Source of the DNA: Ignavibacteriae bacterium HGW-Ignavibacteriae-4
GTDB taxonomy: Bacteria; Bacteroidota; Ignavibacteria; Kapaibacteriales; UBA2268
NCBI GenBank assembly: GCA_002839765.1
Contig: PGYR01000026.1
Span: 1-62,859 of the forward strand
Direction: 5' to 3'
Length of the DNA: 62,859 bases
Position numbers and translations under genes: made by a program. This document shows positions 1 to 62,859 of the stretch, in pieces. The notes beneath the pieces are model-generated. The model did no database searches and was not told the origin of the DNA. It saw only the letters and a program-made list of their open reading frames with translations. The first letter of the stretch is position 1. Every line of letters begins with the position of its first letter.

Positions 1-1308
1 TGGTATTCGTCATTAGCATTGGGTTTGCTCTGTATCACTCGCCCCGACGGTATAATATTATCAGTAGTGATAGGCACATATCACCTAATAGCTAACAGAA
101 GCAATCTTAAAAGTGCAATTATACAAGTTCTAAAGCTAGCAATTTTCCCTACTATATTTTATTTTGGGCAACTTATATTCAGAGTATATTACTATGGAGA
201 ATTAGTCCCCAACACTGCATTTGTAAAGGTAACTCCGTCATTCTTTCATGCCTTTGCTGGATTAAAGTATAACTTAAAATTCATATTCTCAATTTCGACT
301 CTGTTTATACCATTTGCAGTATTATCTTACCTTCTTTTCAAGAGTAAGAACAAGCATTTTAACCTCCTAATATCTATACTAACAGTATGGTTTTTCTATG
401 TAGTCTTTATTGGAGGCGATATATTCATGGCCTTCCGACATCATTTTTACTCGATAGTATTTATCATATTAGTATTAGCCGAAGGACTTAATGAGTTATT
501 CAAAAGCAATTATTACAAAGAGAAAAAGAAACTCGTTTTGATTCTATTGTCACTATCAGGGCTAATATTCATATATCAGCAGTTCAACTTCTACCTGTAT
601 CAAGAAATAGAGACATTTACTTGGACCTGTAATCAGAAAACATTGGCATTAGAACTCAAAGCAACTTTTGAGAAAGAGCAACCACTAATAGCAGTAGATG
701 CAGCTGGTTCGGTACCTTATTGGACTAAGTTCCCTTCTCTCGATATGCTTGGGCTTAATGATTACTATATAGCTAGGCACAAACCTGGTAATATGGGTGG
801 CGGATTCATAGGGCACGAGTTAGGCGACCCCGAGTACACATTAGATCAGAAGCCAGATATAATCCAAATACATTTTGGGCAGCGTGAACCACTGCATTAT
901 ATAGATTCTCAGTTAGTGATTAATAAGCGATTCATCGAGAACTACCGTGCTATAAATGTATTCGCAACTGCGGGCGACAGACATGATTACTCAGGGGTGC
1001 TGTGGTTCAATCTATACAGCACTAAAGTTGGAATAAAATATATCAACGACAAAGTTATAATTCCTGCATACTTCATGAATAATGATAAATTAGTTTTTTC
1101 AGAATTCAAAAATGGAAAACTACTTTTACCAATAAAACCGAATCAGAAATTCGAGCTAACATTACCTTTCCTGTTGCATTCGGATACTGTCTATTCCAAC
1201 CCAGCTGAGTTTGAGACACGATACACAACAGATGGGAAAAATACATTTATAACAGCTAAGAATACATCTAATAAAACAAGGTATTTGAAAGAAGTGATAT
1301 TGGAATAG
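1..1308 (+). CDS. GT-C-type membrane glycosyltransferase, 5'-truncated copy 1
   Basis: This is the 3' part of a multi-spanning membrane protein. The frame is open from base 1, so the true start lies upstream of the window; the TTG at 19 is only an internal codon. The first residues (WYSSLALGLLCITRPDG) match residues of the next gene from about position 165, so roughly the first 164 residues are missing. It has several hydrophobic segments and then a long C-terminal soluble domain with TFTW, YWTKFPSLDMLGLNDYY and IGHELG blocks. By similarity to its neighbour it is probably an ArnT/GT-C-like transferase that uses a lipid-linked sugar and acts in the inner membrane on surface glycans. It is a tandem paralogue of 1411-3204; the two are near-identical in some blocks and diverged in others. 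The family call is moderate; the substrate is unknown. Confidence 0.75.
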   Translation, partial: WYSSLALGLLCITRPDGIILSVVIGTYHLIANRSNLKSAIIQVLKLAIFPTIFYFGQLIFRVYYYGELVPNTAFVKVTPSFFHAFAGLKYNLKFIFSISTLFIPFAVLSYLLFKSKNKHFNLLISILTVWFFYVVFIGGDIFMAFRHHFYSIVFIILVLAEGLNELFKSNYYKEKKKLVLILLSLSGLIFIYQQFNFYLYQEIETFTWTCNQKTLALELKATFEKEQPLIAVDAAGSVPYWTKFPSLDMLGLNDYYIARHKPGNMGGGFIGHELGDPEYTLDQKPDIIQIHFGQREPLHYIDSQLVINKRFIENYRAINVFATAGDRHDYSGVLWFNLYSTKVGIKYINDKVIIPAYFMNNDKLVFSEFKNGKLLLPIKPNQKFELTLPFLLHSDTVYSNPAEFETRYTTDGKNTFITAKNTSNKTRYLKEVILE

Positions 1309-1410
1309 AAAAACAATATACACTTCATCATAACATTTATAATATTGAATTCTTTAACCGTTTTTCAATATATTTGTCATTATGCAATATACAATGAACC
1401 AATCTAAAGA

Positions 1411-3204
1411 ATGAAAAACAATCGTCTATATGTACTTATATTTTTAGTCTTTTCTACTTTATTAGCTCTGAAATCGATTTACTATATGCCCTATATGGCA
1501 GATGATGCACTAATAACTTTACGTTATGCACAGCGTCTATTGGATGGGTTTGGGTTAACTTGGACGGATGGAATACCAGTAGAGGGTTACTCTAATCTAC
1601 TTTGGACATTATTGATTGCGGCAGTTGGAAAATTAGGATTTGAGTTACTATCCGTTGCACGAGTATTGGGAGTAATATTTGGAATTCTCAACGTATATCT
1701 CATAATAGATTATGTACGCAATCGCTTCCAAAATACAATCCCCATCCTACTGATAACTTTGTTTTTCTATACTATGTCTGGTACGGTTTCTATTTGGTCA
1801 ATGGCGGGTTTGGAGCAACCATTAGTTGCATTTCTATCGCTTTGGGCTGTGGTCAAATACTTTGATTTTAATGATTTTAATAAGAAAAACAGCTTGTGGT
1901 ATTCGTCATTAGCATTGGGATTGCTATGTATAACTCGCCCAGATGGAATTATACTATCCATAATTATCGGAACTTACCACCTAATATCAAACCGAGATAA
2001 ACTTAGAAGTACAATAATTCAGATTTTAAAATTAGCTGTGTTCCCCACATTATTGTATTTCGGGCAGTTGATATTTAGAATCTATTATTATGGTGAACTA
2101 GTCCCAAATACTGCATTAGTAAAGGTAACGCCATCATTATTTCATGCAATGTATGGATTGACATACAATTTGAAATTTATGAAAGCTATATTTACTCTAA
2201 TTGTTCCCGTTGGAATAATGACTATATACTTATTCAAGCGAAAAAATAAACGTATTGCACTATTGGTTTCTATACTCACAATTTGGTTTTTCTACCTAGT
2301 ATTTGTGGGTGGAGACATATTTATGGCTTTCCGTCACCATTTTTATTCTTTAGTTTTTATACTTTTGATATTAGTAGATGGGCTGAATGAGCTATTAAAA
2401 AGCAATTATTTTAAAGAAAAGAAAACTCTCTTTCTATTAGTAATAGCTTTTTGTAGTACGTTTTATCTATATCAACAATTCGAAAATAGTTATTATAAGA
2501 ATATAGAAACATTCACTTGGACTAGCAATCAAAAGACACTAGCTTTTGCACTGCTATCTACTTTCAAGGAAGAGCAACCACTCATAGCTGTTGATGTTGC
2601 TGGATCACTACCATATTGGACCAAATTCCCATCACTAGACATGCTTGGACTTAATGACTACTACATAGCTAGACATAAGCCAAAGACTATGGGAGCAGGC
2701 TTCATAGGCCATGAATTAGGTGAACCCGAATATACTCTAGACCAAAAGCCGGATATATTCCAACTTCACTTCGGGGTGCGTGAACCTGTTCGATATATTG
2801 ACTCGTTATTAGTGGTTAACAAAAGATTCCAAGATAATTACAGAGATATCAATGTATTTGCGAAATCTGACAATGGATATGATTATGAAGGTGTGCTCTG
2901 GTTCAATCTATACAGCACTAAAGTTGGAATAAAATATACAAACGAAGGTGTTATAATCCCTGCATACTTCCTGAATAATGATACAACAGTTTATTCAGAA
3001 TTCAAAAATGGTGAGCTACTTTTACCAATAAAGTCAAATCAGCAATTCGAGCTAACATTACCGTTCCTTATGCATTCCGACACAGTATATTCCAATCCTG
3101 TTGGAGTCCAGATACGATACACGACAGATGGGAAAAACACATTGATAACAGCTAAAAATACTTCAAATAAAACAATATATTTGAAAGATGTGATAGTGAA
3201 ATAG
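1411..3204 (+). CDS. GT-C-type membrane glycosyltransferase, copy 2
   Basis: This is a 597-residue integral membrane protein. An N-terminal membrane segment (about residues 7-25) is followed by a first extracytoplasmic loop with MADDALITLRYAQRLLDG and GIPVEGYSNLLWTLL. The acidic pair in that loop is the usual GT-C/ArnT-like signature for activating a polyprenyl-phosphate sugar. About ten hydrophobic segments run to residue ~365, followed by a soluble C-terminal domain of about 230 residues. The start ATG is preceded by AATCTAAAGA without a strong ribosome site. It lies 102 bp after its paralogue on the same strand, so the two may be co-transcribed. The family assignment rests on the loop motif and topology; donor and acceptor cannot be read from sequence. 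The role is probably decoration of surface polysaccharide, lipid or exported proteins. Confidence 0.75.
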   Translation: MKNNRLYVLIFLVFSTLLALKSIYYMPYMADDALITLRYAQRLLDGFGLTWTDGIPVEGYSNLLWTLLIAAVGKLGFELLSVARVLGVIFGILNVYLIIDYVRNRFQNTIPILLITLFFYTMSGTVSIWSMAGLEQPLVAFLSLWAVVKYFDFNDFNKKNSLWYSSLALGLLCITRPDGIILSIIIGTYHLISNRDKLRSTIIQILKLAVFPTLLYFGQLIFRIYYYGELVPNTALVKVTPSLFHAMYGLTYNLKFMKAIFTLIVPVGIMTIYLFKRKNKRIALLVSILTIWFFYLVFVGGDIFMAFRHHFYSLVFILLILVDGLNELLKSNYFKEKKTLFLLVIAFCSTFYLYQQFENSYYKNIETFTWTSNQKTLAFALLSTFKEEQPLIAVDVAGSLPYWTKFPSLDMLGLNDYYIARHKPKTMGAGFIGHELGEPEYTLDQKPDIFQLHFGVREPVRYIDSLLVVNKRFQDNYRDINVFAKSDNGYDYEGVLWFNLYSTKVGIKYTNEGVIIPAYFLNNDTTVYSEFKNGELLLPIKSNQQFELTLPFLMHSDTVYSNPVGVQIRYTTDGKNTLITAKNTSNKTIYLKDVIVK

Positions 3205-3284
3205 AAATAAATCTTCACCTAACTTGAGACAAAAATCGTGTTCATGTGTCTATATATATAGTGGGATGACAAAAAGAGGAAAAC

Positions 3285-5834
3285 ATGAAATCACTATTAC
3301 TAATTATTTGCGCATTAACATTATCTCATAGCATAGCAAGTTCTTCTGAATTTGACTTGAAAAAATACGAAGAATTTCTCAAGCAAACTGAGAATCTGAA
3401 TTACAACGAGCTAAAAGCCTTATACCCCTCAGACCCATTCTACAGCTCTGATTCTGTCTTATTGGATAGTGTTCTATACTACTCATTATCTAAAAAAAAT
3501 CTGAACTACAGCGATGATGAAATTGGACTTCTTAAACAAAATTCCTTCGTGGTTTCTGAGAGATATGCCTACCCCACATTCGTGCATGGATTGTACGAGG
3601 TTTGGAAAAAAGATTTACCTATTTACTTATCAAATGATCTATTCTTGAACACTCTACATGTAACTTTCAAAGAGATATTCAAAGAAATAGAATTAGACAA
3701 TAGTGGACAATTGGCAAATGCTCTTAATAGTATTTTAATTGAGATTGATAAATACGATTCTACTAGCAGTAGGTCACATAAGGAATTTACAGACTTAATA
3801 AAAGATGCTAAGTTATATATTACAGTTGCAAAAAAATTAAATTCTCCACTCACAGAATTCGAAATAGACACTAATATAAGAGTACAGGTAAATGAGTTAT
3901 TAGATTTAGTTTATAATGAAAAACCAGCAGAGGTTAAGTTATTCTCCAAAGTAAATAGGATGTATGATTTCTCGCTATTCAAACCACGAGGGTTTTATAA
4001 TGATTACAAACCATTAGTAGGGTATTTCAGAGCAATTATGTGGCTAGGGCATATTAATATATACATAACCAACCCTAAGAATAATAAATTCTTCGAACTA
4101 GATGAAGAGGATTTGGATAGACACACTCGGTTTGCTGCATTCATATCACTTCTTATAAAAAATTCTGGTGCAAAAGCACATCTGGATAGAATAGATAACC
4201 GCCTGCAAGTATTGGTAGGCAGGCAAGACAACATAACATACAATGAAACCAATAATGTATTAGAAAATCTACACTTTGATTACGAAAGTCTATTTTCCAA
4301 GGTTAATATAGCCAAAATAAGAGAAGAATTATTAAAATTAGAATCTTCAGAACAGAGTTATAATTCGACAATATTATTCAACGGAGACAATATAAAGAAA
4401 ATAGAAGCTGGTGCAGTCTTCTTGACTTTGGGTCAGAGACCTCTGATTGATGGATTTATCACTTCTAAAGTTGTATTTGATAATATAATACACAAAAACG
4501 AGAAAGTAAAAAGAATGCTACCCAATAGTATGGATGTGCTATTTGCCTTGGGTAATAATGCTGTGTTGAATGGTTTGAAAGATGAATTGAACGCGTTCAA
4601 CTATTCTCCGAATCTAGCATCAGTACGCTACTTGATAGATGGATATGACGAATCATTTTGGGGACAAAATGTATATACAAACTGGCTCGGTGCTATTCGT
4701 AGTTTGAACCCAGCAAACACCCAATTAGAAAGAGAATCCGCGAGAGAATTTGAGAGAACAGCTGCTTGGCAACAAAAGACTGCAACTACACAATTATCTT
4801 CTTGGGCGGAGCTTCGACACGACTATATTTTGCAAGGTAAACAACCGACTAGTTCAGCAAATATCTGTGAGTATCCTGACGCATATCTAGAGCCATCACC
4901 AGAGTTCTTCCAACGACTTATTAATATATTTACAATGTTTCAAGATACTGTTAATTTCCGAAGATATGTAGGTGAAACTAAGAAAATGATAAACCTTTAC
5001 GATACACTTAAAACAATATCAGAGAAAGTCCATTCTAAAGTACCTATATCTGAGAAAGATAATATATTTTTGAGAAGGATTCTATTCGATTGTAGTGAAT
5101 GGGGTTGTGACCCCACACAAGGAGTTTTCACTGGTTGGTTGTCGGGTTTAATGTTTCGTACTGAACTTACTACAAGAGGTTACATAGACAAAGTCAAAGA
5201 CCCTCTATTATCAGTAGCTGACATACATACTTCCCCAACAGATGAAGGCGGTGAAATGGTTGGTTGGGTAAAACATATAGCCACTGGACCTGTGAATCTA
5301 TGTAGCGTTGTCACCGAAAATAATGATGGGAAAAAGACTATTTATTCTGGCCCTATTTTTAGCTTTTATGATTTCACTACTGATAACTTTACAAGATTAG
5401 ATGATGGTGAATGGTTAGACAAATATAAAGCTGAATTGGGTAATTCATTTGAGAATCTCCAAAAGCCAAAACTTTCACAGTGCTATTCCACAAATACGAA
5501 AGGAATTCGATATAGCGAAACACCTATTTTTGAAACAACCAAACCCATAATATCTTCAGTAATTGAGAGTAGCGATTTGGGCAATAACATATCAATTTAC
5601 CCACAACCAGCTACAAATTATGTTCGGTTTGGGATAGATGCAAACAGTTTAGAATGTGAGATTAGATTGCTTTCTCTTGATGGGCGATTACTCCAGAAAA
5701 AAGATTATCAGCTAGTAACAAAGGGCAATCATATTCTAACATTAGATTTCAATGAGAATATACAAAATGGTGCTTATATTTATCAAATAACAAACAGCGA
5801 TAAAGTACATACTGGTAAATTAATAGTAGAATGA
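3285..5834 (+). CDS. DUF3160 secreted protein with type IX sorting domain
   Basis: This 849-residue protein has a signal peptide (MKSLLLIICALTLSHSIASS). Residues ~85-760 look like DUF3160: a RYAYPTFVHGLYEVWKKDLPIYLSNDLFLNTLH-type region near 90, a GQRPLIDGF block near 385, SWAELRHDYILQGKQ near 505 and ADIHTSPTDEGGE near 645. The last ~80 residues (NISIYPQPATNYVRF ... GAYIYQITNSDKVHTGKLIVE) form a type A sorting domain, so export across the outer membrane by the SprA-type system is expected. The ATG has a good ribosome site (AAGAGGAAAAC). DUF3160 has no established biochemical role that I can name. It sits alone downstream of the glycosyltransferase pair. Confidence 0.85.
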   Translation: MKSLLLIICALTLSHSIASSSEFDLKKYEEFLKQTENLNYNELKALYPSDPFYSSDSVLLDSVLYYSLSKKNLNYSDDEIGLLKQNSFVVSERYAYPTFVHGLYEVWKKDLPIYLSNDLFLNTLHVTFKEIFKEIELDNSGQLANALNSILIEIDKYDSTSSRSHKEFTDLIKDAKLYITVAKKLNSPLTEFEIDTNIRVQVNELLDLVYNEKPAEVKLFSKVNRMYDFSLFKPRGFYNDYKPLVGYFRAIMWLGHINIYITNPKNNKFFELDEEDLDRHTRFAAFISLLIKNSGAKAHLDRIDNRLQVLVGRQDNITYNETNNVLENLHFDYESLFSKVNIAKIREELLKLESSEQSYNSTILFNGDNIKKIEAGAVFLTLGQRPLIDGFITSKVVFDNIIHKNEKVKRMLPNSMDVLFALGNNAVLNGLKDELNAFNYSPNLASVRYLIDGYDESFWGQNVYTNWLGAIRSLNPANTQLERESAREFERTAAWQQKTATTQLSSWAELRHDYILQGKQPTSSANICEYPDAYLEPSPEFFQRLINIFTMFQDTVNFRRYVGETKKMINLYDTLKTISEKVHSKVPISEKDNIFLRRILFDCSEWGCDPTQGVFTGWLSGLMFRTELTTRGYIDKVKDPLLSVADIHTSPTDEGGEMVGWVKHIATGPVNLCSVVTENNDGKKTIYSGPIFSFYDFTTDNFTRLDDGEWLDKYKAELGNSFENLQKPKLSQCYSTNTKGIRYSETPIFETTKPIISSVIESSDLGNNISIYPQPATNYVRFGIDANSLECEIRLLSLDGRLLQKKDYQLVTKGNHILTLDFNENIQNGAYIYQITNSDKVHTGKLIVE

Positions 5835-5947
5835 TTATAGATTATAATAATTTGAACGAGTATTTAGTGAACAGGATGTTTAGCAATAAAAGTATACTCT
5901 TTATCAGCCCAAAATCCAGTTCATTTTACAATGCGATTTCACTTTAA

Positions 5948-6526
5948 TTAGTCTTTACTTTTCGATCCGCTCACAATCCTCGAAATAATTCCTTTTTGAT
6001 CTGTAAACTCTGCAATTAGTACTCCAGCCAAATGGATTATTATATACGCGACTAGGTAATAAATACCCAATGTATGAATATCTTCCATTGATTCTTTTAG
6101 CTCTTTAGGTCCTAGCACTATTATAAGCCCAGTAATCAGTGAAACAGTGACACAAACGTAAAAAATAATATATACCCATTTTTGCAATTTCTCTTTTGTA
6201 GATAAACCACTACTAAAAGGGTTTTGTATTTTCATATTTCCAAATACTGGAAGTATAAATCTGATACTAAACAATCCAACTAATAAATACCCAATGTAAA
6301 TATGCCAATCCCACATCGGTTGTCTTATCTTCTTTGCTAAGGCAATGAGCTGCTCTTGTGATAAAACCTGATCGGTTGTGCTAAGATAATCTTGTATGGT
6401 TGCCGCCACATTATACTTATTCATCCACGTTAATCGTAAGAATATCGTGAACAACAACAATAGAAATGAGATAGAAATAGCCCAGTGCACTACTCTATAT
6501 ACTTTTGAATACTTTACCTTTTCCAT
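5948..6526 (-). CDS. Cytochrome b561-family membrane protein
   Basis: This 192-residue protein has four predicted membrane helices (about 14-32, 75-95, 117-139, 151-175). Histidines sit at positions that could bind two b hemes: H14 (RVVHWAIS), H75 (DWHIYIGY), H151 (DIHTLGIY) and H165 (IIIHLAGV). This pattern matches the bacterial cytochrome b561/CybB family, which moves electrons between quinol and a periplasmic partner. The ATG is at 6526. The flanking genes give no clue to the partner: a secreted DUF3160 protein converges from one side and a GNAT gene diverges on the other. The class call is firm; the physiological partner is unknown. Confidence 0.85.
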   Translation of the reverse strand: MEKVKYSKVYRVVHWAISISFLLLLFTIFLRLTWMNKYNVAATIQDYLSTTDQVLSQEQLIALAKKIRQPMWDWHIYIGYLLVGLFSIRFILPVFGNMKIQNPFSSGLSTKEKLQKWVYIIFYVCVTVSLITGLIIVLGPKELKESMEDIHTLGIYYLVAYIIIHLAGVLIAEFTDQKGIISRIVSGSKSKD

Positions 6527-6704
6527 TATGTTAACTACTTATATGAGATTATAATATACTAATATACGAACTTTTGAAATTTTTACCAACAATACTATCA
6601 TATTTACAAGTTTAAAGGTCACTCAAAAATCGAACAATCCAATAATTAATTAAGAATTATATATTTTAGAATAACTAAAAATCATTAAACAATAGAAATA
6701 GTAA

Positions 6705-7568
6705 ATGATAGAGATCAACTCACTCCAATACCAAAAGTTGGATTACAAAGGATTGCAAACCCTAGTCCGTTGGGCAGAGGAAGAGGGTTGGAATCCAGGC
6801 CCCTATGACGCAGAGGTTTATTGGGCGACAGACCCCGATGGCTATTACGGTTATTTCCATAATGGGGAGTTAATAGCTGGTGGCTCAATTGTCTCGTATA
6901 ACCAAGAGTTTGGGTTTATGGGTTTCTTCATAGTCAAGCCAGAACACAGAGCCACAGGAATAGGCAGAAAGCTGTGGCACGAGAGACGTGACGCATTACG
7001 CAACCGATTGCACCCCAATGCAACAATTGGTATGGATGGAGTAGTAGATATGCAGGGATTCTACCAGAAAGGTGGATTCGTGATTGCATACAAAGATGAA
7101 CGCTACGAGAGAATAGGTGAACAATTCACAATTAATTCAAATATCTCTGCAATCGCCGATGAAGATATAGCAGCCATATTAGAATACGACAAACAGTGCT
7201 TCGGTTTCTCGCGCCCACAATTCTTACTGCCGTGGCTGAAAATGCCCGAGAGCACGACATTCAAATACATCGCCGATGGTAAGCTATTGGGCTTCGCCAT
7301 TGTACGCAAAGCCAATGTTGGACACAAAGTGTGCCCAGTATTTGCAGACACACCTAAGATAGCAGAAGAACTCTACAAGGCCTGTTTGAATTCGGTAGTC
7401 GGCGAGCCATTATATTTGGATATACCGATGGTGAACTCGGCAGCAATAGATTTGGTCAAGAAATACAAAGCTAAATATGTATTCGAATGTGCCAGAATGT
7501 ACCTCGGTATTCCTCCAAAAGTTGACACCAACAAGATTTATGGCATTACCACTTTTGAGTTGGGGTAG
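6705..7568 (+). CDS. GNAT acetyltransferase with YitH-like C-terminal domain
   Basis: This 287-residue cytoplasmic protein has an N-terminal GNAT domain at about residues 1-130. The acetyl-CoA motif A is visible as MGFFIVKPEHRATGIGRKLW (about 72-91), followed by GMDGVVDMQGFYQKGGF. Residues ~150-285 form a second domain resembling the C-terminal domain of YitH-type GNAT proteins. The acceptor is unknown; such enzymes acetylate small amines or protein amino groups. No clear ribosome site is seen at the ATG (AATAGTAAATG). It is monocistronic as far as can be seen and is followed by a repeat-rich gap. Confidence 0.85.
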   Translation: MIEINSLQYQKLDYKGLQTLVRWAEEEGWNPGPYDAEVYWATDPDGYYGYFHNGELIAGGSIVSYNQEFGFMGFFIVKPEHRATGIGRKLWHERRDALRNRLHPNATIGMDGVVDMQGFYQKGGFVIAYKDERYERIGEQFTINSNISAIADEDIAAILEYDKQCFGFSRPQFLLPWLKMPESTTFKYIADGKLLGFAIVRKANVGHKVCPVFADTPKIAEELYKACLNSVVGEPLYLDIPMVNSAAIDLVKKYKAKYVFECARMYLGIPPKVDTNKIYGITTFELG

Positions 7569-7607
7569 GAAAAGTAAAAAGAGTCATAGCTAAAAATATT
7601 TATAAAT

Positions 7608-7700
7608 TCCCCTTTTTCAGCAAAACGAAGTTTTGCAAAAGAGGGGTGGCAGTCACGCAAAGCGTGGCTGACGGGGTGTTTAAAAGAGTTGACAACTCTT
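7608..7700. repeat. Hairpin cluster, MITE-like
   Basis: Three adjacent inverted repeats are visible. GCAAAACGAAGTTTTGC lies at 7620-7636. A CAGTCACGC/GCGTGGCTG stem with an AAA loop lies at 7650-7670 (one G-T pair). AAGAGTTGACAACTCTT, a perfect palindrome, lies at 7684-7700. The first two are embedded in CCCCTTTTTC ... GAGGGGTGGC ... GACGGGGTGTT. The GGGGTGTT end resembles the end of the DUF559-associated elements near 17 kb and 21 kb, so it may be a related but diverged repeat. There is no coding content. Confidence 0.55.
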
Positions 7701-7801
7701 CTGATTAATCCTATTATAACTGTTAGAAGACAAAGTAATGTAAATCAAATTTAAGAAAATTACTTTTTAGACATCCTCGGTATATGCAAATCAAGACTAT
7801 A

Positions 7802-7868
7802 TTACCCCTACGGGGCAAATCATTTTTATATAATCAATTTGCTACAGGTATATTGCCCCGCTGGGGCA
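7802..7868 (+). repeat. 67-bp two-hairpin CTACAG element, copy 1
   Basis: This is a bipartite element. Hairpin 1 is TTACCCCTACGGGGCAA at 7802-7818. A ~23-bp AT-rich spacer follows, then GCTACAG at 7841-7847, then hairpin 2, TGCCCCGCTGGGGCA, at 7854-7868. An element of identical length and order, inverted, lies at 36556-36622. The conserved parts are the hairpin positions and the CTACAG core; the stem bases differ but pair internally. Confidence 0.7.
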
Positions 7869-7955
7869 TATATGACATAATTTTTTAAACATCAGTATAT
7901 TTCACTCCTTAGTTGGACAGAACACCTCTAACGATTACATCATCACTTTTTTATC

Positions 7956-7988
7956 AAAAAAAATGGCCGCCCTTTCGGACAACCATTT
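7956..7988 (-). terminator. Intrinsic terminator of the BNR-type cargo gene
   Basis: On the minus strand a 12-bp stem (AAATGGTTGTCC with GGGCGGCCATTT, three G-U pairs) closes on a GAAA tetraloop and is followed by a T run. It lies 26 bp past the stop of the gene at 8014. An identical copy occurs at 9446-9478. Confidence 0.85.
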
Positions 7989-8013
7989 GTATTAAATTCT
8001 CGTTTATAAAAGA

Positions 8014-9354
8014 TTATTCTTTTACGAATCGCTTATAAATATTATCGTTTATTTTGATAAAGTAAGTACCTGTTTGTAGGTAATCTATGTTAATACTTTG
8101 TTCCATTTGTGGTGCTAGATTATTGTTAGACAATATAGCTTTTCCATTCAGATCTAGTATCAATATCGAATTAATTCCTTTGTCATAGATTATGTTTAAC
8201 TCATCTTTCGCTGGGTTGGGGTAAACATTTAGATTTGATACTCCAGACTCAACTGAAGACTGAATATCTAACTTAAGTCTAAACATTTTTTTTGTATTCT
8301 GAATATTTCCTTCATCGTCTGTATATTTTACATTACCTTGCGAGTACGCATAATTATCAATATATGCGAAACCCTCAGAATTACCATTTTTATAAAACTC
8401 ATCTCCTTCATCATACAAATCTATCCAAGTGTTACCATCGTCAATTGAATATATGAATATCCGATCTCCATATCCAAACATTATATTATTATATATCTGA
8501 AATGATTTAATCCTTTTACCCCCACTAATTGTATCAGATATAAATACTGGATCCCATTTTTCAAAGTCAGTCGTTCTCATTATTCTTGTATGTCCTTCTT
8601 TACTTGCTTTGAAACCACTTTCAACATAAGTATAAGGAGCTTGGTAAATAATATTATCATACTCTTGATTTACGAATTGTGTTTCTTCAAATAATTCTGA
8701 TTCAAACTCTTCCCAGCTTTCTCCACCATTTTTAGTTCTAAAAAATCTAATATTATTCTGAACTAAGGTTATTATCACAATATTATTCTCATCCAAAGGT
8801 ACGAAGTTTAAAAAGGAAAAATTAGGAGGGAATACATTTTTAGATATTGGCAATGGATTCCAAGTCTTTCCACCGTTAGTCGTCTTAGTAAGAATATTAT
8901 CATATATTAATCCGAGAAAACCTACATTCTCATTTACAAATTTTATATGTTGAATTGGATGATTGTCTTTTTCTCCAAAAAAAGTAAAATCCCAAGTCTC
9001 TCCGTTGTTGAATGAGTGATATAATCGACCATTATCGGCAGGTGCAAACAAATTATTATTGTGATTTAATAGTTTGTAGAAATTAGTACTTGCCCCAATA
9101 TTATTTAATGGTGCATATACACAAGAATCCCAATTCTTTCCATAATCATCAGATTTAATTATAGAATAAAGTCCATCCCTATTCACAGAATAAATTGAAT
9201 TATTTAAAACCTCTGTATTATGTAGAACAAATATATTTGTTTTATTATTTGGTCTGGGAACAGTTGTTTTATTATCAATTAACTCCCATTTTTCTGCTTC
9301 GGCTGTACTAGCTAGTAATACTAGCGTTAGAAGTAAGTATATTATCTTTTTCAT
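8014..9354 (-). CDS. Secreted BNR/YCF48-like propeller protein, type IX cargo
   Basis: This 446-residue protein has a signal peptide (MKKIIYLLLTLVLLASTAEA). Several sialidase-type Asp-box-like motifs are visible: KSDDYGKNWDS, SFNNGETWDF, KTTNGGKTWNP and RTKNGGESWEE. This pattern suggests a beta-propeller of the BNR/YCF48 type. The C-terminal ~75 residues (NVYPNPAKDELNIIYDKG ... FIKINDNIYKRFVKE) are a type A sorting domain, so the protein should reach the cell surface or medium. That domain and the terminator are almost identical in DNA to those of the next gene, 9504-13085. The ligand or enzyme activity is unknown; catalytic sialidase residues were not recognised. Confidence 0.85.
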   Translation of the reverse strand: MKKIIYLLLTLVLLASTAEAEKWELIDNKTTVPRPNNKTNIFVLHNTEVLNNSIYSVNRDGLYSIIKSDDYGKNWDSCVYAPLNNIGASTNFYKLLNHNNNLFAPADNGRLYHSFNNGETWDFTFFGEKDNHPIQHIKFVNENVGFLGLIYDNILTKTTNGGKTWNPLPISKNVFPPNFSFLNFVPLDENNIVIITLVQNNIRFFRTKNGGESWEEFESELFEETQFVNQEYDNIIYQAPYTYVESGFKASKEGHTRIMRTTDFEKWDPVFISDTISGGKRIKSFQIYNNIMFGYGDRIFIYSIDDGNTWIDLYDEGDEFYKNGNSEGFAYIDNYAYSQGNVKYTDDEGNIQNTKKMFRLKLDIQSSVESGVSNLNVYPNPAKDELNIIYDKGINSILILDLNGKAILSNNNLAPQMEQSINIDYLQTGTYFIKINDNIYKRFVKE

Positions 9355-9445
9355 GGTTTCCTCAGTTTATGGTTTATCACTTTTCTAGAAATACAATTTA
9401 CTGCGAAAAAGGTTGCAGCCAAATGTGAAGTTTTCCTATTACAAC

Positions 9446-9478
9446 AAAAAAAATGGCCGCCCTTTCGGACAACCATTT
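9446..9478 (-). terminator. Intrinsic terminator of the CotH gene
   Basis: It has the same 12-bp stem, GAAA loop and T run as the terminator at 7956-7988. It lies 25 bp past the CotH stop codon. Confidence 0.85.
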
Positions 9479-9503
9479 GTATTAAATTCTATTTTATAAA
9501 AGA

Positions 9504-12500
9504 TTATTCTTTCACGAATCGCTTATATATATTATCATTTATTTTGATAAAGTAAATACCTGTTTGTAGGTAATCTATATTTATACTTTGTTCCATTTGT
9601 GGAGCTAGATTATTATTAGACAATATAGCTTTTCCATTCAGATCTAATATCAATATCGAATTAATTCCTTTGTCATAGATTATGTTCAACTCATCTTTCG
9701 CTGGGTTGGGGTAGATGCTGAGGTTAAAACCAATTCCAAAATCATTGACACCAGATATAGCACTTACGTTTTCCATGGCAGGAGTAGGAGTCATAACTCT
9801 AAAGTCTCCTGTTCCATTAGGGTATCTACCGTAAGATATATCAGTTTCTTGAGCACCAAAACTTACTGAATCTATGATTGATAATTCTGCATTAGTTAAG
9901 TATAAAGACTCACCACTTGCAGATAATTTAAGATCTCCATGATAATCTTCTTGCTCCATTTCTTTGTCTGCCCATACTATTATATACTCATTCGGTTGTA
10001 TTACAGTACCCGCTGGGAATGCAAACAATGTAAAGTCTGTTATATCATCTGATAGCGTATAGCCTGCCAAATCAACAGCTACATTTCCTTTGTTGTATAT
10101 TTCTATCCAATCGTCATAGCCACCATCTTGGTCTGTATTTATTGTAGTATTAGAAGCTAATAGCTCATTGATTACGATCTCACTTGCTGCAGTTGCTATT
10201 GTATTCATAGCACCCGGAGTAGGAGTCATAGCTCTAAATTCTCCTGTACCATTAAGGTATCTACCATAAGAAATATCAGTTTCTTGAGCACCAAAGCTAA
10301 CTGAATCTATGATTGACAATTCAGCATTTGTTAGGTATAGAGACTCACCACTAGCTGATAGTTTAAGATTTGCATGATATCCTTCTTGCTCCATTTCCTT
10401 GTCAGCCCATACTATTATATACTCATTCGGTTGAATAATAGTACCTGCTGGGAATGCAAACAATGTAAAGTCTGTTATATCATCTGATAGCGTATAGCCT
10501 TCCAAATTAACAGCAACACTTCCCTTATTATATATTTCTATCCAATCATCATTTCCGCCATCTTGGTCAACATTAGTAGTTTCGTTTGATGCTAAGAACT
10601 CATTGATTACAATTTCAACTGGTACAGTTTCAATTGAATTCATTGCACCTGGAGTAGGAGTCATTGTTCTAAAATCACCTGTTCCATTAGGGTATCTACC
10701 GTTAGAAATATCAGTTTCCTGAGCACCAAAGCTAACCGAATCTATGATTGTTAATTCTGCATTAGTAAGGTAAATAGATTCACCACTTGCAGATAATTTA
10801 AGATCCGCGTGATAGCCATCTTGTTCCATTTCCTTGTCAGCCCATACTATTATATACTCATTCGGTTGAATAGTAGTACCCGCTGGGAATGCGAATAAAG
10901 AAAAGTCTGTTTTATCATCTGTAAGTCTGTAACCTTCTAGGTTAATAGCTACAGTCCCTTTGTTATATATTTCAATCCAATCATCGTAACCACCATCTTG
11001 GTCAACATTAGTAGTTTCGTTAGATGCTAAGAACTCATTTATTACTAATTCACTAGCTGCTGTTTCTATAATATTTGCTGCACCTGGAGTAGGAGTCATA
11101 GCTCTAAAGTCTCCAGTTCCATTAGGATATCTACCAAAAGACACATCCGTTACTTGAGTACCAAAGCTAACAGAATCTATGATTGACAAAGTAGCATTTG
11201 TTAGGTATATAGTCTCGCCACTTGCTGATAATTTGAGGTTAGCATGATATCCTTCTTGTTCTGGTTCTTTATCTGCCCATACTATTATATACTCATTCGG
11301 CTGGATTACTGTACCTGCTGGGAATGCAAATAATGTAAAGTCTGTGATATCATCTGTAAGAGTATAGCCTTCTAGATTAATAGCTTCTGTACCTTTGTTA
11401 TATAATTCTACCCAATCGTCATAGCCACCATCTTGGTCTGTGTTTGTAGCATCGTTTGAAGCTAGGAATTCATTGATAACTATATTTCCTTCAGCCGTTT
11501 CTACTGTAGAAGCTAAAGAGTAAAACTCATGTTCTGCATTAGTTGGAGAGAATTTTCCGATTGTACTATTCTCAGCGTATATATAGTATTCCATAATCGC
11601 AGAAGACATAGTAACTTCAGCGCCATATACATCATCATTTGCTCCGCCATCATTATGTTTACCATCGTCATACATTGCAATTTTGTTGAATGGAGCTCTG
11701 ATTTGTGTTCTAAATCTTAAAAAGACATTATCTTCATTTACAACTTTAGCTGTAATAAATAATTTCTCCCCTACTTTAGGTAGAGTAGTCGAAGAATTAA
11801 CATTAGTAATTGTAGGTTCAGTAGTAGAAAAATCACTTAGTCCCATAAGGTATGAGTATCTTCCATTCATCAAAGTAGTGATACCAGGAGTAGAACTAAC
11901 CGGACCAGGGCCACCACCGCCAGATATATCTGCAGTCAGATTTGATATAAAGTTGTTATAAGTGTAGAATTTATTTTGATCTGCTTGAACGTGCGAATCA
12001 ATGATTTTTTGTAAAGCTAGACCATCGGTATAGTAAGGTCCATTATTAGTAAAATTCTCAGTTAAGAATGTTTTGCAATGGGCTAAATACATTTTCTTAT
12101 AAGTTGGGATACTCAATAATTGGCTAATCAAAGGATAAGACGCTTCTGTAGAGTGTAGCAAATGGTCTAATCGTTGCTTTGAAGCTGTGTTAGTCAGATT
12201 AGTCGAACCAGACATAGAGAACGTTCCAAATGATTCGTTCAAATCCCAGACAACAGGTAAGAATCTACCATTATCGTCTCTGTATAAATAGTAATTCTGA
12301 GCGAATCCACCAATATAACTATCTAGGTTTACTAGCATATTGTCGAAAGCTAGCATCCAAAGAGCTCTATCTACATCAAGGATTTTCTCAATATCAGCAA
12401 CGTTATTTTTCAGAGTGTCGCATAAATCAATTAGTTCGTCCCATCCAGTGTCCGATTTCAGCTCGTAAGCACTATAATATTGAGAACTATCATTGCCTTT

Positions 12501-13085
12501 GTAAACTAAATTTGGAAGATTCGTAGTGCCTGGACCAGCGCCATCAGGAGGATTACATTTCACAAAAGTATTCGATTTAGAACCAAATCTATTATCAACA
12601 AACTTCTTTGAAACGGATTCTGAGTTCGAATATAAACCAATTAGCTTATCGTTAACATATACATTAGCGAAGTTCGAAAGAGGAGCATCCATATAATTTC
12701 TTAATACTTTGTAACTAAGAACTTCTCTTATAAATGATGGGTCTTTCGCGGCATTACTAAGTTTTATATCAGTATAGTTCTCGTATTTCTGATCTTTGTA
12801 AGTATCTAGTTCTATGTGAAAAGGGTTCTTAGTTTGATTTGCACTATATGTGCTATTACCTTTGTATTTGACTCCGACACTATCGAAGAACACACCATTT
12901 ATAGTTACGCTTTGTGCCATTATGTAGTCTTCAGCGCCGGCTTTCTGAGCATCTAATAGAGCATCCCAATTGCTCTCTGCAAACACTATTTTAATTGTCT
13001 GTACTTTATCTATATTATAGAAATCTTGTGCCATTATTAGGCTAGATGATATTAGAAAAGTGAGTATAGTAAATATTTTTTTCAT
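9504..13085 (-). CDS. Secreted CotH-kinase-like protein with four lamin-tail domains, type IX cargo
   Basis: This 1193-residue protein has a signal peptide (MKKIFTILTFLISSSLIMA). Residues ~25-420 form a CotH domain: VGVKYKGNSTYS, NPFHIELD, DIKLSNAAKDPSFIREVLSY, and a metal-site-like VVWDLNESFG near 285. Residues ~420-530 look like a beta-sandwich linker. Four tandem lamin-tail domains of about 144 residues start near 535, 680, 824 and 969. Each begins VINE(F/L)LASN, has DDW(I/V)E(I/L)YNKG and FAFPAGT(V/I/T)IQPNEYIIVWADKE, and ends near MTPTPG. The last ~75 residues are a type A sorting domain. CotH proteins are atypical protein kinases in spore coats; a surface role here is inference. The LTD repeats are also close at DNA level, which suggests recent internal duplication. 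Confidence 0.9.
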   Translation of the reverse strand: MKKIFTILTFLISSSLIMAQDFYNIDKVQTIKIVFAESNWDALLDAQKAGAEDYIMAQSVTINGVFFDSVGVKYKGNSTYSANQTKNPFHIELDTYKDQKYENYTDIKLSNAAKDPSFIREVLSYKVLRNYMDAPLSNFANVYVNDKLIGLYSNSESVSKKFVDNRFGSKSNTFVKCNPPDGAGPGTTNLPNLVYKGNDSSQYYSAYELKSDTGWDELIDLCDTLKNNVADIEKILDVDRALWMLAFDNMLVNLDSYIGGFAQNYYLYRDDNGRFLPVVWDLNESFGTFSMSGSTNLTNTASKQRLDHLLHSTEASYPLISQLLSIPTYKKMYLAHCKTFLTENFTNNGPYYTDGLALQKIIDSHVQADQNKFYTYNNFISNLTADISGGGGPGPVSSTPGITTLMNGRYSYLMGLSDFSTTEPTITNVNSSTTLPKVGEKLFITAKVVNEDNVFLRFRTQIRAPFNKIAMYDDGKHNDGGANDDVYGAEVTMSSAIMEYYIYAENSTIGKFSPTNAEHEFYSLASTVETAEGNIVINEFLASNDATNTDQDGGYDDWVELYNKGTEAINLEGYTLTDDITDFTLFAFPAGTVIQPNEYIIVWADKEPEQEGYHANLKLSASGETIYLTNATLSIIDSVSFGTQVTDVSFGRYPNGTGDFRAMTPTPGAANIIETAASELVINEFLASNETTNVDQDGGYDDWIEIYNKGTVAINLEGYRLTDDKTDFSLFAFPAGTTIQPNEYIIVWADKEMEQDGYHADLKLSASGESIYLTNAELTIIDSVSFGAQETDISNGRYPNGTGDFRTMTPTPGAMNSIETVPVEIVINEFLASNETTNVDQDGGNDDWIEIYNKGSVAVNLEGYTLSDDITDFTLFAFPAGTIIQPNEYIIVWADKEMEQEGYHANLKLSASGESLYLTNAELSIIDSVSFGAQETDISYGRYLNGTGEFRAMTPTPGAMNTIATAASEIVINELLASNTTINTDQDGGYDDWIEIYNKGNVAVDLAGYTLSDDITDFTLFAFPAGTVIQPNEYIIVWADKEMEQEDYHGDLKLSASGESLYLTNAELSIIDSVSFGAQETDISYGRYPNGTGDFRVMTPTPAMENVSAISGVNDFGIGFNLSIYPNPAKDELNIIYDKGINSILILDLNGKAILSNNNLAPQMEQSINIDYLQTGIYFIKINDNIYKRFVKE
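9780..11480 (-). repeat. Four tandem ~432-bp lamin-tail coding repeats
   Basis: Within the CotH gene the segments beginning near 11470, 11038, 10606 and 10168 (read on the minus strand) are repeated at DNA level as well as protein level. Examples are the recurrent blocks CCCATACTATTATATACTCA and GCTGGGAATGC. Boundaries are approximate. Confidence 0.8.
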
Positions 13086-13203
13086 TGTTTTAAACGCCTT
13101 TTATTTATGTTATTTATTGTTATTATGTCTATTAGACAAACAAAAGTTAATAATCCTTCGGTTTTATTTTATATTTTTGAAAATACAAGAAAGGAATTTT
13201 AAA

Positions 13204-13563
13204 GTGAGTGAAATAAACACAATATCAGACTATATCGCTACGTTCGTGCCAGAGATACAATCTCTCCTCAATCAGATGAGAGAGACTATAAGCAAAGCAG
13301 CCCCGGATGCCGAAGAATGCATAAGCTATGCGATACCAACATATAAACTGCATGGAAATTTAGTGCACTTTGCAGCAGCTAAAAGTCATATTGGTTTTTA
13401 CCCAGCTCCATCTGCTATTCTACATTTTACAGAAGAACTAGCAGGCTTTAAATCTGCCAAGGGCTCAGTGCAGTTCCCCTGTTCCCAGCCACTTCCACTA
13501 GAACTAATAACGAAAATAGTCAAGTTCAGGGTGCAGGAGAACCTAGCTAAGAAGAAGAAATAG
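13204..13563 (+). CDS. DUF1801 family protein
   Basis: This is a 119-residue cytoplasmic protein (SEINTISDYIATFVPE ...). It matches the DUF1801/YdhG-like family: a DYI start, a central ECISYAIPTYKLHGNLVHFAA block, IGFYPAPSAI, and a KGSVQFP...PLPLELI segment near the end. I place the start at GTG 13204, which has AAGGA eight bases upstream. The longer reading frame from 13060 would run over the 5' end of the divergent CotH gene and has no matching N-terminus. Function is unknown; the fold is related to a frataxin-like or iron-chaperone-like group. Confidence 0.85.
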   Translation: MSEINTISDYIATFVPEIQSLLNQMRETISKAAPDAEECISYAIPTYKLHGNLVHFAAAKSHIGFYPAPSAILHFTEELAGFKSAKGSVQFPCSQPLPLELITKIVKFRVQENLAKKKK

Positions 13564-13634
13564 AGCATTCTTTTTCACAAATCCGTAATCCTTAATTTCT
13601 TTCTACTTAACCACATTTTTTGTAATTTAACAGA

Positions 13635-14942
13635 ATGAAAGCAATTATAATTATAATATTTACCCTATTACTGGCTTCTAGTTTACAAGCTGAGAAAAGA
13701 TGGGTACAATCGAAATCTCCAAAAGAATCACATGAAGAATATGATCTATTAACTTGTTTGGACAGTAATAATTGTTATGCAATTGGAGATTTGAATAACA
13801 GAATAATTCTCTATAAATCAACAGATCAAGGACAAAGCTGGTCTGAGGTTTTTGAAAAATTCCATATTAGGGATACTGTTGTAAGAGGTAATTTTAAAGG
13901 AATTATATTAGATTCCAACTATATTTATTTAACGGAAATAAATAGAATTGCACTAGAAAAAAGTACTGATGGCGGTCACTCATTCGAAACAATATTATTT
14001 GGAGTACTATCAACTAGAAGTAATGAATATTTTTATGATTTTTCGGTATATTCAAAAAACATATCTGCTGGAGTATCATTATCATCTTTGATTTACACTA
14101 ACGACAATTGGGAATCTTCTACCATAGTAACATTACCTGACACAATACATTCTTTTTCCCCAATCTATTTTATTGATTCCATAAATATTACATTTTATAG
14201 ATATGATGGTTTTAATAATGACTTTATTAAATACAATACAGAAAGTAAGAGTTGGTCAATTTGGAGTAGAGGAGAAAAGAGAGAAGGGGAATATAAAAAA
14301 TATGCAGACATATATTTTATTAATGACAAACTTGGCTTTGCTTGTGGTAGCCAGTTTACAGGTATTGCTGATTATTCAAATGATTTTATTTGGAAAACAA
14401 CAGACAGAGGAAAAACTTGGATAGAATTAATGGGGCAACAAAACGACCCAGGTTTTGGGATGAGGAGAATATCTTTTCAAAATGAAAATCATGGTATCGT
14501 TGTTGGTGAATATGGTAAAATATTTGAAACTTTAAATGGTGGTGAAACATGGTTTCAACATCCTATACAAGAAGAAATGGTCGGTTGGGGTACTGTTATA
14601 GAATGGGCTGGTTCTGTACCATTATTCGCAGCGTGGAGTGTAGGTATATTCAGACTTGAAACGGTAACAGATGTAGAAGAGTTAAGTTCAGATAATAAGT
14701 TCAGAGTTTATCAGTCGGGTGACAACTTAGAAATTGCTATAAATGATGAATCATATTCAAATTATAAATTTAGCTTATACAACAGCTCAGGTCAGTCGTT
14801 GATGACTAGATATATAAAATCAAGTTTCGGGTTTGTCTTCGAACCAGTTGAGTTGATAGACCTTACTAACGGCGTTTACTTATACACTATTTCTAAGAAT
14901 AATGGTGTAGAGTTTACGGGTAAGTTAGTGGTGGTTGAGTGA
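13635..14942 (+). CDS. Secreted BNR/YCF48-like propeller protein, type IX cargo
   Basis: This 435-residue protein has a signal peptide (MKAIIIIIFTLLLASSLQA). Asp-box-like motifs recur: KSTDQGQSWSE, KSTDGGHSFET, KTTDRGKTWIE and ETLNGGETWFQ. They fit a photosystem-stability-factor/BNR-type propeller. The end (FRVYQSGDNLEIAINDESY ... NGVYLYTISKNNGVEFTGKLVVVE) is a sorting domain, but more diverged than in the neighbours, lacking the usual YPNP. The ligand is unknown. It follows the DUF1801 gene by 71 bp with no visible terminator between. Confidence 0.8.
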   Translation: MKAIIIIIFTLLLASSLQAEKRWVQSKSPKESHEEYDLLTCLDSNNCYAIGDLNNRIILYKSTDQGQSWSEVFEKFHIRDTVVRGNFKGIILDSNYIYLTEINRIALEKSTDGGHSFETILFGVLSTRSNEYFYDFSVYSKNISAGVSLSSLIYTNDNWESSTIVTLPDTIHSFSPIYFIDSINITFYRYDGFNNDFIKYNTESKSWSIWSRGEKREGEYKKYADIYFINDKLGFACGSQFTGIADYSNDFIWKTTDRGKTWIELMGQQNDPGFGMRRISFQNENHGIVVGEYGKIFETLNGGETWFQHPIQEEMVGWGTVIEWAGSVPLFAAWSVGIFRLETVTDVEELSSDNKFRVYQSGDNLEIAINDESYSNYKFSLYNSSGQSLMTRYIKSSFGFVFEPVELIDLTNGVYLYTISKNNGVEFTGKLVVVE

Positions 14943-15000
14943 AGAGATTGCTACTTACCAACATTAACAGCTCACGCTAGGAGCATAATTCGAAGTATTG

Positions 15001-15058
15001 CCGTTGGCTAAAGCCAACGGATGGCAAACAAACATAAAGCTACGAGGACTTTAGTCCC
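15001..15058. repeat. Intergenic double hairpin
   Basis: A perfect inverted repeat, CCGTTGGCTAAAGCCAACGG (15001-15020), is followed by GGACTTTAGTCC (15047-15058) in the 253-bp gap 14943-15195. This resembles dispersed intergenic repeats common in Bacteroidota. The following GTTACGCAGTTCTCCTGGA and CATTCAGAGTGACGTATT stretch (15072-15145) partly resembles 44441-44480 and may be another decayed repeat. Confidence 0.55.
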
Positions 15059-15195
15059 ATAAATAATCAACTGTTACGCAGTTCTCCTGGACTCTTTGCT
15101 TCGACACCGCTCAGCACAAGCACTTTCATTCAGAGTGACGTATTTCATAGATCAATCCAATATTTTCTTACATCTTATTTACATATTTAGTAATA

Positions 15196-15684
15196 TCAAT
15201 ACTTAACCCACTTTAACCTTAGTCCAGCCGTTTCTTTTTCAAGAGGTTCTAGAACTAAAGTATCTCCTATGAAACTAATACGCCTTTGTACAGATTTGCC
15301 CCATTCCCCCGGATTCGAATGTGATATTCTCTTGTGAGTGACTATGCTATCAACAGCATCCACAGAATACTTAGCAAAATACACATACGAATTTGTTAGG
15401 TGCTTCAAAGCTTCCAAAGAGATAGAATCATCGAAGTCTGGAAAGCGAAGGTCGAACTTTTCGTAATCTTTTGTCAATAGGTGCAATGACATATTATTCT
15501 TATTATCATACAAGATATATCCCTGCATACCACCATTCCAAACTTCCCACTGATTTGTTTTCTCATTGTAATTATCCATCACTACTAATGACCAAAGCCC
15601 TGTGAGTTTGTTTTCATTTTCCATTATACTCGATTTACAACCTATGAATAGTAGTGAAAGTAAAAGAGTAGTTATTATTTTCAT
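15196..15684 (-). CDS. Lipocalin-like lipoprotein
   Basis: This is a 162-residue protein with a lipoprotein signal (MKIITTLLLSLLFIGC; lipobox cysteine at 16). The mature part begins LTGLWSLVVMDNYNEKT and continues with alternating strands (GMQGYILYDNKNNMSLHLL, RRISFIGDTLVLEPL). This is the pattern of the small lipocalin-like domain that opens with GxW. It is probably anchored in a membrane and may bind a small hydrophobic ligand, which is not identifiable. The gene starts 6 bp after the stop of the GNAT gene, so the two are likely co-transcribed. Confidence 0.75.
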   Translation of the reverse strand: MKIITTLLLSLLFIGCKSSIMENENKLTGLWSLVVMDNYNEKTNQWEVWNGGMQGYILYDNKNNMSLHLLTKDYEKFDLRFPDFDDSISLEALKHLTNSYVYFAKYSVDAVDSIVTHKRISHSNPGEWGKSVQRRISFIGDTLVLEPLEKETAGLRLKWVKY

Positions 15685-15690
15685 ATTTCG

Positions 15691-16224
15691 CTATTTATTA
15701 ATTGAATACAGTTTTGCTGGCTGATTGTTCTCAATAATGTCTTTTTCATATTGGAAATTCAGTTTTTCAAGTACATTAATAGATCCAATATTTTCTGGTA
15801 GTACCATTGCTACTAGTCGCTTTAGCATCAAATCCTCAAACCCAAATTTTACAATTGCCCTAGCCGATTCAGTTGCTATGCCTTTTCCCCAGTATTCCTT
15901 CATAAACCGATAGCCTAGGTCAACTTCATCCAAATCTTTTAGGTACTTTAGTCCTGTGAATCCAATGAACTTTCCCTCGCTTTTCAGCTCTACTGCAAGC
16001 CGACCGTAGCCATACTTCTCATAGTCTCCGAACACATTTTCTTTTATCCGCCTTTCTATTTCGGCCTTAGATACAACGCCACCATCTGCCGTATATTTGC
16101 TCACCTCAGCATCAAGGTTCATAGCATAAGAAGGCTCTATGTCTTCAACTGTAAATGGTCGAATCAATAATCTTTCAGTTTCGATAATCAGATTCGGATA
16201 CTTATTCTTTGTTTTATTTTCCAT
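15691..16224 (-). CDS. GNAT acetyltransferase, RimJ/RimL type
   Basis: This 177-residue protein has the RimJ/RimL layout: ETERLLIRPFTVEDIEPSY at the N-terminus, FIGFTGLKYL, then VDLGYRFMKEYWGKGIATES (acetyl-CoA loop) and LVAMVLPENIGSINVLEKLNF. It acetylates an unknown amino group. The frame is open to a GTG at 16242. I choose ATG 16224, since GGGAGAGGAAA sits just upstream at the right distance and the conserved domain begins soon after. The lipocalin-like lipoprotein gene follows at 6 bp. Confidence 0.88.
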   Translation of the reverse strand: MENKTKNKYPNLIIETERLLIRPFTVEDIEPSYAMNLDAEVSKYTADGGVVSKAEIERRIKENVFGDYEKYGYGRLAVELKSEGKFIGFTGLKYLKDLDEVDLGYRFMKEYWGKGIATESARAIVKFGFEDLMLKRLVAMVLPENIGSINVLEKLNFQYEKDIIENNQPAKLYSINK

Positions 16225-16243
16225 ACTATTTTCCTCTCCCACA
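16225..16243 (-). promoter_or_regulatory. Strong ribosome binding site deciding the GNAT start
   Basis: On the minus strand GTGGGAGAGGAAAATAGT directly precedes ATG 16224. The GGGAGAGGAAA purine run is well placed for ATG 16224 and too late for the in-frame GTG at 16242. Confidence 0.6.
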
Positions 16244-16329
16244 AATATACGGATAGTTTTCTACTTTTGAATATTGTGAGGAATTAGGTAGATTGGTGAT
16301 TAACTTACTTCAAAGATAATTAGAATAAA

Positions 16330-16911
16330 ATGCCCATTAACAACGAAAATACATTTTACCCATCAAGTAGAGAGGAATGGCGTCAGTGGTTAGAAGAAAA
16401 CCACATAAATGAAGAATCTGTATGGTTAGTACAATACAAAGTAAAATCGAATAAGAAATCCATCTCTTGGAGTGAATCAGTTGATGAAGCCCTTTGCTTT
16501 GGGTGGATAGATAGTGTAAAAAGAACAATTGACGATGAGAGCTACAAGCAATATTACAGCAAACGAAAACCAAATAGCACTTGGTCGAAAATCAATAAGG
16601 ACAAAGTCGCACTGTTCACCGAGCAAGGACTAATGGCAGAAGCGGGGCTACTCACGATAGAAGTAGCTAAGAAAAATGGCTCTTGGACTATACTAGATGA
16701 AGTAGAAGAACTCATAGTCCCCACCGACCTAGAAGAAGCATTCGACAAAGAAGTGAACTCAAAAGACTACTATTTATCTTTGAGTAAATCCACTCAGAAA
16801 ATGCTCTTGGCATGGATAGTCCTAGCCAAACGACCAGAGACCAGGCAAAAACGAATAGATGAAATAGCAACTCAAGCAGCAAAGCAGAAGCTACCTAAAC
16901 ATATTGGGTAG
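16330..16911 (+). CDS. YdeI/OmpD-associated family protein
   Basis: This 193-residue protein has the YdeI-type layout: FYPSSREEWRQWLEENH, ESVWLVQYKVKSNKKSISW, DEALCFGWIDSVKRTID and YSKRKPNSTWSKINK, then a C-terminal OmdA-like helical part (SKSTQKMLLAWIVLAKRPETRQKRI) ending in KQKLPKHIG. The family is widespread; a role in cell-envelope or stress physiology has been suggested, but the activity is not established. It is divergent from the GNAT gene and followed by a DUF559-associated element. Confidence 0.88.
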   Translation: MPINNENTFYPSSREEWRQWLEENHINEESVWLVQYKVKSNKKSISWSESVDEALCFGWIDSVKRTIDDESYKQYYSKRKPNSTWSKINKDKVALFTEQGLMAEAGLLTIEVAKKNGSWTILDEVEELIVPTDLEEAFDKEVNSKDYYLSLSKSTQKMLLAWIVLAKRPETRQKRIDEIATQAAKQKLPKHIG

Positions 16912-16971
16912 GGCGAGAGAAATTGTTTGTATGTTGAGCGGAATTGGGTATTTTTGGATTGAAGGAAATGC

Positions 16972-17082
16972 AACACCCCCCTGAATCCCCACTGAATGGG
17001 GGACTTGAAAGTGCTATAATATAATAACTTAGTTTGTTCTGCACGAATTATCCCCCCTAGAGGGGGGACTAAGGGGGGTGTT
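16972..17082. repeat. 111-bp inverted-repeat element, left arm of A
   Basis: The ends are AACACCCCCCT (16972-16982) and AGGGGGGTGTT (17072-17082), which are perfect inverses. Inside are a left C-run/G-run hairpin (ATCCCCACTGAATGGGGGAC) and a right hairpin (CCCCCC TAGA GGGGGG), separated by ~45 bp of AT-rich DNA. Confidence 0.8.
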
Positions 17083-17108
17083 AAGAATATAAATGAAATT
17101 AAAAAATT

Positions 17109-17606
17109 ATGAAAAGAAAAATAATACCATATAACCCCAAACTAAAGGCATTTGCTAGAAAACTAAGAAACGAAAGTACTAGATCAGAAGTAACACTTTG
17201 GATTCAGATAAAAAGTAAAGTAATTAGTAAATATGGTTTTCTAAGACAGAAGCCATTAGGCAATTATATTGTTGACTTCTATTGCTACGAATTAAATCTA
17301 GTAATGGAGTTAGATGGTTTGACACATTCTTGGGAAAGAATTAAAGAGAAAGATTATGATAAAGAATTATACCTAAATGGGCTAGGATTAAATGTACTGA
17401 GGTTTGCTGATTCTGCCATTCTCAGCAATATGGATTTTGTTTTAGATTATATCTTTAAATATATAAAATGTTATGAAATCAATGATTTTACATATTTTAA
17501 TCGAGATGATTTAATAAAAAACCCGTTAAATAAGTTGACTCGATTGAAAACTGAAAATAGAAATGTTCCATTTTATTGGGATGATTCAGGAAGAACACCC
17601 CCCTAA
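17109..17606 (+). CDS. DUF559 (Vsr-like) endonuclease-domain protein, copy A
   Basis: This 165-residue protein carries a DUF559 domain at residues ~1-118, a member of the PD-(D/E)XK fold near very-short-patch-repair nucleases. Candidate active-site residues are visible: E27 (RSEVTLW), D56 (NYIVDFYC) and E67-x-D69 (VMELDGLTH), plus a LRQKPLGNYIVDF core. The tail (~120-165) ends NVPFYWDDSGRTPP. The final TPP and stop come from the terminal repeat of the flanking element. It is ~64% identical by eye to copy B (21316). The gene lies 26 bp inside the left element. The nuclease fold is family knowledge; its target and role in moving the element are inference. Confidence 0.85.
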   Translation: MKRKIIPYNPKLKAFARKLRNESTRSEVTLWIQIKSKVISKYGFLRQKPLGNYIVDFYCYELNLVMELDGLTHSWERIKEKDYDKELYLNGLGLNVLRFADSAILSNMDFVLDYIFKYIKCYEINDFTYFNRDDLIKNPLNKLTRLKTENRNVPFYWDDSGRTPP

Positions 17607-17694
17607 ATCCCCCCTGAATGGGGGACTTTAAAAACGTTATAATTCATAGTTTAATCAACTGAAAAAAGCGGCATCTACACGTGACGGGGAATTG
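17594..17694. repeat. Inverted-repeat element, right arm of A (right half decayed)
   Basis: It begins with AACACCCCCCT (17594-17604) and the hairpin CCCCCC TGAAT GGGGG. It continues with ACGTTATAATTCATAG as in the 21.8-kb and 22.6-kb copies, then degenerates (AAGCGGCATCTACACGTGAC). The right terminal repeat is not recognisable. Confidence 0.65.
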
Positions 17695-17734
17695 AAGAAT
17701 ATAAATGAAATTACAACTAAACAATAAGTATAAA

Positions 17735-19003
17735 ATGAAAAAATCAGCTCAGCTATTTTTATTAATCATTATCTCTACACAGGTAGTTATTTCACAAGCC
17801 TATATAAATAAGCAATCACGACATAGATTTGCACAGTTGAGTATGGGTGTAGATGTAGAAACAAACTATGGAGGTGCCACTAAGTATCTCAACGAAAATG
17901 GAGGAATACAAAACTTAGATCTGCCTAGCACTTATATACCTAGGTTTCTAATAGGAGGAACTCACTTCTGGGGTCATGCTGATTTTTATATCGCTATTCC
18001 TTTGCTAAGAAGTCAGATAGAAGAAAACAATCAAATCATTCAATATCTAAGAGGGGTTGAAACGGTTTTCAAATATTACCCTTGGAGAATAGAAAATGAT
18101 AGGGTAACACCTTACATTGGCTTTTCTGTAGCCCCATTCTACTTTGAGCAAACTAATCAGAATCTAATTTACGGTAATGGTCCAGAACTAAACCATACGA
18201 ATTTTCCATTGTTGGGTGGTATTACCTATAATAGTGGAAATCATTTATTCGAATTTGGTGTAGCTTGGAATTATACCAACAAACAAGATTACTACATAAC
18301 TCGTACTGAAAAAGAAAGCATTATTACTCCACCCATCTATATGAATCTGTCATATAGATATCTACTCGAAACTACTCTAAGTGCTGAGCAAGAATGGGAG
18401 TCTGGCAGAACCCAAGAAATCACAGAAAAACTTGCAAATCAAGGAAAATTAGACGGGTTCTACCTGGGTGCTGGTCTCTCATCAGCTTTTTGGCTTGGTA
18501 AGAATAGCTATAATGAAACCGAAAAACCATACATAGAAGGCTATACGACTTCTATTATGCCTGATTTTAGTCTTGGGTACTATTTTCATAATTCAGATAT
18601 AAATATAGCTTTGGGATATCGAGATTATGGAACTAGCACTAATACTTACGGTGCAGCTCAATCACTGAATAGACAATCAGTAGTACTAGAACTAACAAAA
18701 TATCTTCTTGACTATCATGGCTTCGCACCATTTTTGGGCCCTTCAATAAGCTATGAAAACTTAAGCTTTGATGAGTCTTATGAAGGGCAGAAGCTTAATG
18801 ACATATCAGATGATAGAATAGGATATGGCTTAACTTTCGGGTGGGATATTCGGCCCAATAGAATCCAATCATGGTTGCTAAGAACAAACCTGAGATGGTT
18901 CCCAAGCATGGATGTCGATATAAATAACAAAAGCTCAGTTTCATTCAACAATCTCGAATTCAACTTTATACAACTGATAATTTATCCAGATAGGATGTTC
19001 TAG
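17735..19003 (+). CDS. Outer-membrane beta-barrel-like protein, unknown
   Basis: This is a 422-residue protein from ATG 17735 (MKKSAQLFLLIIISTQVVISQ, a clear signal peptide). The upstream in-frame ATG 17705 would add ten polar residues before the signal. The mature part is rich in alternating aromatic and polar strands (FWGHADFYIAIPLL, YRYLLETTLSAEQEW, LSLGYYFHNSDINIALGYRDYG) and ends with aromatic FIQLIIYPDRMF, as in outer-membrane barrels. Two similar halves may be present (residues ~25-210 and ~235-422, each opening with a glycine-rich strand). No family was recognised. Codons 17705-17713 lie in the 19-bp repeat flanking element A, so that element may have inserted just upstream. Confidence 0.65.
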   Translation: MKKSAQLFLLIIISTQVVISQAYINKQSRHRFAQLSMGVDVETNYGGATKYLNENGGIQNLDLPSTYIPRFLIGGTHFWGHADFYIAIPLLRSQIEENNQIIQYLRGVETVFKYYPWRIENDRVTPYIGFSVAPFYFEQTNQNLIYGNGPELNHTNFPLLGGITYNSGNHLFEFGVAWNYTNKQDYYITRTEKESIITPPIYMNLSYRYLLETTLSAEQEWESGRTQEITEKLANQGKLDGFYLGAGLSSAFWLGKNSYNETEKPYIEGYTTSIMPDFSLGYYFHNSDINIALGYRDYGTSTNTYGAAQSLNRQSVVLELTKYLLDYHGFAPFLGPSISYENLSFDESYEGQKLNDISDDRIGYGLTFGWDIRPNRIQSWLLRTNLRWFPSMDVDINNKSSVSFNNLEFNFIQLIIYPDRMF

Positions 19004-19044
19004 TAGGGATATTTAGGGCTTTTTGGTTGTAAATATATATCAGG

Positions 19045-19094
19045 AACACCCCCCTCTATATATCCCTCATGAAGCAGGGACTAAGGGGGCTGTT
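19045..19094. repeat. Miniature 50-bp version of the inverted-repeat element
   Basis: The ends are AACACCCCCCT (19045-19055) and AGGGGGCTGTT (19084-19094), enclosing one hairpin, TCCCT-CATGAAGC-AGGGA, followed by CTA. It looks like an internally deleted copy of the 111-bp element. It lies in the convergent gap between the barrel protein and the TPR gene. Confidence 0.65.
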
Positions 19095-19126
19095 ATTGTA
19101 AGCAACTGAAACTCAATTAATTTGCG

Positions 19127-20167
19127 TTATTCAAGTTCAAAATAATTTTTAAAGAATTTATAGTAATCTCTCACTTTATCACGATTATCTATAACCCATT
19201 GTCCCGATTCAGGTTCTTTAACTGAACAAGCAATATGTACTAATGTTTCAAAATGACCTTTTTCTCTTACTTCTAAAAAGTATTTGATATAGTAGTCGTA
19301 TAGAAACTGTTCAACTTCTAAATCAAAATTATCATCATCTAGCTCTTCAAACGTTTGAACTATAGTTTCTACATAGTCCTTTAGTCTTTCTGAAGGTAAT
19401 AGTCCTACTTCACTAGAATCTATATCAATAGCTTTAAGAGATATTAGAAAATCTATAGTTTTAAATTTTTGAGAGCTATTATCTGTTGTAAATAATGTTA
19501 CATTTATTGCAGATGAACTTTCTCTATCGACACCTATATTTATCGAAGTTAAAAGGTTCTGGTATGCCATTACCTTCCTGTCCTCAGCAATTTGGGGTAG
19601 CTGAAGGAAAAATAGTGCCGAAAGTATAGACTTTGCTTTTTGCTTTCCTTCATAATTTATTATCCCTAAATAGTAATGACTACTAGAAAATAGAAGATTT
19701 TTTTTTGCGGCATTTGCTAAGCTAATGGCTGCTAATGAATCCATATCCAATCTCATGTACGTAATACCTATATTAAAATGTAGCATGAAAAAGTCTGTTT
19801 CATCAATACCCTCCCTATATTCTTCTATTGCTTCCAGTGGTTTACCTAAATTATCCAAGGCATTACCTTTCAGCATATATCCCATAGCTTCCATTTCATC
19901 TCTTGTCGCATTCTCAATCAATAAGTCTCCCATTTCTAAAGATTTCTCATGATTACCCAATACGGAATATGTCATTCCTTTCTCATAATATACAAATTCT
20001 AATAACTCGCCTGTTTCTAGTACTTTATTATAAAACTTTAGGGCAGACTCATAGTTCCCTTTATCATGCTCATTTATACCCATTTTAAGATAATCCTCTG
20101 CAGAGGGTTCCGATAGTAGGAATGAAAAACTAGAAATAAATAAGTACACAAATATTAATATTCTCAT
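19127..20167 (-). CDS. TPR-repeat exported protein
   Basis: This 346-residue protein has a signal peptide (MRILIFVYLFISSFSFLLSEP). Residues ~22-185 contain about five tetratricopeptide repeats: EDYLKMGINEHDKGNYESALKFYNKVLE, FVYYEKGMTYSVLGNHEKSLEMGD, AMGYMLKGNALDNLGKPLEAIEEY and MLHFNIGITYMRLDMDSLAAISLANAA. The C-terminal half is charged and unassigned. TPRs act as protein-binding scaffolds, so a periplasmic interaction role is likely, but the partner is unknown. A coiled or alpha-helical tail follows (FEELDDDNFDLEVEQFLYDY). It is followed on its downstream side by the miniature repeat at 19045-19094. Confidence 0.75.
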   Translation of the reverse strand: MRILIFVYLFISSFSFLLSEPSAEDYLKMGINEHDKGNYESALKFYNKVLETGELLEFVYYEKGMTYSVLGNHEKSLEMGDLLIENATRDEMEAMGYMLKGNALDNLGKPLEAIEEYREGIDETDFFMLHFNIGITYMRLDMDSLAAISLANAAKKNLLFSSSHYYLGIINYEGKQKAKSILSALFFLQLPQIAEDRKVMAYQNLLTSINIGVDRESSSAINVTLFTTDNSSQKFKTIDFLISLKAIDIDSSEVGLLPSERLKDYVETIVQTFEELDDDNFDLEVEQFLYDYYIKYFLEVREKGHFETLVHIACSVKEPESGQWVIDNRDKVRDYYKFFKNYFELE

Positions 20168-20290
20168 AGCAAGATCCTCATTTTATAATTTTGTTAGATA
20201 ATTACAATCCCTAATAATTGAATATAATAAAAATATTCTAATCTATATTAACAGAATTTTAATCTGATTATAGTTATTCTAATCTACCTA

Positions 20291-20346
20291 CAAAAAAACC
20301 CTACACATTATGAATGGTCCTTAACTTAGATCTTATATGTGGTTAG
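20291..20346 (-). repeat. Terminator-like 3' tail of the DHFR-like gene, shared with mdh
   Basis: The stretch CAAAAAAACCCTACACATTA through ATCTTATATGTGGTTAG is visibly similar over ~50 bp to 22739-22790, the terminator region after mdh. Here the stem (ACCC...GGTCC) is degenerate, so termination is doubtful. Confidence 0.4.
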
Positions 20347-20357
20347 TCCCGTTGATA

Positions 20358-20978
20358 CTATTTCTTACTTAATTTATATCTCATGTGTGTAGTCAGATTT
20401 GACTCTATTACTTCTACAATTTGAATATCATATTTATCATTATCAATACCTTCAAATAGTCGAATCCCCCTTCCTAGAAAGACAGGGGAAATGTGAATGA
20501 AAAATTCATCTATAAGTCCTGCATTAAGAAATTGCTGTATAGTATTCGCACCACCTTGTATTCTTATATCCTTACCATTTGCTGATTTCTTTGCTTTTTC
20601 CAATGCACTATGAATGCCGTCATTGATGAAATAAAAAGTTGTTGATCCTTTTTGAACCCAGGGTTCTCGTTTCTCGTGGGTAAGGACATAAACATCTGCC
20701 TCGTATAAATCTTCTGGCCAAACGACTTCTCCCTCATCAAACATTCGTTTTCCCATAATGAACGCGCCTGTTCTTTCGATTGTCTCTCTTATATATTTGC
20801 CATCTGGTCCGTCTTCTTTGCCTCCTTCCATACCTAAGTATTCCCAGAAAGCTTTTTGATTAAACATCCAGTTGTGTATTTTGGGAGAAACCCCGCCCAT
20901 TGGGTTGCTTGGACTTCTGTTTTCGCCAGCGAAATAACCGTCAAGTGATATTCCACTATCAAAGATAATCTTGCTCAT
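20358..20978 (-). CDS. Dihydrofolate-reductase-family / RibD C-terminal-like reductase
   Basis: This 206-residue protein has the RibD-C/DHFR-like fold: IIFDSGISLDGYFAGENRSP at the N-terminus, RTGAFIMGKRMFDEGE, DVYVLTHEKREPW, DIRIQGGANTIQQFLNAGLIDEFFIHISPVFLGRG near 138-172, and RLFEG. This is the standard signature of the NAD(P)H-dependent 'dihydrofolate reductase family' proteins, whose substrates are mostly unknown. It is not the classical folA. No operon partner is seen. The start at ATG 20978 is preceded by a TTATCAGGAAATT ribosome site. Confidence 0.9.
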   Translation of the reverse strand: MSKIIFDSGISLDGYFAGENRSPSNPMGGVSPKIHNWMFNQKAFWEYLGMEGGKEDGPDGKYIRETIERTGAFIMGKRMFDEGEVVWPEDLYEADVYVLTHEKREPWVQKGSTTFYFINDGIHSALEKAKKSANGKDIRIQGGANTIQQFLNAGLIDEFFIHISPVFLGRGIRLFEGIDNDKYDIQIVEVIESNLTTHMRYKLSKK

Positions 20979-21180
20979 AATTTCCTGATAATTTGTTGAT
21001 TTTAAACTTGATTAATTTCAAATATAATAAATTAGTTTTATTGAATTTGATTTAGTTTAAATTCTAATTTGAGGCATCTTCAATATGGTTTGTTTTTTTT
21101 ACTTTTGGGGATTGATTGGAATTTGGTAGATTGGATTGCTTAAAAATAAGAAATGAAGTGATGCAATTAATGGGGTAAGT
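20979..21180. other. AT-rich gap upstream of element B
   Basis: Together with the left arm of element B this gives 337 bp without a gene. The 202 bp before the element are AT-rich, with a T8 run, and have no recognisable gene or hairpin. The promoter of the DHFR-like gene must lie here. Confidence 0.5.
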
Positions 21181-21291
21181 AACACCACCCTAAATCCCCC
21201 CTTGAAGGGGGGACTTGAAAACGTAATATACCAGTTAAAGGTGGACTTGAAAAGTAACATCCCCCCTTGAGGGGGGACTAAGGGGGGTGTT
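21181..21291. repeat. 111-bp inverted-repeat element, left arm of B
   Basis: The ends are AACACCACCCT (21181-21191) and AGGGGGGTGTT (21281-21291). The internal hairpins are CCCCCC TTGAA GGGGGG and CCCCCC TTGA GGGGGG. It is the same length as the left arm of A. Confidence 0.8.
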
Positions 21292-21315
21292 AAAGTAAAC
21301 ATTGAAACTTTAAAA

Positions 21316-21813
21316 TTGAAAAGAAAAATTGTACCATATAACCCTATACTAAAAGAACTAGCCAGAAAGCTAAGAAATGAAAGTACCAAATCTGAAGTAT
21401 TGCTTTGGCTTCAAATTAAAGGTAAAGCTCTTAGTAAATATGCTTTTCTAAGACAAAAACCATTAGGTAATTATATAGTTGATTTCTATTGCTATGAATT
21501 AAATCTTGCAATTGAGTTAGATGGTTTGACGCATGGATGGGAAAAAACAACCCAAAAAGATTTTGAAAAAGAGTTGTTTTTGAATGGGATTGGACTTAAT
21601 GTTTTGAGATTCTCAGATGAAGCTGCATTAAGTAATATGGGTTTTGTGATAGAGTATATTATAAAATATATAGAATGCTATGAACTAAACAATTTTACAT
21701 ATTTTTGTCAAGATGATTTAATTGATAATCCTTTGAATAGATTAACCCGGTTTAATAGAGAAAATAGAAATGTTCCATTTTATTGGGATGACTCTCGGGT
21801 AACACCTCCCTAA
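21316..21813 (+). CDS. DUF559 (Vsr-like) endonuclease-domain protein, copy B
   Basis: This 165-residue homologue of copy A has the same candidate catalytic residues: E27 (KSEVLLW), D56 (NYIVDFYC) and E67-x-D69 (AIELDGLTH). The start is TTG at 21316, at the position where copy A has ATG, so expression may be weaker. The C-terminus ends PFYWDDSRVTPP, and again its last codons (ACA CCT CCC TAA) are the terminal repeat of the right arm. The conserved residues argue that both copies have been kept functional until recently. It starts 24 bp after the left arm. Confidence 0.85.
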   Translation: MKRKIVPYNPILKELARKLRNESTKSEVLLWLQIKGKALSKYAFLRQKPLGNYIVDFYCYELNLAIELDGLTHGWEKTTQKDFEKELFLNGIGLNVLRFSDEAALSNMGFVIEYIIKYIECYELNNFTYFCQDDLIDNPLNRLTRFNRENRNVPFYWDDSRVTPP

Positions 21814-21912
21814 ATCCCTCCTCAAGGAGGGACTTGAAGCCGTTATAATTCAATAAGATAATTGATTATAAAAGGGCTATCCCCACCTAGAGGGGGGACT
21901 AAGGGGGGTGTT
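21801..21912. repeat. 112-bp inverted-repeat element, right arm of B
   Basis: The ends are AACACCTCCCT (21801-21811) and AGGGGGGTGTT (21902-21912). The internal CCGTTATAATTCAATAAGAT and AATTGATTATAAAA stretch is shared with 22605-22716. Confidence 0.8.
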
Positions 21913-21936
21913 ACTAAAGTTAGGATTCAATTATAC

Positions 21937-22515
21937 TTAACAGATATTATCTGTCTCATCAAACTTCTTAAACCCATTAAAGATAGCGAGACACAGTTTT
22001 TTTGAGTGTTTTGAACTAAATGTGATTCTTCCTAATTTATCAGCAGAAGAAACAATAGCATTTCTTGTATTAATCAGTATAACTTCATTATCATAAATAA
22101 TTGTTACTACTTGATTAAACTTGAATGTGTTTTCGTATATCCCTCTATACATGTGCTTATTATCATACATTTTTTTGATACCTAATTCTTTAGAAATTTC
22201 TCTAACTCTCTCTCTATTCTTTTCATTTGATTTGCCAGTATAAATTGTATATAGCTTAAAAGAAGTCAAGTTTTTAAATAGGATAAAAATCCCAAGTATA
22301 GTAATAAGACCAACAACTAAATAAAATATGGTCATATCAGTAACGGACTCAGTATTAGGAGTAAGGAATAACAATCTATAGAAAGTTGATATAAGTGGAA
22401 TAAATAGAAAACCAGGAGTTGCAAATTCAAATAACCAGTCGTGTTTTTTAAAGGTTAGTATTTTTCTTCTCTTGCTTTTTTTAAAATCAATTTTATCTGA
22501 TAAGAGGTCTAACAT
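21937..22515 (-). CDS. Small membrane protein, unknown
   Basis: This is a 192-residue protein with no recognised family. A basic N-terminus (KSKRRKILTFKKHDW) is followed by two membrane helices (about 31-50 and 63-81, TDMTIFYLVVGLITILGIFIL) and a cytoplasmic C-terminal part with KEKNRERVREISKELGIKK and VTIIYDNEVILINTRNAIVSS. It is like small PH-like or YcxB-like domains in length, but this is weak. It lies between element B and a gene-free element copy. Confidence 0.6.
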   Translation of the reverse strand: MLDLLSDKIDFKKSKRRKILTFKKHDWLFEFATPGFLFIPLISTFYRLLFLTPNTESVTDMTIFYLVVGLITILGIFILFKNLTSFKLYTIYTGKSNEKNRERVREISKELGIKKMYDNKHMYRGIYENTFKFNQVVTIIYDNEVILINTRNAIVSSADKLGRITFSSKHSKKLCLAIFNGFKKFDETDNIC

Positions 22516-22604
22516 TATTTATAGGGCTCAATTTGAAAATAAAAGTTCATTAGTCTTAATACTTTAAACTTACTATAAATTACTAAATAAGTAAAATAAT
22601 ACTT

Positions 22605-22716
22605 TACACCCCCCTACCCCCCCCCTGAAGGGGGGACTTGAAACCGTTATAATTCAATAAGATAATTGATTATAAAAAGGGCTATCCCCCCTAGAGGGGG
22701 GACTATGGGGGGTGTT
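22605..22716. repeat. Gene-free 112-bp inverted-repeat element
   Basis: The ends are TACACCCCCCT (22605-22615) and TGGGGGGTGTT (22706-22716). The inside matches the right arm of B almost base for base (ACCGTTATAATTCAATAAGA, then GATTATAAAA and GGGCTATCCCC). No nuclease gene is attached, so it is a MITE-like copy. Confidence 0.8.
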
Positions 22717-22739
22717 AAAGTTAAAAGTTTTCTACCCAC

Positions 22740-22766
22740 AAAAAACCCCACACACTGTGCAGGGTT
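22740..22766 (-). terminator. Intrinsic terminator of mdh
   Basis: On the minus strand AACCC-TG-CACA-GTG-TGTG-GGGTT forms a stem with a 2-base bulge and is followed by TTTTTTG. It lies ~28 bp past the mdh stop. Confidence 0.65.
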
Positions 22767-22794
22767 CATAGTATAAATCTTATGTGCCTTTAGC

Positions 22795-23727
22795 TTATAG
22801 TACTGAGCTTAGGTCGCCGTTAGTGTTGCGAACTCCTTCAGCACTTTCTGCTAGCTTAGCTTTCTCTGCATCTGATAGAGAGATTTCTACGATTTTCTCG
22901 ATACCATTTTTACCAAGTACGCAAGGTACTCCGATACAAATATCGCTTAGTCCGTACTCGCCATCAAGCATAGCTGAGCAAGGGAACATTTTCTGTGCGT
23001 CTTGAGCTATTGCTCTAACTAACTCAGATACTGCTGCACCCGGTGCATACCAAGCGCTTGTGCCTAATAGTTTAGTTAGTGTAGCGCCACCAACTTTAGT
23101 GTCTTCTACTACCTGATCCATTCTATCAGCTGATAGGAACTCAGAAACAGGTACGCTATTTCTTACAGCTTTTTCTATCAATGGAACCATACCAGTATCG
23201 CTATGACCACCGATTACCATACCATCTACGTCAGATGCTGGGCACCCCAATGCTTCGCTCAATCTGTATTGGAATCTAGCACTGTCTAGTGCTCCACCCA
23301 TACCGATGATTCTGTTCTTAGGTAATCCAGTCGCTTTGTGTACTAGGTAAGTCATAGTATCCATAGGATTACTTACGACTATGATAATAACGTTCGGAGA
23401 TTCTTTGATTAGGTTTTCGCTCACAGATTTCACTATACCAGCGTTGATACCGATTAACTCTTCTCTAGTCATACCCGGCTTACGCGGGATACCGCTAGTG
23501 ATTACAGCTACGTCGCTACCTGCTGTTGCAGAGTAATCATTAGTGCTACCTGTTATCTTAGTATCAAATCCGTTCAGTGATGCCGTTTGCATCAAATCCA
23601 TTGCCTTACCTTCTGCAAAGCCTTCTTTGATATCAACTAATACTACTTCCGCAGCAAAATTTTTGATTGCGATGTACTCAGCACAACTAGCGCCTACTGC
23701 ACCTGCTCCTACTACTGTTACTTTCAT
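22795..23727 (-). CDS. mdh: Malate dehydrogenase
   Basis: This is a 310-residue LDH-like malate dehydrogenase that interconverts malate and oxaloacetate with NAD in the TCA cycle. VVGAGAVGASCAEY (5-18) is the NAD loop and D32 (VLVDIKEG) indicates NAD rather than NADP. R82 and R88 lie in the mobile loop (GIPRKPGMTREEL). N120 (VVSNPMD), D148/R151 (GGALDSARFQYRL) and catalytic H175 (VIGGHSDTGMVPL) are all present. It lies downstream of gltA on the same strand but has a terminator between, so each probably has its own promoter. Length is typical. Confidence 0.97.
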   Translation of the reverse strand: MKVTVVGAGAVGASCAEYIAIKNFAAEVVLVDIKEGFAEGKAMDLMQTASLNGFDTKITGSTNDYSATAGSDVAVITSGIPRKPGMTREELIGINAGIVKSVSENLIKESPNVIIIVVSNPMDTMTYLVHKATGLPKNRIIGMGGALDSARFQYRLSEALGCPASDVDGMVIGGHSDTGMVPLIEKAVRNSVPVSEFLSADRMDQVVEDTKVGGATLTKLLGTSAWYAPGAAVSELVRAIAQDAQKMFPCSAMLDGEYGLSDICIGVPCVLGKNGIEKIVEISLSDAEKAKLAESAEGVRNTNGDLSSVL

Positions 23728-23780
23728 TTTATAACTCCAATCCGTTTTGGGGATTATTTGTTTTTTATATATTTAATTTC

Positions 23781-23807
23781 AAAAAAAAGCGGTTAAAAAC
23801 CGCTTTT
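23781..23807 (-). terminator. Intrinsic terminator of gltA
   Basis: AAAAGCGGTT-AAA-AACCGCTTTT is a 10-bp perfect stem. On the minus strand it ends in a T run and lies 22 bp past the gltA stop; it could also work on the plus strand. Confidence 0.88.
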
Positions 23808-23828
23808 GTATTTTCTAATCTTGTTTGA

Positions 23829-25103
23829 TTAACCGTTTACTAATTGCTTGAATTTAGCAGTCGGTAATGATTTTGGTCTTGTTATAGGCAATCCGTAAGC
23901 TCTAGCAATCACTGATTGCGAGCAAATACCAATAGCACGAGAAACAGAGAATAATACAGTATAGTATTCAAATTCTTTCAAACCAAAGTGATATAGTAAT
24001 GAACCAGAACCAGCGTCAACGTTTGGCCATGGATTACTGATTTTTTCTACTTGTTTTAGAACTTCAGGAACTACTCTGAATACTCTGTCAACAGTTTGGA
24101 ATACTGGATCGTCAGAGCAATTTTCCAGGCCGAACGCGTGGAATGCAGTGAAACGAGGGTCAGTTACTCTTAGTACAGCGTGACCGTAACCCGGTATTAC
24201 TTTACCAGCGTCTAGTGTTTCCCAAGTGTATTTCTCGATTTGTTCATCAGTCGGTGTACCACCGAACATTTCCATAGTTTCTAATACCCATTTCAAACAT
24301 TCTTGGTTAGCTAATCCGTGTAGTGGTCCAGCCAATCCGTTCAGACCTGCAGTTAGAGAGTAGTACATATCAGAAAGTGCAGAGTTAACTGTAGCCGCAG
24401 AGAATGCAGAAACGTTACCACCTTCGTGATCAGAGTGTAATGTTAGGTACAATCTCATCAAGTTAGCAAAAGCACCTTTATCATCGTTCAATCCAAGCAT
24501 GTGAGCGTAGTTTTCACCAAGATCAGCACCAGCTTTTGGCTCTATTCTAGCACCTTTGTCGAATCTCTTTCTGTAAACAAAAGCCGCGATAGCAGGCAAC
24601 TTAGCGATGATGTCTAATGAATCTTCGAGTGTATATTCCCAATATTCAGCTTTAGTTATGTCATTGTAATTTTTAGCGAATTTAGATTCTCTTTGCATTA
24701 CCAATATAGCTGTGTTGAACATAGCCATAGGGTGTGAGTCAGAAGGCATTTCATTCAAGATATTCCATACATAAGTTGGTACATCTTGACGACTTTGCAA
24801 ATCTGCTTGTAAGTCAGCTAATTCTTCTTTGTTTGGTAATTCACCAGTTAGTAGTAACCAAAGAATTTCTTCTGGTAATTTGTCCGTTATTTCACCTAGC
24901 TCTTTTCCTCTTATGATTAGACCTTTGTCTGGTGGCACTTCAGATGTATCGCATATCAATGCTTTTACACCACGGATACCTCCGTAAGCTTGAGCTAGAG
25001 TAACTTCTGATACTTTCTTATCACCGTTAGCAGCTACAAATGCTTTAATATCTTTAATTTGGTCTGGAAGAATACCAGCTAATTTTTGTTTCAATAATGA
25101 CAT
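23829..25103 (-). CDS. gltA: Citrate synthase, mitochondrial-type
   Basis: This 424-residue enzyme condenses oxaloacetate with acetyl-CoA at the entry of the TCA cycle. The catalytic triad is visible as H262 (GPLHGLANQ), H308 (IPGYGHAVLRVTDPR) and D363 (VDAGSGSLLYHFG), with the LHSDHEGGNVSAF block at 222-234. The N-terminal MSLLKQKLAGILPDQ and the RGVKALICDTSEVPPDKGLIIRG region follow the eukaryote-like, dimeric class, not the hexameric GltA of gamma-proteobacteria. It is transcribed separately from the neighbouring mdh. High certainty. Confidence 0.96.
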   Translation of the reverse strand: MSLLKQKLAGILPDQIKDIKAFVAANGDKKVSEVTLAQAYGGIRGVKALICDTSEVPPDKGLIIRGKELGEITDKLPEEILWLLLTGELPNKEELADLQADLQSRQDVPTYVWNILNEMPSDSHPMAMFNTAILVMQRESKFAKNYNDITKAEYWEYTLEDSLDIIAKLPAIAAFVYRKRFDKGARIEPKAGADLGENYAHMLGLNDDKGAFANLMRLYLTLHSDHEGGNVSAFSAATVNSALSDMYYSLTAGLNGLAGPLHGLANQECLKWVLETMEMFGGTPTDEQIEKYTWETLDAGKVIPGYGHAVLRVTDPRFTAFHAFGLENCSDDPVFQTVDRVFRVVPEVLKQVEKISNPWPNVDAGSGSLLYHFGLKEFEYYTVLFSVSRAIGICSQSVIARAYGLPITRPKSLPTAKFKQLVNG

Positions 25104-25330
25104 ATATTACCTTGATTTTAGATTAATTTTAATTTCGATTTGGGGGCGAACACTTTACTTTAATACTTGTAACTAAAAAGTCTTACAACTTAATAAATTT
25201 CAAAATTGATTGCGAATAATTTATTCAATTCTTTTTATTTTATTTTATTTTTTTGTGACTGAAGTTTTAATTTTGTCACTTTATTTTTTTCTAAAAGACT
25301 CAATGGGTTAATAAATATGAGTGATATATT

Positions 25331-25356
25331 AAAAAAGCCAGCAATTGCTGGCTTTT
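25331..25356 (-). terminator. Intrinsic terminator of the LamG lipoprotein gene
   Basis: AAAAGCCAGC-AATT-GCTGGCTTTT is a 10-bp perfect stem located ~22 bp past the stop. It ends in a T run on the minus strand. Confidence 0.88.
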
Positions 25357-25378
25357 AGTCGAGTCTGATTTTCTTATA

Positions 25379-26125
25379 TTATTCGCAACAAGATTCTATT
25401 GAGTATAGTTCTAAAACTTCCTCTTGAGTTAGCTCTTTGTTGAATATAGCAATATCATCGATAGTACCGTTAAAGAACCGTCCTATTATAAGGTCTCCCA
25501 TATTAACAGGGTTTATTACATCTTGAGTTATACTAATCTTCTGTTCCATTTGTTTTCCATTTTGATATAGAGTCATAGTCTTAGTGTCAAAATTGCAAGT
25601 TGCAACTACGTGATACCATTGTTCTAGTGCATTGCTATTAGAGTTGTCCCACACAGAATTCATATTATTGAAAAAAGTAGCCTTATTAATATCATATATA
25701 CCTAGTGATAATGTTCTATTCGCGGAAGGTGTAGGATTGTTTTCGTCTCCCCTGCTAATAAGCACTTCGTAACTCCCATCGTTGGTAATCGAATGCTTAT
25801 ACCATAATGAAATAGAAAATTTTCTCAAATCATTAAGAAAAGTAGGGTCTTCCATAAATAGATAATTTGGTGTACTTCCATTGAATTTATAGGCGCAATT
25901 TGCTCCTCCTTCTCGTCCCTCAGCCATTTCGGCATTGTTAGTATTAGTCAGATTGTTATTGCCTTTCTGATCATCTAAGCTACCATCAATAAATGGATAA
26001 TAAGCTAACAGAGAACCTTCCAAAGTCTCAGGAATACAAACTTTTGCAGTTGGGGTTGCCACTTCCTTACTTTCTTTACATGAAAATAATAGTAACACTG
26101 ATAAAAATAGTATTGAATACTTCAT
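25379..26125 (-). CDS. LamG-domain lipoprotein
   Basis: This 248-residue protein has a lipoprotein signal (MKYSILFLSVLLLFSC; cysteine at 16). The mature part is a concanavalin-A-like/LamG jelly-roll: LLAYYPFIDGSLDDQKGNNNL, AYKFNGS, KFSISLWYKHS, EQWYHVVATCNFDTKTMTLYQNGK and the terminal DDIAIFNKELTQEEVLELY, which is the usual LamG ending. LamG domains bind glycans or proteins, so a surface-adhesive or glycan-binding role is plausible. It ends in SCCE. It has its own terminator. Confidence 0.85.
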   Translation of the reverse strand: MKYSILFLSVLLLFSCKESKEVATPTAKVCIPETLEGSLLAYYPFIDGSLDDQKGNNNLTNTNNAEMAEGREGGANCAYKFNGSTPNYLFMEDPTFLNDLRKFSISLWYKHSITNDGSYEVLISRGDENNPTPSANRTLSLGIYDINKATFFNNMNSVWDNSNSNALEQWYHVVATCNFDTKTMTLYQNGKQMEQKISITQDVINPVNMGDLIIGRFFNGTIDDIAIFNKELTQEEVLELYSIESCCE

Positions 26126-26451
26126 AAAAAAACTCCTAATTTATTTAAAAAAATCTATAATGGAATAACCGGTTAGTATTCGTTCTGTTACATCAAAAAA
26201 AGCAAAAAAAACATCTTTTTTAAAGAAATTTAATATTATGCGGTAAATTAGGTTTATAGTGTGGAGTTATATTTACAATATTTGTGATGAATTTATATTC
26301 TCAGTAGAGCTTGAGGCTATCCTATCAAAATTATGAATTAATTAAAAGCAGCCAACATTTCTAAAACTGGACACTTCGTTTCAATCTCAGTTAAAGGAGA
26401 ACTATGTGGCTTTGTGTTATAATTAACAATCCCGATTCTGACAAAAGGAAC
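26126..26451. other. AT-rich intergenic gap, 326 bp
   Basis: This lies between sprA and the LamG gene, both on the minus strand. I see no gene, no strong hairpin and no clear sprA terminator. It has A-rich runs (26194-26225) and probably the LamG promoter. Confidence 0.5.
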
Positions 26452-29400
26452 TTACCTACCACCAGCTAGTGATATACGTAGGTCTAAACCGACTTGTGTT
26501 GTGCTGAATCCTGGATTTGCAGCACCTGCTGTTATAGTCGCATCATATCGGAAGAAGAATGATGCGGTTACCCTATTGCTTATAGAATATCGAATTCTAG
26601 GTTCTATAGTTATCTGAGTATCACCTTGTAGCTCACGCCCATCGTTCCCATTCAAGCTGGCTTCATCTGATACGTCGAACGTAGCTCTCGAATTATCTTT
26701 GATGGAGAATAAGAAACTATACTCGATATTATTTTTCAAGCTTAGCCCCAAGAATTCCCATTCCAAACTCTTCATGGTATAGTTTGCTTGAGCGCTTATC
26801 TCATTGGTACTAGTTTTCTGTATTATACTTCTACTTGATGAATTTAGATTGAAATTAGTTGTTGCATTCCATCTCAGATTAGCTGTCAACTGTCCATCTA
26901 GCTTCTCTTCGTCGAAAGTCCAAGACACTCCTAACATCGGTTGGAAGCCATACTGTACCATTTGGTTTTCGTAAGCTTCGCCTTTATCAGTTATTTTTAT
27001 ACTCTCGTCATATATAGAGCTATATCTATGTTCTAATCTAACTTTCTTAACGTAAGAGCTCCATATACCCCATTTTTCCAATCCTTCCCAAGTTATACCA
27101 TAGTTTGGCGCTGGTAAGAACTTACGTGCGGCTCCACTACTTATACTGAAAGCCTCAAGCTTTTCGAAGAATGCTTCGGATAGCGCTCTTTGTTTTTCTC
27201 TGTTTTGTTCTAGCTCAGAAATCCCACTATTGTCTATTACAGTTGCCCTATTATTATACTCAGTTACCACATTATCTATAGTGTTGCCAAATGGATTGAA
27301 TCCGAAAATAGTCGGGAAGGACATATACGAGCGACTAAATGACCGCATAGCTATGACGTTAGTATAAGTAGGAACTCCGTTTACATCAGTAAGTACGGTT
27401 TCGTTTCTATTATACGATACTGTCGAATTCCATTTCAGATCTAGCTGTGCTCCTTCCCATAGTGGTCTAGAAGTCGAAATATCGAATGAAGTAGATTGCG
27501 TAAAGTTATCTTGCATAATACCATTAGGAGGTCGTAATCCTCCAAATGCAGTGAAGCCGAAGAATGGGAAAGCAGATGAAGAAACAGTTTTGAATCCGCC
27601 ATGTGGACTGCTCACTAAACCCAATTGATAAGGTAAGCTAGGTCCGTTAGCTAGAGTATTCCCTCCGAATCCCCAGAAATTATTAATACCAGTTCCACCA
27701 TATACACCTGGGTTAACTGATGCATTATTCTGATTTAGTCCCATTCGCAATGTCTCAAAATCAAGGAATATAAATTTGAAGATATTTCCTACTTTATCTA
27801 GTACTGTCAGATTAGTATCGGGTCTTACTATTCTAGTTATAGATGGTTTTTGTACGTTGAACCAAGTATCACCCAATTGTTTTAGATTTAGAGTACCAGT
27901 GAATCGGGTAGTACTATTATAATTAGCTTGTTTAGATATATCTTGTAGTGCTGGGTCAGGATGAAGTGGATTCGTCCATTGGTAATTAACTACATATTGA
28001 CCAGTAATTTTGAAGAACTTATTGATACTTACTATATTAGGCAATTGTGGAGTAAAGTTTAGAGTTACATTTTGAGTATGATTAATATCATCTCCAAAAT
28101 TAATCACCGCACCATCTTGGAAAAATATCCTTTTAGCTAGTTCACTACCAGTTCTTTGGCTACCATCATCTGCTGATTCAAACTTCACAAGTGTTGAACG
28201 AGTATTAAAATTATAATCCAATAATGGATTCAAAAATCCACCTTCTACAAACTTCCATGAGAAATTAATAGTTCTATTAGCAGTAAAATCACGAACAACG
28301 GGACTCGCAAAATCCAGATATCTGGATTGCTCAGTTCTCCTTTGTCTGTTCATATCCAATCCGAATCCAATTGAATTTGGAAGGAAATTGAACTTAGCTT
28401 TGCTATATGTATCTAATAAAGGTACACTATCTATCCAGGTAAGTGGAGATACTGTAAGTAATTCTGGGATTCTATTTGCGTATCTAACATCCGCCCTCCA
28501 TTGCCAATTGAACCTTTGTTCATAGACAGGAGACCTTTGGTATTCTTGTGCATAGTTATACCCAAATACTAATTTATTAATAGTCTCATTGACGGACCAG
28601 TGACTAACAGGTAAACCTAGTTTGACACCATTCATTCCCCAGTTATCTCGAACAACTAATGTCTGTGATCGTTTGATTATATTGTCAGCTATATCTTGCG
28701 CTTCTTGCTCAGTTGACCCATTGTCAATAGCTCTCTCCTTAGCTATACTAGCAGCAACATCAAGATTTACGTCGTTGTTCGCTTGGAATTCAGGCGTTTC
28801 TACTCTCTCGGAGTGACTATAGTTGATAGGCAAATTCATCCCACTAAAACTCTTTGGCATGAATTTGTTCAGTTGCCCTTGCATAGATACAGTGAATTCA
28901 CTCGTTTGCATACGATTACCGAAACGCTCTTCTAATCTGTGGAAGTTTGGTTCTTGAGTTTTGAATGATGCATCTATAGTCCCCAAATCGGCTAATTTGA
29001 TCGACGCACTGGCTATAGCAGCTATATCACTGCTTTCTTCCGGAGAAGTCAACCTAAGTTCATCAAACCAGACAGTAGTAGTCAATTCATTTGGGTATCT
29101 CTCTTCGGGGTTGGCAATACCAAGACCGATAAAAGAAACCCTGGTTATTACTGGATTACCTTTGATTGCAAAAACAGCAATTGGGTCACCAGGTACTGGG
29201 AATTCCTGTCTTTCTCGTTTGAATAATGAATCTCTTATTTGCTTTATTGCAGTTAGGTCTTCTAAGTTTATCTGTACATCAGTCCAGCCCCTTTGTAGTG
29301 GCTTTCTGTATTCGTAATAGTTAGCCGAATCAGTACCGAATCGTAAGAATGCATATCCTTTTGGAGTTATACCCGGTACTATTTGCCCTGGCATAGAACC

Positions 29401-32400
29401 ATCACCGTGGAAGAAGAATTTCAATTTTTTGTAGTAGAATAAATCTTGTGATCTAAACACACGAGTAGCCATTCTCTCTTCACCATAGTTTAGATTATCT
29501 ACTCTTAGTGCTAACGATTGTTCGTTAAGCTCCAAATCTTCGTTGTTTGGGCTATTTAATTGTTTAGGTGGTCTAACGCCTGGAGGCATAGTATAGAAAT
29601 CAGGTGCACCTTTGTTTTCGAATCTATTTACAAAGGCCAATGACATAACAGAGTCATTAGCAGGAACATCGAGAAAATTACTAATACGTTGCCATTGCGA
29701 ACCAACTAATTTCCAATCTGCTATTTGAATATAAGCCGGGCCTCCTTTGAAAGAAACTCTGATATACTGCACATTAGAAAATAGTGGATTACCAACTCTG
29801 CTAGATGGTCTTCTGATAGGTAAACGGAACTGGTACCATCCAGCTGCTTGATTACCACCGACTATCTGTGGATTAGTATTTGGATCTAAATTTGTAACAT
29901 CTATTTTATATCTAAAATAGCTATTATCTAGAGTTATTGTCTGACCATTATTATCGTTTAGAATTTCCTTATCTGGGAATTGACCTAATTCTGATTGAGT
30001 TGAATTACCCTCAAAATTATTATAATTCAAGAAATCGTCAGCAGTTTGATCTTCATTATTCTGCCCGAAATTGAAGTTATAATTATCTCTTGCTGGGTCA
30101 GCCTCTTGGTTTAGTGGGAATGGATATTCTTCCTTTTCTTGAGCATCATTTATAGCATCTATACCCACATCTTCGCCGTCGTCTATACGGTTATTCGGAA
30201 GTGGATTACCTTCCGTTATTCCATCTTCTGTATTCAGCGAGTTATTCGCTATTATATCTTCACTTATTTGACCAAGATCAATATACATCTCTGTTGAGTT
30301 ATCACCACGGTTATCTATACGAAGCATTATCTCTAGATACTCGATATTCTCAGTGTCAAAATTCGTATTGAAAGAGGAAAGTAACCTTTGCATACCACCC
30401 CAAACTCTACTCTTATTACTATTTTTTTCTAAAAATTTATCAGCTGGGTTGTATTCAGGATTAAGCGAATCTAAATATTCAGGGTTTCTATTATAAATAC
30501 CACGGAAATCAGGATTATAGAATAATTCCAATGGACTTAAGTTATTATTACCTACTGTTGTTTGTTGGTCAGGGTAAACTTCTCTCACAGGAATACGAGG
30601 GATAAAGTACTTGAACCAAGATAATCTACCACGATAAAGATTTCTATCAGGGCCTGTCTGAGCTATAGAGCTATCCAAAGGAGCTGATGAGAACTGCCAT
30701 TGTGAGGGATTCAGCCCCAAACTAATAGAACGTTCACCACCCTCGAAATTGTCCAAGTCAACAGCCGCTTCACCATTATCAGATGCTGCAGTAGATACTT
30801 TCTTGTTAGGAGTTGGGAATATAATCGCCATCTCGCCACCAAGAGATATATTTGATGCAGCTTTTGTCTCATAGAATGGTAAAAAGTCCAATGCCTTAGT
30901 CAACCAAGGAGTATCCCACTCTAACTTACCATCTAATCCAAATATTGAATTTGCTATTGGTTCATTACCGAGCTGAACACGATCATTGATAGCAGCTAGA
31001 TTATAGTGCATGAACGTGAAACCGAGTGTCGCTGTTGCCCTTCTACCATCGAATAAGAGATAATCCCCTCGGATACCGGCTAGCGTCTTTGTTGCTATCT
31101 GGAACACGTCTTGTTGCTCATATTCCACTTTCAGGTTAGCTCCCGGAGCCGAAGCAGAAGGATTACGCATAGTCAATGTACCAGAGAAATAATCCACTAC
31201 ATAGTCTTGGAACTCTCTTAACTGACGACCATCTAAAAATACCCTTACACTCCCCGGAGCTAAGTTGAATGCTCCAAGAGATATTTTACCAGAGGCACTA
31301 CCAGAGACCTCACCGGCTATTATAAATCTGTTTCTTGCTGTGTTACGTTCGGCTACTACTCGTACTGTATCATATATATCCGAGAATATGTATTGATCAG
31401 CCAAAGCAGGTGAGCCTTGTTTATCGAAATAATCTATTAATCCATCTCTGAATGGCTCTACAGAAGGGAATGTAATCTCACCAGTTCTCTGATTAAAAAA
31501 TGGAGAACCAGCAGCTTTGTCAAATTCACCATCTGGTTGAGCCAGACCCGAAGTATTAGTTCTATCTACTCCCAATATAGTAACTAGCTTGTCAGGAGCA
31601 TTAGGTAATACATCAGATGAATCATTGTCTTGGTTTATATACCATAGATTGATAGTAGTCTCATTCAAATTTACGTTTGTCGAACCAATAGAATAGATAT
31701 TCTTCATCTGGCGTGACCATAAGACATTGAACCCAGGTTGCATATTCGGAACTGAAACTAATTTAAGTATCAATGTATCTTTAGTGTCTACTGAATTCCT
31801 GAAAGCACCATGATAAAGGTCATCATCTGGTGATGGAGTTATACCCTCAGTTATATATGCTACAGCGTACTTTCTGTCTTCTCTTAGGTTTCTTATAGTT
31901 AACGTACCTAAGTTTCTGTCTATCTCAAATTGATTTGTATCTAATTTTTGGAAACGACCACGCTCCACTATACCCGTTTGTATAGCCACATTTGGATTGT
32001 TGAGCGTCAGATCCTTTATGAAATTCAAAGGGTTTGGCTCTGGTTTCAAAGTAGCATAGGCTATTACTTCAGAAACTTGTGGGCTTGTAACAGTATTAGT
32101 TGATTCCCAAACTTCTATATCTTTTACCCTACCATAATTCGCAGATTGCGGTATTACGGGTTTAGGTGAAGACCAATAATCTTTATAAACAGTCTTGTAA
32201 TCATTATCTAAGAAAAAGTGATTACGCGTAAAATCCGGTGGACGTACTTGAAATGGGGTCTTATTAGAGCCACCCTTCACATCTACGAATTTCTTTTCGC
32301 CTCTTCTCTGTGCAAAAATAGTCTTCAAATACAATGGACCAAATTGATAATCGGAGCGAATACCAAATAGAGTCTGACCACCATTTATTAGCTGTGAGTT

Positions 32401-33297
32401 GAGCGGCAAATTAACATTACCAAATTCCACCAACTTTACTATATCATCTTCGTAGCCTTCATATCCGACTTTGAACTGATTATCATTACCGAAATTATTA
32501 CGGCTTGTATTCCAATCTGTACTTAGCTTTAATTTATCACCGATACCACCACTTACGTTAACTCTGATATCTTGCGAAAAAATAGGAGTAGATTGAGTCT
32601 GACCAAATGCTGATACAGTACCTAGGTTTTGCGAATCCCATCTCCAACCTAATCTAAGGTTTACTTCACCATTCACATTGATATTGATTTGTGGTTTACC
32701 GAATATACCCATAAGCGGGTTTGGAGGAATAGGAATAGAAATACCCGTAGCATCGGCCATCAATCTAGCCAAATCACGGCTTGACATTGCCTTTTTGATA
32801 TCATATCTAGTTAGTAGGGAATCCCAAACTTGCTCAGTAATTACTCTCTTACGATAATTCAAATAATCGTCTATGGACATATCAATCCCTGAGCTAAGCT
32901 CTATATCGTCCACTCTTTCGCTTGCCTTGACTGTATTACTAGCAGAATCTATCTCACTATTGTAACTATAACCACTTAGAGTATCGTCCACTCCGAAGTT
33001 ATTCTGACCGTATTTTTGTCTGTAATAACCATTGTAATCGAAGAATGGGCTCTTGTAAGAAGCCAAAGTATCATTTTTGAAAATACCTTCGTTTATCTCA
33101 AGACTTTCATAATCGGGTTGAAAATAGAACATGTACAAGCTGAGAGGCATCAACGCAGAGAAGATGGACAGGGGGTTTGAACTATGCAGAGCATGCTGAC
33201 CAACAGTTAAGTTGGGTGTGCTACTCTTTGTTTTCGGTCCCAAAAGAACGAAAAGCATAATTACTAATAGTATATGTTTGAAAATCTTATTTGTCAT
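26452..33297 (-). CDS. sprA: SprA/Sov outer-membrane translocon of type IX secretion
   Basis: This very large 2281-residue protein has a signal peptide (MTNKIFKHILLVIMLFVLLGP). It has the SprA pattern. An N-terminal part contains NGEVNLRLGWRWDSQN and SQDIRVNVSGGIGDKLKLSTDWN. There are repeated SprA domains with LRPLF-like beta-strand content, GGERSISLGLNPSQWQFSS, and the long C-terminal barrel with MKSLEWEFLGLSLKNNIEYSFLF and VGLDLRISLAGGR. In the known system SprA forms the 36-strand outer-membrane channel through which folded cargo with C-terminal sorting domains leaves the periplasm. The length is close to the family's usual ~2400. No other type IX core gene is visible nearby, so sprA is scattered from them. 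At least eight cargo genes lie in this window. Confidence 0.93.
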   Translation of the reverse strand: MTNKIFKHILLVIMLFVLLGPKTKSSTPNLTVGQHALHSSNPLSIFSALMPLSLYMFYFQPDYESLEINEGIFKNDTLASYKSPFFDYNGYYRQKYGQNNFGVDDTLSGYSYNSEIDSASNTVKASERVDDIELSSGIDMSIDDYLNYRKRVITEQVWDSLLTRYDIKKAMSSRDLARLMADATGISIPIPPNPLMGIFGKPQININVNGEVNLRLGWRWDSQNLGTVSAFGQTQSTPIFSQDIRVNVSGGIGDKLKLSTDWNTSRNNFGNDNQFKVGYEGYEDDIVKLVEFGNVNLPLNSQLINGGQTLFGIRSDYQFGPLYLKTIFAQRRGEKKFVDVKGGSNKTPFQVRPPDFTRNHFFLDNDYKTVYKDYWSSPKPVIPQSANYGRVKDIEVWESTNTVTSPQVSEVIAYATLKPEPNPLNFIKDLTLNNPNVAIQTGIVERGRFQKLDTNQFEIDRNLGTLTIRNLREDRKYAVAYITEGITPSPDDDLYHGAFRNSVDTKDTLILKLVSVPNMQPGFNVLWSRQMKNIYSIGSTNVNLNETTINLWYINQDNDSSDVLPNAPDKLVTILGVDRTNTSGLAQPDGEFDKAAGSPFFNQRTGEITFPSVEPFRDGLIDYFDKQGSPALADQYIFSDIYDTVRVVAERNTARNRFIIAGEVSGSASGKISLGAFNLAPGSVRVFLDGRQLREFQDYVVDYFSGTLTMRNPSASAPGANLKVEYEQQDVFQIATKTLAGIRGDYLLFDGRRATATLGFTFMHYNLAAINDRVQLGNEPIANSIFGLDGKLEWDTPWLTKALDFLPFYETKAASNISLGGEMAIIFPTPNKKVSTAASDNGEAAVDLDNFEGGERSISLGLNPSQWQFSSAPLDSSIAQTGPDRNLYRGRLSWFKYFIPRIPVREVYPDQQTTVGNNNLSPLELFYNPDFRGIYNRNPEYLDSLNPEYNPADKFLEKNSNKSRVWGGMQRLLSSFNTNFDTENIEYLEIMLRIDNRGDNSTEMYIDLGQISEDIIANNSLNTEDGITEGNPLPNNRIDDGEDVGIDAINDAQEKEEYPFPLNQEADPARDNYNFNFGQNNEDQTADDFLNYNNFEGNSTQSELGQFPDKEILNDNNGQTITLDNSYFRYKIDVTNLDPNTNPQIVGGNQAAGWYQFRLPIRRPSSRVGNPLFSNVQYIRVSFKGGPAYIQIADWKLVGSQWQRISNFLDVPANDSVMSLAFVNRFENKGAPDFYTMPPGVRPPKQLNSPNNEDLELNEQSLALRVDNLNYGEERMATRVFRSQDLFYYKKLKFFFHGDGSMPGQIVPGITPKGYAFLRFGTDSANYYEYRKPLQRGWTDVQINLEDLTAIKQIRDSLFKRERQEFPVPGDPIAVFAIKGNPVITRVSFIGLGIANPEERYPNELTTTVWFDELRLTSPEESSDIAAIASASIKLADLGTIDASFKTQEPNFHRLEERFGNRMQTSEFTVSMQGQLNKFMPKSFSGMNLPINYSHSERVETPEFQANNDVNLDVAASIAKERAIDNGSTEQEAQDIADNIIKRSQTLVVRDNWGMNGVKLGLPVSHWSVNETINKLVFGYNYAQEYQRSPVYEQRFNWQWRADVRYANRIPELLTVSPLTWIDSVPLLDTYSKAKFNFLPNSIGFGLDMNRQRRTEQSRYLDFASPVVRDFTANRTINFSWKFVEGGFLNPLLDYNFNTRSTLVKFESADDGSQRTGSELAKRIFFQDGAVINFGDDINHTQNVTLNFTPQLPNIVSINKFFKITGQYVVNYQWTNPLHPDPALQDISKQANYNSTTRFTGTLNLKQLGDTWFNVQKPSITRIVRPDTNLTVLDKVGNIFKFIFLDFETLRMGLNQNNASVNPGVYGGTGINNFWGFGGNTLANGPSLPYQLGLVSSPHGGFKTVSSSAFPFFGFTAFGGLRPPNGIMQDNFTQSTSFDISTSRPLWEGAQLDLKWNSTVSYNRNETVLTDVNGVPTYTNVIAMRSFSRSYMSFPTIFGFNPFGNTIDNVVTEYNNRATVIDNSGISELEQNREKQRALSEAFFEKLEAFSISSGAARKFLPAPNYGITWEGLEKWGIWSSYVKKVRLEHRYSSIYDESIKITDKGEAYENQMVQYGFQPMLGVSWTFDEEKLDGQLTANLRWNATTNFNLNSSSRSIIQKTSTNEISAQANYTMKSLEWEFLGLSLKNNIEYSFLFSIKDNSRATFDVSDEASLNGNDGRELQGDTQITIEPRIRYSISNRVTASFFFRYDATITAGAANPGFSTTQVGLDLRISLAGGR

Positions 33298-33570
33298 ACT
33301 GCCGCTATATAGGGGTATTATTTTACTACAAATAATGTACCACTATCGGGGTTTAATTTAAATATATTAATAAAAAAAGAGTAGCAGAAATAAAATAAGC
33401 TTTACCGTAGAAAAATATAAAAACAATTTCAATATTACGCATTCAAAACTTTCAAGTTACCTATAAACTTCGATTTGATAAAATTTTAATTAAGCCACGA
33501 AATAATAGACACTTCTGAACGTCATAAGAGATAGGATTAAAACCTTAAACTAATAAAATTAAGAGATAAA
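33298..33570. other. Divergent promoter gap between sprA and dps
   Basis: These 273 bp of AT-rich DNA must carry both promoters. No operator-like palindrome was recognised with confidence. Confidence 0.4.
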
Positions 33571-34041
33571 ATGAAAAACTCAATCGGTTTAGATAAAAAA
33601 CAAGTAAAAGTGCTAACGGAAAAATTGAATGATTTACTCGCAAATTATCAATTATACTACCAAAACTTAAGAGGGTTTCATTGGAACCTAAAAGGTAACG
33701 ACTTTTTTACTCTTCACATCAAGTTCGAAGAGCTATATAATGCAGCTCAACTTTCAATAGACGAAATTGCAGAGCGAATAGTTACACTAGAAGCAGTTCC
33801 TTTACATACTTACAGTGATTATATAAAGCAATCGACTATAAAAGAGCACAAGAATGTAACTACAAGTAATGAGACAGTAAGCAAAACTGTAGATAATCTC
33901 ACTACACTAATCGAAAAAGAAAGGGACACTCTGAAAAGCGCTGACGAGGCTGGTGACGAGAGTACAATTGATCTGATGACTCAATTAATTGCGTTCCAAG
34001 AAAAAACAGTATGGATGCTAAATTCATTCAATCATAAGTAA
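33571..34041 (+). CDS. dps: Dps-family ferritin-like protein
   Basis: This 156-residue protein has the Dps fold: a helical bundle that assembles into dodecamers storing iron and protecting DNA during starvation or oxidative stress. Ferroxidase-site residues are H37 (LRGFHWNLKG), H49 (FTLHIKFEELY), D64 and E68 (SIDEIAERI), with the family spacing. It lacks an extended lysine-rich N-terminal tail beyond KNSIGLDKKQVK, so direct DNA binding is uncertain. Own terminator at 34075. Divergent from sprA. Confidence 0.93.
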   Translation: MKNSIGLDKKQVKVLTEKLNDLLANYQLYYQNLRGFHWNLKGNDFFTLHIKFEELYNAAQLSIDEIAERIVTLEAVPLHTYSDYIKQSTIKEHKNVTTSNETVSKTVDNLTTLIEKERDTLKSADEAGDESTIDLMTQLIAFQEKTVWMLNSFNHK

Positions 34042-34074
34042 GAAAGCCCCAACTTAATTTTTTACTTATGAGTT

Positions 34075-34102
34075 AGAGCAATTAGAAATAATTGCTCTTT
34101 TA
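34075..34102 (+). terminator. Intrinsic terminator of dps
   Basis: AGAGCAATTA-GAAA-TAATTGCTCT is a perfect 10-bp stem with a GNRA-type loop, followed by TTTAT. It lies 33 bp past the dps stop. Confidence 0.88.
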
Positions 34103-34228
34103 TTATATCCCCAAAAATCAAGTTAACATTTAATATTTGTTACCCATTTCCATTATCGATTACTTATTACATAATAAGAACAACCGTACTTATCCACACA
34201 ATGTGTAAAACCTATAGTGTTAATTGTG

Positions 34229-34248
34229 TAATCAAATTGTTTTGATTA
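34229..34248. promoter_or_regulatory. Palindrome upstream of glnN
   Basis: TAATCAAATTGTTTTGATTA is a perfect 8-bp inverted repeat with a 4-base spacer, 62 bp before the glnN ATG. A second palindrome, ACACAATGTGT, lies at 34196-34206. Either could be an operator for nitrogen control of glnN. The regulator is not known, and AT-rich palindromes can occur by chance. Confidence 0.35.
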
Positions 34249-34310
34249 ATATAGTTATATAGTATTTTTGTAAATAATATAAATTATAATTACCAAAAAG
34301 GTACAAACTG

Positions 34311-36497
34311 ATGTCAATAAGAAGCGAAAGTCTGCTGAATATCAACCCCAATAAGCAAGACAAGCGATTTAGTGGAAATGTAAAAGACAAACCAATTTCC
34401 GAGTACTACTCTCGCCTAGTTTTCAACGACGAATCAATCAAAAAATATCTGATGAAAGAAGCCTACGAAGGGCTTAGAGATGCCATAGAAAGTGGACAAA
34501 AGATTGCCGTTAAAACTGCAGATTTCGTTGCAGTAGGTATGCGTAATTGGGCGATAGACCAAGGAGCTACTCACTACACTCATTGGTTCCAACCGCTTAC
34601 TGGTAGAACTGCTGAAAAACACGATTCATTTTTCAAACTAGATAGACACGGTAATCCAATAGAGGCCTTCAGCGGTAAAGAGCTGATAAAACAAGAAACT
34701 GACGGCTCGAGTTTCCCTTCTGGTGGACTTCGCGAAACGCACAGAGCTAGAGGATACACAGTATGGGATCCGAGTTCACCTGCTTTCATCATGGAAGCAA
34801 AACACGGTAAAACTCTCTGTATTCCAGCTATCTTCATCTCATACGAAGGTGACTCGCTCGACCTAAAGACTCCACTACTAAAATCAATTCACGCTGTAGA
34901 GCAAGCAGCCCTAGAAGTAGAAAAATATTTTGACCCTGAAGTAAAGAGAATCGTTCCAAATCTTGGTTGGGAGCAAGAATACTTCGTGGTAGATGAGGCA
35001 CTTTACAATGCTCGTCCTGATTTATTACTTTGTGGTAGAACGCTCTTTGGTAACGCTTCGGCTCGTGGGCAGCAGCTAGATGATCACTATTTTGCTCAGA
35101 TTCCTGAACGTGTAGTGGACTTTATGCACGATTTCGAGAATGACTGTCTTACATTGGGGATACCAATTACGACTAGACATAACGAAGTAGCACCGAATCA
35201 ATTCGAATGTGCACCGAACTTCGAGACTGCCAATATAGCGGCAGACCATAATCAATTGCTAATGTCAATCATTGATTTGGTAGCTAAAAGACACAACTTG
35301 CGTGCTATAATCCACGAAAAACCATTCGCTGGTATAAATGGTTCGGGTAAACATAATAACTGGTCACTTGCTACAACAGCAGGTAAGAACCTACTTGATC
35401 CTGGGTCTAAACCACTAGAGAATCTTAGCTTTTTGACTTTCTTCATCAACGTAATTGCAGCTATAAATAACCACGCTGGATTACTAAGAGCTAGTATATC
35501 GAACGCTGGTAATGATTACAGATTGGGTGCTAACGAAGCTCCTCCGGCTATTATATCTGTTTTCACTGGTGACCATCTTTCTAACGTTCTAAAGTGTTTT
35601 ATGAATGACGAGAAATTAGATGACACTAACATGGGGATGTTAGACCTTAACTTAAAGAAAATAGCAAATATACGTAGAGATGATACTGACAGAAACAGAA
35701 CTTCACCATTCCCCTTCACTGATAATAGATTCGAGTTCCGAGCAGTAGGTAGTAGCGTTAACGTTTCTAACCCTATGACTGTTCTTAATACGATAGTAGC
35801 AGACCAATTGGTCAACTTCAGAACCAGAGTAGAAGATGAAAGAAAGAGCACTTCTGACCTAGAGCAAGCTATCAAAAATGTATTACGCCAAGTGCTAAAA
35901 GAATCAAACGACGTGATTTTCAACGGTAATAATTATTCGCCAGATTGGGTAGTAGATGCAGAGAAACGTGGATTACCGAATATCAAATCAACTCCTGAAG
36001 CCTATGATGAGTATCTATCACAAGCAACAATAGAGCTATTCGAAAGAAACCGTGTTTTCAATAAGAACGAACTACAAGCTAGATACAATGTAGCTATGGA
36101 AGAGTACTGTGCTAAAATAGATATAGAAGCTAGATTAGTAGAAGAAATATCGAAAGCGCATATAATTCCAGCATGCGTAATCCATCAGAATAAATTGATT
36201 AATAACGTTCGTGGATTAGTGAATATTGGTTTATCTGAAGAGTCGGAAGTTCAGAAAGAGCCTATCAGAGAAATCTCACGTAGATTGAAGAACTTACACC
36301 AATACTTGAATGAATTGCGTAGAGTACGATTAGCTGCTGATGCAGAGCATAATCTGAGAGCAAGAGGTGTAGCCTACGCTAATGTAGTTAAGCCACTATT
36401 CGATCTAATAAGAACAGAAGCAGATGCCCTAGAGTTAATAGTTGATGACCGCGATTGGCCATTACCTAAGTACAGAGAGCTACTTTTCTTGCACTAG
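34311..36497 (+). CDS. glnN: Glutamine synthetase, type III
   Basis: This 728-residue enzyme makes glutamine from glutamate, ammonia and ATP. Its length and motifs fit GSIII (GlnN), the long dodecameric class found in Bacteroidota and cyanobacteria, not the ~470-residue GSI. Visible blocks include THYTHWFQPLTGRTAEKHDSF, KQETDGSSFPSGGLRETH, GWEQEYFVVDEALY (metal-binding glutamates), RHNEVAPNQFE, NGSGKHNNWSLAT and NRTSPFPFTDNRFEFRAVGS. The start ATG 34311 is preceded by AAAAAGGTACAAACTG, a plausible ribosome site. Nitrogen-regulated expression is likely from family behaviour only. Confidence 0.97.
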   Translation: MSIRSESLLNINPNKQDKRFSGNVKDKPISEYYSRLVFNDESIKKYLMKEAYEGLRDAIESGQKIAVKTADFVAVGMRNWAIDQGATHYTHWFQPLTGRTAEKHDSFFKLDRHGNPIEAFSGKELIKQETDGSSFPSGGLRETHRARGYTVWDPSSPAFIMEAKHGKTLCIPAIFISYEGDSLDLKTPLLKSIHAVEQAALEVEKYFDPEVKRIVPNLGWEQEYFVVDEALYNARPDLLLCGRTLFGNASARGQQLDDHYFAQIPERVVDFMHDFENDCLTLGIPITTRHNEVAPNQFECAPNFETANIAADHNQLLMSIIDLVAKRHNLRAIIHEKPFAGINGSGKHNNWSLATTAGKNLLDPGSKPLENLSFLTFFINVIAAINNHAGLLRASISNAGNDYRLGANEAPPAIISVFTGDHLSNVLKCFMNDEKLDDTNMGMLDLNLKKIANIRRDDTDRNRTSPFPFTDNRFEFRAVGSSVNVSNPMTVLNTIVADQLVNFRTRVEDERKSTSDLEQAIKNVLRQVLKESNDVIFNGNNYSPDWVVDAEKRGLPNIKSTPEAYDEYLSQATIELFERNRVFNKNELQARYNVAMEEYCAKIDIEARLVEEISKAHIIPACVIHQNKLINNVRGLVNIGLSEESEVQKEPIREISRRLKNLHQYLNELRRVRLAADAEHNLRARGVAYANVVKPLFDLIRTEADALELIVDDRDWPLPKYRELLFLH

Positions 36498-36522
36498 ACT
36501 ATCATCATACTTAAATAACTTC

Positions 36523-36556
36523 AACCCCCACGCCCCTCTCGGCGTGGGGGTTTTTT
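36523..36556 (+). terminator. Intrinsic terminator of glnN
   Basis: AACCCCCACGCC-CCTCTC-GGCGTGGGGGTT is a 12-bp stem followed by TTTT, 26 bp past the glnN stop. Confidence 0.92.
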
Positions 36557-36622
36557 ATACCTCGTAGAGGTATAATATCTGTAGCTATATTATTAAATTA
36601 TAGTAATTAGCCCCTTTTGGGG
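36556..36622 (-). repeat. 67-bp two-hairpin CTACAG element, copy 2
   Basis: Read on the minus strand it is hairpin CCCC-AAAA-GGGG, an AT spacer, GCTACAGATAT (CTACAG at 36584-36579), then the perfect stem TATACCTC-TAC-GAGGTATA. It has the same length and order as 7802-7868, in opposite orientation. It sits directly against the glnN terminator. Confidence 0.7.
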
Positions 36623-36770
36623 TTTTATACTATATCGTACTATGTAGCTTACTCTATTCTTTTCCAAATCATTCCCTAAATATTATAAATTCCTTTCTAT
36701 GTCTAATCAATCTAGCCCCTGTACTTTCGCAAAGTAATTATTTTCATAACATAATAAAAAGGTAATGCGA

Positions 36771-37622
36771 ATGTGGATAGAAGTATTCAAAACAGGAAAG
36801 CACACTGATGCGAATGGCAATAGTGTCGAGTACACGGCCGATGATATATCTCGAATAGCTACTAAATACAACGAATCTGTAGTTACGGACAATAGTAATA
36901 TTGCACCAATAGTCAAAGGTCACCCCAAGACAGACGACCCAGCTTACGGTTGGGTAGAGCGACTAAAAGTCAACGGCGAAAAACTATTAGCGAAGGTCAA
37001 AGACATAGTACCCGAATTCGCCGAAGAAGTTAAAGCAGGGCGATTCAAGAAAGTCTCGATAGCACTTTATCCAGGGAATTTGCTACGTCATATTGGCTTC
37101 CTCGGGGCTATGGCACCAGCAATCAAAGGGCTAGAGCCAGTAGCTTTCGCAGATAAGGGCGAATACATAGAGTTTGCCAATGACTCAACGCCAAAACTAA
37201 CCGAACTTGAGCTAGCACAACAAGAAAACAGACAGCTAAAAGAGAAGCTGAACTCGTTAGAAAATGAGAAGAAAGATGCCGAGTACAATGAGTTTATAGA
37301 TGGACTAATAGATGATAGCAAGATAAGTTCACACCAAGCAAAAACACTCAAAATTATCCTCCAGAAAGCAGCACAATCGAGAGAATACAACGAAGGTGAA
37401 TCACTTACAGATTTGATAAAAGAATTCGCTGGAAGTATAGCTACTACTAATCACTTACTAACTGAATTTGCACAGAACGATATACCTGAGTATGACGGTC
37501 AATTCGAAGGAAAGAACACCGCACCGGAACGTCTGGCACTTCATAACAAAGCGAATAGTATTAGCAGAAATAACCCCAACATACCTTATGAACAAGCACT
37601 TTTGCTTGCATTAGACCAATAA
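36771..37622 (+). CDS. Phage head-maturation protease / scaffold-like protein
   Basis: This protein has 283 residues from ATG 36771. It resembles Mu-type gpI-like phage proteases with a scaffold tail: WIEVFKTGKHTDANGNSVEYT, APIVKGHPKTDDPAYGWVERL, LLAKVKDIVPEFAEEVKAGRFKKVSIALYP and IGFLGAMAPAIKGLEP. A coiled-coil scaffold segment follows (~143-175, ELAQQENRQLKEKLNSLENE). The first in-frame ATG at 36765 is only two bases after AAAAAGG, while 36771 is at normal spacing, so I prefer 36771. It starts a three-gene phage structural unit. The catalytic serine/histidine cannot be assigned securely. Confidence 0.75.
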   Translation: MWIEVFKTGKHTDANGNSVEYTADDISRIATKYNESVVTDNSNIAPIVKGHPKTDDPAYGWVERLKVNGEKLLAKVKDIVPEFAEEVKAGRFKKVSIALYPGNLLRHIGFLGAMAPAIKGLEPVAFADKGEYIEFANDSTPKLTELELAQQENRQLKEKLNSLENEKKDAEYNEFIDGLIDDSKISSHQAKTLKIILQKAAQSREYNEGESLTDLIKEFAGSIATTNHLLTEFAQNDIPEYDGQFEGKNTAPERLALHNKANSISRNNPNIPYEQALLLALDQ

Positions 37623-37640
37623 TAATTAGGAGAAAAAACA

Positions 37641-38582
37641 ATGTCCAAAAGAATAGACGAACTCCGTATGGTTGACCCCATATTGAGTACAATAGCTCAA
37701 GGATATAGCAACTCATCGCTCATATCCGAAGCGCTATTCCCAATAGTTAGCGTTAGCAAAAGCAAGATGAAAATACCAGTTTTCGGTAAAGAAGCATTCT
37801 ACCTAAGAGCTGTAGATAGAGCTATACGAGCTGATAGTAATAGAATACCGCCAACAGAAATATCGCTTATAGATTTCGAAACACAAGAGCGAGATTTGGA
37901 GATGGCACTCGACCATCTGGAGCAAGAGGAAGCGAATAATCTTGAAATGTATATGAGTCAAATCACCAAAACTTTGGCTGATAGTATAGCCCTGACTCGC
38001 GAGAAATCTGCTGCAGATTTGGCTCAAGATTCGGCCCTTTACGCTTCGGGAATGAAGACAGTAATCACAAGTGGAGATGCCTTCGATGACTATACAAACA
38101 CCACCGACCCGATAGAAGTAATCAAAGATGGGTTAGAAGCAGTAAGAGGTAAGATTGGGAAATTCCCTAATACTATGGTGCTAGGTGAGTCGGTATTCAG
38201 AGTGCTAATGAGCCACCCCAAAATACTGGACAAAATCAAGTATTCTTCACTCGGCAAAGCAACGAAAGAAATACTAAAAGAGCTCACAGATGTGCCGAAT
38301 ATAGAAGTTGGACTATCTGTTTACACTGATAATGGAGCGAGCTTCACGGATATATGGCAAGACAATATAGTCTTGGCTTACGTGGACAAGAGCGTAAAAG
38401 GAAGCCGATCAGAGTTCAACCCTAGTTATGGCTATACTTTCCGAAGACAAGGAATGCCCGAAGTGGACACTTACAATGAGAATGGCGGTAAGATAAAAGT
38501 GCTGAGATATACGGACAACTACTCGGTGAATGTAACTGCACAAGATGCCGCTTTTCTAATTTCAAATACTAATCACAACTAA
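37641..38582 (+). CDS. Phage major capsid protein
   Basis: This 313-residue protein has features of phage major head proteins: an N-terminal arm (DPILSTIAQGYSNSSLISEALFPIVSV), an E-loop-like segment (KMKIPVFGKEAFYLRAVDRAIRADSNRIP), a helix rich in EQEEANNLEMYMSQITK, then GKFPNTMVLGESVFRVLMSHPKILDKIKYS and the end YTFRRQGMPEVDTY ... DAAFLISNT. A strong ribosome site (TAGGAGAAAAAAC) precedes ATG. It lies 18 bp after the protease/scaffold gene and 13 bp before the decoration protein. That is normal phage head order. No signature of an encapsulin cargo gene is seen. Confidence 0.85.
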   Translation: MSKRIDELRMVDPILSTIAQGYSNSSLISEALFPIVSVSKSKMKIPVFGKEAFYLRAVDRAIRADSNRIPPTEISLIDFETQERDLEMALDHLEQEEANNLEMYMSQITKTLADSIALTREKSAADLAQDSALYASGMKTVITSGDAFDDYTNTTDPIEVIKDGLEAVRGKIGKFPNTMVLGESVFRVLMSHPKILDKIKYSSLGKATKEILKELTDVPNIEVGLSVYTDNGASFTDIWQDNIVLAYVDKSVKGSRSEFNPSYGYTFRRQGMPEVDTYNENGGKIKVLRYTDNYSVNVTAQDAAFLISNTNHN

Positions 38583-38595
38583 TAAGGAGAAAGAA

Positions 38596-38958
38596 ATGCC
38601 AATCAATAATCTAACATACGACCCCCTACTAACTGTTACAATCAAGGCAGGGGAAGACCTACCAGCCAATAGATTTGTGGATTACACTGGTAATCTATGC
38701 TCTGCCGCCGAAGCCGCATTGGGTGCTACAGAGATAGCTTGGAACAATGGCGACACCGCATCGATAATTGCACAAGGAATAGCAATAGTGGAAACAGCTG
38801 ACGACCTATACGCTGGTGACCCTGTATGCACTGGAACTGGTGGAAAGGCAATCGGACAATCGGGGACGAACCCCGTAGTCGGTAGAGCTCGAGGCATTTT
38901 TTTGTGGGTTATATCTTTGAAAACTTTTATATTGAAATTTATATCTAATAACTATTGA
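38596..38958 (+). pseudogene. DUF2190-like capsid decoration protein, C-terminally truncated
   Basis: This 120-residue frame follows the capsid gene with a strong ribosome site (AAGGAGAAAGAA). Residues 1-~100 (PLLTVTIKAGEDLPANRF, AEAALGATEIAWNNGDTASII, AQGIAIVETADDLYAGDPV, VVGRARG) match the DUF2190 class of phage head-decoration proteins. After GRARG (near 38893) the frame runs into AT-rich DNA coding hydrophobic IFLWVISLKTFILKF, which is not the usual ending. The break is at GAGGCATTTTTTT (38891-38903), which recurs at 41291-41303. I read this as a truncated gene joined to unrelated DNA. Confidence 0.7.
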
Positions 38959-38963
38959 ATAAT

Positions 38964-41234
38964 ATGAAATTATTTCTAAAGATTACTTTTTTCTTTTTGC
39001 TTCCGCTTTTAGCAAATGCTCAATATGAGAAGCTAACCCATTATAATATATTCAATAATGTGTTAGATGTTATGAGTTTAGAAGATGACCATTTTTTATT
39101 ATATGGAAATTTTGGTGGGGTTTTACGAACAACTGATGCTGGTACTACTTGGGATCAGAAGTTTTCAGGAACACATAATCAAATACTAAGTGTACAAAAA
39201 TTAGAAAGAAATCTTTACGGAATAACTAGAAATGGTGAATTTATAGTATCCACAGATAATGGTAGCAAGTGGGAGATTAATAAGATTTCAGATCAGTCTT
39301 TTTCAGATTTTTATATAGATGGAAATAGCTTCTATATTTCTCAATTTACTGATTCCATAATGTACTCAAATGATTTGGGTAAGACTTGGCAATCAAAATT
39401 TGTTGCTTATGATACTTTGAAAACTATTTACTCAAAGGACAATAAAATAATAGTTAATAGAAATTTCAAAGAGCTATTGACTAATGATGGTAATGGATGG
39501 ATTCAATTCAATAATCCAAAATTCAATTTTGGTAAACCAACTGTAAATATAAGAGCAAGGAAAAACAAACTTTATTTTATTTCAAACCAAGATATTGCAA
39601 TATTAAATGAGAATATGGAATGGGATGAGTATTCCATTGGAATATCTGGAATTAGTGAAGTTATAGAAACAGAAAGTTATTTGCTTTGCTTTGTTTACAA
39701 CCAATTTACTAACGAATCAAATGTACTGTACTTCAATAAGTCAAATCAATTAATTGAAAAAACAGAATCACTCACTGACCCACGATTATACAAATTGTCT
39801 AATCGAGTTACTTTTGCTAATATAGATAATGCAGGTAATATAATAGCTACAAGTGTAGGCAAGACTATATTCCAAAAGAAAAAAGGAGATATAAATTGGA
39901 ATACTGTAAATTCATTTATGATTCCTAGTGTTGATGCTCTAAACTGGCTTTATTTCTACGATAAAGATATTTGGCGATTTATGACTTTCGATGGAAATTT
40001 TCTAAAAACTAACAATGGAGGAAATTCATTTTCGCAAGGTGAACATTTCACTGTCGATACTATAGATGAAAGTACTATAAGAAAAGGTAGAATTAAGAAT
40101 GTGAGGTATATTACTCCTGATTCTATTCTCGTTACTCTTACTAATAGTGCAATGAATAGGGCTATTAGTACGAACGGTGGTTCCTCTTTTACAAAATATA
40201 ATCTTAGCTTCGAAGAATTAAGTAGTACAACTTTTATAAGAGATTATGGTGATTTTGAAATATATTATCATAACTATGATCTTTGGGATTATTTCACCGT
40301 ATTTTTTAAGAAAAACGATAATGGTGATATTGATACTTTATTTATGATTCAAGATGTAAATATAGTTGATATTAAGGATTTTCAAGGAAAGTTATTACTT
40401 ACCACAAAAGTTGATTCAGTTGGAAATTTTGATTTCTATTTGACGGATGAAAATCTAGCTAATCCAAAGATAGTATATTCATTAAAATATCAAAATGAAG
40501 ACCCCGAAAATTCCTTTGTGAGTGAAATAATTAAGGTATTTGTAGTGGATGATAAAGATATATATTTATTCGCTACGCGATTATTAAAACCAAGCTTAGA
40601 CAATTATACAAGAGTATATAAGATTACCGATTTTGAGAAAAATCCAGTAATTGTACTGGAAGAAACACCAATATATTTTTACTTATATGATTATAATTTG
40701 GGTGATGATAAGCTTGTAACAATAGGTATTGGTGACTATGAAACACGTGAAATTAAATACTATTATAGTAAAATCTCTATAGAAAATGGTTTTGAGTATG
40801 AATTAATAAGTGAATTAATAGATTTACCATTGCTTTTAGTTCAGCATGCAATTAATGATAATTCAATGTACTTCTATAGTCAAACTGGGCACTTTTGGAA
40901 GCCCATAGAAGAAGATAGAATACCAACTAAAGTTGAAGAAGAGCTAAAACCGCCCCCAATTTGGACTATGTCGCCTTATCCTAACCCAACTACAAATAGC
41001 ACAAGAATACAGTTTTATACCGGTAATATGGCTGATATAAATGCACTAGAGTTTAGTGTAATAAATATATCAACTGGTAAAAGAGTGGAGAATTTGAACT
41101 ATAGTATAGAGTCGAACAATCAATGGAATGGAACTGTAAACCTAGATACAAAGAATATGATAAGCGGTAGCTATTTACTCGAATTCAATTTTGGTAAAAC
41201 TACAAGTACCCAAAAATTGATTATAAATAGATAA
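38964..41234 (+). CDS. Large secreted BNR-like protein, type IX cargo
   Basis: This is a 756-residue protein from ATG 38964 (MKLFLKITFFFLLPLLANA, signal peptide). The TTG at 38955 would add three residues only. The N-terminal half has Asp-box-like motifs (RTTDAGTTWDQ, STDNGSKWE, YSNDLGKTWQS, KTNNGGNSFSQ), pointing to a propeller. The end (MSPYPNPTTNSTRIQFYTG ... SGSYLLEFNFGKTTSTQKLIINR) is a type A sorting domain. The base composition is very AT-rich compared with the phage genes just upstream. The gene and its terminator lie within a 2400-bp segment bounded by 13-bp direct repeats. Confidence 0.8.
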   Translation: MKLFLKITFFFLLPLLANAQYEKLTHYNIFNNVLDVMSLEDDHFLLYGNFGGVLRTTDAGTTWDQKFSGTHNQILSVQKLERNLYGITRNGEFIVSTDNGSKWEINKISDQSFSDFYIDGNSFYISQFTDSIMYSNDLGKTWQSKFVAYDTLKTIYSKDNKIIVNRNFKELLTNDGNGWIQFNNPKFNFGKPTVNIRARKNKLYFISNQDIAILNENMEWDEYSIGISGISEVIETESYLLCFVYNQFTNESNVLYFNKSNQLIEKTESLTDPRLYKLSNRVTFANIDNAGNIIATSVGKTIFQKKKGDINWNTVNSFMIPSVDALNWLYFYDKDIWRFMTFDGNFLKTNNGGNSFSQGEHFTVDTIDESTIRKGRIKNVRYITPDSILVTLTNSAMNRAISTNGGSSFTKYNLSFEELSSTTFIRDYGDFEIYYHNYDLWDYFTVFFKKNDNGDIDTLFMIQDVNIVDIKDFQGKLLLTTKVDSVGNFDFYLTDENLANPKIVYSLKYQNEDPENSFVSEIIKVFVVDDKDIYLFATRLLKPSLDNYTRVYKITDFEKNPVIVLEETPIYFYLYDYNLGDDKLVTIGIGDYETREIKYYYSKISIENGFEYELISELIDLPLLLVQHAINDNSMYFYSQTGHFWKPIEEDRIPTKVEEELKPPPIWTMSPYPNPTTNSTRIQFYTGNMADINALEFSVINISTGKRVENLNYSIESNNQWNGTVNLDTKNMISGSYLLEFNFGKTTSTQKLIINR

Positions 41235-41274
41235 TGAAATTGTCTCCGAGTACTACTCACACATTAATTATTAC

Positions 41275-41303
41275 AATGCCTATTTTCGAAGAGGCATTTT
41301 TTT
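41275..41303 (+). terminator. Intrinsic terminator of the 39-41 kb cargo gene
   Basis: AATGCCT-ATTTTCGAAG-AGGCATT followed by TTTTT is a 7-bp stem with a T run, 40 bp past the stop. Confidence 0.82.
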
Positions 41304-41335
41304 ACACTGAACTGTATTCCAATTATATTAACAAA

Positions 41336-41366
41336 AATAAAAAAGACGTATTTTGCAATACGTCTT
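41336..41366 (-). terminator. Intrinsic terminator of lysS
   Basis: AAGACGTATT-TTGC-AATACGTCTT is a perfect 10-bp stem, T-rich on its minus-strand 3' side, ~33 bp past the lysS stop. Confidence 0.85.
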
Positions 41367-41398
41367 GTAATAATAAATTTGTTGTATATTCAGAATGA

Positions 41399-42904
41399 TT
41401 ATACTGATTTCTCTGGTTTCATCTGAGGGAAGAACAACACATCACGAATAGATTTTTGTTCTGTTAGTAGCATAACCAATCTGTCTATGCCTATCCCCAA
41501 ACCTGCGGCTGGGGGCATACCTACTTCTAGCGATTGCAAGAAATCTTCGTCGAGTATCATAGCTTCGTCGTCTCCGCCGGCTTTCGCTTTGGCTTGCTCT
41601 TCGAATCTAGCTCTTTGGTCACGAGGGTCGTTTAGCTCACTGAATGCATTAGCCATTTCCGAACCGTTTATGAAGAGCTCGAAACGCTCTACTAAACCTT
41701 CTTCTGTTCTATGCTTTTTCGCAAGTGGACTCATCTCTAATGGATAGTCGATTACGAAAGTCGGTTGTATTAATTTTGGTTCTACGAACTCACCAAAAAT
41801 CTCATCTAATACTTTAGATGAAGATGCACCCGGCTCAATTGCTACATTTAGTTCTTTCGCAGCGGCTTTTAGTTCGTCTAGGTTTAGCCCTTTTAGGTTC
41901 TTGCCTGCATGTTGCTCTATCAACCCAAAGAAAGGTAAACGAGGGAATTTGTTAGATAAATCAATTGTTAGATCATCGAATTGGATTTCCATTTTACCAT
42001 TAACTTCATTAGCTATGTGCTTGATAAGCTCTTCGGTCATATCCATCATCCAATTGTAGTCTTTGTAAGCTATGTAGATTTCCATCATAGTAAACTCGGG
42101 ATTGTGACTTCTGTCCATTCCTTCGTTACGGAAGTTCTTGCTAATCTCATACACACCTTCGAACCCACCTACTAGCAAACGCTTTAGGTACAGCTCTAGA
42201 GCTATACGCATATACAAATCTACATCTAGCGTATTGTGATGTGTGATGAAAGGACGAGCCGCAGCACCACCATATAGTGGTTGCAATATAGGAGTTTCAA
42301 CTTCTAACCAGCCTTTATCATCGAAAAAGCGACGCATAGCAGATATAATCTTAGAGCGTTTTATAAATACTGGGCGTACATCGCTATTTACTACTAAGTC
42401 GATGTAGCGTTTTCTGTATCTCATTTCTTTATCAGCAAAAGCATCGTGGACAGTCTTGTTTCCGTCTTCGTCTATTTCCTCTTTAGCTATAGGCAAAGGC
42501 GAAAGCGATTTAGCAAGTAAAGTAGCTTCCTTACCGTAAACTGTAGTTTCTTTCGTTTTTGTTTTGAATACGTGTCCTTTGATACCGATGAAATCACCGA
42601 TGTCTAGTAGGTTTAGAGCTTCGTAAAACTCAGGAATATCATCTTTTTTCACATAGACCTGTATTCTACCTTCCTGATCCATTATATTTAGGAATGATGC
42701 CTTACCCATACGGCGGATACTCATGATACGACCAGCGATTGCAACTTTCTCGAATTGCTCTGGTTTCTCTTCATCAAAATTCTCAGTAATCTGTACAGAA
42801 GAGTGAGTTTTATCGAAAGAATAGGGGTACGGATCTATGCCCATTTGCTCCAAATGAGCTAATTCTTCTTCCCTTCTTAGCTGTTGGTCATTTTTTTTTG
42901 CCAT
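41399..42904 (-). CDS. lysS: Lysyl-tRNA synthetase, class II
   Basis: This 501-residue enzyme charges tRNA-Lys. An N-terminal OB-fold anticodon-binding domain spans ~50-150 ([21 protein letters not shown]). Class II motif 1 lies near 190-210 ([16 protein letters not shown]), motif 2 near 255-275 ([20 protein letters not shown]), and motif 3 near the end ([18 protein letters not shown]). [12 protein letters not shown] is also typical. The gene is divergent from infC. Length is usual for the family. Certainty is high. Confidence 0.97.
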
Positions 42905-43060
42905 TACTCTAATTTTTTTAGTTTATATACGTGATTATTAATAGATTGCAAAATTAGTAATAATTTTAACTAATTATAGTTAAATTGCTTATTAGTTGAG
43001 TACAATTTTGTAATTTTACAATAACTTAGCGTTAATAATAACAAATCATTTAGGATATCT

Positions 43061-43621
43061 TTGGGTAAAACTAATTTTGGCAACCGTAATATGCCAAGTT
43101 CGAAGAATAAGACACGCATCAATGAAGAGCTGCGAGGCAAGGAATTTAGGGTAATTTCGCCAACTGGCGAGATGCTGGGTGTACTTAGCAAATTGGCTGC
43201 ACTGCGCAAAGCGGAGGAGTTTGGTTTAGATTTGGTGGAAATTTCACCGAATGCTAACCCTCCCGTTTGTAAGATTATTGATTTTGGTAAATATCAATAC
43301 GAGCTAGCGAAGAAAGATAAAATGCAGCGTAAGAACCAACAGCAACAACAACTGAAAGAACTAAGGTTCAAACCCGGTACAGAAAAGCACGATTTTGATT
43401 TCAAAACGAAACATGCTCGTGGATTTTTGGAAGCTGGTAATAAAGTAAAAGCCTCGGTTATGTTCCGTGGACGTGAAATAACACACAAAGAATATGGTAG
43501 AGACCTATTAGAAAGATTCGTCAAAGAACTAGAAGACGTATCCAAAATAGATGTAGATATAAAAATGGAAGGTCGGAACATGATGGTATTACTATCTCCG
43601 ATAAAACCTCAGAAAAAATAA
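43061..43621 (+). CDS. infC: Translation initiation factor IF-3
   Basis: This is IF-3, about 176-186 residues: RINEELRGKEFRVISPTGEMLG (N-domain), ALRKAEEFGLDLVEISPNANPPVCKI (linker) and the C-domain KELRFKPGTEKHDFDFKTKHARGFLEAGNKVK...FRGREITH. It prevents premature 30S-50S joining and checks the start codon. The first possible start is TTG 43061 with AGG six bases upstream; ATG 43091 is in frame. infC genes often use rare starts for autoregulation, so the TTG is plausible, but the exact start is not certain. It heads the infC-rpmI-rplT operon. Confidence 0.95.
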   Translation: MGKTNFGNRNMPSSKNKTRINEELRGKEFRVISPTGEMLGVLSKLAALRKAEEFGLDLVEISPNANPPVCKIIDFGKYQYELAKKDKMQRKNQQQQQLKELRFKPGTEKHDFDFKTKHARGFLEAGNKVKASVMFRGREITHKEYGRDLLERFVKELEDVSKIDVDIKMEGRNMMVLLSPIKPQKK

Positions 43622-43654
43622 TTTGTAAGTTACTAACAAATTTGCTAAATTTGG

Positions 43655-43688
43655 AGTTCCAATATTCAAAATGTTGGGACTTTTTTTT
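43655..43688 (+). terminator. Terminator-like hairpin between infC and rpmI
   Basis: AGTTCCAATATT-CAAA-ATGTTGGGACT, followed by T8, is a good intrinsic terminator 34 bp past infC. It lies inside the operon and could attenuate rpmI-rplT relative to infC. The small gap before rpmI argues that partial read-through or another promoter supplies the ribosomal genes. Confidence 0.7.
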
Positions 43689-43715
43689 GTAATTAAAATA
43701 CAATAGAGCAACACA

Positions 43716-43913
43716 ATGCCAAAGATGAAATCAAATTCTTCAGCTAAGAAAAGATTCAAAAAGACAGCTTCTGGAGAATTCAAAAGAGAGAAGGCTTACA
43801 AAAGTCACATTTTGACTAAAAAGACTTCTAAGAGAAAGAGAAATTTGCGTAAAGCGACATTAGTTTCGGCAGTAGATAAAAAATCTGTTAGAAGAATGTT
43901 ACCAAACGCTTAA
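43716..43913 (+). CDS. rpmI: Ribosomal protein L35
   Basis: This 65-residue, very basic protein begins [23 protein letters not shown] and has the [19 protein letters not shown] block of L35, a component of the large ribosomal subunit. It sits in the conserved infC-rpmI-rplT order. Length is standard. Confidence 0.97.
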
Positions 43914-43948
43914 TTCGCTCTTGTCTAAGAGAAAATTTAATTAATTGC

Positions 43949-43976
43949 AAACGGGGCGAGTAGCTCTCCCTAAGCA
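43949..43976 (+). promoter_or_regulatory. Possible hairpin leader before rplT
   Basis: In the 99-bp rpmI-rplT gap, GGGGCGAG-TAG-CTCTCCC forms a short stem with one mismatch. L20 binds its own leader in many bacteria, so this could be an autoregulatory site; support is structural only. Confidence 0.3.
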
Positions 43977-44012
43977 ACCTTATAAACACCTATTATTTTT
44001 TGAGGTATAATC

Positions 44013-44357
44013 ATGGCTAGAGCCAGAAATAAAGTAGCTGCCAAACAGAGAAAGAAAAAGATTTTCAAACTTGCAAAAGGTTATTGGGGATCGAGAAAAA
44101 ATGTTTGGACTATAGCTAAAAACCACGTTGAGAAAGGTTTATCACACGCTTATTCGGGTCGTAAGTTAAAGAAAAGAACTTACAGAAGACTTTGGATAAC
44201 TAGAATAAACGCAGCAGCAAGATTGAACGACACTACTTATTCTAAATTGATGCACAGCTTGAAAAAAGGCAATATCGATATTAACAGAAAAGTACTTGCT
44301 GACTTCGCTATGAACAAACCTGAAGTGTTCAAAGCTATAGTAGATAAAGTTAAGTAA
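44013..44357 (+). CDS. rplT: Ribosomal protein L20
   Basis: This 114-residue basic protein ([63 protein letters not shown]) is L20, which binds 23S rRNA early in large-subunit assembly and can repress its operon. It closes infC-rpmI-rplT, with a terminator at 44385. Confidence 0.97.
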
Positions 44358-44384
44358 ATAAACTTAGCCGAACGGAATATAGAT

Positions 44385-44412
44385 GAGCCGACTTGTAAAA
44401 GTTGGCTTTTTT
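44385..44412 (+). terminator. Intrinsic terminator of the infC operon
   Basis: AGCCGACTT-GTAA-AAGTTGGCT is a 9-bp stem with one G-U pair, followed by TTTTTT, 28 bp past rplT. Confidence 0.88.
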
Positions 44413-44520
44413 ATTGGGGTAAAGAATTTAATAATCACGTCATACAGAAGCTACGCAGTTGCTAGAGAATCCAGGCTAAACATTACTCACTTCCTAGACT
44501 CTTCTGACACTCTCACTATA

Positions 44521-46341
44521 CTATTTACTCAGCTGAATCTTTGTACTACCCCATACTCCACTGTCTTTATATTTCAAGAAATAAACACCACTAGGGAAAG
44601 CGCTCATATCAATCCTTCTACTACCAACTTTTGTGTCTATTTGGAATAAAGTTGTACCATTTATATCAACGACTGAGATTTCATCTAACTGCTTTTCTAG
44701 CACTAATTGTAGAACACCTTCAGTTGGGTTTGGTGATAGATTTATTACATCTTCAATGGGTTGACTCTCAATACCGGTCTTTGTAGAAATAATATCACGG
44801 ATTGCTTTCATCTTATAATTTCTATCTGGATTAGTGTAATCGTCTGTCAAACCCCAACAGCCATAGCGGTTATACGATGATGCTAAGGTAAAGTGCATAG
44901 CCAAACCACCGCCTATATTCTCCCAACCTTCTTGGTAATTGTACTTTATTACATTACCCATTTCTTTCGTTCTATGTGAGTTTATCAGATTGCCCAGATT
45001 AGTGAGTCCACCACCAGATGGTACATGTGGTCCGCCCTCATAAGAAGTACATCCACCAACTAAACCCCAATTCTTTGCTTTATTAATGTGGTTCAGCCTA
45101 TAAGTTCCTAATTGTGAATCGTTTAATTGCTTGCTAATATCAGTAATCATACCATCATTTATCGTCTTCAAATTGTCTGAATTGGGAGAATCAGTTTGAA
45201 AATACAAAGCAGTACTAGTAGCATAAATATAGTCCCTCGGCTCACCGAAATTGTCATTTATATAATTCAACTGTATGTCACTTCGTCCATTATATGCGTG
45301 TTGCCCCGCCAATATAACTCTGATTCTATTGTTGATAGCAGCACTACCAAATACAGACCCAAACCAGTTGGATAACTCAACAGTTCTTCGGGCATAATTC
45401 TGGTCAAAAGTTATACCGTAATTGTCCGCCTCCGCTTTGTTATAGGGGCCATGTGTCAGCTGAGTTGGACTCCATACTTCATTGCTATTCTCTACATAAA
45501 TATTGATATTCGAGTTCAGATTTGATTGTAAAAACTTAGCCAATTCAGTAACATAAGTCGAGTCACATGACATGTGAATATTAATCCAAATATCTTTATC
45601 GAGAATGTTCGACAATTCGACTATGTATTCCCAGCACCAGCCATCTCTTTTATTATTGAGTCCTTGCATATTCTCTTGAGCAACATCGAGTGGAGTTTTT
45701 CTGTTGTCCCACGTCGTTTTAGCAGGATAAACTGGTTCACCTTCCCATATATTCTGTACATTATAAAATCGATAACAAGCAAAATCAGCGGCTTTACAAA
45801 GAGCTATGTACTTATCAGTGAATGTTTTTTTAGTATCCAGTTCGTAACCCGGTCTCATTACTTTCAGCATAGATACACCAGAGTTGTTCATAGCTTTTGG
45901 GCTTATCCTTGTGTCTTTGAAACTCAAGAAAACCAAACCATGATTGGGTTCACCATGCCCCCCAATTATTAGTTCAAAGTAAGTAGTATTAGTCAGATTA
46001 TCGTAACTTAGATTCTCCAAGGTCACGTTAGTACCAGAAGCCGTCACCTCAGCCAAACCGAGGAAAGATGCCTTGTATGTACCACTATAATCTACTCTAT
46101 ATTCCTCGGGGTCATCTATATTACCAGTCCATTCTGCAGCTGGTCTGCCGTCCATCAACACTAAGTCGAAATCACTTGTCGGCCATCCAAATTTATTATA
46201 CCCAGTGGCATTACTATACCTAACAGTGTGGTTTATAATATTCGTAAAAGCACCGTCGTTAACTAGATTGACCCCCATCTCGAATTTGGCATCCAGCTGA
46301 TTCAGACAAACTAGGAATAATAGTAGGTATATATACTTCAT
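44521..46341 (-). CDS. Secreted TIM-barrel glycosidase-like protein, type IX cargo
   Basis: This 606-residue protein has a signal peptide (MKYIYLLLFLVCLNQLDA). It resembles clan GH-A-type folds: N287-E288 in IYVENSNEVWS fits the acid/base 'NE' at the end of a strand, and E435 in GGCTSYEGGP could be the nucleophile. The CWEYIVELSNILDKDIWINIHMSC and VILAGQHAYNGRSDI blocks also look like barrel strands. An N-terminal ~150-residue beta-rich part precedes the barrel. The C-terminal ~80 residues (INLSPNPTEGVLQLVLEKQ ... SGVYFLKYKDSGVWGSTKIQLSK) form a sorting domain. No specific GH family is claimed; the substrate is unknown. Confidence 0.7.
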   Translation of the reverse strand: MKYIYLLLFLVCLNQLDAKFEMGVNLVNDGAFTNIINHTVRYSNATGYNKFGWPTSDFDLVLMDGRPAAEWTGNIDDPEEYRVDYSGTYKASFLGLAEVTASGTNVTLENLSYDNLTNTTYFELIIGGHGEPNHGLVFLSFKDTRISPKAMNNSGVSMLKVMRPGYELDTKKTFTDKYIALCKAADFACYRFYNVQNIWEGEPVYPAKTTWDNRKTPLDVAQENMQGLNNKRDGWCWEYIVELSNILDKDIWINIHMSCDSTYVTELAKFLQSNLNSNINIYVENSNEVWSPTQLTHGPYNKAEADNYGITFDQNYARRTVELSNWFGSVFGSAAINNRIRVILAGQHAYNGRSDIQLNYINDNFGEPRDYIYATSTALYFQTDSPNSDNLKTINDGMITDISKQLNDSQLGTYRLNHINKAKNWGLVGGCTSYEGGPHVPSGGGLTNLGNLINSHRTKEMGNVIKYNYQEGWENIGGGLAMHFTLASSYNRYGCWGLTDDYTNPDRNYKMKAIRDIISTKTGIESQPIEDVINLSPNPTEGVLQLVLEKQLDEISVVDINGTTLFQIDTKVGSRRIDMSAFPSGVYFLKYKDSGVWGSTKIQLSK

Positions 46342-46593
46342 AATAATTCTTTATTTTAATAATTGACAGTTCAACAATATAAACAACAAAGTAATTAGAT
46401 AATAATTACAGATTATTTAACTATTTGGATAAGTTTATCAGAAATTCGTAATTTGAGCGATTGTAATCTTTGAGGTATGAGAAATATCTAAGGTTTTTTT
46501 GGGAAGTACTAGGCAAGAGGGAAATATGAAATTAGACACCAATTAGAACAGGCAATATGTCCCTACAAAATGATTAAAAATTAGCAAGCTGTA

Positions 46594-47301
46594 TCAATGA
46601 CAACAGTTCTCGACTGGTTGCTCTACGGTAGTTGGTAGCTGTGGGGAAATGTATGGTATGCCTAATGCCATGCCTCTCAATATCATAAGTATAGCTACTA
46701 TTGCTATGCCATAGGGGATGAGCTTTGTGAACTTCTGTCTAACACCAGCGCTAGCGAAGATACCGAGATAGCTAACTGCGAACATAGCCGGGGCTGTACC
46801 AATACCAAACCCTGCCATGAATCCCATACTACTCATATAATCGGCTATTCCTAGCGATGCTGCTAATGCAACATATACTAATCCGCAAGGTAAAAGTCCG
46901 TTGAGTAATCCGAGAGTAAAAAGTGCTAGCTTTCCTTTTTTACGAAGAAAAGTAGAAAAATACCCTTTTAGTTTTCCAACTCCAGAATAGAAGAAGCTAT
47001 CCACCTTGCCTGATATCTTGAAGATTTTGGGTCCGAATGTCAGTACTAGCATTAGTACACCAATTACTATACTCAATTTCTCTTGCAATCCAGAAAAGCT
47101 AATAGCAGAGCCGATTAGTCCCAAGATAGTACCGAGTATCATATAAGTGATGACACGCCCCCCATTATAGAATGCGTTGTCTATTGCTATCGATGTCTTA
47201 TTAGTGCTTTTATGTGGTATAGCTAGGGCTATTGGGCCGCACATACCTACGCAGTGCATGCTACCCAATATACCTAGTACAAATCCTGAAATGATTTCCA
47301 T
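46594..47301 (-). CDS. SafE/DsbD-like transmembrane metal transporter of cbb3 assembly
   Basis: This 235-residue, six-to-seven-helix protein belongs to the group annotated as sulfite exporter TauE/SafE or cytochrome-c-biogenesis (DsbD_2). Its MHCVGMCGPIALAIP (15-29) and LLNGLLPCGLVYVALAASLG (~125-145) blocks are diagnostic. The C-terminus ends VENCCH, a likely metal ligand. Members near cbb3 genes are thought to deliver copper. It begins 5 bp after the FG-GAP cargo gene and ends the oxidase gene row, so its function in oxidase assembly is supported by context. Confidence 0.82.
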   Translation of the reverse strand: MEIISGFVLGILGSMHCVGMCGPIALAIPHKSTNKTSIAIDNAFYNGGRVITYMILGTILGLIGSAISFSGLQEKLSIVIGVLMLVLTFGPKIFKISGKVDSFFYSGVGKLKGYFSTFLRKKGKLALFTLGLLNGLLPCGLVYVALAASLGIADYMSSMGFMAGFGIGTAPAMFAVSYLGIFASAGVRQKFTKLIPYGIAIVAILMILRGMALGIPYISPQLPTTVEQPVENCCH

Positions 47302-47306
47302 TCGAT

Positions 47307-49811
47307 TTATTGTTTTATCAATTTATGTATTTCTTCTTTTCCATTGCTTGTAAGCTTTACTAAAAAGATGCCTTTAGATAAATTCCCAGTTTCTACCGAC
47401 ACACTTTGTTGCCCTAATTCTATTGTTTTATTGATGTTATTTATTGTTTGACCATTGATGTCAATTATTTCTATAATAATTGAACCAAAAAATTCAGTAT
47501 CAAATTTTATTTCAAACTTATCTGATTTAGTGGGGTTAGGATATATCTCGAAATTTCGTCCAAATTCCTTTTCAATAAACTTCACAGAAGAGGTCGGGCC
47601 TAGGTTTTTATATAGTTTTGCTTTTCGATTATTATCCTTATCTTCGCCAGTAATGAATACATCAAAATTACCGTCATTATTATAGTCTAAGAAGGAGGCT
47701 GTACCATATTCTGCTCTTAACCCTTCAAATTCAACTGTTTCATCTCTTGTAAATACTCCTTTATCATTTTTATATAATAAAGTGTTTGAATACCCACCAA
47801 GTAATAAGTCAATGAAACCATTATCATCTATATCTAAAAAGTCTACAGTGTAATAACTATCATCTTTGACTAGGATATCATTGATTTCTGTGAAATTACC
47901 ACCTTCATTATTATATAATTTTGCCACTCTTCCAACTTTACTTCTATACCCCGTTATAAATAAATCTTTATCTCCATCATTATCTATGTCAATGAATGTT
48001 GGAGACGCTCGAATTAATCCAACAAAAGGTGTATTCATCACTTCGTTGAAGATCCCATCTTCATTTTTATAAAGATGTGCGACTTGTTCATTAAAATCAT
48101 CTGTACCAAGAATTAATAAGTCTTCAAACCCATTATTATCTATATCTGAAAAAGCAGCATCCCCAACTAAATTTACGAAGGGGGTATTTTCTACTTTCGT
48201 AAATTCCCCCTTATTATTCTTATAAAGAATAGTTCTCATACGGTTACTATCCTGGATCACGAAACCGGTTATAAGTAAGTCGTTATAGCCGTCATTATCT
48301 ATATCGGAAAAAACTATTTCTTTGGTAATAATTTCTTTAAAAGGGGGATTATCTACCTTTATAAATTTACCTTTTATATTTTTATAAAGTTTCGTCAAAT
48401 CATCAGAATGTGAATCTCCATCTGCAATTATTAAATCTTCGTATCCATCATTATCTATATCGGATAATGCAGCTGAACCATATTCAATGTCAAAAAATAC
48501 TGTATCTGTAAACTCTGTAAAACGACCATTTTCATTCATAAATAGTCTTGTCGTAAATCCTTTTAATGTATTACTGTGACCTAGCATTAAGATATCTACA
48601 AATCCATTAACATCAACGTCAGAAAATGCAATACTACTGCTATATAAACCCTCAAATGGTGTTCCATATTGACCTATAAATTCACCTTGCTCATTTTTAT
48701 AGAGTTTTGTGATTAATTTACCTTCTTTGTTTTGACCAGAAATCAATATGTCATCATAACTATCTCCGTCAACATCAGACAAAGCTATGGAGCCTCCACC
48801 AATGCTATCTAACCCTAAGCTAGTAACTGTTTTAAAAGTTCCAGATTCGTTTAAATATAATTTTGTGATATAAGAATCCGACTTATCTTTTCCATTAAAA
48901 ATCAGATCACTATAACCATCATTATTTAAATCTGAAAAAGCTAAAGAAACTTCTGTTAGATCTTCGAACGGTGTATTTAAAACTTCTTCAAATGTTCCAG
49001 AGTTGTTCTTATAAAGTCTTGTACCATTTTCATTTGATTCAATTGGTTCTGATACTATTAAATCTTCATATCCGTCGTTATCTATATCTGAAAATTCTAT
49101 AGATCCGTAAGCAACATTGCCAAATGGAGCATCTAAAACTTGTTCAAAAGTACCAGCACTGTTCTTGTATAACTTTGTCTTTGTTTTACCAGATTCATCA
49201 TACCCAGAAATCAGTAAATCTTCGAATCCATCATTATCTATATCGGAAAACCGTAATTTCCCTCCAATATCTATTGGGTGTTTTTTTATTTCTGAATAAC
49301 TTTCATCGTTATTATATTTATAAATATTTGTTATATATCTATAACCTTCATAATTAGCAAAAAATTCAACAACTCCATCATTATCTATATCGGATATTGC
49401 TACTTCCCGCGAACTCCCAAATATACTATGAACATTATATCTTTTAAAAGTACCACTGGTATTGATAAATAATTTATTACCTTTAATTCCAGCTATAAAT
49501 ATATCATTATCTCCATCATTATCTATATCTGACGCAACAACTGAGCCGAATGGGTATTCATCAAAAGGTGTGTCTTTAACCTCTATTAAAGTTCCATTTG
49601 AATTTTTGTAAAGTTTTGTGAGCCAATTGCCGTATTTATCTTGACTAATAATAAATAAATCATTTTTATTGTCATTATTAAAATCAAAAAATAGGATGGA
49701 ATTTGCTCGAAGACTATCAAAATGAGTAGATTGTTTTAATTCTTCAAAACTTTGAGCTGTAAGTATGCTATTTGAAGTAAGTAAAATAAGTGTAATAAGG
49801 ATATATTTCAT
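47307..49811 (-). CDS. FG-GAP/VCBS-repeat secreted protein, type IX cargo
   Basis: This is an 834-residue protein from ATG 49811 (MKYILITLILLTSNSILTA, signal peptide). The upstream TTG at 49823 would add only MEST. About fourteen repeats each contain a calcium-loop-like D-x-D-N-D-G motif, such as SDIDNDGDNDIFIAG, SDIDNDGFEDLLISG and SDIDNDGYEDLIV, typical of integrin-like FG-GAP propellers. The end (NFEIYPNPTKSDKFEIKFD ... GIFLVKLTSNGKEEIHKLIKQ) is a sorting domain. It is wedged between ccoH and the SafE gene, with only 5 bp to the latter. It is a surface or secreted protein of unknown ligand, so its place in a respiratory operon is odd. Confidence 0.88.
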   Translation of the reverse strand: MKYILITLILLTSNSILTAQSFEELKQSTHFDSLRANSILFFDFNNDNKNDLFIISQDKYGNWLTKLYKNSNGTLIEVKDTPFDEYPFGSVVASDIDNDGDNDIFIAGIKGNKLFINTSGTFKRYNVHSIFGSSREVAISDIDNDGVVEFFANYEGYRYITNIYKYNNDESYSEIKKHPIDIGGKLRFSDIDNDGFEDLLISGYDESGKTKTKLYKNSAGTFEQVLDAPFGNVAYGSIEFSDIDNDGYEDLIVSEPIESNENGTRLYKNNSGTFEEVLNTPFEDLTEVSLAFSDLNNDGYSDLIFNGKDKSDSYITKLYLNESGTFKTVTSLGLDSIGGGSIALSDVDGDSYDDILISGQNKEGKLITKLYKNEQGEFIGQYGTPFEGLYSSSIAFSDVDVNGFVDILMLGHSNTLKGFTTRLFMNENGRFTEFTDTVFFDIEYGSAALSDIDNDGYEDLIIADGDSHSDDLTKLYKNIKGKFIKVDNPPFKEIITKEIVFSDIDNDGYNDLLITGFVIQDSNRMRTILYKNNKGEFTKVENTPFVNLVGDAAFSDIDNNGFEDLLILGTDDFNEQVAHLYKNEDGIFNEVMNTPFVGLIRASPTFIDIDNDGDKDLFITGYRSKVGRVAKLYNNEGGNFTEINDILVKDDSYYTVDFLDIDDNGFIDLLLGGYSNTLLYKNDKGVFTRDETVEFEGLRAEYGTASFLDYNNDGNFDVFITGEDKDNNRKAKLYKNLGPTSSVKFIEKEFGRNFEIYPNPTKSDKFEIKFDTEFFGSIIIEIIDINGQTINNINKTIELGQQSVSVETGNLSKGIFLVKLTSNGKEEIHKLIKQ

Positions 49812-49898
49812 TGTTGATTCCAATTCGAAATTTAGTTAATTCTTAAATTTAAACTATTAAATTCTTAAATCCAAATATTGCAGTTGTTATGATTTCCA

Positions 49899-50351
49899 TC
49901 ACTTTATCCAGATTTTATCTTCGTAGTAATAGTCCTTTCCGTCCGAAGTCCATGACAGCTTTACTGTCCACTTACCTATTACTATTCTCTCCGATTGGAA
50001 TGAGTAGTCTATCTTCTGCCCTTCGAATTGGAGTCGCGTGTCCATTCTTTTATCAGCTTGTCTATATAGAAATAACTCACCCTTTATTGATTTATCAGTC
50101 ATGCCTTCGGGTAACCTTACCTCGATTCTGCCTTTCTCTGAATTGATTTCAACCTTACCCACTAGCTCTTCAGCTCTTGCTTTACTATCTATTACATCTT
50201 GGTACACTAGCTCTTCAGCGTAATAATCATCGGTTACAAGATCTCTATTATTACCAGTAGTCCAGAACACAAAAGATAGCATTGCTATTACAAATGAGAT
50301 ATAGAATATAGCTATTCCAGTTCCCCAATTAAATTTGAATTTACTTGCCAT
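49899..50351 (-). CDS. ccoH: FixH/CcoH-like cbb3 assembly protein
   Basis: This is a 150-residue protein from ATG 50351 (MASKFKFNWGTGIAIFYISF). One membrane helix (~10-31) is followed by a periplasmic domain with NNRDLVTDDYYAEELVYQDVI, the FixH signature. CcoH is needed for assembly of cbb3-type oxidase. The frame extends upstream, but ATG 50351 overlaps the ccoG stop by 11 bp, which fits translational coupling. It is followed by 87 bp and then the FG-GAP gene. Confidence 0.9.
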   Translation of the reverse strand: MASKFKFNWGTGIAIFYISFVIAMLSFVFWTTGNNRDLVTDDYYAEELVYQDVIDSKARAEELVGKVEINSEKGRIEVRLPEGMTDKSIKGELFLYRQADKRMDTRLQFEGQKIDYSFQSERIVIGKWTVKLSWTSDGKDYYYEDKIWIK

Positions 50352-51858
50352 GATCTTGCATACCCGGTGATGAGAAATTAGTTTTAAGGGTCTCGTATAT
50401 ATTCCCTTTATCATCTAATAACTCTATAACTATCTTATTATTGCCTGGCTCTAGTTCCGATTGAGGTATTCTAAGTAAAAACGTTACATTTATAACCTCG
50501 TTTCCATCTACTGTCAAATCTTTTCCGCCTATTATCTCTATTTCTGAGTTATAGTCGGGAGTTCTGATAGTAAAACTAATCGGTTCGTAAGTTTTGTTAA
50601 TAGACTTCATTGTAAATAGATTAGATACATGACCATCGGGTGTAACTGTGTAAGTCTGACCTTTGGCTCTTAGTATTCGAGTATCTACATTACTTCTGTT
50701 TGTAAGTAAGAATACTATAATTCCAACTAATACAGAGAGGATTACTGTATAGAATTTCATCCTACCAGTATATCTGAACTTCTTGCCTTCTTTTATATTA
50801 TTTTCTGAAGCATAGCGGATAAGACCTTTCGGCTTATTTACTTGTTCCATAACGATATCGCATGCATCCATACATGCCGTACAGTTAACGCATTCCATCT
50901 GTGTACCGTTACGTATATCTATACCTGTTGGGCATACGAAAACGCACTTTTTACAGTCGATACAATCGCCAGCTTCTTCATCTCTTTTCTTAGTGAATTT
51001 CTCTCTTGGCTCACCTCTAACATAATCATAAGCCACAACTATAGATTCTTTATCCAATAGTACAGATTGTAATCTACCATACGGACAAACGAAAGTACAC
51101 GCTTGCTCACGAAACCATGCGAAAACCGCAAAGAAAACACCTGAGAAAATAAGTAGAGATACAAGTCCGCCGAGATGTTCACCGACTGGGTCAGTTATAA
51201 TCTGAAATAATTTGTCTGTCCCTATGATATAAGCAAGAAACAAATTCCCAATGAGAAATGATAGAGCATAGAATATAACTAGCTTACCACCTTTTTTAAG
51301 TATTTTTTCTTTATTCCAAGGCATACGATTCAGCAATCTTTGCTTATTTGCGTTGCCTTCTATCCAATACTCTATACGGCGGAAAACCATCTCCATGAAG
51401 ATAGTCTGCGGACAAAACCAGCCGCACCAGACTCGACCCCAAGCGGAGGTAAATAGGACAATGAATATAACCAAAGTCAAAAATCCTAATGCTAAGATTA
51501 TGAAATCTTGTGGCCAAAATATAGACCCAAAGATGATAAACTTACGTTCAACTATGTTGAACATCATAAGTGGATTTCCGTGTATTCTTATGAAAGGTGT
51601 TATAAAGAAGATTGCTAGTAAAAAATAACTAACTAATTTCCTTTTATCATACCTTTTTCCTTGTGGTTTCTGTGGGTAAACCCACACTCTACCATCTTTG
51701 CTAATAGTGGACTGCGTGTCTCTGAATGAATCAGAAGCATCTATAACAGCGCCACCAGGTTTTTTCTCTTCCGTGCCAGAAAAAGAAAGGTCTTCTATAC
51801 TAACGTATTTGCCTTTTTTCTTCGGGTTTTCACCACTAGGGTTACTATTCTTATCCAA
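50341..51858 (-). CDS. ccoG: Cytochrome c oxidase accessory protein CcoG
   Basis: This 505-residue membrane protein has about five helices and two 4Fe-4S ferredoxin-like clusters: CIDCKKCVFVCP and CVNCTACMDACD. It also has the membrane-embedded WCGWFCPQTIFMEMVFRRIEYWIEG and QACTFVCPYGRLQSVLLD motifs. CcoG/FixG/RdxA reduces copper for the oxidase in known systems. A C-terminal Ig-like domain (~390-500) is present. It overlaps ccoH by 11 bp and follows ccoP by 5 bp. Confidence 0.96.
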   Translation of the reverse strand: MDKNSNPSGENPKKKGKYVSIEDLSFSGTEEKKPGGAVIDASDSFRDTQSTISKDGRVWVYPQKPQGKRYDKRKLVSYFLLAIFFITPFIRIHGNPLMMFNIVERKFIIFGSIFWPQDFIILALGFLTLVIFIVLFTSAWGRVWCGWFCPQTIFMEMVFRRIEYWIEGNANKQRLLNRMPWNKEKILKKGGKLVIFYALSFLIGNLFLAYIIGTDKLFQIITDPVGEHLGGLVSLLIFSGVFFAVFAWFREQACTFVCPYGRLQSVLLDKESIVVAYDYVRGEPREKFTKKRDEEAGDCIDCKKCVFVCPTGIDIRNGTQMECVNCTACMDACDIVMEQVNKPKGLIRYASENNIKEGKKFRYTGRMKFYTVILSVLVGIIVFLLTNRSNVDTRILRAKGQTYTVTPDGHVSNLFTMKSINKTYEPISFTIRTPDYNSEIEIIGGKDLTVDGNEVINVTFLLRIPQSELEPGNNKIVIELLDDKGNIYETLKTNFSSPGMQDHGK

Positions 51859-51863
51859 GGTGT

Positions 51864-52427
51864 TTATTCTCCCTGATACTCATCTCCTTCTGGTGCTTTA
51901 CCATTCGGGGGATTAGTATTTCTAAATTTTTGATCTATATATGATGCAACTTGAACTATCTTCTTAGTCTTCAATATAGGTTCCCAAGAAATCATACCTT
52001 TCTCAGGTACACCGTGAGTAATTGTATTAACAATAGATTTGAAATCACCACCGTGTATCCATTTGGAATCTCCCAAGTTGGGACCAACTCCACCTTCACC
52101 CGCTTGACCATGGCAACTAGAGCAATTCATCTTAAAGATTTTCTCACCTTCTGCTATTTCATCAGCTGAGGTAAGTAGAGCTATTTCAACTACCGCTCCC
52201 TCTGCTCCGTCACCGACACTATATAGTTTTTCTGCTGCTGCCAATTCATTATGATATTCGTCTAATTGAGTATCGCCCATACCCGTTATTTCAAAATAGA
52301 ATAGATACACAACAGCCCAGATTATCGTAAATACGAATAATCCAACCCACCAAGTAGGCATTGGGTTATCGAATTCCTGAATGCCGTCGTAGTTATGATC
52401 TAATAGTTTATCTTCTTCTTGTGACAT
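51864..52427 (-). CDS. ccoP: cbb3 oxidase subunit III-like, single-heme CcoP
   Basis: This is a 187-residue protein: an N-terminal cbb3 CcoP anchor (DGIQEFDNPMPTWWVGLFVF, one helix ~25-45) and one cytochrome c domain with C102-x-x-C105-H106 (MNCSSCHGQAGEGGVGPNLG) and an axial-ligand candidate M145 (EKGMISW). Proteobacterial CcoP has two heme c domains; only one is present here, so the length is about 100 residues short. It sits 1 bp from ccoQ and 5 bp from ccoG. It is probably the electron-entry subunit. Confidence 0.92.
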   Translation of the reverse strand: MSQEEDKLLDHNYDGIQEFDNPMPTWWVGLFVFTIIWAVVYLFYFEITGMGDTQLDEYHNELAAAEKLYSVGDGAEGAVVEIALLTSADEIAEGEKIFKMNCSSCHGQAGEGGVGPNLGDSKWIHGGDFKSIVNTITHGVPEKGMISWEPILKTKKIVQVASYIDQKFRNTNPPNGKAPEGDEYQGE

Positions 52428-52428
52428 T

Positions 52429-52614
52429 TTATTTTCCTCTCTCGTTTATAACTGTGTTATCATTTAATGGGATATTTGCAGCGTCATCTACATCTTGTTT
52501 TCTAAGAGTAATTGTACGCACGACTATAAGGGTAAAGAAAGTAAAGAAGACTAAAAGTACCACTATTGGTAATACTTCTAGATTCTCTACACCTGATAAT
52601 ATATTCTTAAACAT
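52429..52614 (-). CDS. ccoQ: CcoQ-like small subunit
   Basis: This 61-residue protein has one membrane helix (LEVLPIVVLLVFFTFFTLIVVR) and a short polar tail. It lies between ccoNO and ccoP with 15 bp and 1 bp gaps, the usual place of CcoQ, which stabilises the oxidase. The call rests mainly on position, size and topology. Confidence 0.85.
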   Translation of the reverse strand: MFKNILSGVENLEVLPIVVLLVFFTFFTLIVVRTITLRKQDVDDAANIPLNDNTVINERGK

Positions 52615-52629
52615 TTGTTACCTTCAAGT

Positions 52630-54816
52630 TTATTTGTTTTCGTCAGCTGTCGAAGCTGGACTTCCTTTTATATCTGTACCCAATCTCTGTAAGTATGCGA
52701 TTAGAGCAACTATTTGTTTATTCGCTCCTACTTCGATTCCCGAATTTTTCAAGTCATTCACTATCTCGAATGCTTGTCTGTCATAATCTCTCATTACAAA
52801 GTTCTCATATCCACTAGAGTATGGAACTCCCATAGCTGTCATTAGCTTTATCTTCTTCACTGTCAAAGTAGTATCTACTTCATTTTCCGCCATGTGAGGA
52901 TAAAGTGGCATAACAGAACCAGGTGACATTTTATCTGGATTCATCATGTGATAGTAATGCCATGCATTATTATACTTTCCACCAACACGGTGCAAATCTG
53001 GTCCCAAACGTTTAGAACCCCATTGGAATGGTCTGTCGTAAACAAATTCACCTGATTTAGAATATTCACCATAGCGAGCAGTTTCGAATCTAAATGGTCT
53101 GATCATCTGTGAGTGACAAGTATAGCAACCTTCACTAACATATATATCTCTACCCTCTAATTCGAGTGGTGTATATGGTTTCACGGCAGTTATTGTTGGT
53201 ACGTTTGATTCTATCATATACATTGGTATTACTTCAAAAAGTCCACCCGCTACAACGACTACAGTACTAGCAATTATAAAAGGAAGTGGGCGACCTTCTA
53301 TCCATTGTGATCTTTCCCACCATTTTGGCTTGCCACTTCTTGCTACTTCGTGCGCTTCTTGATCTTTTAGTGCTATACCTCTGCCTGTCTCAGTTTTCAT
53401 AAAACTACCTTTTTTAGCAGTTTTATACAGATTGAACGCCATCAAACAAGCACCTGTTAAATATACAGTTCCTCCAACCGAACGAACTATATACATCGGA
53501 ATAATCTCAGTCACAGTTTCTAGGAAGTTAGTGTAAAGCAATGCACCACTCGCATCGAATTGTTGCCACATTAGGCCTTGTACTACACCAGCCCAATACA
53601 TAGGGATAGCGTATAACAAAATACCGATAGTTCCTATCCAAAAATGCGCATTTGCCATTTTCTTAGAATAAATCTCTGTATCCCACATCTTAGGTACTAA
53701 CCAATAAAGAATACCAAATGTTAGAAATCCATTCCAACCTAATGCTCCTATATGTACGTGAGCAATAGTCCAATCAGTATAGTGAGATAGTGCATTAACT
53801 GCTTTTATAGAAAGCATAGGACCTTCAAAAGTTGCCATACCATAAGCAGTAATTGCCACTACCATAAATTTCAATACTGGCTCTTCTCTTACTTTATCGA
53901 AAGCACCTCGAAGTGTTAATAGTCCATTGAGCATACCACCCCAAGACGGAGCTATAAGCATAAGTGAGAATACTGTACCTAGTGATTGTGCCCATCCAGG
54001 TAAAGATGAAAATAATAGATGGTGTGGTCCAGCCCATATATATAGGAAGATCAGTGACCAAAAGTGAATAATTGAAAGTTTATAAGAGTAAACTGGTCTA
54101 TTTGCTGCCTTTGGCAAGAAATAATACATCAGTCCTAAAAATGGTGTTGTTAAGAAAAATGCAACAGCATTATGACCGTACCACCACTGTACTAGTGCGT
54201 CTTGTACTCCAGCGAAAACAGGATAACTCTTAGTCAAAGAAACTGGGATTTCCATTGAATTCACTACGTGAAGTAGCGTAACAGTAACCCAAGAACCTAA
54301 ATAGAACCAAATAGCAACGTACATGTGTTTCTCACGGCGTTTCATCAGCGTCATTATCATATTGACACCAAAAACAACCCATATAATTGCAATTAATATA
54401 TCTATAGGCCACTCTAACTCAGCATACTCTTTACTAGTAGTGATACCCAAAGGCAAAGTAATGGCGGCAGCTACTATAATAAATTGCCAACCCCAAAAGT
54501 GGATATTACTGAGCATTGTACTCCACATAGACGCCTTACAGAGCCGCGGGAGTGAATAGTAAACACCCATAAAGATTGCATTACCTACAAATGCAAAAAT
54601 TACAGCATTCGTGTGTAACGGTCTAAGACGACCAAATGTAAGGTATTCTAAGTTGATACCCATACTTTGGTAAAATGTTGGCCAATATAGCTGTATAGCT
54701 ATCAATACACCTACAAGCATACCGACTAAACCCCAGATAACTGTGGCAAGTACGAATTTCTTAACTATGACATTGTCATATAAGAAGGATTCTATTTTGC
54801 TTTCATTAGTACTCAT
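52630..54816 (-). CDS. ccoNO: Fused cbb3 oxidase subunits I and II (CcoN-CcoO)
   Basis: This is a 728-residue fusion. CcoN (~1-475) has about 12 helices and the heme/copper ligands: H68 (RLRPLHTNAVIFAFVGNA), H215 (WYGHNAVAFFLTTPFLG), H265-H266 (WAGPHHLLF), and H353/H355 (WTIAHVHIGALGWNGF). CcoO (~505-728) has an anchor helix (FIIASTVVVVAGGLFEVIPMY) and heme site C564-x-x-C567-H568 (SEGCYTCHSQMIRPFRFE), with a methionine-rich SPGSVMPLYPHM. It reduces O2 to water and pumps protons, with high O2 affinity. The fusion is found in many Bacteroidota. It is the first large gene after ccoS. Confidence 0.97.
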   Translation of the reverse strand: MSTNESKIESFLYDNVIVKKFVLATVIWGLVGMLVGVLIAIQLYWPTFYQSMGINLEYLTFGRLRPLHTNAVIFAFVGNAIFMGVYYSLPRLCKASMWSTMLSNIHFWGWQFIIVAAAITLPLGITTSKEYAELEWPIDILIAIIWVVFGVNMIMTLMKRREKHMYVAIWFYLGSWVTVTLLHVVNSMEIPVSLTKSYPVFAGVQDALVQWWYGHNAVAFFLTTPFLGLMYYFLPKAANRPVYSYKLSIIHFWSLIFLYIWAGPHHLLFSSLPGWAQSLGTVFSLMLIAPSWGGMLNGLLTLRGAFDKVREEPVLKFMVVAITAYGMATFEGPMLSIKAVNALSHYTDWTIAHVHIGALGWNGFLTFGILYWLVPKMWDTEIYSKKMANAHFWIGTIGILLYAIPMYWAGVVQGLMWQQFDASGALLYTNFLETVTEIIPMYIVRSVGGTVYLTGACLMAFNLYKTAKKGSFMKTETGRGIALKDQEAHEVARSGKPKWWERSQWIEGRPLPFIIASTVVVVAGGLFEVIPMYMIESNVPTITAVKPYTPLELEGRDIYVSEGCYTCHSQMIRPFRFETARYGEYSKSGEFVYDRPFQWGSKRLGPDLHRVGGKYNNAWHYYHMMNPDKMSPGSVMPLYPHMAENEVDTTLTVKKIKLMTAMGVPYSSGYENFVMRDYDRQAFEIVNDLKNSGIEVGANKQIVALIAYLQRLGTDIKGSPASTADENK

Positions 54817-54845
54817 ATATACTATCCTTTATGAATTATAATTAT

Positions 54846-54998
54846 TTATTTTTTATCTTCAACATCATCAAAAAGTATTCTTACAGCAGGTGTATAAGTA
54901 TCCTTAAATTGGTCTTTTTTTACCGACCTGATAAATAGGACTAAGAAAATTATCGCTATAAAAAGACTTATTATTATCAGTACAACTAGGGCTAACAT
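54846..54998 (-). CDS. ccoS: CcoS, cbb3 oxidase assembly protein (50 residues)
   Basis: This is a small gene, reading MLALVVLIIISLFIAIIFLV, then a short linker (LFIRSVKKDQF) and KDTYTPAVRILFDDVEDKK. One membrane helix and the DTYTPAVRILFDD ending match CcoS, which is required for heme and copper insertion in the oxidase. It begins ATG 54998 (GGGATAAACT upstream) and ends 29 bp before ccoNO. It is likely the first gene of the operon. Confidence 0.88.
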   Translation of the reverse strand: MLALVVLIIISLFIAIIFLVLFIRSVKKDQFKDTYTPAVRILFDDVEDKK

Positions 54999-55304
54999 AG
55001 TTTATCCCATTTATATTATTATTCACTACTAAATTAAAAATAAAAAATCATAATTCCAATAATCAAGACTCTTTTGTCTTTAATTTATTATGCATTATTT
55101 TTCCCTTCAAAATAGACGTAAATAGTCCTCTTTCGGTAATTCTTAACTATGATAAGAGGTTAGAAAATAGGTGTAATTTAGTCTGTTTTTATTAATAATT
55201 TTCTTTGAATATCTGAATCTGTGCCTACTGGATACTATTAAACTCAGAAATAATTATTTTCACACTTAGGCTAATGAAGTGAGTCACTTGAGAAATTCAA
55301 TTGT
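54999..55304. other. Intergenic gap upstream of the cbb3 operon, 306 bp
   Basis: AT-rich, no gene. A small hairpin, AAGAC-TCTTTT-GTCTT, is at 55065-55080. No classical FNR box (TTGAT-N4-ATCAA) is visible. The promoter of the cbb3 operon should lie here. Confidence 0.5.
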
Positions 55305-56567
55305 CTAACTAAAAAGTAATTTCTTAGAATTTTCCAATTCCTCTCGGTGCATAGGGTGAGCTATTCTTATCAGTTCAGTTATCCGCTCTTCAATTGTCTT
55401 ACCGTAAAGATTAGCCACTCCGTATTCTGTTACTACATAGTGTATATGTGCTCTGGTAGTTACTACTCCCGCTCCTTGCTTTAGGAAAGGAACAATTTTA
55501 GATTCGCCTCTACTAGTTGTCGAGCTTAATGCAATAATAGGTTTTCCTCCTTCGGAAAGCGAGGCACCGCGTATGAAATCCATTTGCCCACCAACCCCGG
55601 AATAAATCTTAGAGCCAATAGAATCAGCACATACCTGACCCGTTAGATCAATTTCAATGGCACTATTAATGGCTACTACTTTAGGGTTTCTTTGGATTAC
55701 ATTTGGGCTATTCACATAATCAGAATCTAGCATGTGCACAGAGGGGTTATCGTCTATAAAATCGTATAGCTTTCTGCTACCTACGACAAATGAAGAAACT
55801 ATATAACCCTTGTGTTTATTCTTGTACTTACCATTTATTACACCACTTTCGACTAATGGTAATATTCCATCGGAGAACATTTCAGAATGAATACCCAAGT
55901 CCTTATGATTACCGAGAAATGACAATACTGCATTCGGTATAGCACCTATCCCCATCTGAAGAGTAGAGCCATCTTCTATTAGCTCAGCTATATTTTTGCC
56001 GATTGCCATATTCTCTTCAGAAAGTTCTGCATATTCTACTTCATATAAATCTATATTTCCTTCGACTTTTATATCAATATCGTTTATATGAATTATACCG
56101 TCACCGTGCGTTCGGGGCATTTTATCATTTATCTGTGCAATTACGAATTTAGCAGTCTCCATAGCAGCTAGCGAAGTATCTATTGACGTACCTAGTGAGC
56201 AGTAACCGTGCTTGTCGGGCGGTGAAACTGTTATCAATGCTACATCAATCTTTATTACTCCTTTGCGGAATAGCTTTGGTGCTTCACTTAGGAAAATAGG
56301 AATATAACTGTTGCTACCATTCCTTATCGATTTTCTAGTATTTGCGCCCACAAACATTGCTTTGACTATAAATGAGTCTTCCATGCCTTCATTACAATAC
56401 GGAGCTGGGCCTTCAGTGTGTATTTGATATATGCTTACATTTCTAAGCTCGCTATGTCTGTCACTCATGGCTTGTACTAATAGCGATGGAGCCGCTGCAG
56501 CCGAGTGAATAAATACGTTGTCATTACTTTTTATATGTTTTACTGATTCTTGTGCTGTTTTTGTCAT
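55305..56567 (-). CDS. Acetyl-CoA hydrolase/transferase family protein
   Basis: This 420-residue protein is of the acetyl-CoA hydrolase/4-hydroxybutyrate CoA-transferase family. Visible signatures are GSTLQMGIGAIPNAVL, the active-site glutamate E229 in LGIHSEMFSDGILPL, VGGQMDFIRGASLSEGGKPII, and VVTTRAHIHYVVTEYGVANLYG. It moves CoA between an acyl-CoA and a carboxylate or hydrolyses it, through a glutamyl-CoA thioester. The exact substrate pair (acetate, 4-hydroxybutyrate, succinate) cannot be told from the sequence. It is 32 bp downstream of the lipoprotein gene on the same strand, so they may be co-transcribed. Confidence 0.93.
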   Translation of the reverse strand: MTKTAQESVKHIKSNDNVFIHSAAAAPSLLVQAMSDRHSELRNVSIYQIHTEGPAPYCNEGMEDSFIVKAMFVGANTRKSIRNGSNSYIPIFLSEAPKLFRKGVIKIDVALITVSPPDKHGYCSLGTSIDTSLAAMETAKFVIAQINDKMPRTHGDGIIHINDIDIKVEGNIDLYEVEYAELSEENMAIGKNIAELIEDGSTLQMGIGAIPNAVLSFLGNHKDLGIHSEMFSDGILPLVESGVINGKYKNKHKGYIVSSFVVGSRKLYDFIDDNPSVHMLDSDYVNSPNVIQRNPKVVAINSAIEIDLTGQVCADSIGSKIYSGVGGQMDFIRGASLSEGGKPIIALSSTTSRGESKIVPFLKQGAGVVTTRAHIHYVVTEYGVANLYGKTIEERITELIRIAHPMHREELENSKKLLFS

Positions 56568-56599
56568 TATCCCTTATTTCAATTTTCATTCAATTTAAC

Positions 56600-57322
56600 T
56601 TACTTGATTGTGTATTTACCGACCCTTTTCATCCAACCATGTCTTTCAGGTTCTTCTTCGGTCGGATAATCATGGCTCTTAGAATAATAGAAACCAATGC
56701 TATCAGCTATTCCAAAATAATTTGTATCAACTTGATTTATTTCACGGGTTTGATCGCCAATTGTTTCAGTTCCAGTAGCAACGAGTATTGACATATATTC
56801 ATAAACATCTAATACTCTTCCATTTATCTCTGTTGTGTTTTTCCCAATCTTTTTACCAGTCATAGTAAATGTACCTTCAGCAATGTAATCGCCTTCATTT
56901 ACCGAGATATTTTTCTTGTACATTTGCCATTCATTCTGATTGAATGAATATAGATTTATCCATTCATCTGGAAAGTAAGTTTTACCATCACTACTTAGAT
57001 CACTATATTCAACATGACCATATATAGCCTCTTTATCAACGCTCAAATAACTTATATTAAATAGCATATCTTCATCAAGATGATATGCTTCTTTCCCTCT
57101 ATAAGTTAATTTATTTATAACGGTTGATTTATCAGTGTGCAAAGAGTCCCCAGTCGCTTGGTATGATTCATCTAACCAATAGAAGTCAAATTCCCACTCG
57201 TTCCCAATTGCTAATGGAAAGTTAAATGATTCTTGTAATTGTGGGTTAGTGTTTGTGTCATCACTACAAGAAATGGCAAACAGATATATTGCTATTAGTA
57301 ATATTTGGCTTATTTTTCTCAT
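56600..57322 (-). CDS. Lipoprotein, unknown
   Basis: This 240-residue protein has a lipoprotein signal (MRKISQILLIAIYLFAISC; cysteine at 19). The mature part begins FNFPLAIGNEWEFDFYW, a common start of secreted Bacteroidota beta-rich proteins of unknown role. Further blocks are LTYRGKEAYHLDEDM and NQVDTNYFGIADSIGFYYSK. No family was recognised. It is divergent from the copper-acquisition operon. Confidence 0.7.
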   Translation of the reverse strand: MRKISQILLIAIYLFAISCSDDTNTNPQLQESFNFPLAIGNEWEFDFYWLDESYQATGDSLHTDKSTVINKLTYRGKEAYHLDEDMLFNISYLSVDKEAIYGHVEYSDLSSDGKTYFPDEWINLYSFNQNEWQMYKKNISVNEGDYIAEGTFTMTGKKIGKNTTEINGRVLDVYEYMSILVATGTETIGDQTREINQVDTNYFGIADSIGFYYSKSHDYPTEEEPERHGWMKRVGKYTIK

Positions 57323-57475
57323 GTTATTAGGTAGTGTTTGTTAAGAATAATTTCAATATAAATAAGTTAGGTAGAAATAAAAAATAATAATTAAAGACTA
57401 ATTACTCTTTTTTCTTTTATATTACAATATTCTTTTCATATATTTGTACTAGGTAATAACACAAAATACAAATAA

Positions 57476-57844
57476 TTGAAAAGAACATTTGCCATATTAT
57501 CAATACTATTATACATCAACGCGTTGATTATACCCGTGTTCCCTGTATTCAACTACATGGTCAATACGGAACTATACGAAGCATTGTGTATCAATAAAGA
57601 CAAACCAGAAATGGAATGTCACGGTAAATGTCACCTTTCTGATGAGATGAAAGAGCAGGAATCTGAAAAGAAAACTACTCCATTACTCGACATCAATCTA
57701 AAAGACTTTCCTATAGGATTTGTCAATTTCGTAGTTCTAGATGATTTGATTCCTTCGGAATTCGAACCCCAAGTAATTCCTACAAGAGAATACACTTTTC
57801 ATTTGGAATTAGACATTTTTCATCCCCCAAAGCAATTAGTATAA
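57476..57844 (+). CDS. Small membrane protein with CHGKC motif
   Basis: This 122-residue protein from TTG 57476 has a hydrophobic N-terminal segment (TFAILSILLYINALIIPVF), then LYEALCINKDKPEMECHGKCHLSDEMKEQESEKKT. The LC-x-NKDKPE-x-C-x-GKC pattern recurs in short proteins of Bacteroidota, often next to TonB receptors. Two cysteines and histidines close together suggest metal binding. No ATG gives the same N-terminal helix, so the TTG start is preferred. It heads the row with the YtkA-like lipoprotein and the OprC-like receptor. Function is unknown. Confidence 0.7.
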   Translation: MKRTFAILSILLYINALIIPVFPVFNYMVNTELYEALCINKDKPEMECHGKCHLSDEMKEQESEKKTTPLLDINLKDFPIGFVNFVVLDDLIPSEFEPQVIPTREYTFHLELDIFHPPKQLV

Positions 57845-57923
57845 ATACATATACTTACACAAAATTAAATTGCTTTTTTTAACAAATAAATATTATAAAT
57901 AAAAATATATAAAAGGGATAACT

Positions 57924-58709
57924 ATGTTTAATTCAATAAAATACATAGCACTATTGCTATTGGCTTTCTCGCTATACTCATGTAAAGATGATGATACAAA
58001 TCCAGTAAAAGATACTGACGAAGTAACTTTAAACTCAATCGTAAATAAGACTTCTGGTGACTATACTTTTGAAGTAGTATCAGAAGATAAGGAGCTAAAA
58101 GAAGGTCACAGTGTATTCTACATTCGTGCTACGGACAATTCTAATAACTCAATCGCTAAAGATTTATCAGTAAATCTGATTATGGAGATGGGTATGATGA
58201 TTCACTCTACTCCATTTATGACAGAAGTTGTAACTATGAATGACAAAGAGTATATCAAAGTAGATGCAACATTTATAATGGCTAGCGCTGGTGGTAGTTG
58301 GTTTATAACTTTGAAATCTGAAACTATGGCTATAGATGAGAGAATGGATTGTACAGTTATAGCAACTGGTAATGTAAAAAGATTTACTTTTGAAGAAAAA
58401 TCATACTTCGTAACTCTTCGTTCTTTGGATTCTCCAAAAGTTGGTATGAATGACTTCGTCATATCTGTACATACACGCGAATCTATGATGATACATCCAG
58501 CTGTTACTGATTTGACTACAGAAGTAGAGATGCTTATGCCATCTATGGGACATGGCTCGGACGGAAATGTGAGTCCAATTCACAGTGCTAATGGTGTATA
58601 CAAAGGCAAAGTAAACTTCAATATGACTGGCGATTGGAAAATAACGCTAAGACTAAAAAGAGGTGAAATGATGATAGGTGAACCAATAGTTTACACATTA
58701 GACTTCTAA
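57924..58709 (+). CDS. YtkA/FixH-like domain lipoprotein
   Basis: This 261-residue protein has a lipoprotein signal (IKYIALLLLAFSLYSC). It contains two Ig-like halves. The second ends with LMPSMGHGSDGNVSPIHSANGVYKGKVNFN and TGDWKITLRLKRGE, the YtkA-like (FixH-related) pattern. Methionine- and histidine-rich stretches (MEMGMMIHSTPFM, ESMMIHPAV) suggest Cu(I) binding. It lies between the CHGKC protein and the TonB receptor, consistent with a periplasmic or surface copper-binding partner. Ribosome site AAGGGATAACT. Confidence 0.78.
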   Translation: MFNSIKYIALLLLAFSLYSCKDDDTNPVKDTDEVTLNSIVNKTSGDYTFEVVSEDKELKEGHSVFYIRATDNSNNSIAKDLSVNLIMEMGMMIHSTPFMTEVVTMNDKEYIKVDATFIMASAGGSWFITLKSETMAIDERMDCTVIATGNVKRFTFEEKSYFVTLRSLDSPKVGMNDFVISVHTRESMMIHPAVTDLTTEVEMLMPSMGHGSDGNVSPIHSANGVYKGKVNFNMTGDWKITLRLKRGEMMIGEPIVYTLDF

Positions 58710-58728
58710 TCTAAATCTAAAGAGTAAT

Positions 58729-58753
58729 GGGTGTACTGCATTGGTACACCCAC
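58729..58753 (+). promoter_or_regulatory. Strong hairpin before the TonB receptor gene
   Basis: TGGGTGTAC-TGCATTG-GTACACCCA is a perfect 9-bp stem with a 7-base loop and no T run. It sits between the lipoprotein stop (58709) and the receptor ATG (58771). It could stabilise or process the mRNA, or be an operator. Confidence 0.5.
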
Positions 58754-58770
58754 AAACTCTGGAGAAACAA

Positions 58771-60780
58771 ATGAAAAAGATATTAATACTAATCTTACTT
58801 CCACTTAGCTTATTAGCTGATGTGGTTCAAGATTCGATATCAAAAAAAGAATACAAGTCTGATGAGATTATAGTCATAGACGATGATTTCAATGCTGTTC
58901 AGAAGAATATGAACACAGTTTTAAACTCAGTTGATGATTTGCTCAAATACAATAACTCAATTGATTTGATTTCTCGAGCTAATTTTGCTTCAGAAGCTAT
59001 AGTGCGTGGGTATGATCAGAATAGATTGAGCGTTACGATAGACGGTATGCGTATGTTCTCGGCTTGTATAGATAAAATGGATCCTATAACATCTTATATA
59101 GAAATAGAAAACCTAAAAGCTAGTGAAGTATCAGCAGACAAATCTGATATGAGCCACGGTATTTCTGTTGGTGGTAGTATGAATTTTATCACAAATAAGC
59201 CTTTACTCAGTAATGATTTTAAAATTGTACTGGATAATCAATTTAGCTCAGCTTCTGATTACTACAACAGCAAAGGAAAAGTGAACTATTCCTTTGAAAA
59301 CTTCGCTGCATTAGTTAGCTATTCTGTTAAGAATGCTGGGAATTACAGTGCAGGGAATAGCACATCCGTAAATAATAGTAGTTTCAGAAAAGAAAATGTA
59401 AAGTTAAATACTTTATTCAAATCAAGTGAAAACACTTCACATGGTTTGGAATATATATACGACCATAGCGCCGATGTGGGTTATCCCGCTCTTATTATGG
59501 ATACTCGTAGGACAGATATGAACATGATTTCTTATCAAATAGGAATGAAGAACATAAGTGATGTGATACTTAGTTGGGATACTCGGATTTATTATAATAG
59601 CATCTCGCACCTGATGGACGATTATGATAGAAGCGATGAAGAGATAATGAACCGAGCTGTTATGCCAGGTATGTATATGCCTATGGATGGCAATACTGAG
59701 ACTATGGGTTTCCTAACTAAAAATAAACTATTGCTGGGTGATGATATTCTGAAATTATCGATGGAAGTATTCCGAATGAATGCTTTCTCAGATATGAAAA
59801 TGGAGATGTTAGAAACGGGTAGGGAAATGTATTTGATAAATCTTGGAGATATTGAAACCTATAGCGGTGGTATTTATGCTGGTTACTTTACTCAACTAAG
59901 CGAATCATTCCTTCTGAAATTGAACGGTAGAGTTGATTATATTACCCGTACTGTGAACAATGAATTTGCTAGAGCTATCGCTGAGAGCTATTGGGGAGAC
60001 AATTATACTGCCAACAATTTGCAGCTCAATACTTCAGCAAATTTACAAATGGATATTTCCGAAGTAGAAAGTGCAAACATAACCCTATCACGAGTTGAAA
60101 GAGCACCAACTCACTTGGAATCGTTCGGGTTCTATATTTATAATATAGCTGATAATTCAATTTACATAGGTAACCCTAATTTGAATAAAGAAAAATCCTA
60201 TTCTGTTAATTTGGGCTATGATTATAATGTAGATAATTTCAATGTGAAATTAAATCTATACAATGATTATATAGTTGACTATATAGCTGGACTAAAGGAC
60301 GACGGAGTAGAAGTAGTAGAGACTTTCGCGCAGAGCTTTAAGTTATTTCAGAATATAGGCGACGCAAATATAACAGGTATAGAAGCCAGTTTGGATTATA
60401 ATATGAATGAGAAATTCGGATTACTAACTAAGGTGAAATACCAATATTCTCAATCCTTGAAGTACAATGAGTCACTGCCTTTCACACCACCACTATCTGG
60501 ATTGATTAACTTCAGTTACAGATCAGATGACATAGTAAGTGTGATAAGCGCTGAATTTGCAGCAGAGCAGAATAATATATCTAAGAACATTACTATAGAA
60601 GATAGTACTCCCGGATATGTGATTTTGAATTGGAGAAATAACTATAAGATAAGCGATACATTTACAGTTAGATTTGGTATCGAGAATGTATTTGACAAAT
60701 ATTACTACACTCATTTTAGTATAAATAATCTGCCTAATTTGGGTAGAAATATCTACCTCGGATTAGTTGTTGGACTATAA
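58771..60780 (+). CDS. TonB-dependent receptor, OprC/NosA-like (copper)
   Basis: This protein has 669 residues from ATG 58771 (MKKILILILLPLSLLADVV; GGAG six bases upstream). The plug (~30-145) has DDLLKYNNSIDLISRANFA, EAIVRGYDQNRLSVTIDGMR and MFSACIDKMDPITSYIEIEN. The ACxDKMDP segment is typical of OprC/NosA copper channels. The barrel (~150-669) has methionine-rich loops (NRAVMPGMYMPMDGN, SDMKMEMLETGREMY), fitting Cu(I) handling. It ends NNLPNLGRNIYLGLVVGL. It is co-linear with the CHGKC protein and the YtkA-like lipoprotein. It probably imports copper over the outer membrane, perhaps for the nearby cbb3 oxidase. Confidence 0.88.
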   Translation: MKKILILILLPLSLLADVVQDSISKKEYKSDEIIVIDDDFNAVQKNMNTVLNSVDDLLKYNNSIDLISRANFASEAIVRGYDQNRLSVTIDGMRMFSACIDKMDPITSYIEIENLKASEVSADKSDMSHGISVGGSMNFITNKPLLSNDFKIVLDNQFSSASDYYNSKGKVNYSFENFAALVSYSVKNAGNYSAGNSTSVNNSSFRKENVKLNTLFKSSENTSHGLEYIYDHSADVGYPALIMDTRRTDMNMISYQIGMKNISDVILSWDTRIYYNSISHLMDDYDRSDEEIMNRAVMPGMYMPMDGNTETMGFLTKNKLLLGDDILKLSMEVFRMNAFSDMKMEMLETGREMYLINLGDIETYSGGIYAGYFTQLSESFLLKLNGRVDYITRTVNNEFARAIAESYWGDNYTANNLQLNTSANLQMDISEVESANITLSRVERAPTHLESFGFYIYNIADNSIYIGNPNLNKEKSYSVNLGYDYNVDNFNVKLNLYNDYIVDYIAGLKDDGVEVVETFAQSFKLFQNIGDANITGIEASLDYNMNEKFGLLTKVKYQYSQSLKYNESLPFTPPLSGLINFSYRSDDIVSVISAEFAAEQNNISKNITIEDSTPGYVILNWRNNYKISDTFTVRFGIENVFDKYYYTHFSINNLPNLGRNIYLGLVVGL

Positions 60781-60883
60781 CCAACACCAGAGTACGAAAA
60801 TAGTCAATAAATTGTATTTGCACTATTACTTGATTAAATTGTAAATTGAATTTGAATCGAAAATAAAACAGTTGGCAACTAAT

Positions 60884-61540
60884 ATGAATTTAATATTTTT
60901 AGGCCCTCCGGGTGCTGGTAAAGGAACACAAGCTAAGCGTATATGCGACAAGTACAACTTAACACAAATAGCGACTGGCGATATACTCCGTGAACATTTG
61001 AAAAACGAAACTGGACTTGGTAAGAAGGCAAGAGAATACATAGACGCAGGTAACTTGGTACCAAACGATTTGATTATAGATATGATGCGTTATGAAATTG
61101 AGAAAAACCGCTCGAAAGGTGGGTACTTACTTGATGGATTCCCCAGAACTGTCACTCAAGCAGAAGCTTTGGATGAATTACTAAATGACCTAAACGATAA
61201 AATAGATGTAGCTATAGTGCTGAACGTTCCTAATAGTGAGCTAATGGCACGTTTGACTGGTCGCCGCGTATGCCCTAGTTGTGGTACTTCATATCATCTG
61301 ATATTCAACCCTCCTGCAAATGAAGGCGTTTGTGACCACGATGGCGAAGAGCTATTCCAAAGAAAAGATGACAACGAAGAAACTGTAAATAATAGATTAG
61401 AAGTTTATACGAAAGAAACTAAACCGATTATCACTTACTACGAGAAGCAAGGACTTGCTCACCACGTAGATGGTGTAGGCACAGTTGACGAAATATTCAA
61501 TCTGATAAACGAAGGAATAGATTCGTTCGTGAATAACTAG
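60884..61540 (+). CDS. adk: Adenylate kinase
   Basis: This 218-residue enzyme interconverts ATP + AMP and 2 ADP. It has P-loop GPPGAGKGT (7-15), ATGDILREHL (AMP site), GYLLDGFPRT (80-88) and a long-type lid with a C130-x2-C133 ... C150-x2-D153 metal site (VCPSCGTSYH, GVCDHDGE), so probably zinc-stabilised. ATG 60884 is chosen over TTG 60872, since the fold begins immediately there. The stop is one base before the next gene, which suggests translational coupling. Confidence 0.97.
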   Translation: MNLIFLGPPGAGKGTQAKRICDKYNLTQIATGDILREHLKNETGLGKKAREYIDAGNLVPNDLIIDMMRYEIEKNRSKGGYLLDGFPRTVTQAEALDELLNDLNDKIDVAIVLNVPNSELMARLTGRRVCPSCGTSYHLIFNPPANEGVCDHDGEELFQRKDDNEETVNNRLEVYTKETKPIITYYEKQGLAHHVDGVGTVDEIFNLINEGIDSFVNN

Positions 61541-61541
61541 A

Positions 61542-62696
61542 ATGCAAAACACCCCACAAATATCTTGTATCTACTGCAATTCGGAAGCAGTGATAAAGCA
61601 TGGTAAAACTCGCTCAGGAGACCCACGTTTCCGCTGTAAAGATTGCGAGAAAACATGGGTGAAGGGTATTGTCCTTTATAAAAAACCAGATATAAGTGCT
61701 GTTGCAGAATCTTATCTACTCGGACATTCTATCCGCGAGTTAGTTCCATTTTACAAGAGTTCCCCTCACCGGATTAATATGAAAATCCGTGAGCATTTGA
61801 GTGAAACTCAAAGCTGGGAATCGTTCTTAGATAAGAGCTCAGAAGTCCGAACTACTGATGTAGTTTACTTACAAGGTATCCGTTTTAATTGTTCATTCAA
61901 TTCTCCAGAGAACAATGAGATGTTCGTAGCATTCGCTATCGAAGGTCTTTCGTCTCAGATAATTGGATTCGAGATAGCAGAAGATAATACAGAAGACGTT
62001 TGGAGTAAGCTAATAGCTCGCCTTAGCAAACGTAAGTACAAAGTAAAAACCTTCCTTACTCGCGATATAAAAGCAGTAGAAAATCCAGTAACCAAATACT
62101 TCGAAGATTCAAGAGTGAAGCTATATTTGCATAAGCTAAACCGAGACAAAGAAGTTGCGAATAGATGCTGCGTATTAGAAAATGTATCTCTCCGAGATAA
62201 ACTTATAGACGACGCTCTGAAATTTTACTCTAAGTTAGACAATCAAAGCTATACATCGTATCTGAAAAATAGATTCGATATGGACATCAAGACGTGTATA
62301 AAGAAGGATTGCGATAGATTCTTTGAGTGTATGATGAAAAACTGCGGTACGGAGTCGGAATCACGGTTAGAACAGCTTTTAGTTGAGTTCAACAATCGAT
62401 TCGAGAAGTTCCACGCACTAAAAACAGACCCTTATATTATAATCAATGCATGGGTAGGTCTTCACATGCTTAGACCGATGGAATGCGGATTTACTCGCTA
62501 TTCCCTATACAACCAACTACCTTGCAAATGCTCATTCGCTTGCTTCGCTAGCAACCACAATGATGAGCAATGCGAGTTTATCCCAAATCAAAGAGAGCTA
62601 GGTGACTTCGCAAACGAAGTAGCTATTCGTGCCCTCCACTTACCAATAGAATCAACAGTACAAGGCAAATTCAAGTTAGAACTAGCTAGTTTTTAG
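61542..62696 (+). CDS. Zinc-ribbon IS1-like transposase homologue, coupled to adk
   Basis: This is a 384-residue protein. The N-terminus is an InsA-type zinc ribbon: C9-x2-C12 and C32-x2-C35 (CIYCNSEAVIKHGKTRSGDP, RFRCKDCEKTW). A helix-turn-helix-like part follows (~50-80). The middle shows MFVAFAIEGLSSQIIGFEI and TEDVWSKLIARLSKRKYKV, as in DDE-type transposases of IS1/IS1595-like groups, with D in RTTDVVYLQ and LTRDIKAV as possible catalytic residues. A cysteine-rich stretch (CKCSFACFASNHNDEQC) is near the end. No terminal inverted repeats flank it, and its ATG lies 1 base after the adk stop. It may be domesticated. Function unknown. Confidence 0.7.
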   Translation: MQNTPQISCIYCNSEAVIKHGKTRSGDPRFRCKDCEKTWVKGIVLYKKPDISAVAESYLLGHSIRELVPFYKSSPHRINMKIREHLSETQSWESFLDKSSEVRTTDVVYLQGIRFNCSFNSPENNEMFVAFAIEGLSSQIIGFEIAEDNTEDVWSKLIARLSKRKYKVKTFLTRDIKAVENPVTKYFEDSRVKLYLHKLNRDKEVANRCCVLENVSLRDKLIDDALKFYSKLDNQSYTSYLKNRFDMDIKTCIKKDCDRFFECMMKNCGTESESRLEQLLVEFNNRFEKFHALKTDPYIIINAWVGLHMLRPMECGFTRYSLYNQLPCKCSFACFASNHNDEQCEFIPNQRELGDFANEVAIRALHLPIESTVQGKFKLELASF

Positions 62697-62714
62697 GTTA
62701 CTATTATCGTAACG

Positions 62715-62859
62715 CTATTCAACCACAAACTTCTTAGAATATTTAACACCTTTCATATCAGTCAATTGTAAGAAATAAATTCCAGATTGAAGTTTGCTTA
62801 CATCTATACTTTTACTAATAGTGTTATCTAATCTTTTATCTATTAATACTTTGCCTGAT
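62715..62859 (-). CDS. 3' end of a type IX cargo gene (runs out of the window)
   Basis: The minus strand is open from the window edge to TAG at 62715 and reads SGKVLIDKRLDNTISKSIDV, then LQSGIYFLQLTDMKGVKYSK and KFVVE. This is the last ~47 residues of a type A sorting domain (the SGIYFLQ and K-FVVE ends match the other cargoes). The 5' part and domain content are outside the window. It converges on the transposase-like gene with an 18-bp gap and no clear terminator. Confidence 0.8.
   Translation of the reverse strand, partial: SGKVLIDKRLDNTISKSIDVSKLQSGIYFLQLTDMKGVKYSKKFVVE

Follow-up and report, generated by a model that had tools for sequence, protein, structure and literature searches.

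Introduction

In RAYT/REPIN systems, which are built on GTAG-tagged REP sequences, a nuclease gene lies between its cognate palindromes, the palindromes form inverted repeat dimers, solitary nuclease-free copies are present elsewhere, and the copy number is raised where the gene is present. The DUF559 loci analysed here share these properties, the last of them as judged from few genomes. Unlike RAYT/REPIN, they have a DUF559 enzyme without an HUH (Y1_Tnp) domain, and the Y1_Tnp genes of the same genus are accompanied by other, GTAG-like repeats. The EDxHD/Vsr-fold homing endonucleases, such as I-Bth0305I, resemble the DUF559 nucleases in fold, sequence profile and same-site spread between lineages, and one study places a DUF559 gene in this family (PMC9403480). 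The DUF559 units differ from them in having no detected intron or intein, in carrying palindromic ends and in being translated in frame in host proteins. Inteins also occur sporadically, in frame in conserved genes and as same-site alleles, but the scanned DUF559 carriers contain no splicing domain.

Two common families of palindromes are relevant as well. CGTC-tagged REPs (including Neisseria dRS3 and Rickettsia RPE-4/6) are known to have in-frame intragenic copies; the sections of the survey available to us describe the family as having no dedicated transposase and do not mention DUF559 (PMC3733652). BoxC, PIT and TM-ECO intrastrand triplex motifs consist of a C-rich stem, a C-rich/G-rich hairpin and a third arm mirroring the stem, and in the available portion of the paper describing them no mobility activities are reported from the vicinity of the motifs (PMC4666352).

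We analysed a stretch of 62,859 nucleotides of contig PGYR01000026.1 from Ignavibacteriae bacterium HGW-Ignavibacteriae-4 (the window), in which an earlier note had seen a candidate mobile system of nucleases and palindromes. Comparison of sequences supports this reading as the probable one for the family, and not in all respects for the window copies.

Results

DUF559 genes and palindromic elements of the window

The two DUF559 proteins of the window scored 100 and 94.5 bits against the PF04480 profile (gathering cut-off 20.6), and their genes are 79% identical across a 300-nt stretch. E27, D56, E67 and D69, which the earlier note had described as kept, were invariant in an alignment of 20 sequences, as were H73 and D82. 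Fold matches were 3hrl and the homing endonuclease I-Bth0305I (3r3p; E-value of 1.1e-6 by profile and 1.3e-4 by fold), which assigns the family a Vsr-like fold. By fold, a homing endonuclease is thus a nearer relative than RAYT, and the proposed RAYT/REP analogy is apt in the sense of 'works like'. No HUH (Y1_Tnp) domain was found in the window proteins, for which Pfam and NCBIfam yielded DUF559 only (E 1e-3). Group I/II intron families were absent from the Rfam matches up to an E-value of 1 (window positions 16000-23000), no known defence system was supported (the sole match was DpdF, E about 1e-3), and copy 1 as a query retrieved 36 plasmid and 2 phage records, with no obvious vehicle among them. 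The products of the neighbouring genes (OmdA-like, a 432-aa protein without assignment, TPR, RibD_C and a 192-aa protein without assignment) have no family in common, in agreement with the claim that the flanking genes are unrelated.

Features of the window around the two DUF559 genes
Feature	Position	Strand	Remarks
Double-hairpin palindromic element	16972..17082	.	111 bp; 5' bracket of copy 1
DUF559 (PF04480) nuclease gene, copy 1	17109..17606	+	165 aa; E 8.7e-29
Half element, one hairpin	17594..17631	+	3' of copy 1; overlaps gene, gives stop codon
Short single-hairpin element	19045..19094	.	Between the two units
Double-hairpin palindromic element	21181..21291	.	111 bp; 5' bracket of copy 2
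DUF559 (PF04480) nuclease gene, copy 2	21316..21813	+	165 aa, TTG start; E 4.4e-27; ortholog unit G001:C221 (L099)
Double-hairpin palindromic element	21801..21912	.	112 bp; 3' bracket of copy 2, gives stop codon
192-aa gene	21937..22515	-	Between two elements; no counterpart in otherwise matching G001 locus
Solitary nuclease-free double-hairpin element	22605..22716	.	112 bp; adjoins mdh

Each DUF559 gene had been placed between elements of ~111 bp. This holds for three of the four brackets, which are complete double hairpins of 111-112 bp; on the 3' side of copy 1 only half an element is present, with the left hairpin kept and the second hairpin decayed. A feature missed in the earlier note is that both genes take their last codons and the stop from the 3' element (RTPP and VTPP, each followed by the stop codon). 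The ends consist of an outer C-rich arm and a C-rich/G-rich hairpin. In two of three window-type subtypes the outer arm is a mirror image of the inner one for 7 nt and the third subtype is one base off, a possible likeness to the triplex motifs. The repeat does not match the TM-ECO sequence pattern as given in the available part of its published description. The stems showed compensatory changes in 8 cells, a number attained in 0/500 shuffles; these were confined to two of six pairs, a spread also reached by 264/500 shuffles.

The sequence AACACCCCCCT was found 11 times in the window with at most one mismatch, compared with 0.42 expected, and 11 matches were reached in 0/100 shuffles. In the genome all six exact matches of this 11-mer lie on the window's own contig; with one mismatch, however, the bare 11-mer gave 27 matches versus 18 for the reversed pattern and is a poor marker. 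A repeat model also yielded 27 matches in the genome, 20 of which lie away from the flanks of the two window genes. Repeats are thus also present without the nuclease, whereas bracketing of DUF559 genes is far above that of local controls (see below).

The empty sites that the earlier note had asked for were obtained for the family (LeuRS, HsdM, MetH and RecG, see below) but not for the window copies, for which no clean nucleotide empty site was found in the genomes G001-G003: the neighbourhood of copy 1 had no match in any of the three, and at the copy-2 locus G002 and G003 have mdh and no match to the RibD_C neighbour. Here the window differs from G001 by a stretch bounded by elements. Visual inspection of the window copies and the LeuRS sites revealed no target-site duplications.

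Repeat bracketing across DUF559 genes

Of 51 standalone DUF559 genes, 41 had a repeat common to both flanks, as did 61 of 2160 local controls. The window and N-containing stretches were left out of these controls because tandem duplications in the window (with an N run suspected) inflated the upper tail. In an independent, mostly proteobacterial sample the numbers were 40/74 and 23/876, respectively, so that bracketing rates overall were 54-80% for DUF559 loci and 2.6-2.8% for local controls. The flank-repeat score failed for 10 of the 51 standalone genes and 34 of the 74 mostly proteobacterial loci, and was passed by 5 of 12 DUF559 cases in long frames; the copies on contigs C5 and C17 of the window's own genome are bracketed by eye, yet fail the score. 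C-rich/G-rich 9-mers, picked when 9 of the loci had already been inspected, occurred on both flanks of 43/80 loci versus 3/423 controls. The similarity of the ends followed that of the DUF559 sequences (Mantel test, 0/999) in a set of 126 units, also used for the residue survey and for unit relatedness, which includes window copy 1 and leaves out copy 2. Bracketing of DUF559 genes by repeats is a general pattern.

In-frame units inside conserved proteins

DUF559 units were found in frame within LeuRS, MetH, RecG, a UvrD-type helicase, methylmalonyl-CoA mutase, HsdM, HsdR, type ISP and IIG-like enzymes and, by eye, IleRS and HsdS. Insertion specific to restriction-modification (R-M) proteins was considered and dropped, since housekeeping hosts were found too. 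The palindromic ends of these units lie inside open reading frames and are translated. E27, D56, E67 and D69 were retained in all 53 in-frame or fused units of the 126-unit set, and dN/dS was 0.04-0.11 in 6 of 11 pairs, the remaining 5 being saturated. Uninterrupted homologues of the host proteins provide natural empty sites: for LeuRS these are seen at the protein level, and for HsdM, MetH and RecG they follow from aligning the carriers with family models or chains that have no interruption. A base-exact empty site was not found, and in LeuRS the unit stands in place of a few codons of the loop. Searched at E 1e-3, the carrier proteins LeuRS, MetH and RecG matched no intein model.

LeuRS units

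In the genus of genome G250, one and the same LeuRS loop holds a DUF559 unit in 12 genomes, each of which has a single LeuRS locus (E 1e-60); the loop is 15 aa long in 15 of 49 rows, and most LeuRS loci of the genus are without DUF559. If units move, their relatedness should depart from that of their host genes, and the two do disagree. The LeuRS of L207 is nearest to those of L203 and L201 (0.958 and 0.955), both without DUF559, while its insert is nearest to that of L231 (0.94), whose LeuRS is less related; synonymous differences between L207 and L231 were 24/85 in the insert versus 256/401 in LeuRS. Conversely, the sister LeuRS of L233 and L234 (0.938) hold unrelated inserts in the same loop, with a pN of 0.378 versus 0.02-0.04 in the host gene. 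We rely on these two pairs because a third, L200/L226, which had looked strong in a comparison of four-fold sites, showed a modest excess of insert similarity by the Nei-Gojobori method (48/102 versus 242/400). Unrelated units in the loop of sister LeuRS, together with a 94%-identical unit in a less related LeuRS, therefore argue that units have moved. The recurrent use of a site may reflect loops that tolerate inserts rather than specificity of the nuclease. One of the 12 inserts (L230) has lost recognisable ends.

Discussion

A gene between its own palindromes, with related in-frame copies in essential genes, looks like a little-noticed selfish element. We propose, with a probability of about 0.65, that each DUF559 gene and its two palindromic ends form one mobile unit, in which a homing-type nuclease would spread itself and its ends. 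The sequence basis is the association of gene and repeat, the co-variation of the ends with the DUF559 lineage, purifying selection, the kept catalytic residues, residence in frame in conserved genes, and single sites held by unrelated or host-incongruent units. The putative Vsr-fold nuclease, related to I-Bth0305I, would recognise or cut DNA, either at the ends cognate to it or at the target, and the unit would be copied when the break is repaired, as in homing. Rarer jumps would reach new sites, and nuclease-free ends would be left scattered as solitary elements. Because they stay translatable, units inside genes are probably retained as an additional domain in a surface loop and not spliced out.

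Alternatively, DUF559 could be a Vsr-like host repair or restriction nuclease, with repeats that spread unaided, through slippage, gene conversion or recombination among their copies, and units that persist where tolerated. Caulobacter VsrA, which has a DUF559 domain, is reported to be linked in function to a cytosine methyltransferase (PMC12907096), and both the element-bounded difference between the window and G001 and an internal deletion among E. coli alleles would fit. We nevertheless consider it rather unlikely, given the unrelated units at one site in sister genes, the host-incongruent units, the in-frame units across unrelated housekeeping genes, and ends that follow the DUF559 lineage. 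That a RAYT or IS200-like HUH transposase moves the palindromes in trans, with DUF559 as a passenger, is clearly unlikely. DUF559-associated repeats do resemble REP dimers, and of the two Y1_Tnp genes in the window's own genome one (C107:38078-38416) lies about 130 bp from a window-type repeat at a contig end. Its relative in G002, however, lacks the repeat, and the Y1_Tnp genes of G000:C25 and G003:C13 have their own, different GTAG-like repeats around them (all by eye). G001 has 13 repeat matches and a DUF559 unit, yet no Y1_Tnp match, and the in-frame carriers scanned for domains have DUF559 and no HUH domain.

The predominance of R-M proteins (11/12) among the long-frame hosts first seen in relatives would be expected if DUF559 had been recruited by domain fusion as a nuclease module of R-M enzymes. 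The same architecture in LeuRS, MetH, RecG and methylmalonyl-CoA mutase, the translated palindromic repeats on either side of the domain and its absence from most LeuRS loci of the genus make this very improbable. The elements, as GC-rich hairpins in intergenic DNA, could be ordinary terminators, but their chance presence near DUF559 genes is scarcely credible against the low bracketing rate of local controls, and the ends of in-frame units lie inside open reading frames.

E. coli ycjD and other palindrome families

The mobile-unit reading can be taken further, although here we consider the chances to be about even: DUF559 nucleases may be what mobilises the BoxC/triplex and CGTC-type palindromes of bacteria at large, and may define a class of homing elements with translatable palindromic ends that reside in frame in conserved genes, unspliced in the finished enzyme. 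This would provide one candidate enzyme family for two common palindrome families whose surveys, in the parts available to us, know no mobility gene (PMC3733652, PMC4666352), and it suggests that essential enzymes such as leucyl-tRNA synthetase can have a selfish nuclease built in as an additional domain. The CGTC-REPs are marked by a CGTC head, a stem of 8-9 bp, a loop of 4-5 nt and a CCA tail. In comparison, a CCCCGTC head and a TCCA tail, separated by stem, loop and stem, flank DUF559 copies of the window's own genus on both sides, as seen by eye around C5:9465, C17:24404, L083 and L084; the window elements have no CGTC head.

DUF559 is proposed as the mobility gene of the BoxC/triplex motifs. 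The DUF559 gene of E. coli K-12, ycjD, the likeness of whose product to Vsr is noted in an earlier paper (PMC1189080), has an adjoining BoxC-type motif on its 3' side only, and this copy opens the origin of the repeats and their instability between strains to direct experiment. In three genomes without ycjD the locus contains an efflux operon and no simple empty site (the far end was checked in one), and two E. coli motif sites inspected for empty alleles revealed one internal deletion scar and one replacement. The median number of other motif places per E. coli record was 21 in 37 records with ycjD and 9 in 22 without it, with lineage not accounted for.

Repeats around DUF559 genes

The elements around the two DUF559 (PF04480) genes of the window start with AACACC and end with GGTGTT. 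Of the four brackets, three are complete (111, 111 and 112 bp); the exception lies 3' of gene 1, where the first hairpin alone is kept. Allowing at most one mismatch, AACACCCCCCT occurs 11 times in the window versus 0.42 expected. In the hairpin stem, 8 cells have compensatory changes, which fall on 2 of the 6 pairs. Of three subtypes compared, two have an outer arm that mirrors the inner stem arm and the third is one base off, a mirroring like that of published intrastrand triplex motifs. Sub-threshold Rfam matches to whalefall-1 RNA, of at most 21.9 bits against a gathering threshold of 37, coincide with elements, and this family may take in repeats of the same kind.

Features of the window.
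Feature	Position	Remark	Source
DUF559 gene, copy 1	17109-17606	between double-hairpin elements	
DUF559 gene, copy 2	21316-21813	between double-hairpin elements	
Solitary element	22605-22716		
Minimal element	19045-19094		
RF01762 matches	17048-17082, 21257-21291, 21803-21899, 22616-22716	sub-threshold	Rfam
31-nt AT-rich stretch	17074-17104	directly follows the 5' element of copy 1	
Repeat of this stretch (84%)	17686-17716	directly past the decayed 3' element of copy 1	
1193-aa ORF	9504-13085	four tandem 435-bp repeats (9781-11385), mutually 83-90% alike	
Long tandem duplication	1-2793	period 1896 bp, 73-75% identity	

Bracketing was scored as a repeat common to the 5' and 3' flanks with a local score of at least 20, using positions in the same loci as controls. 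In 60 relatives plus the genome holding the window, 58 unique standalone DUF559 genes were found, seven of which were left out because their flanks were too short. Such a repeat was present for 41 of the remaining 51 genes and 61 of 2160 control positions (30/51 versus 37/2160 at a cut-off of 30); only 5 of 12 long-frame cases passed. An independent GTDB sample, obtained with the 3hrl_A sequence as query, comprised 80 loci, mostly Proteobacteria going by record title. After omission of six loci with short or N-filled flanks, 40 of 74 carried a common repeat versus 23 of 876 controls (23/74 versus 16/876 at score 30). C-rich/G-rich 9-mers, picked after seeing 9 of the 80 loci, stood on both sides of 43/80 loci versus 3/423 controls. 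The similarity of the ends follows that of the DUF559 domains (rank correlation 0.29 over 6552 pairs, 0 of 999 permutations as high); none of these pairs has a common labelled host site, and same-genus pairs, some of which may be orthologous loci, were kept. At the level of sequence, these comparisons establish the association of DUF559 with repeats and the coupling of ends to enzyme lineage.

Own genome and relatives

The 3.36-Mb genome holding the window (110 contigs) has seven PF04480 matches, one being a domain within a long protein. Among the six standalone copies, both window genes and those on contigs C1 and C15 pass the flank-repeat score, and those on C5 and C17 fail. On inspection by eye, CGTC-headed palindromes bracket the copies on C5 and C17, and palindromes of other types bracket those on C15 and C1. 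Genome-wide, the bare 11-mer marks the repeats poorly (27 one-mismatch matches versus 18 for the reversed pattern), and a covariance model was therefore built from one repeat arm. The model found 27 copies in this genome, seven directly flanking the two window genes, and 13, 3 and 1 in the relatives G001, G002 and G003, a trend that is no more than suggestive, since all 16 training sequences came from the genome of the window. Contigs C1, C100 and C107 each stop no more than a few dozen bases from a window-type repeat, so such repeats probably interrupt the assembly, with an undercount as the result.

G001 has one DUF559 gene of the window lineage, 77% identical to copy 1; for the three genes compared from each of G002 and G003, identity does not exceed 46%. 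Copy 2 is orthologous in G001 (locus L099), between a RibD_C gene and mdh. Here the window has ~835 bp, including a 192-aa gene, versus 127 bp in G001, and both edges of the difference fall within elements. Elsewhere, two DUF559 genes between CGTC repeats (on contig C70 of G002, L083, and C407 of G001, L084) are 99% identical. They adjoin duplicated repeat sequence, which we take to be RHS-like.

The palindromes could instead be moved in trans by a RAYT-like Y1_Tnp (HUH) transposase, with DUF559 as a passenger. The genome of the window does hold two such genes, one close to a window-type repeat. However, G001 has its repeat matches yet no Y1_Tnp gene, and by eye the Y1_Tnp genes on contigs C25 of the own genome (L344) and C13 of G003 (L345) are surrounded by different, GTAG-like palindromes of their own; we consider this explanation improbable. 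Y1_Tnp and GTAG-like palindromes form a second, parallel repeat system within the genus. According to excerpts of two papers, VsrA of Caulobacter carries DUF559 and is tied to a cytosine methyltransferase (PMC12907096), and Legionella recombination hotspots hold a transposase plus DUF559 (PMC12308824).

The ycjD gene of Escherichia coli

E. coli K-12 ycjD is a DUF559 gene between sapF and fabI with a BoxC/triplex-type motif downstream. Of 5426 genomes, 3362 have a place that covers 80% or more of this locus. Further BLAST places, taken as motif copies, were counted in a rank-spread sample of 60 of 5411 records, leaving out one 0.79-Mb record: the median was 21 with ycjD (n = 37) versus 9 without (n = 22; Mann-Whitney p = 4e-10, uncorrected for lineage). 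The published motif has 27 and 11 copies in two whole ycjD-positive records. According to excerpts of Holder et al. 2015, one E. coli strain has 29 motifs, a second strain has one and Salmonella has none, and mobility activities were never found near them (PMC4666352). CGTC-tagged REPs, for their part, are described by Di Nocera et al. as having no transposase dedicated to them (PMC3733652). In the open-access literature searched, with subscription papers mostly outside, no paper tying DUF559 to BoxC/triplex or CGTC-type repeats was found.

In-frame units and the nuclease

Both in the relatives and phylum-wide, where at least 88 of 218 genomes have matches at E 1e-24, many DUF559 domains lie inside long open frames, with translated repeats on either side by eye. 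Hosts recognized by Pfam or NCBIfam are leucyl-tRNA synthetase (two sites), methionine synthase, RecG, a UvrD-type helicase, methylmalonyl-CoA mutase, HsdM, HsdR, type ISP and Eco57I/IIG-like enzymes and, with DUF559 N- or C-terminal, coproporphyrinogen oxidase and a glutamine-amidotransferase protein. Isoleucyl-tRNA synthetase (a Rickettsiales MAG), HsdS (two Nitrospira MAGs) and QueG were assigned by eye only. L007 and the three low scorers L196-L198 resemble old fusions and were left out of the count. For MetH and RecG carriers the family models clearly pick up again on both sides of the insert. The PDB HsdM chain 3khk matches the HsdM carrier strongly before the insert and resumes weakly after it (-1.3, 4.9 bits), ~140 residues being without counterpart. 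Assembly error is an unlikely explanation for the several carriers whose genomes consist of a single contig. Judged from reading frames and family models, DUF559 units reside in frame within host genes.

E27, D56, E67 and D69 are retained in all 53 in-frame or fused units and H73 in 52. The dN/dS ratio was 0.04-0.11 in six of 11 pairs, the other five being saturated at synonymous sites; by these measures, the nuclease is under selection. For copy 1, the AlphaFold2 model (mean pLDDT 74, with poor values from residue 128 onward) matched the folds of 3hrl (NGO0050) and I-Bth0305I, followed by weaker, mixed matches to mitoribosomal chains, PvuRts1I-type enzymes and then Vsr (E 0.07). A sequence profile found 3hrl and I-Bth0305I chains again, and no others in the PDB at E 0.01.

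Occupation of the LeuRS loop

In one genus (that of G250), LeuRS was recovered from 117 of the 121 genomes. Fifty loci were inspected; as long frames were the main reason for choosing 20 of them, the proportion with inserts is not a rate. The loop flanked by GKSVGA and the FTTRPDT-type motif (49 rows, two genomes twice) measured 15 aa in 15 rows, 20-33 aa in 22, several with other short in-frame repeats, and 128-221 aa in 12, these 12 all with DUF559. One frame of 1386 aa (L237, G280:C58) holds a unit at each of two sites and translated repeats as well; the insert of L230 has lost recognizable ends.

The LeuRS of L207 shares 95.8% identity with the LeuRS of L203, a locus without DUF559; the L207 unit is matched at 94% by that of L231, though the L231 LeuRS is more distant (synonymous differences 24/85 for the unit versus 256/401 for LeuRS). 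L233 and L234 are LeuRS sisters (93.8%) whose units (pN 0.378) and ends differ. We read these patterns as one site occupied horizontally and repeatedly; L200/L226 is a weaker case (48/102 versus 242/400). In RecG, MetH, HsdM and HsdR, same-site units of different genera are often mutual nearest relatives, LeuRS site A of L164 being an exception, and cross-host unit pairs reach 77% identity. As far as these relationships can be read from sequence, same-site occupation is at odds with host relatedness; the apparent site preference may partly reflect loop tolerance.

In related species, other short repeats without DUF559, of the CAAGTTTCAAG, GTCCTTAGTCC and CCAACTTCCAAC types, lie in frame in the LeuRS loop before FTTRPDT (L202-L249).
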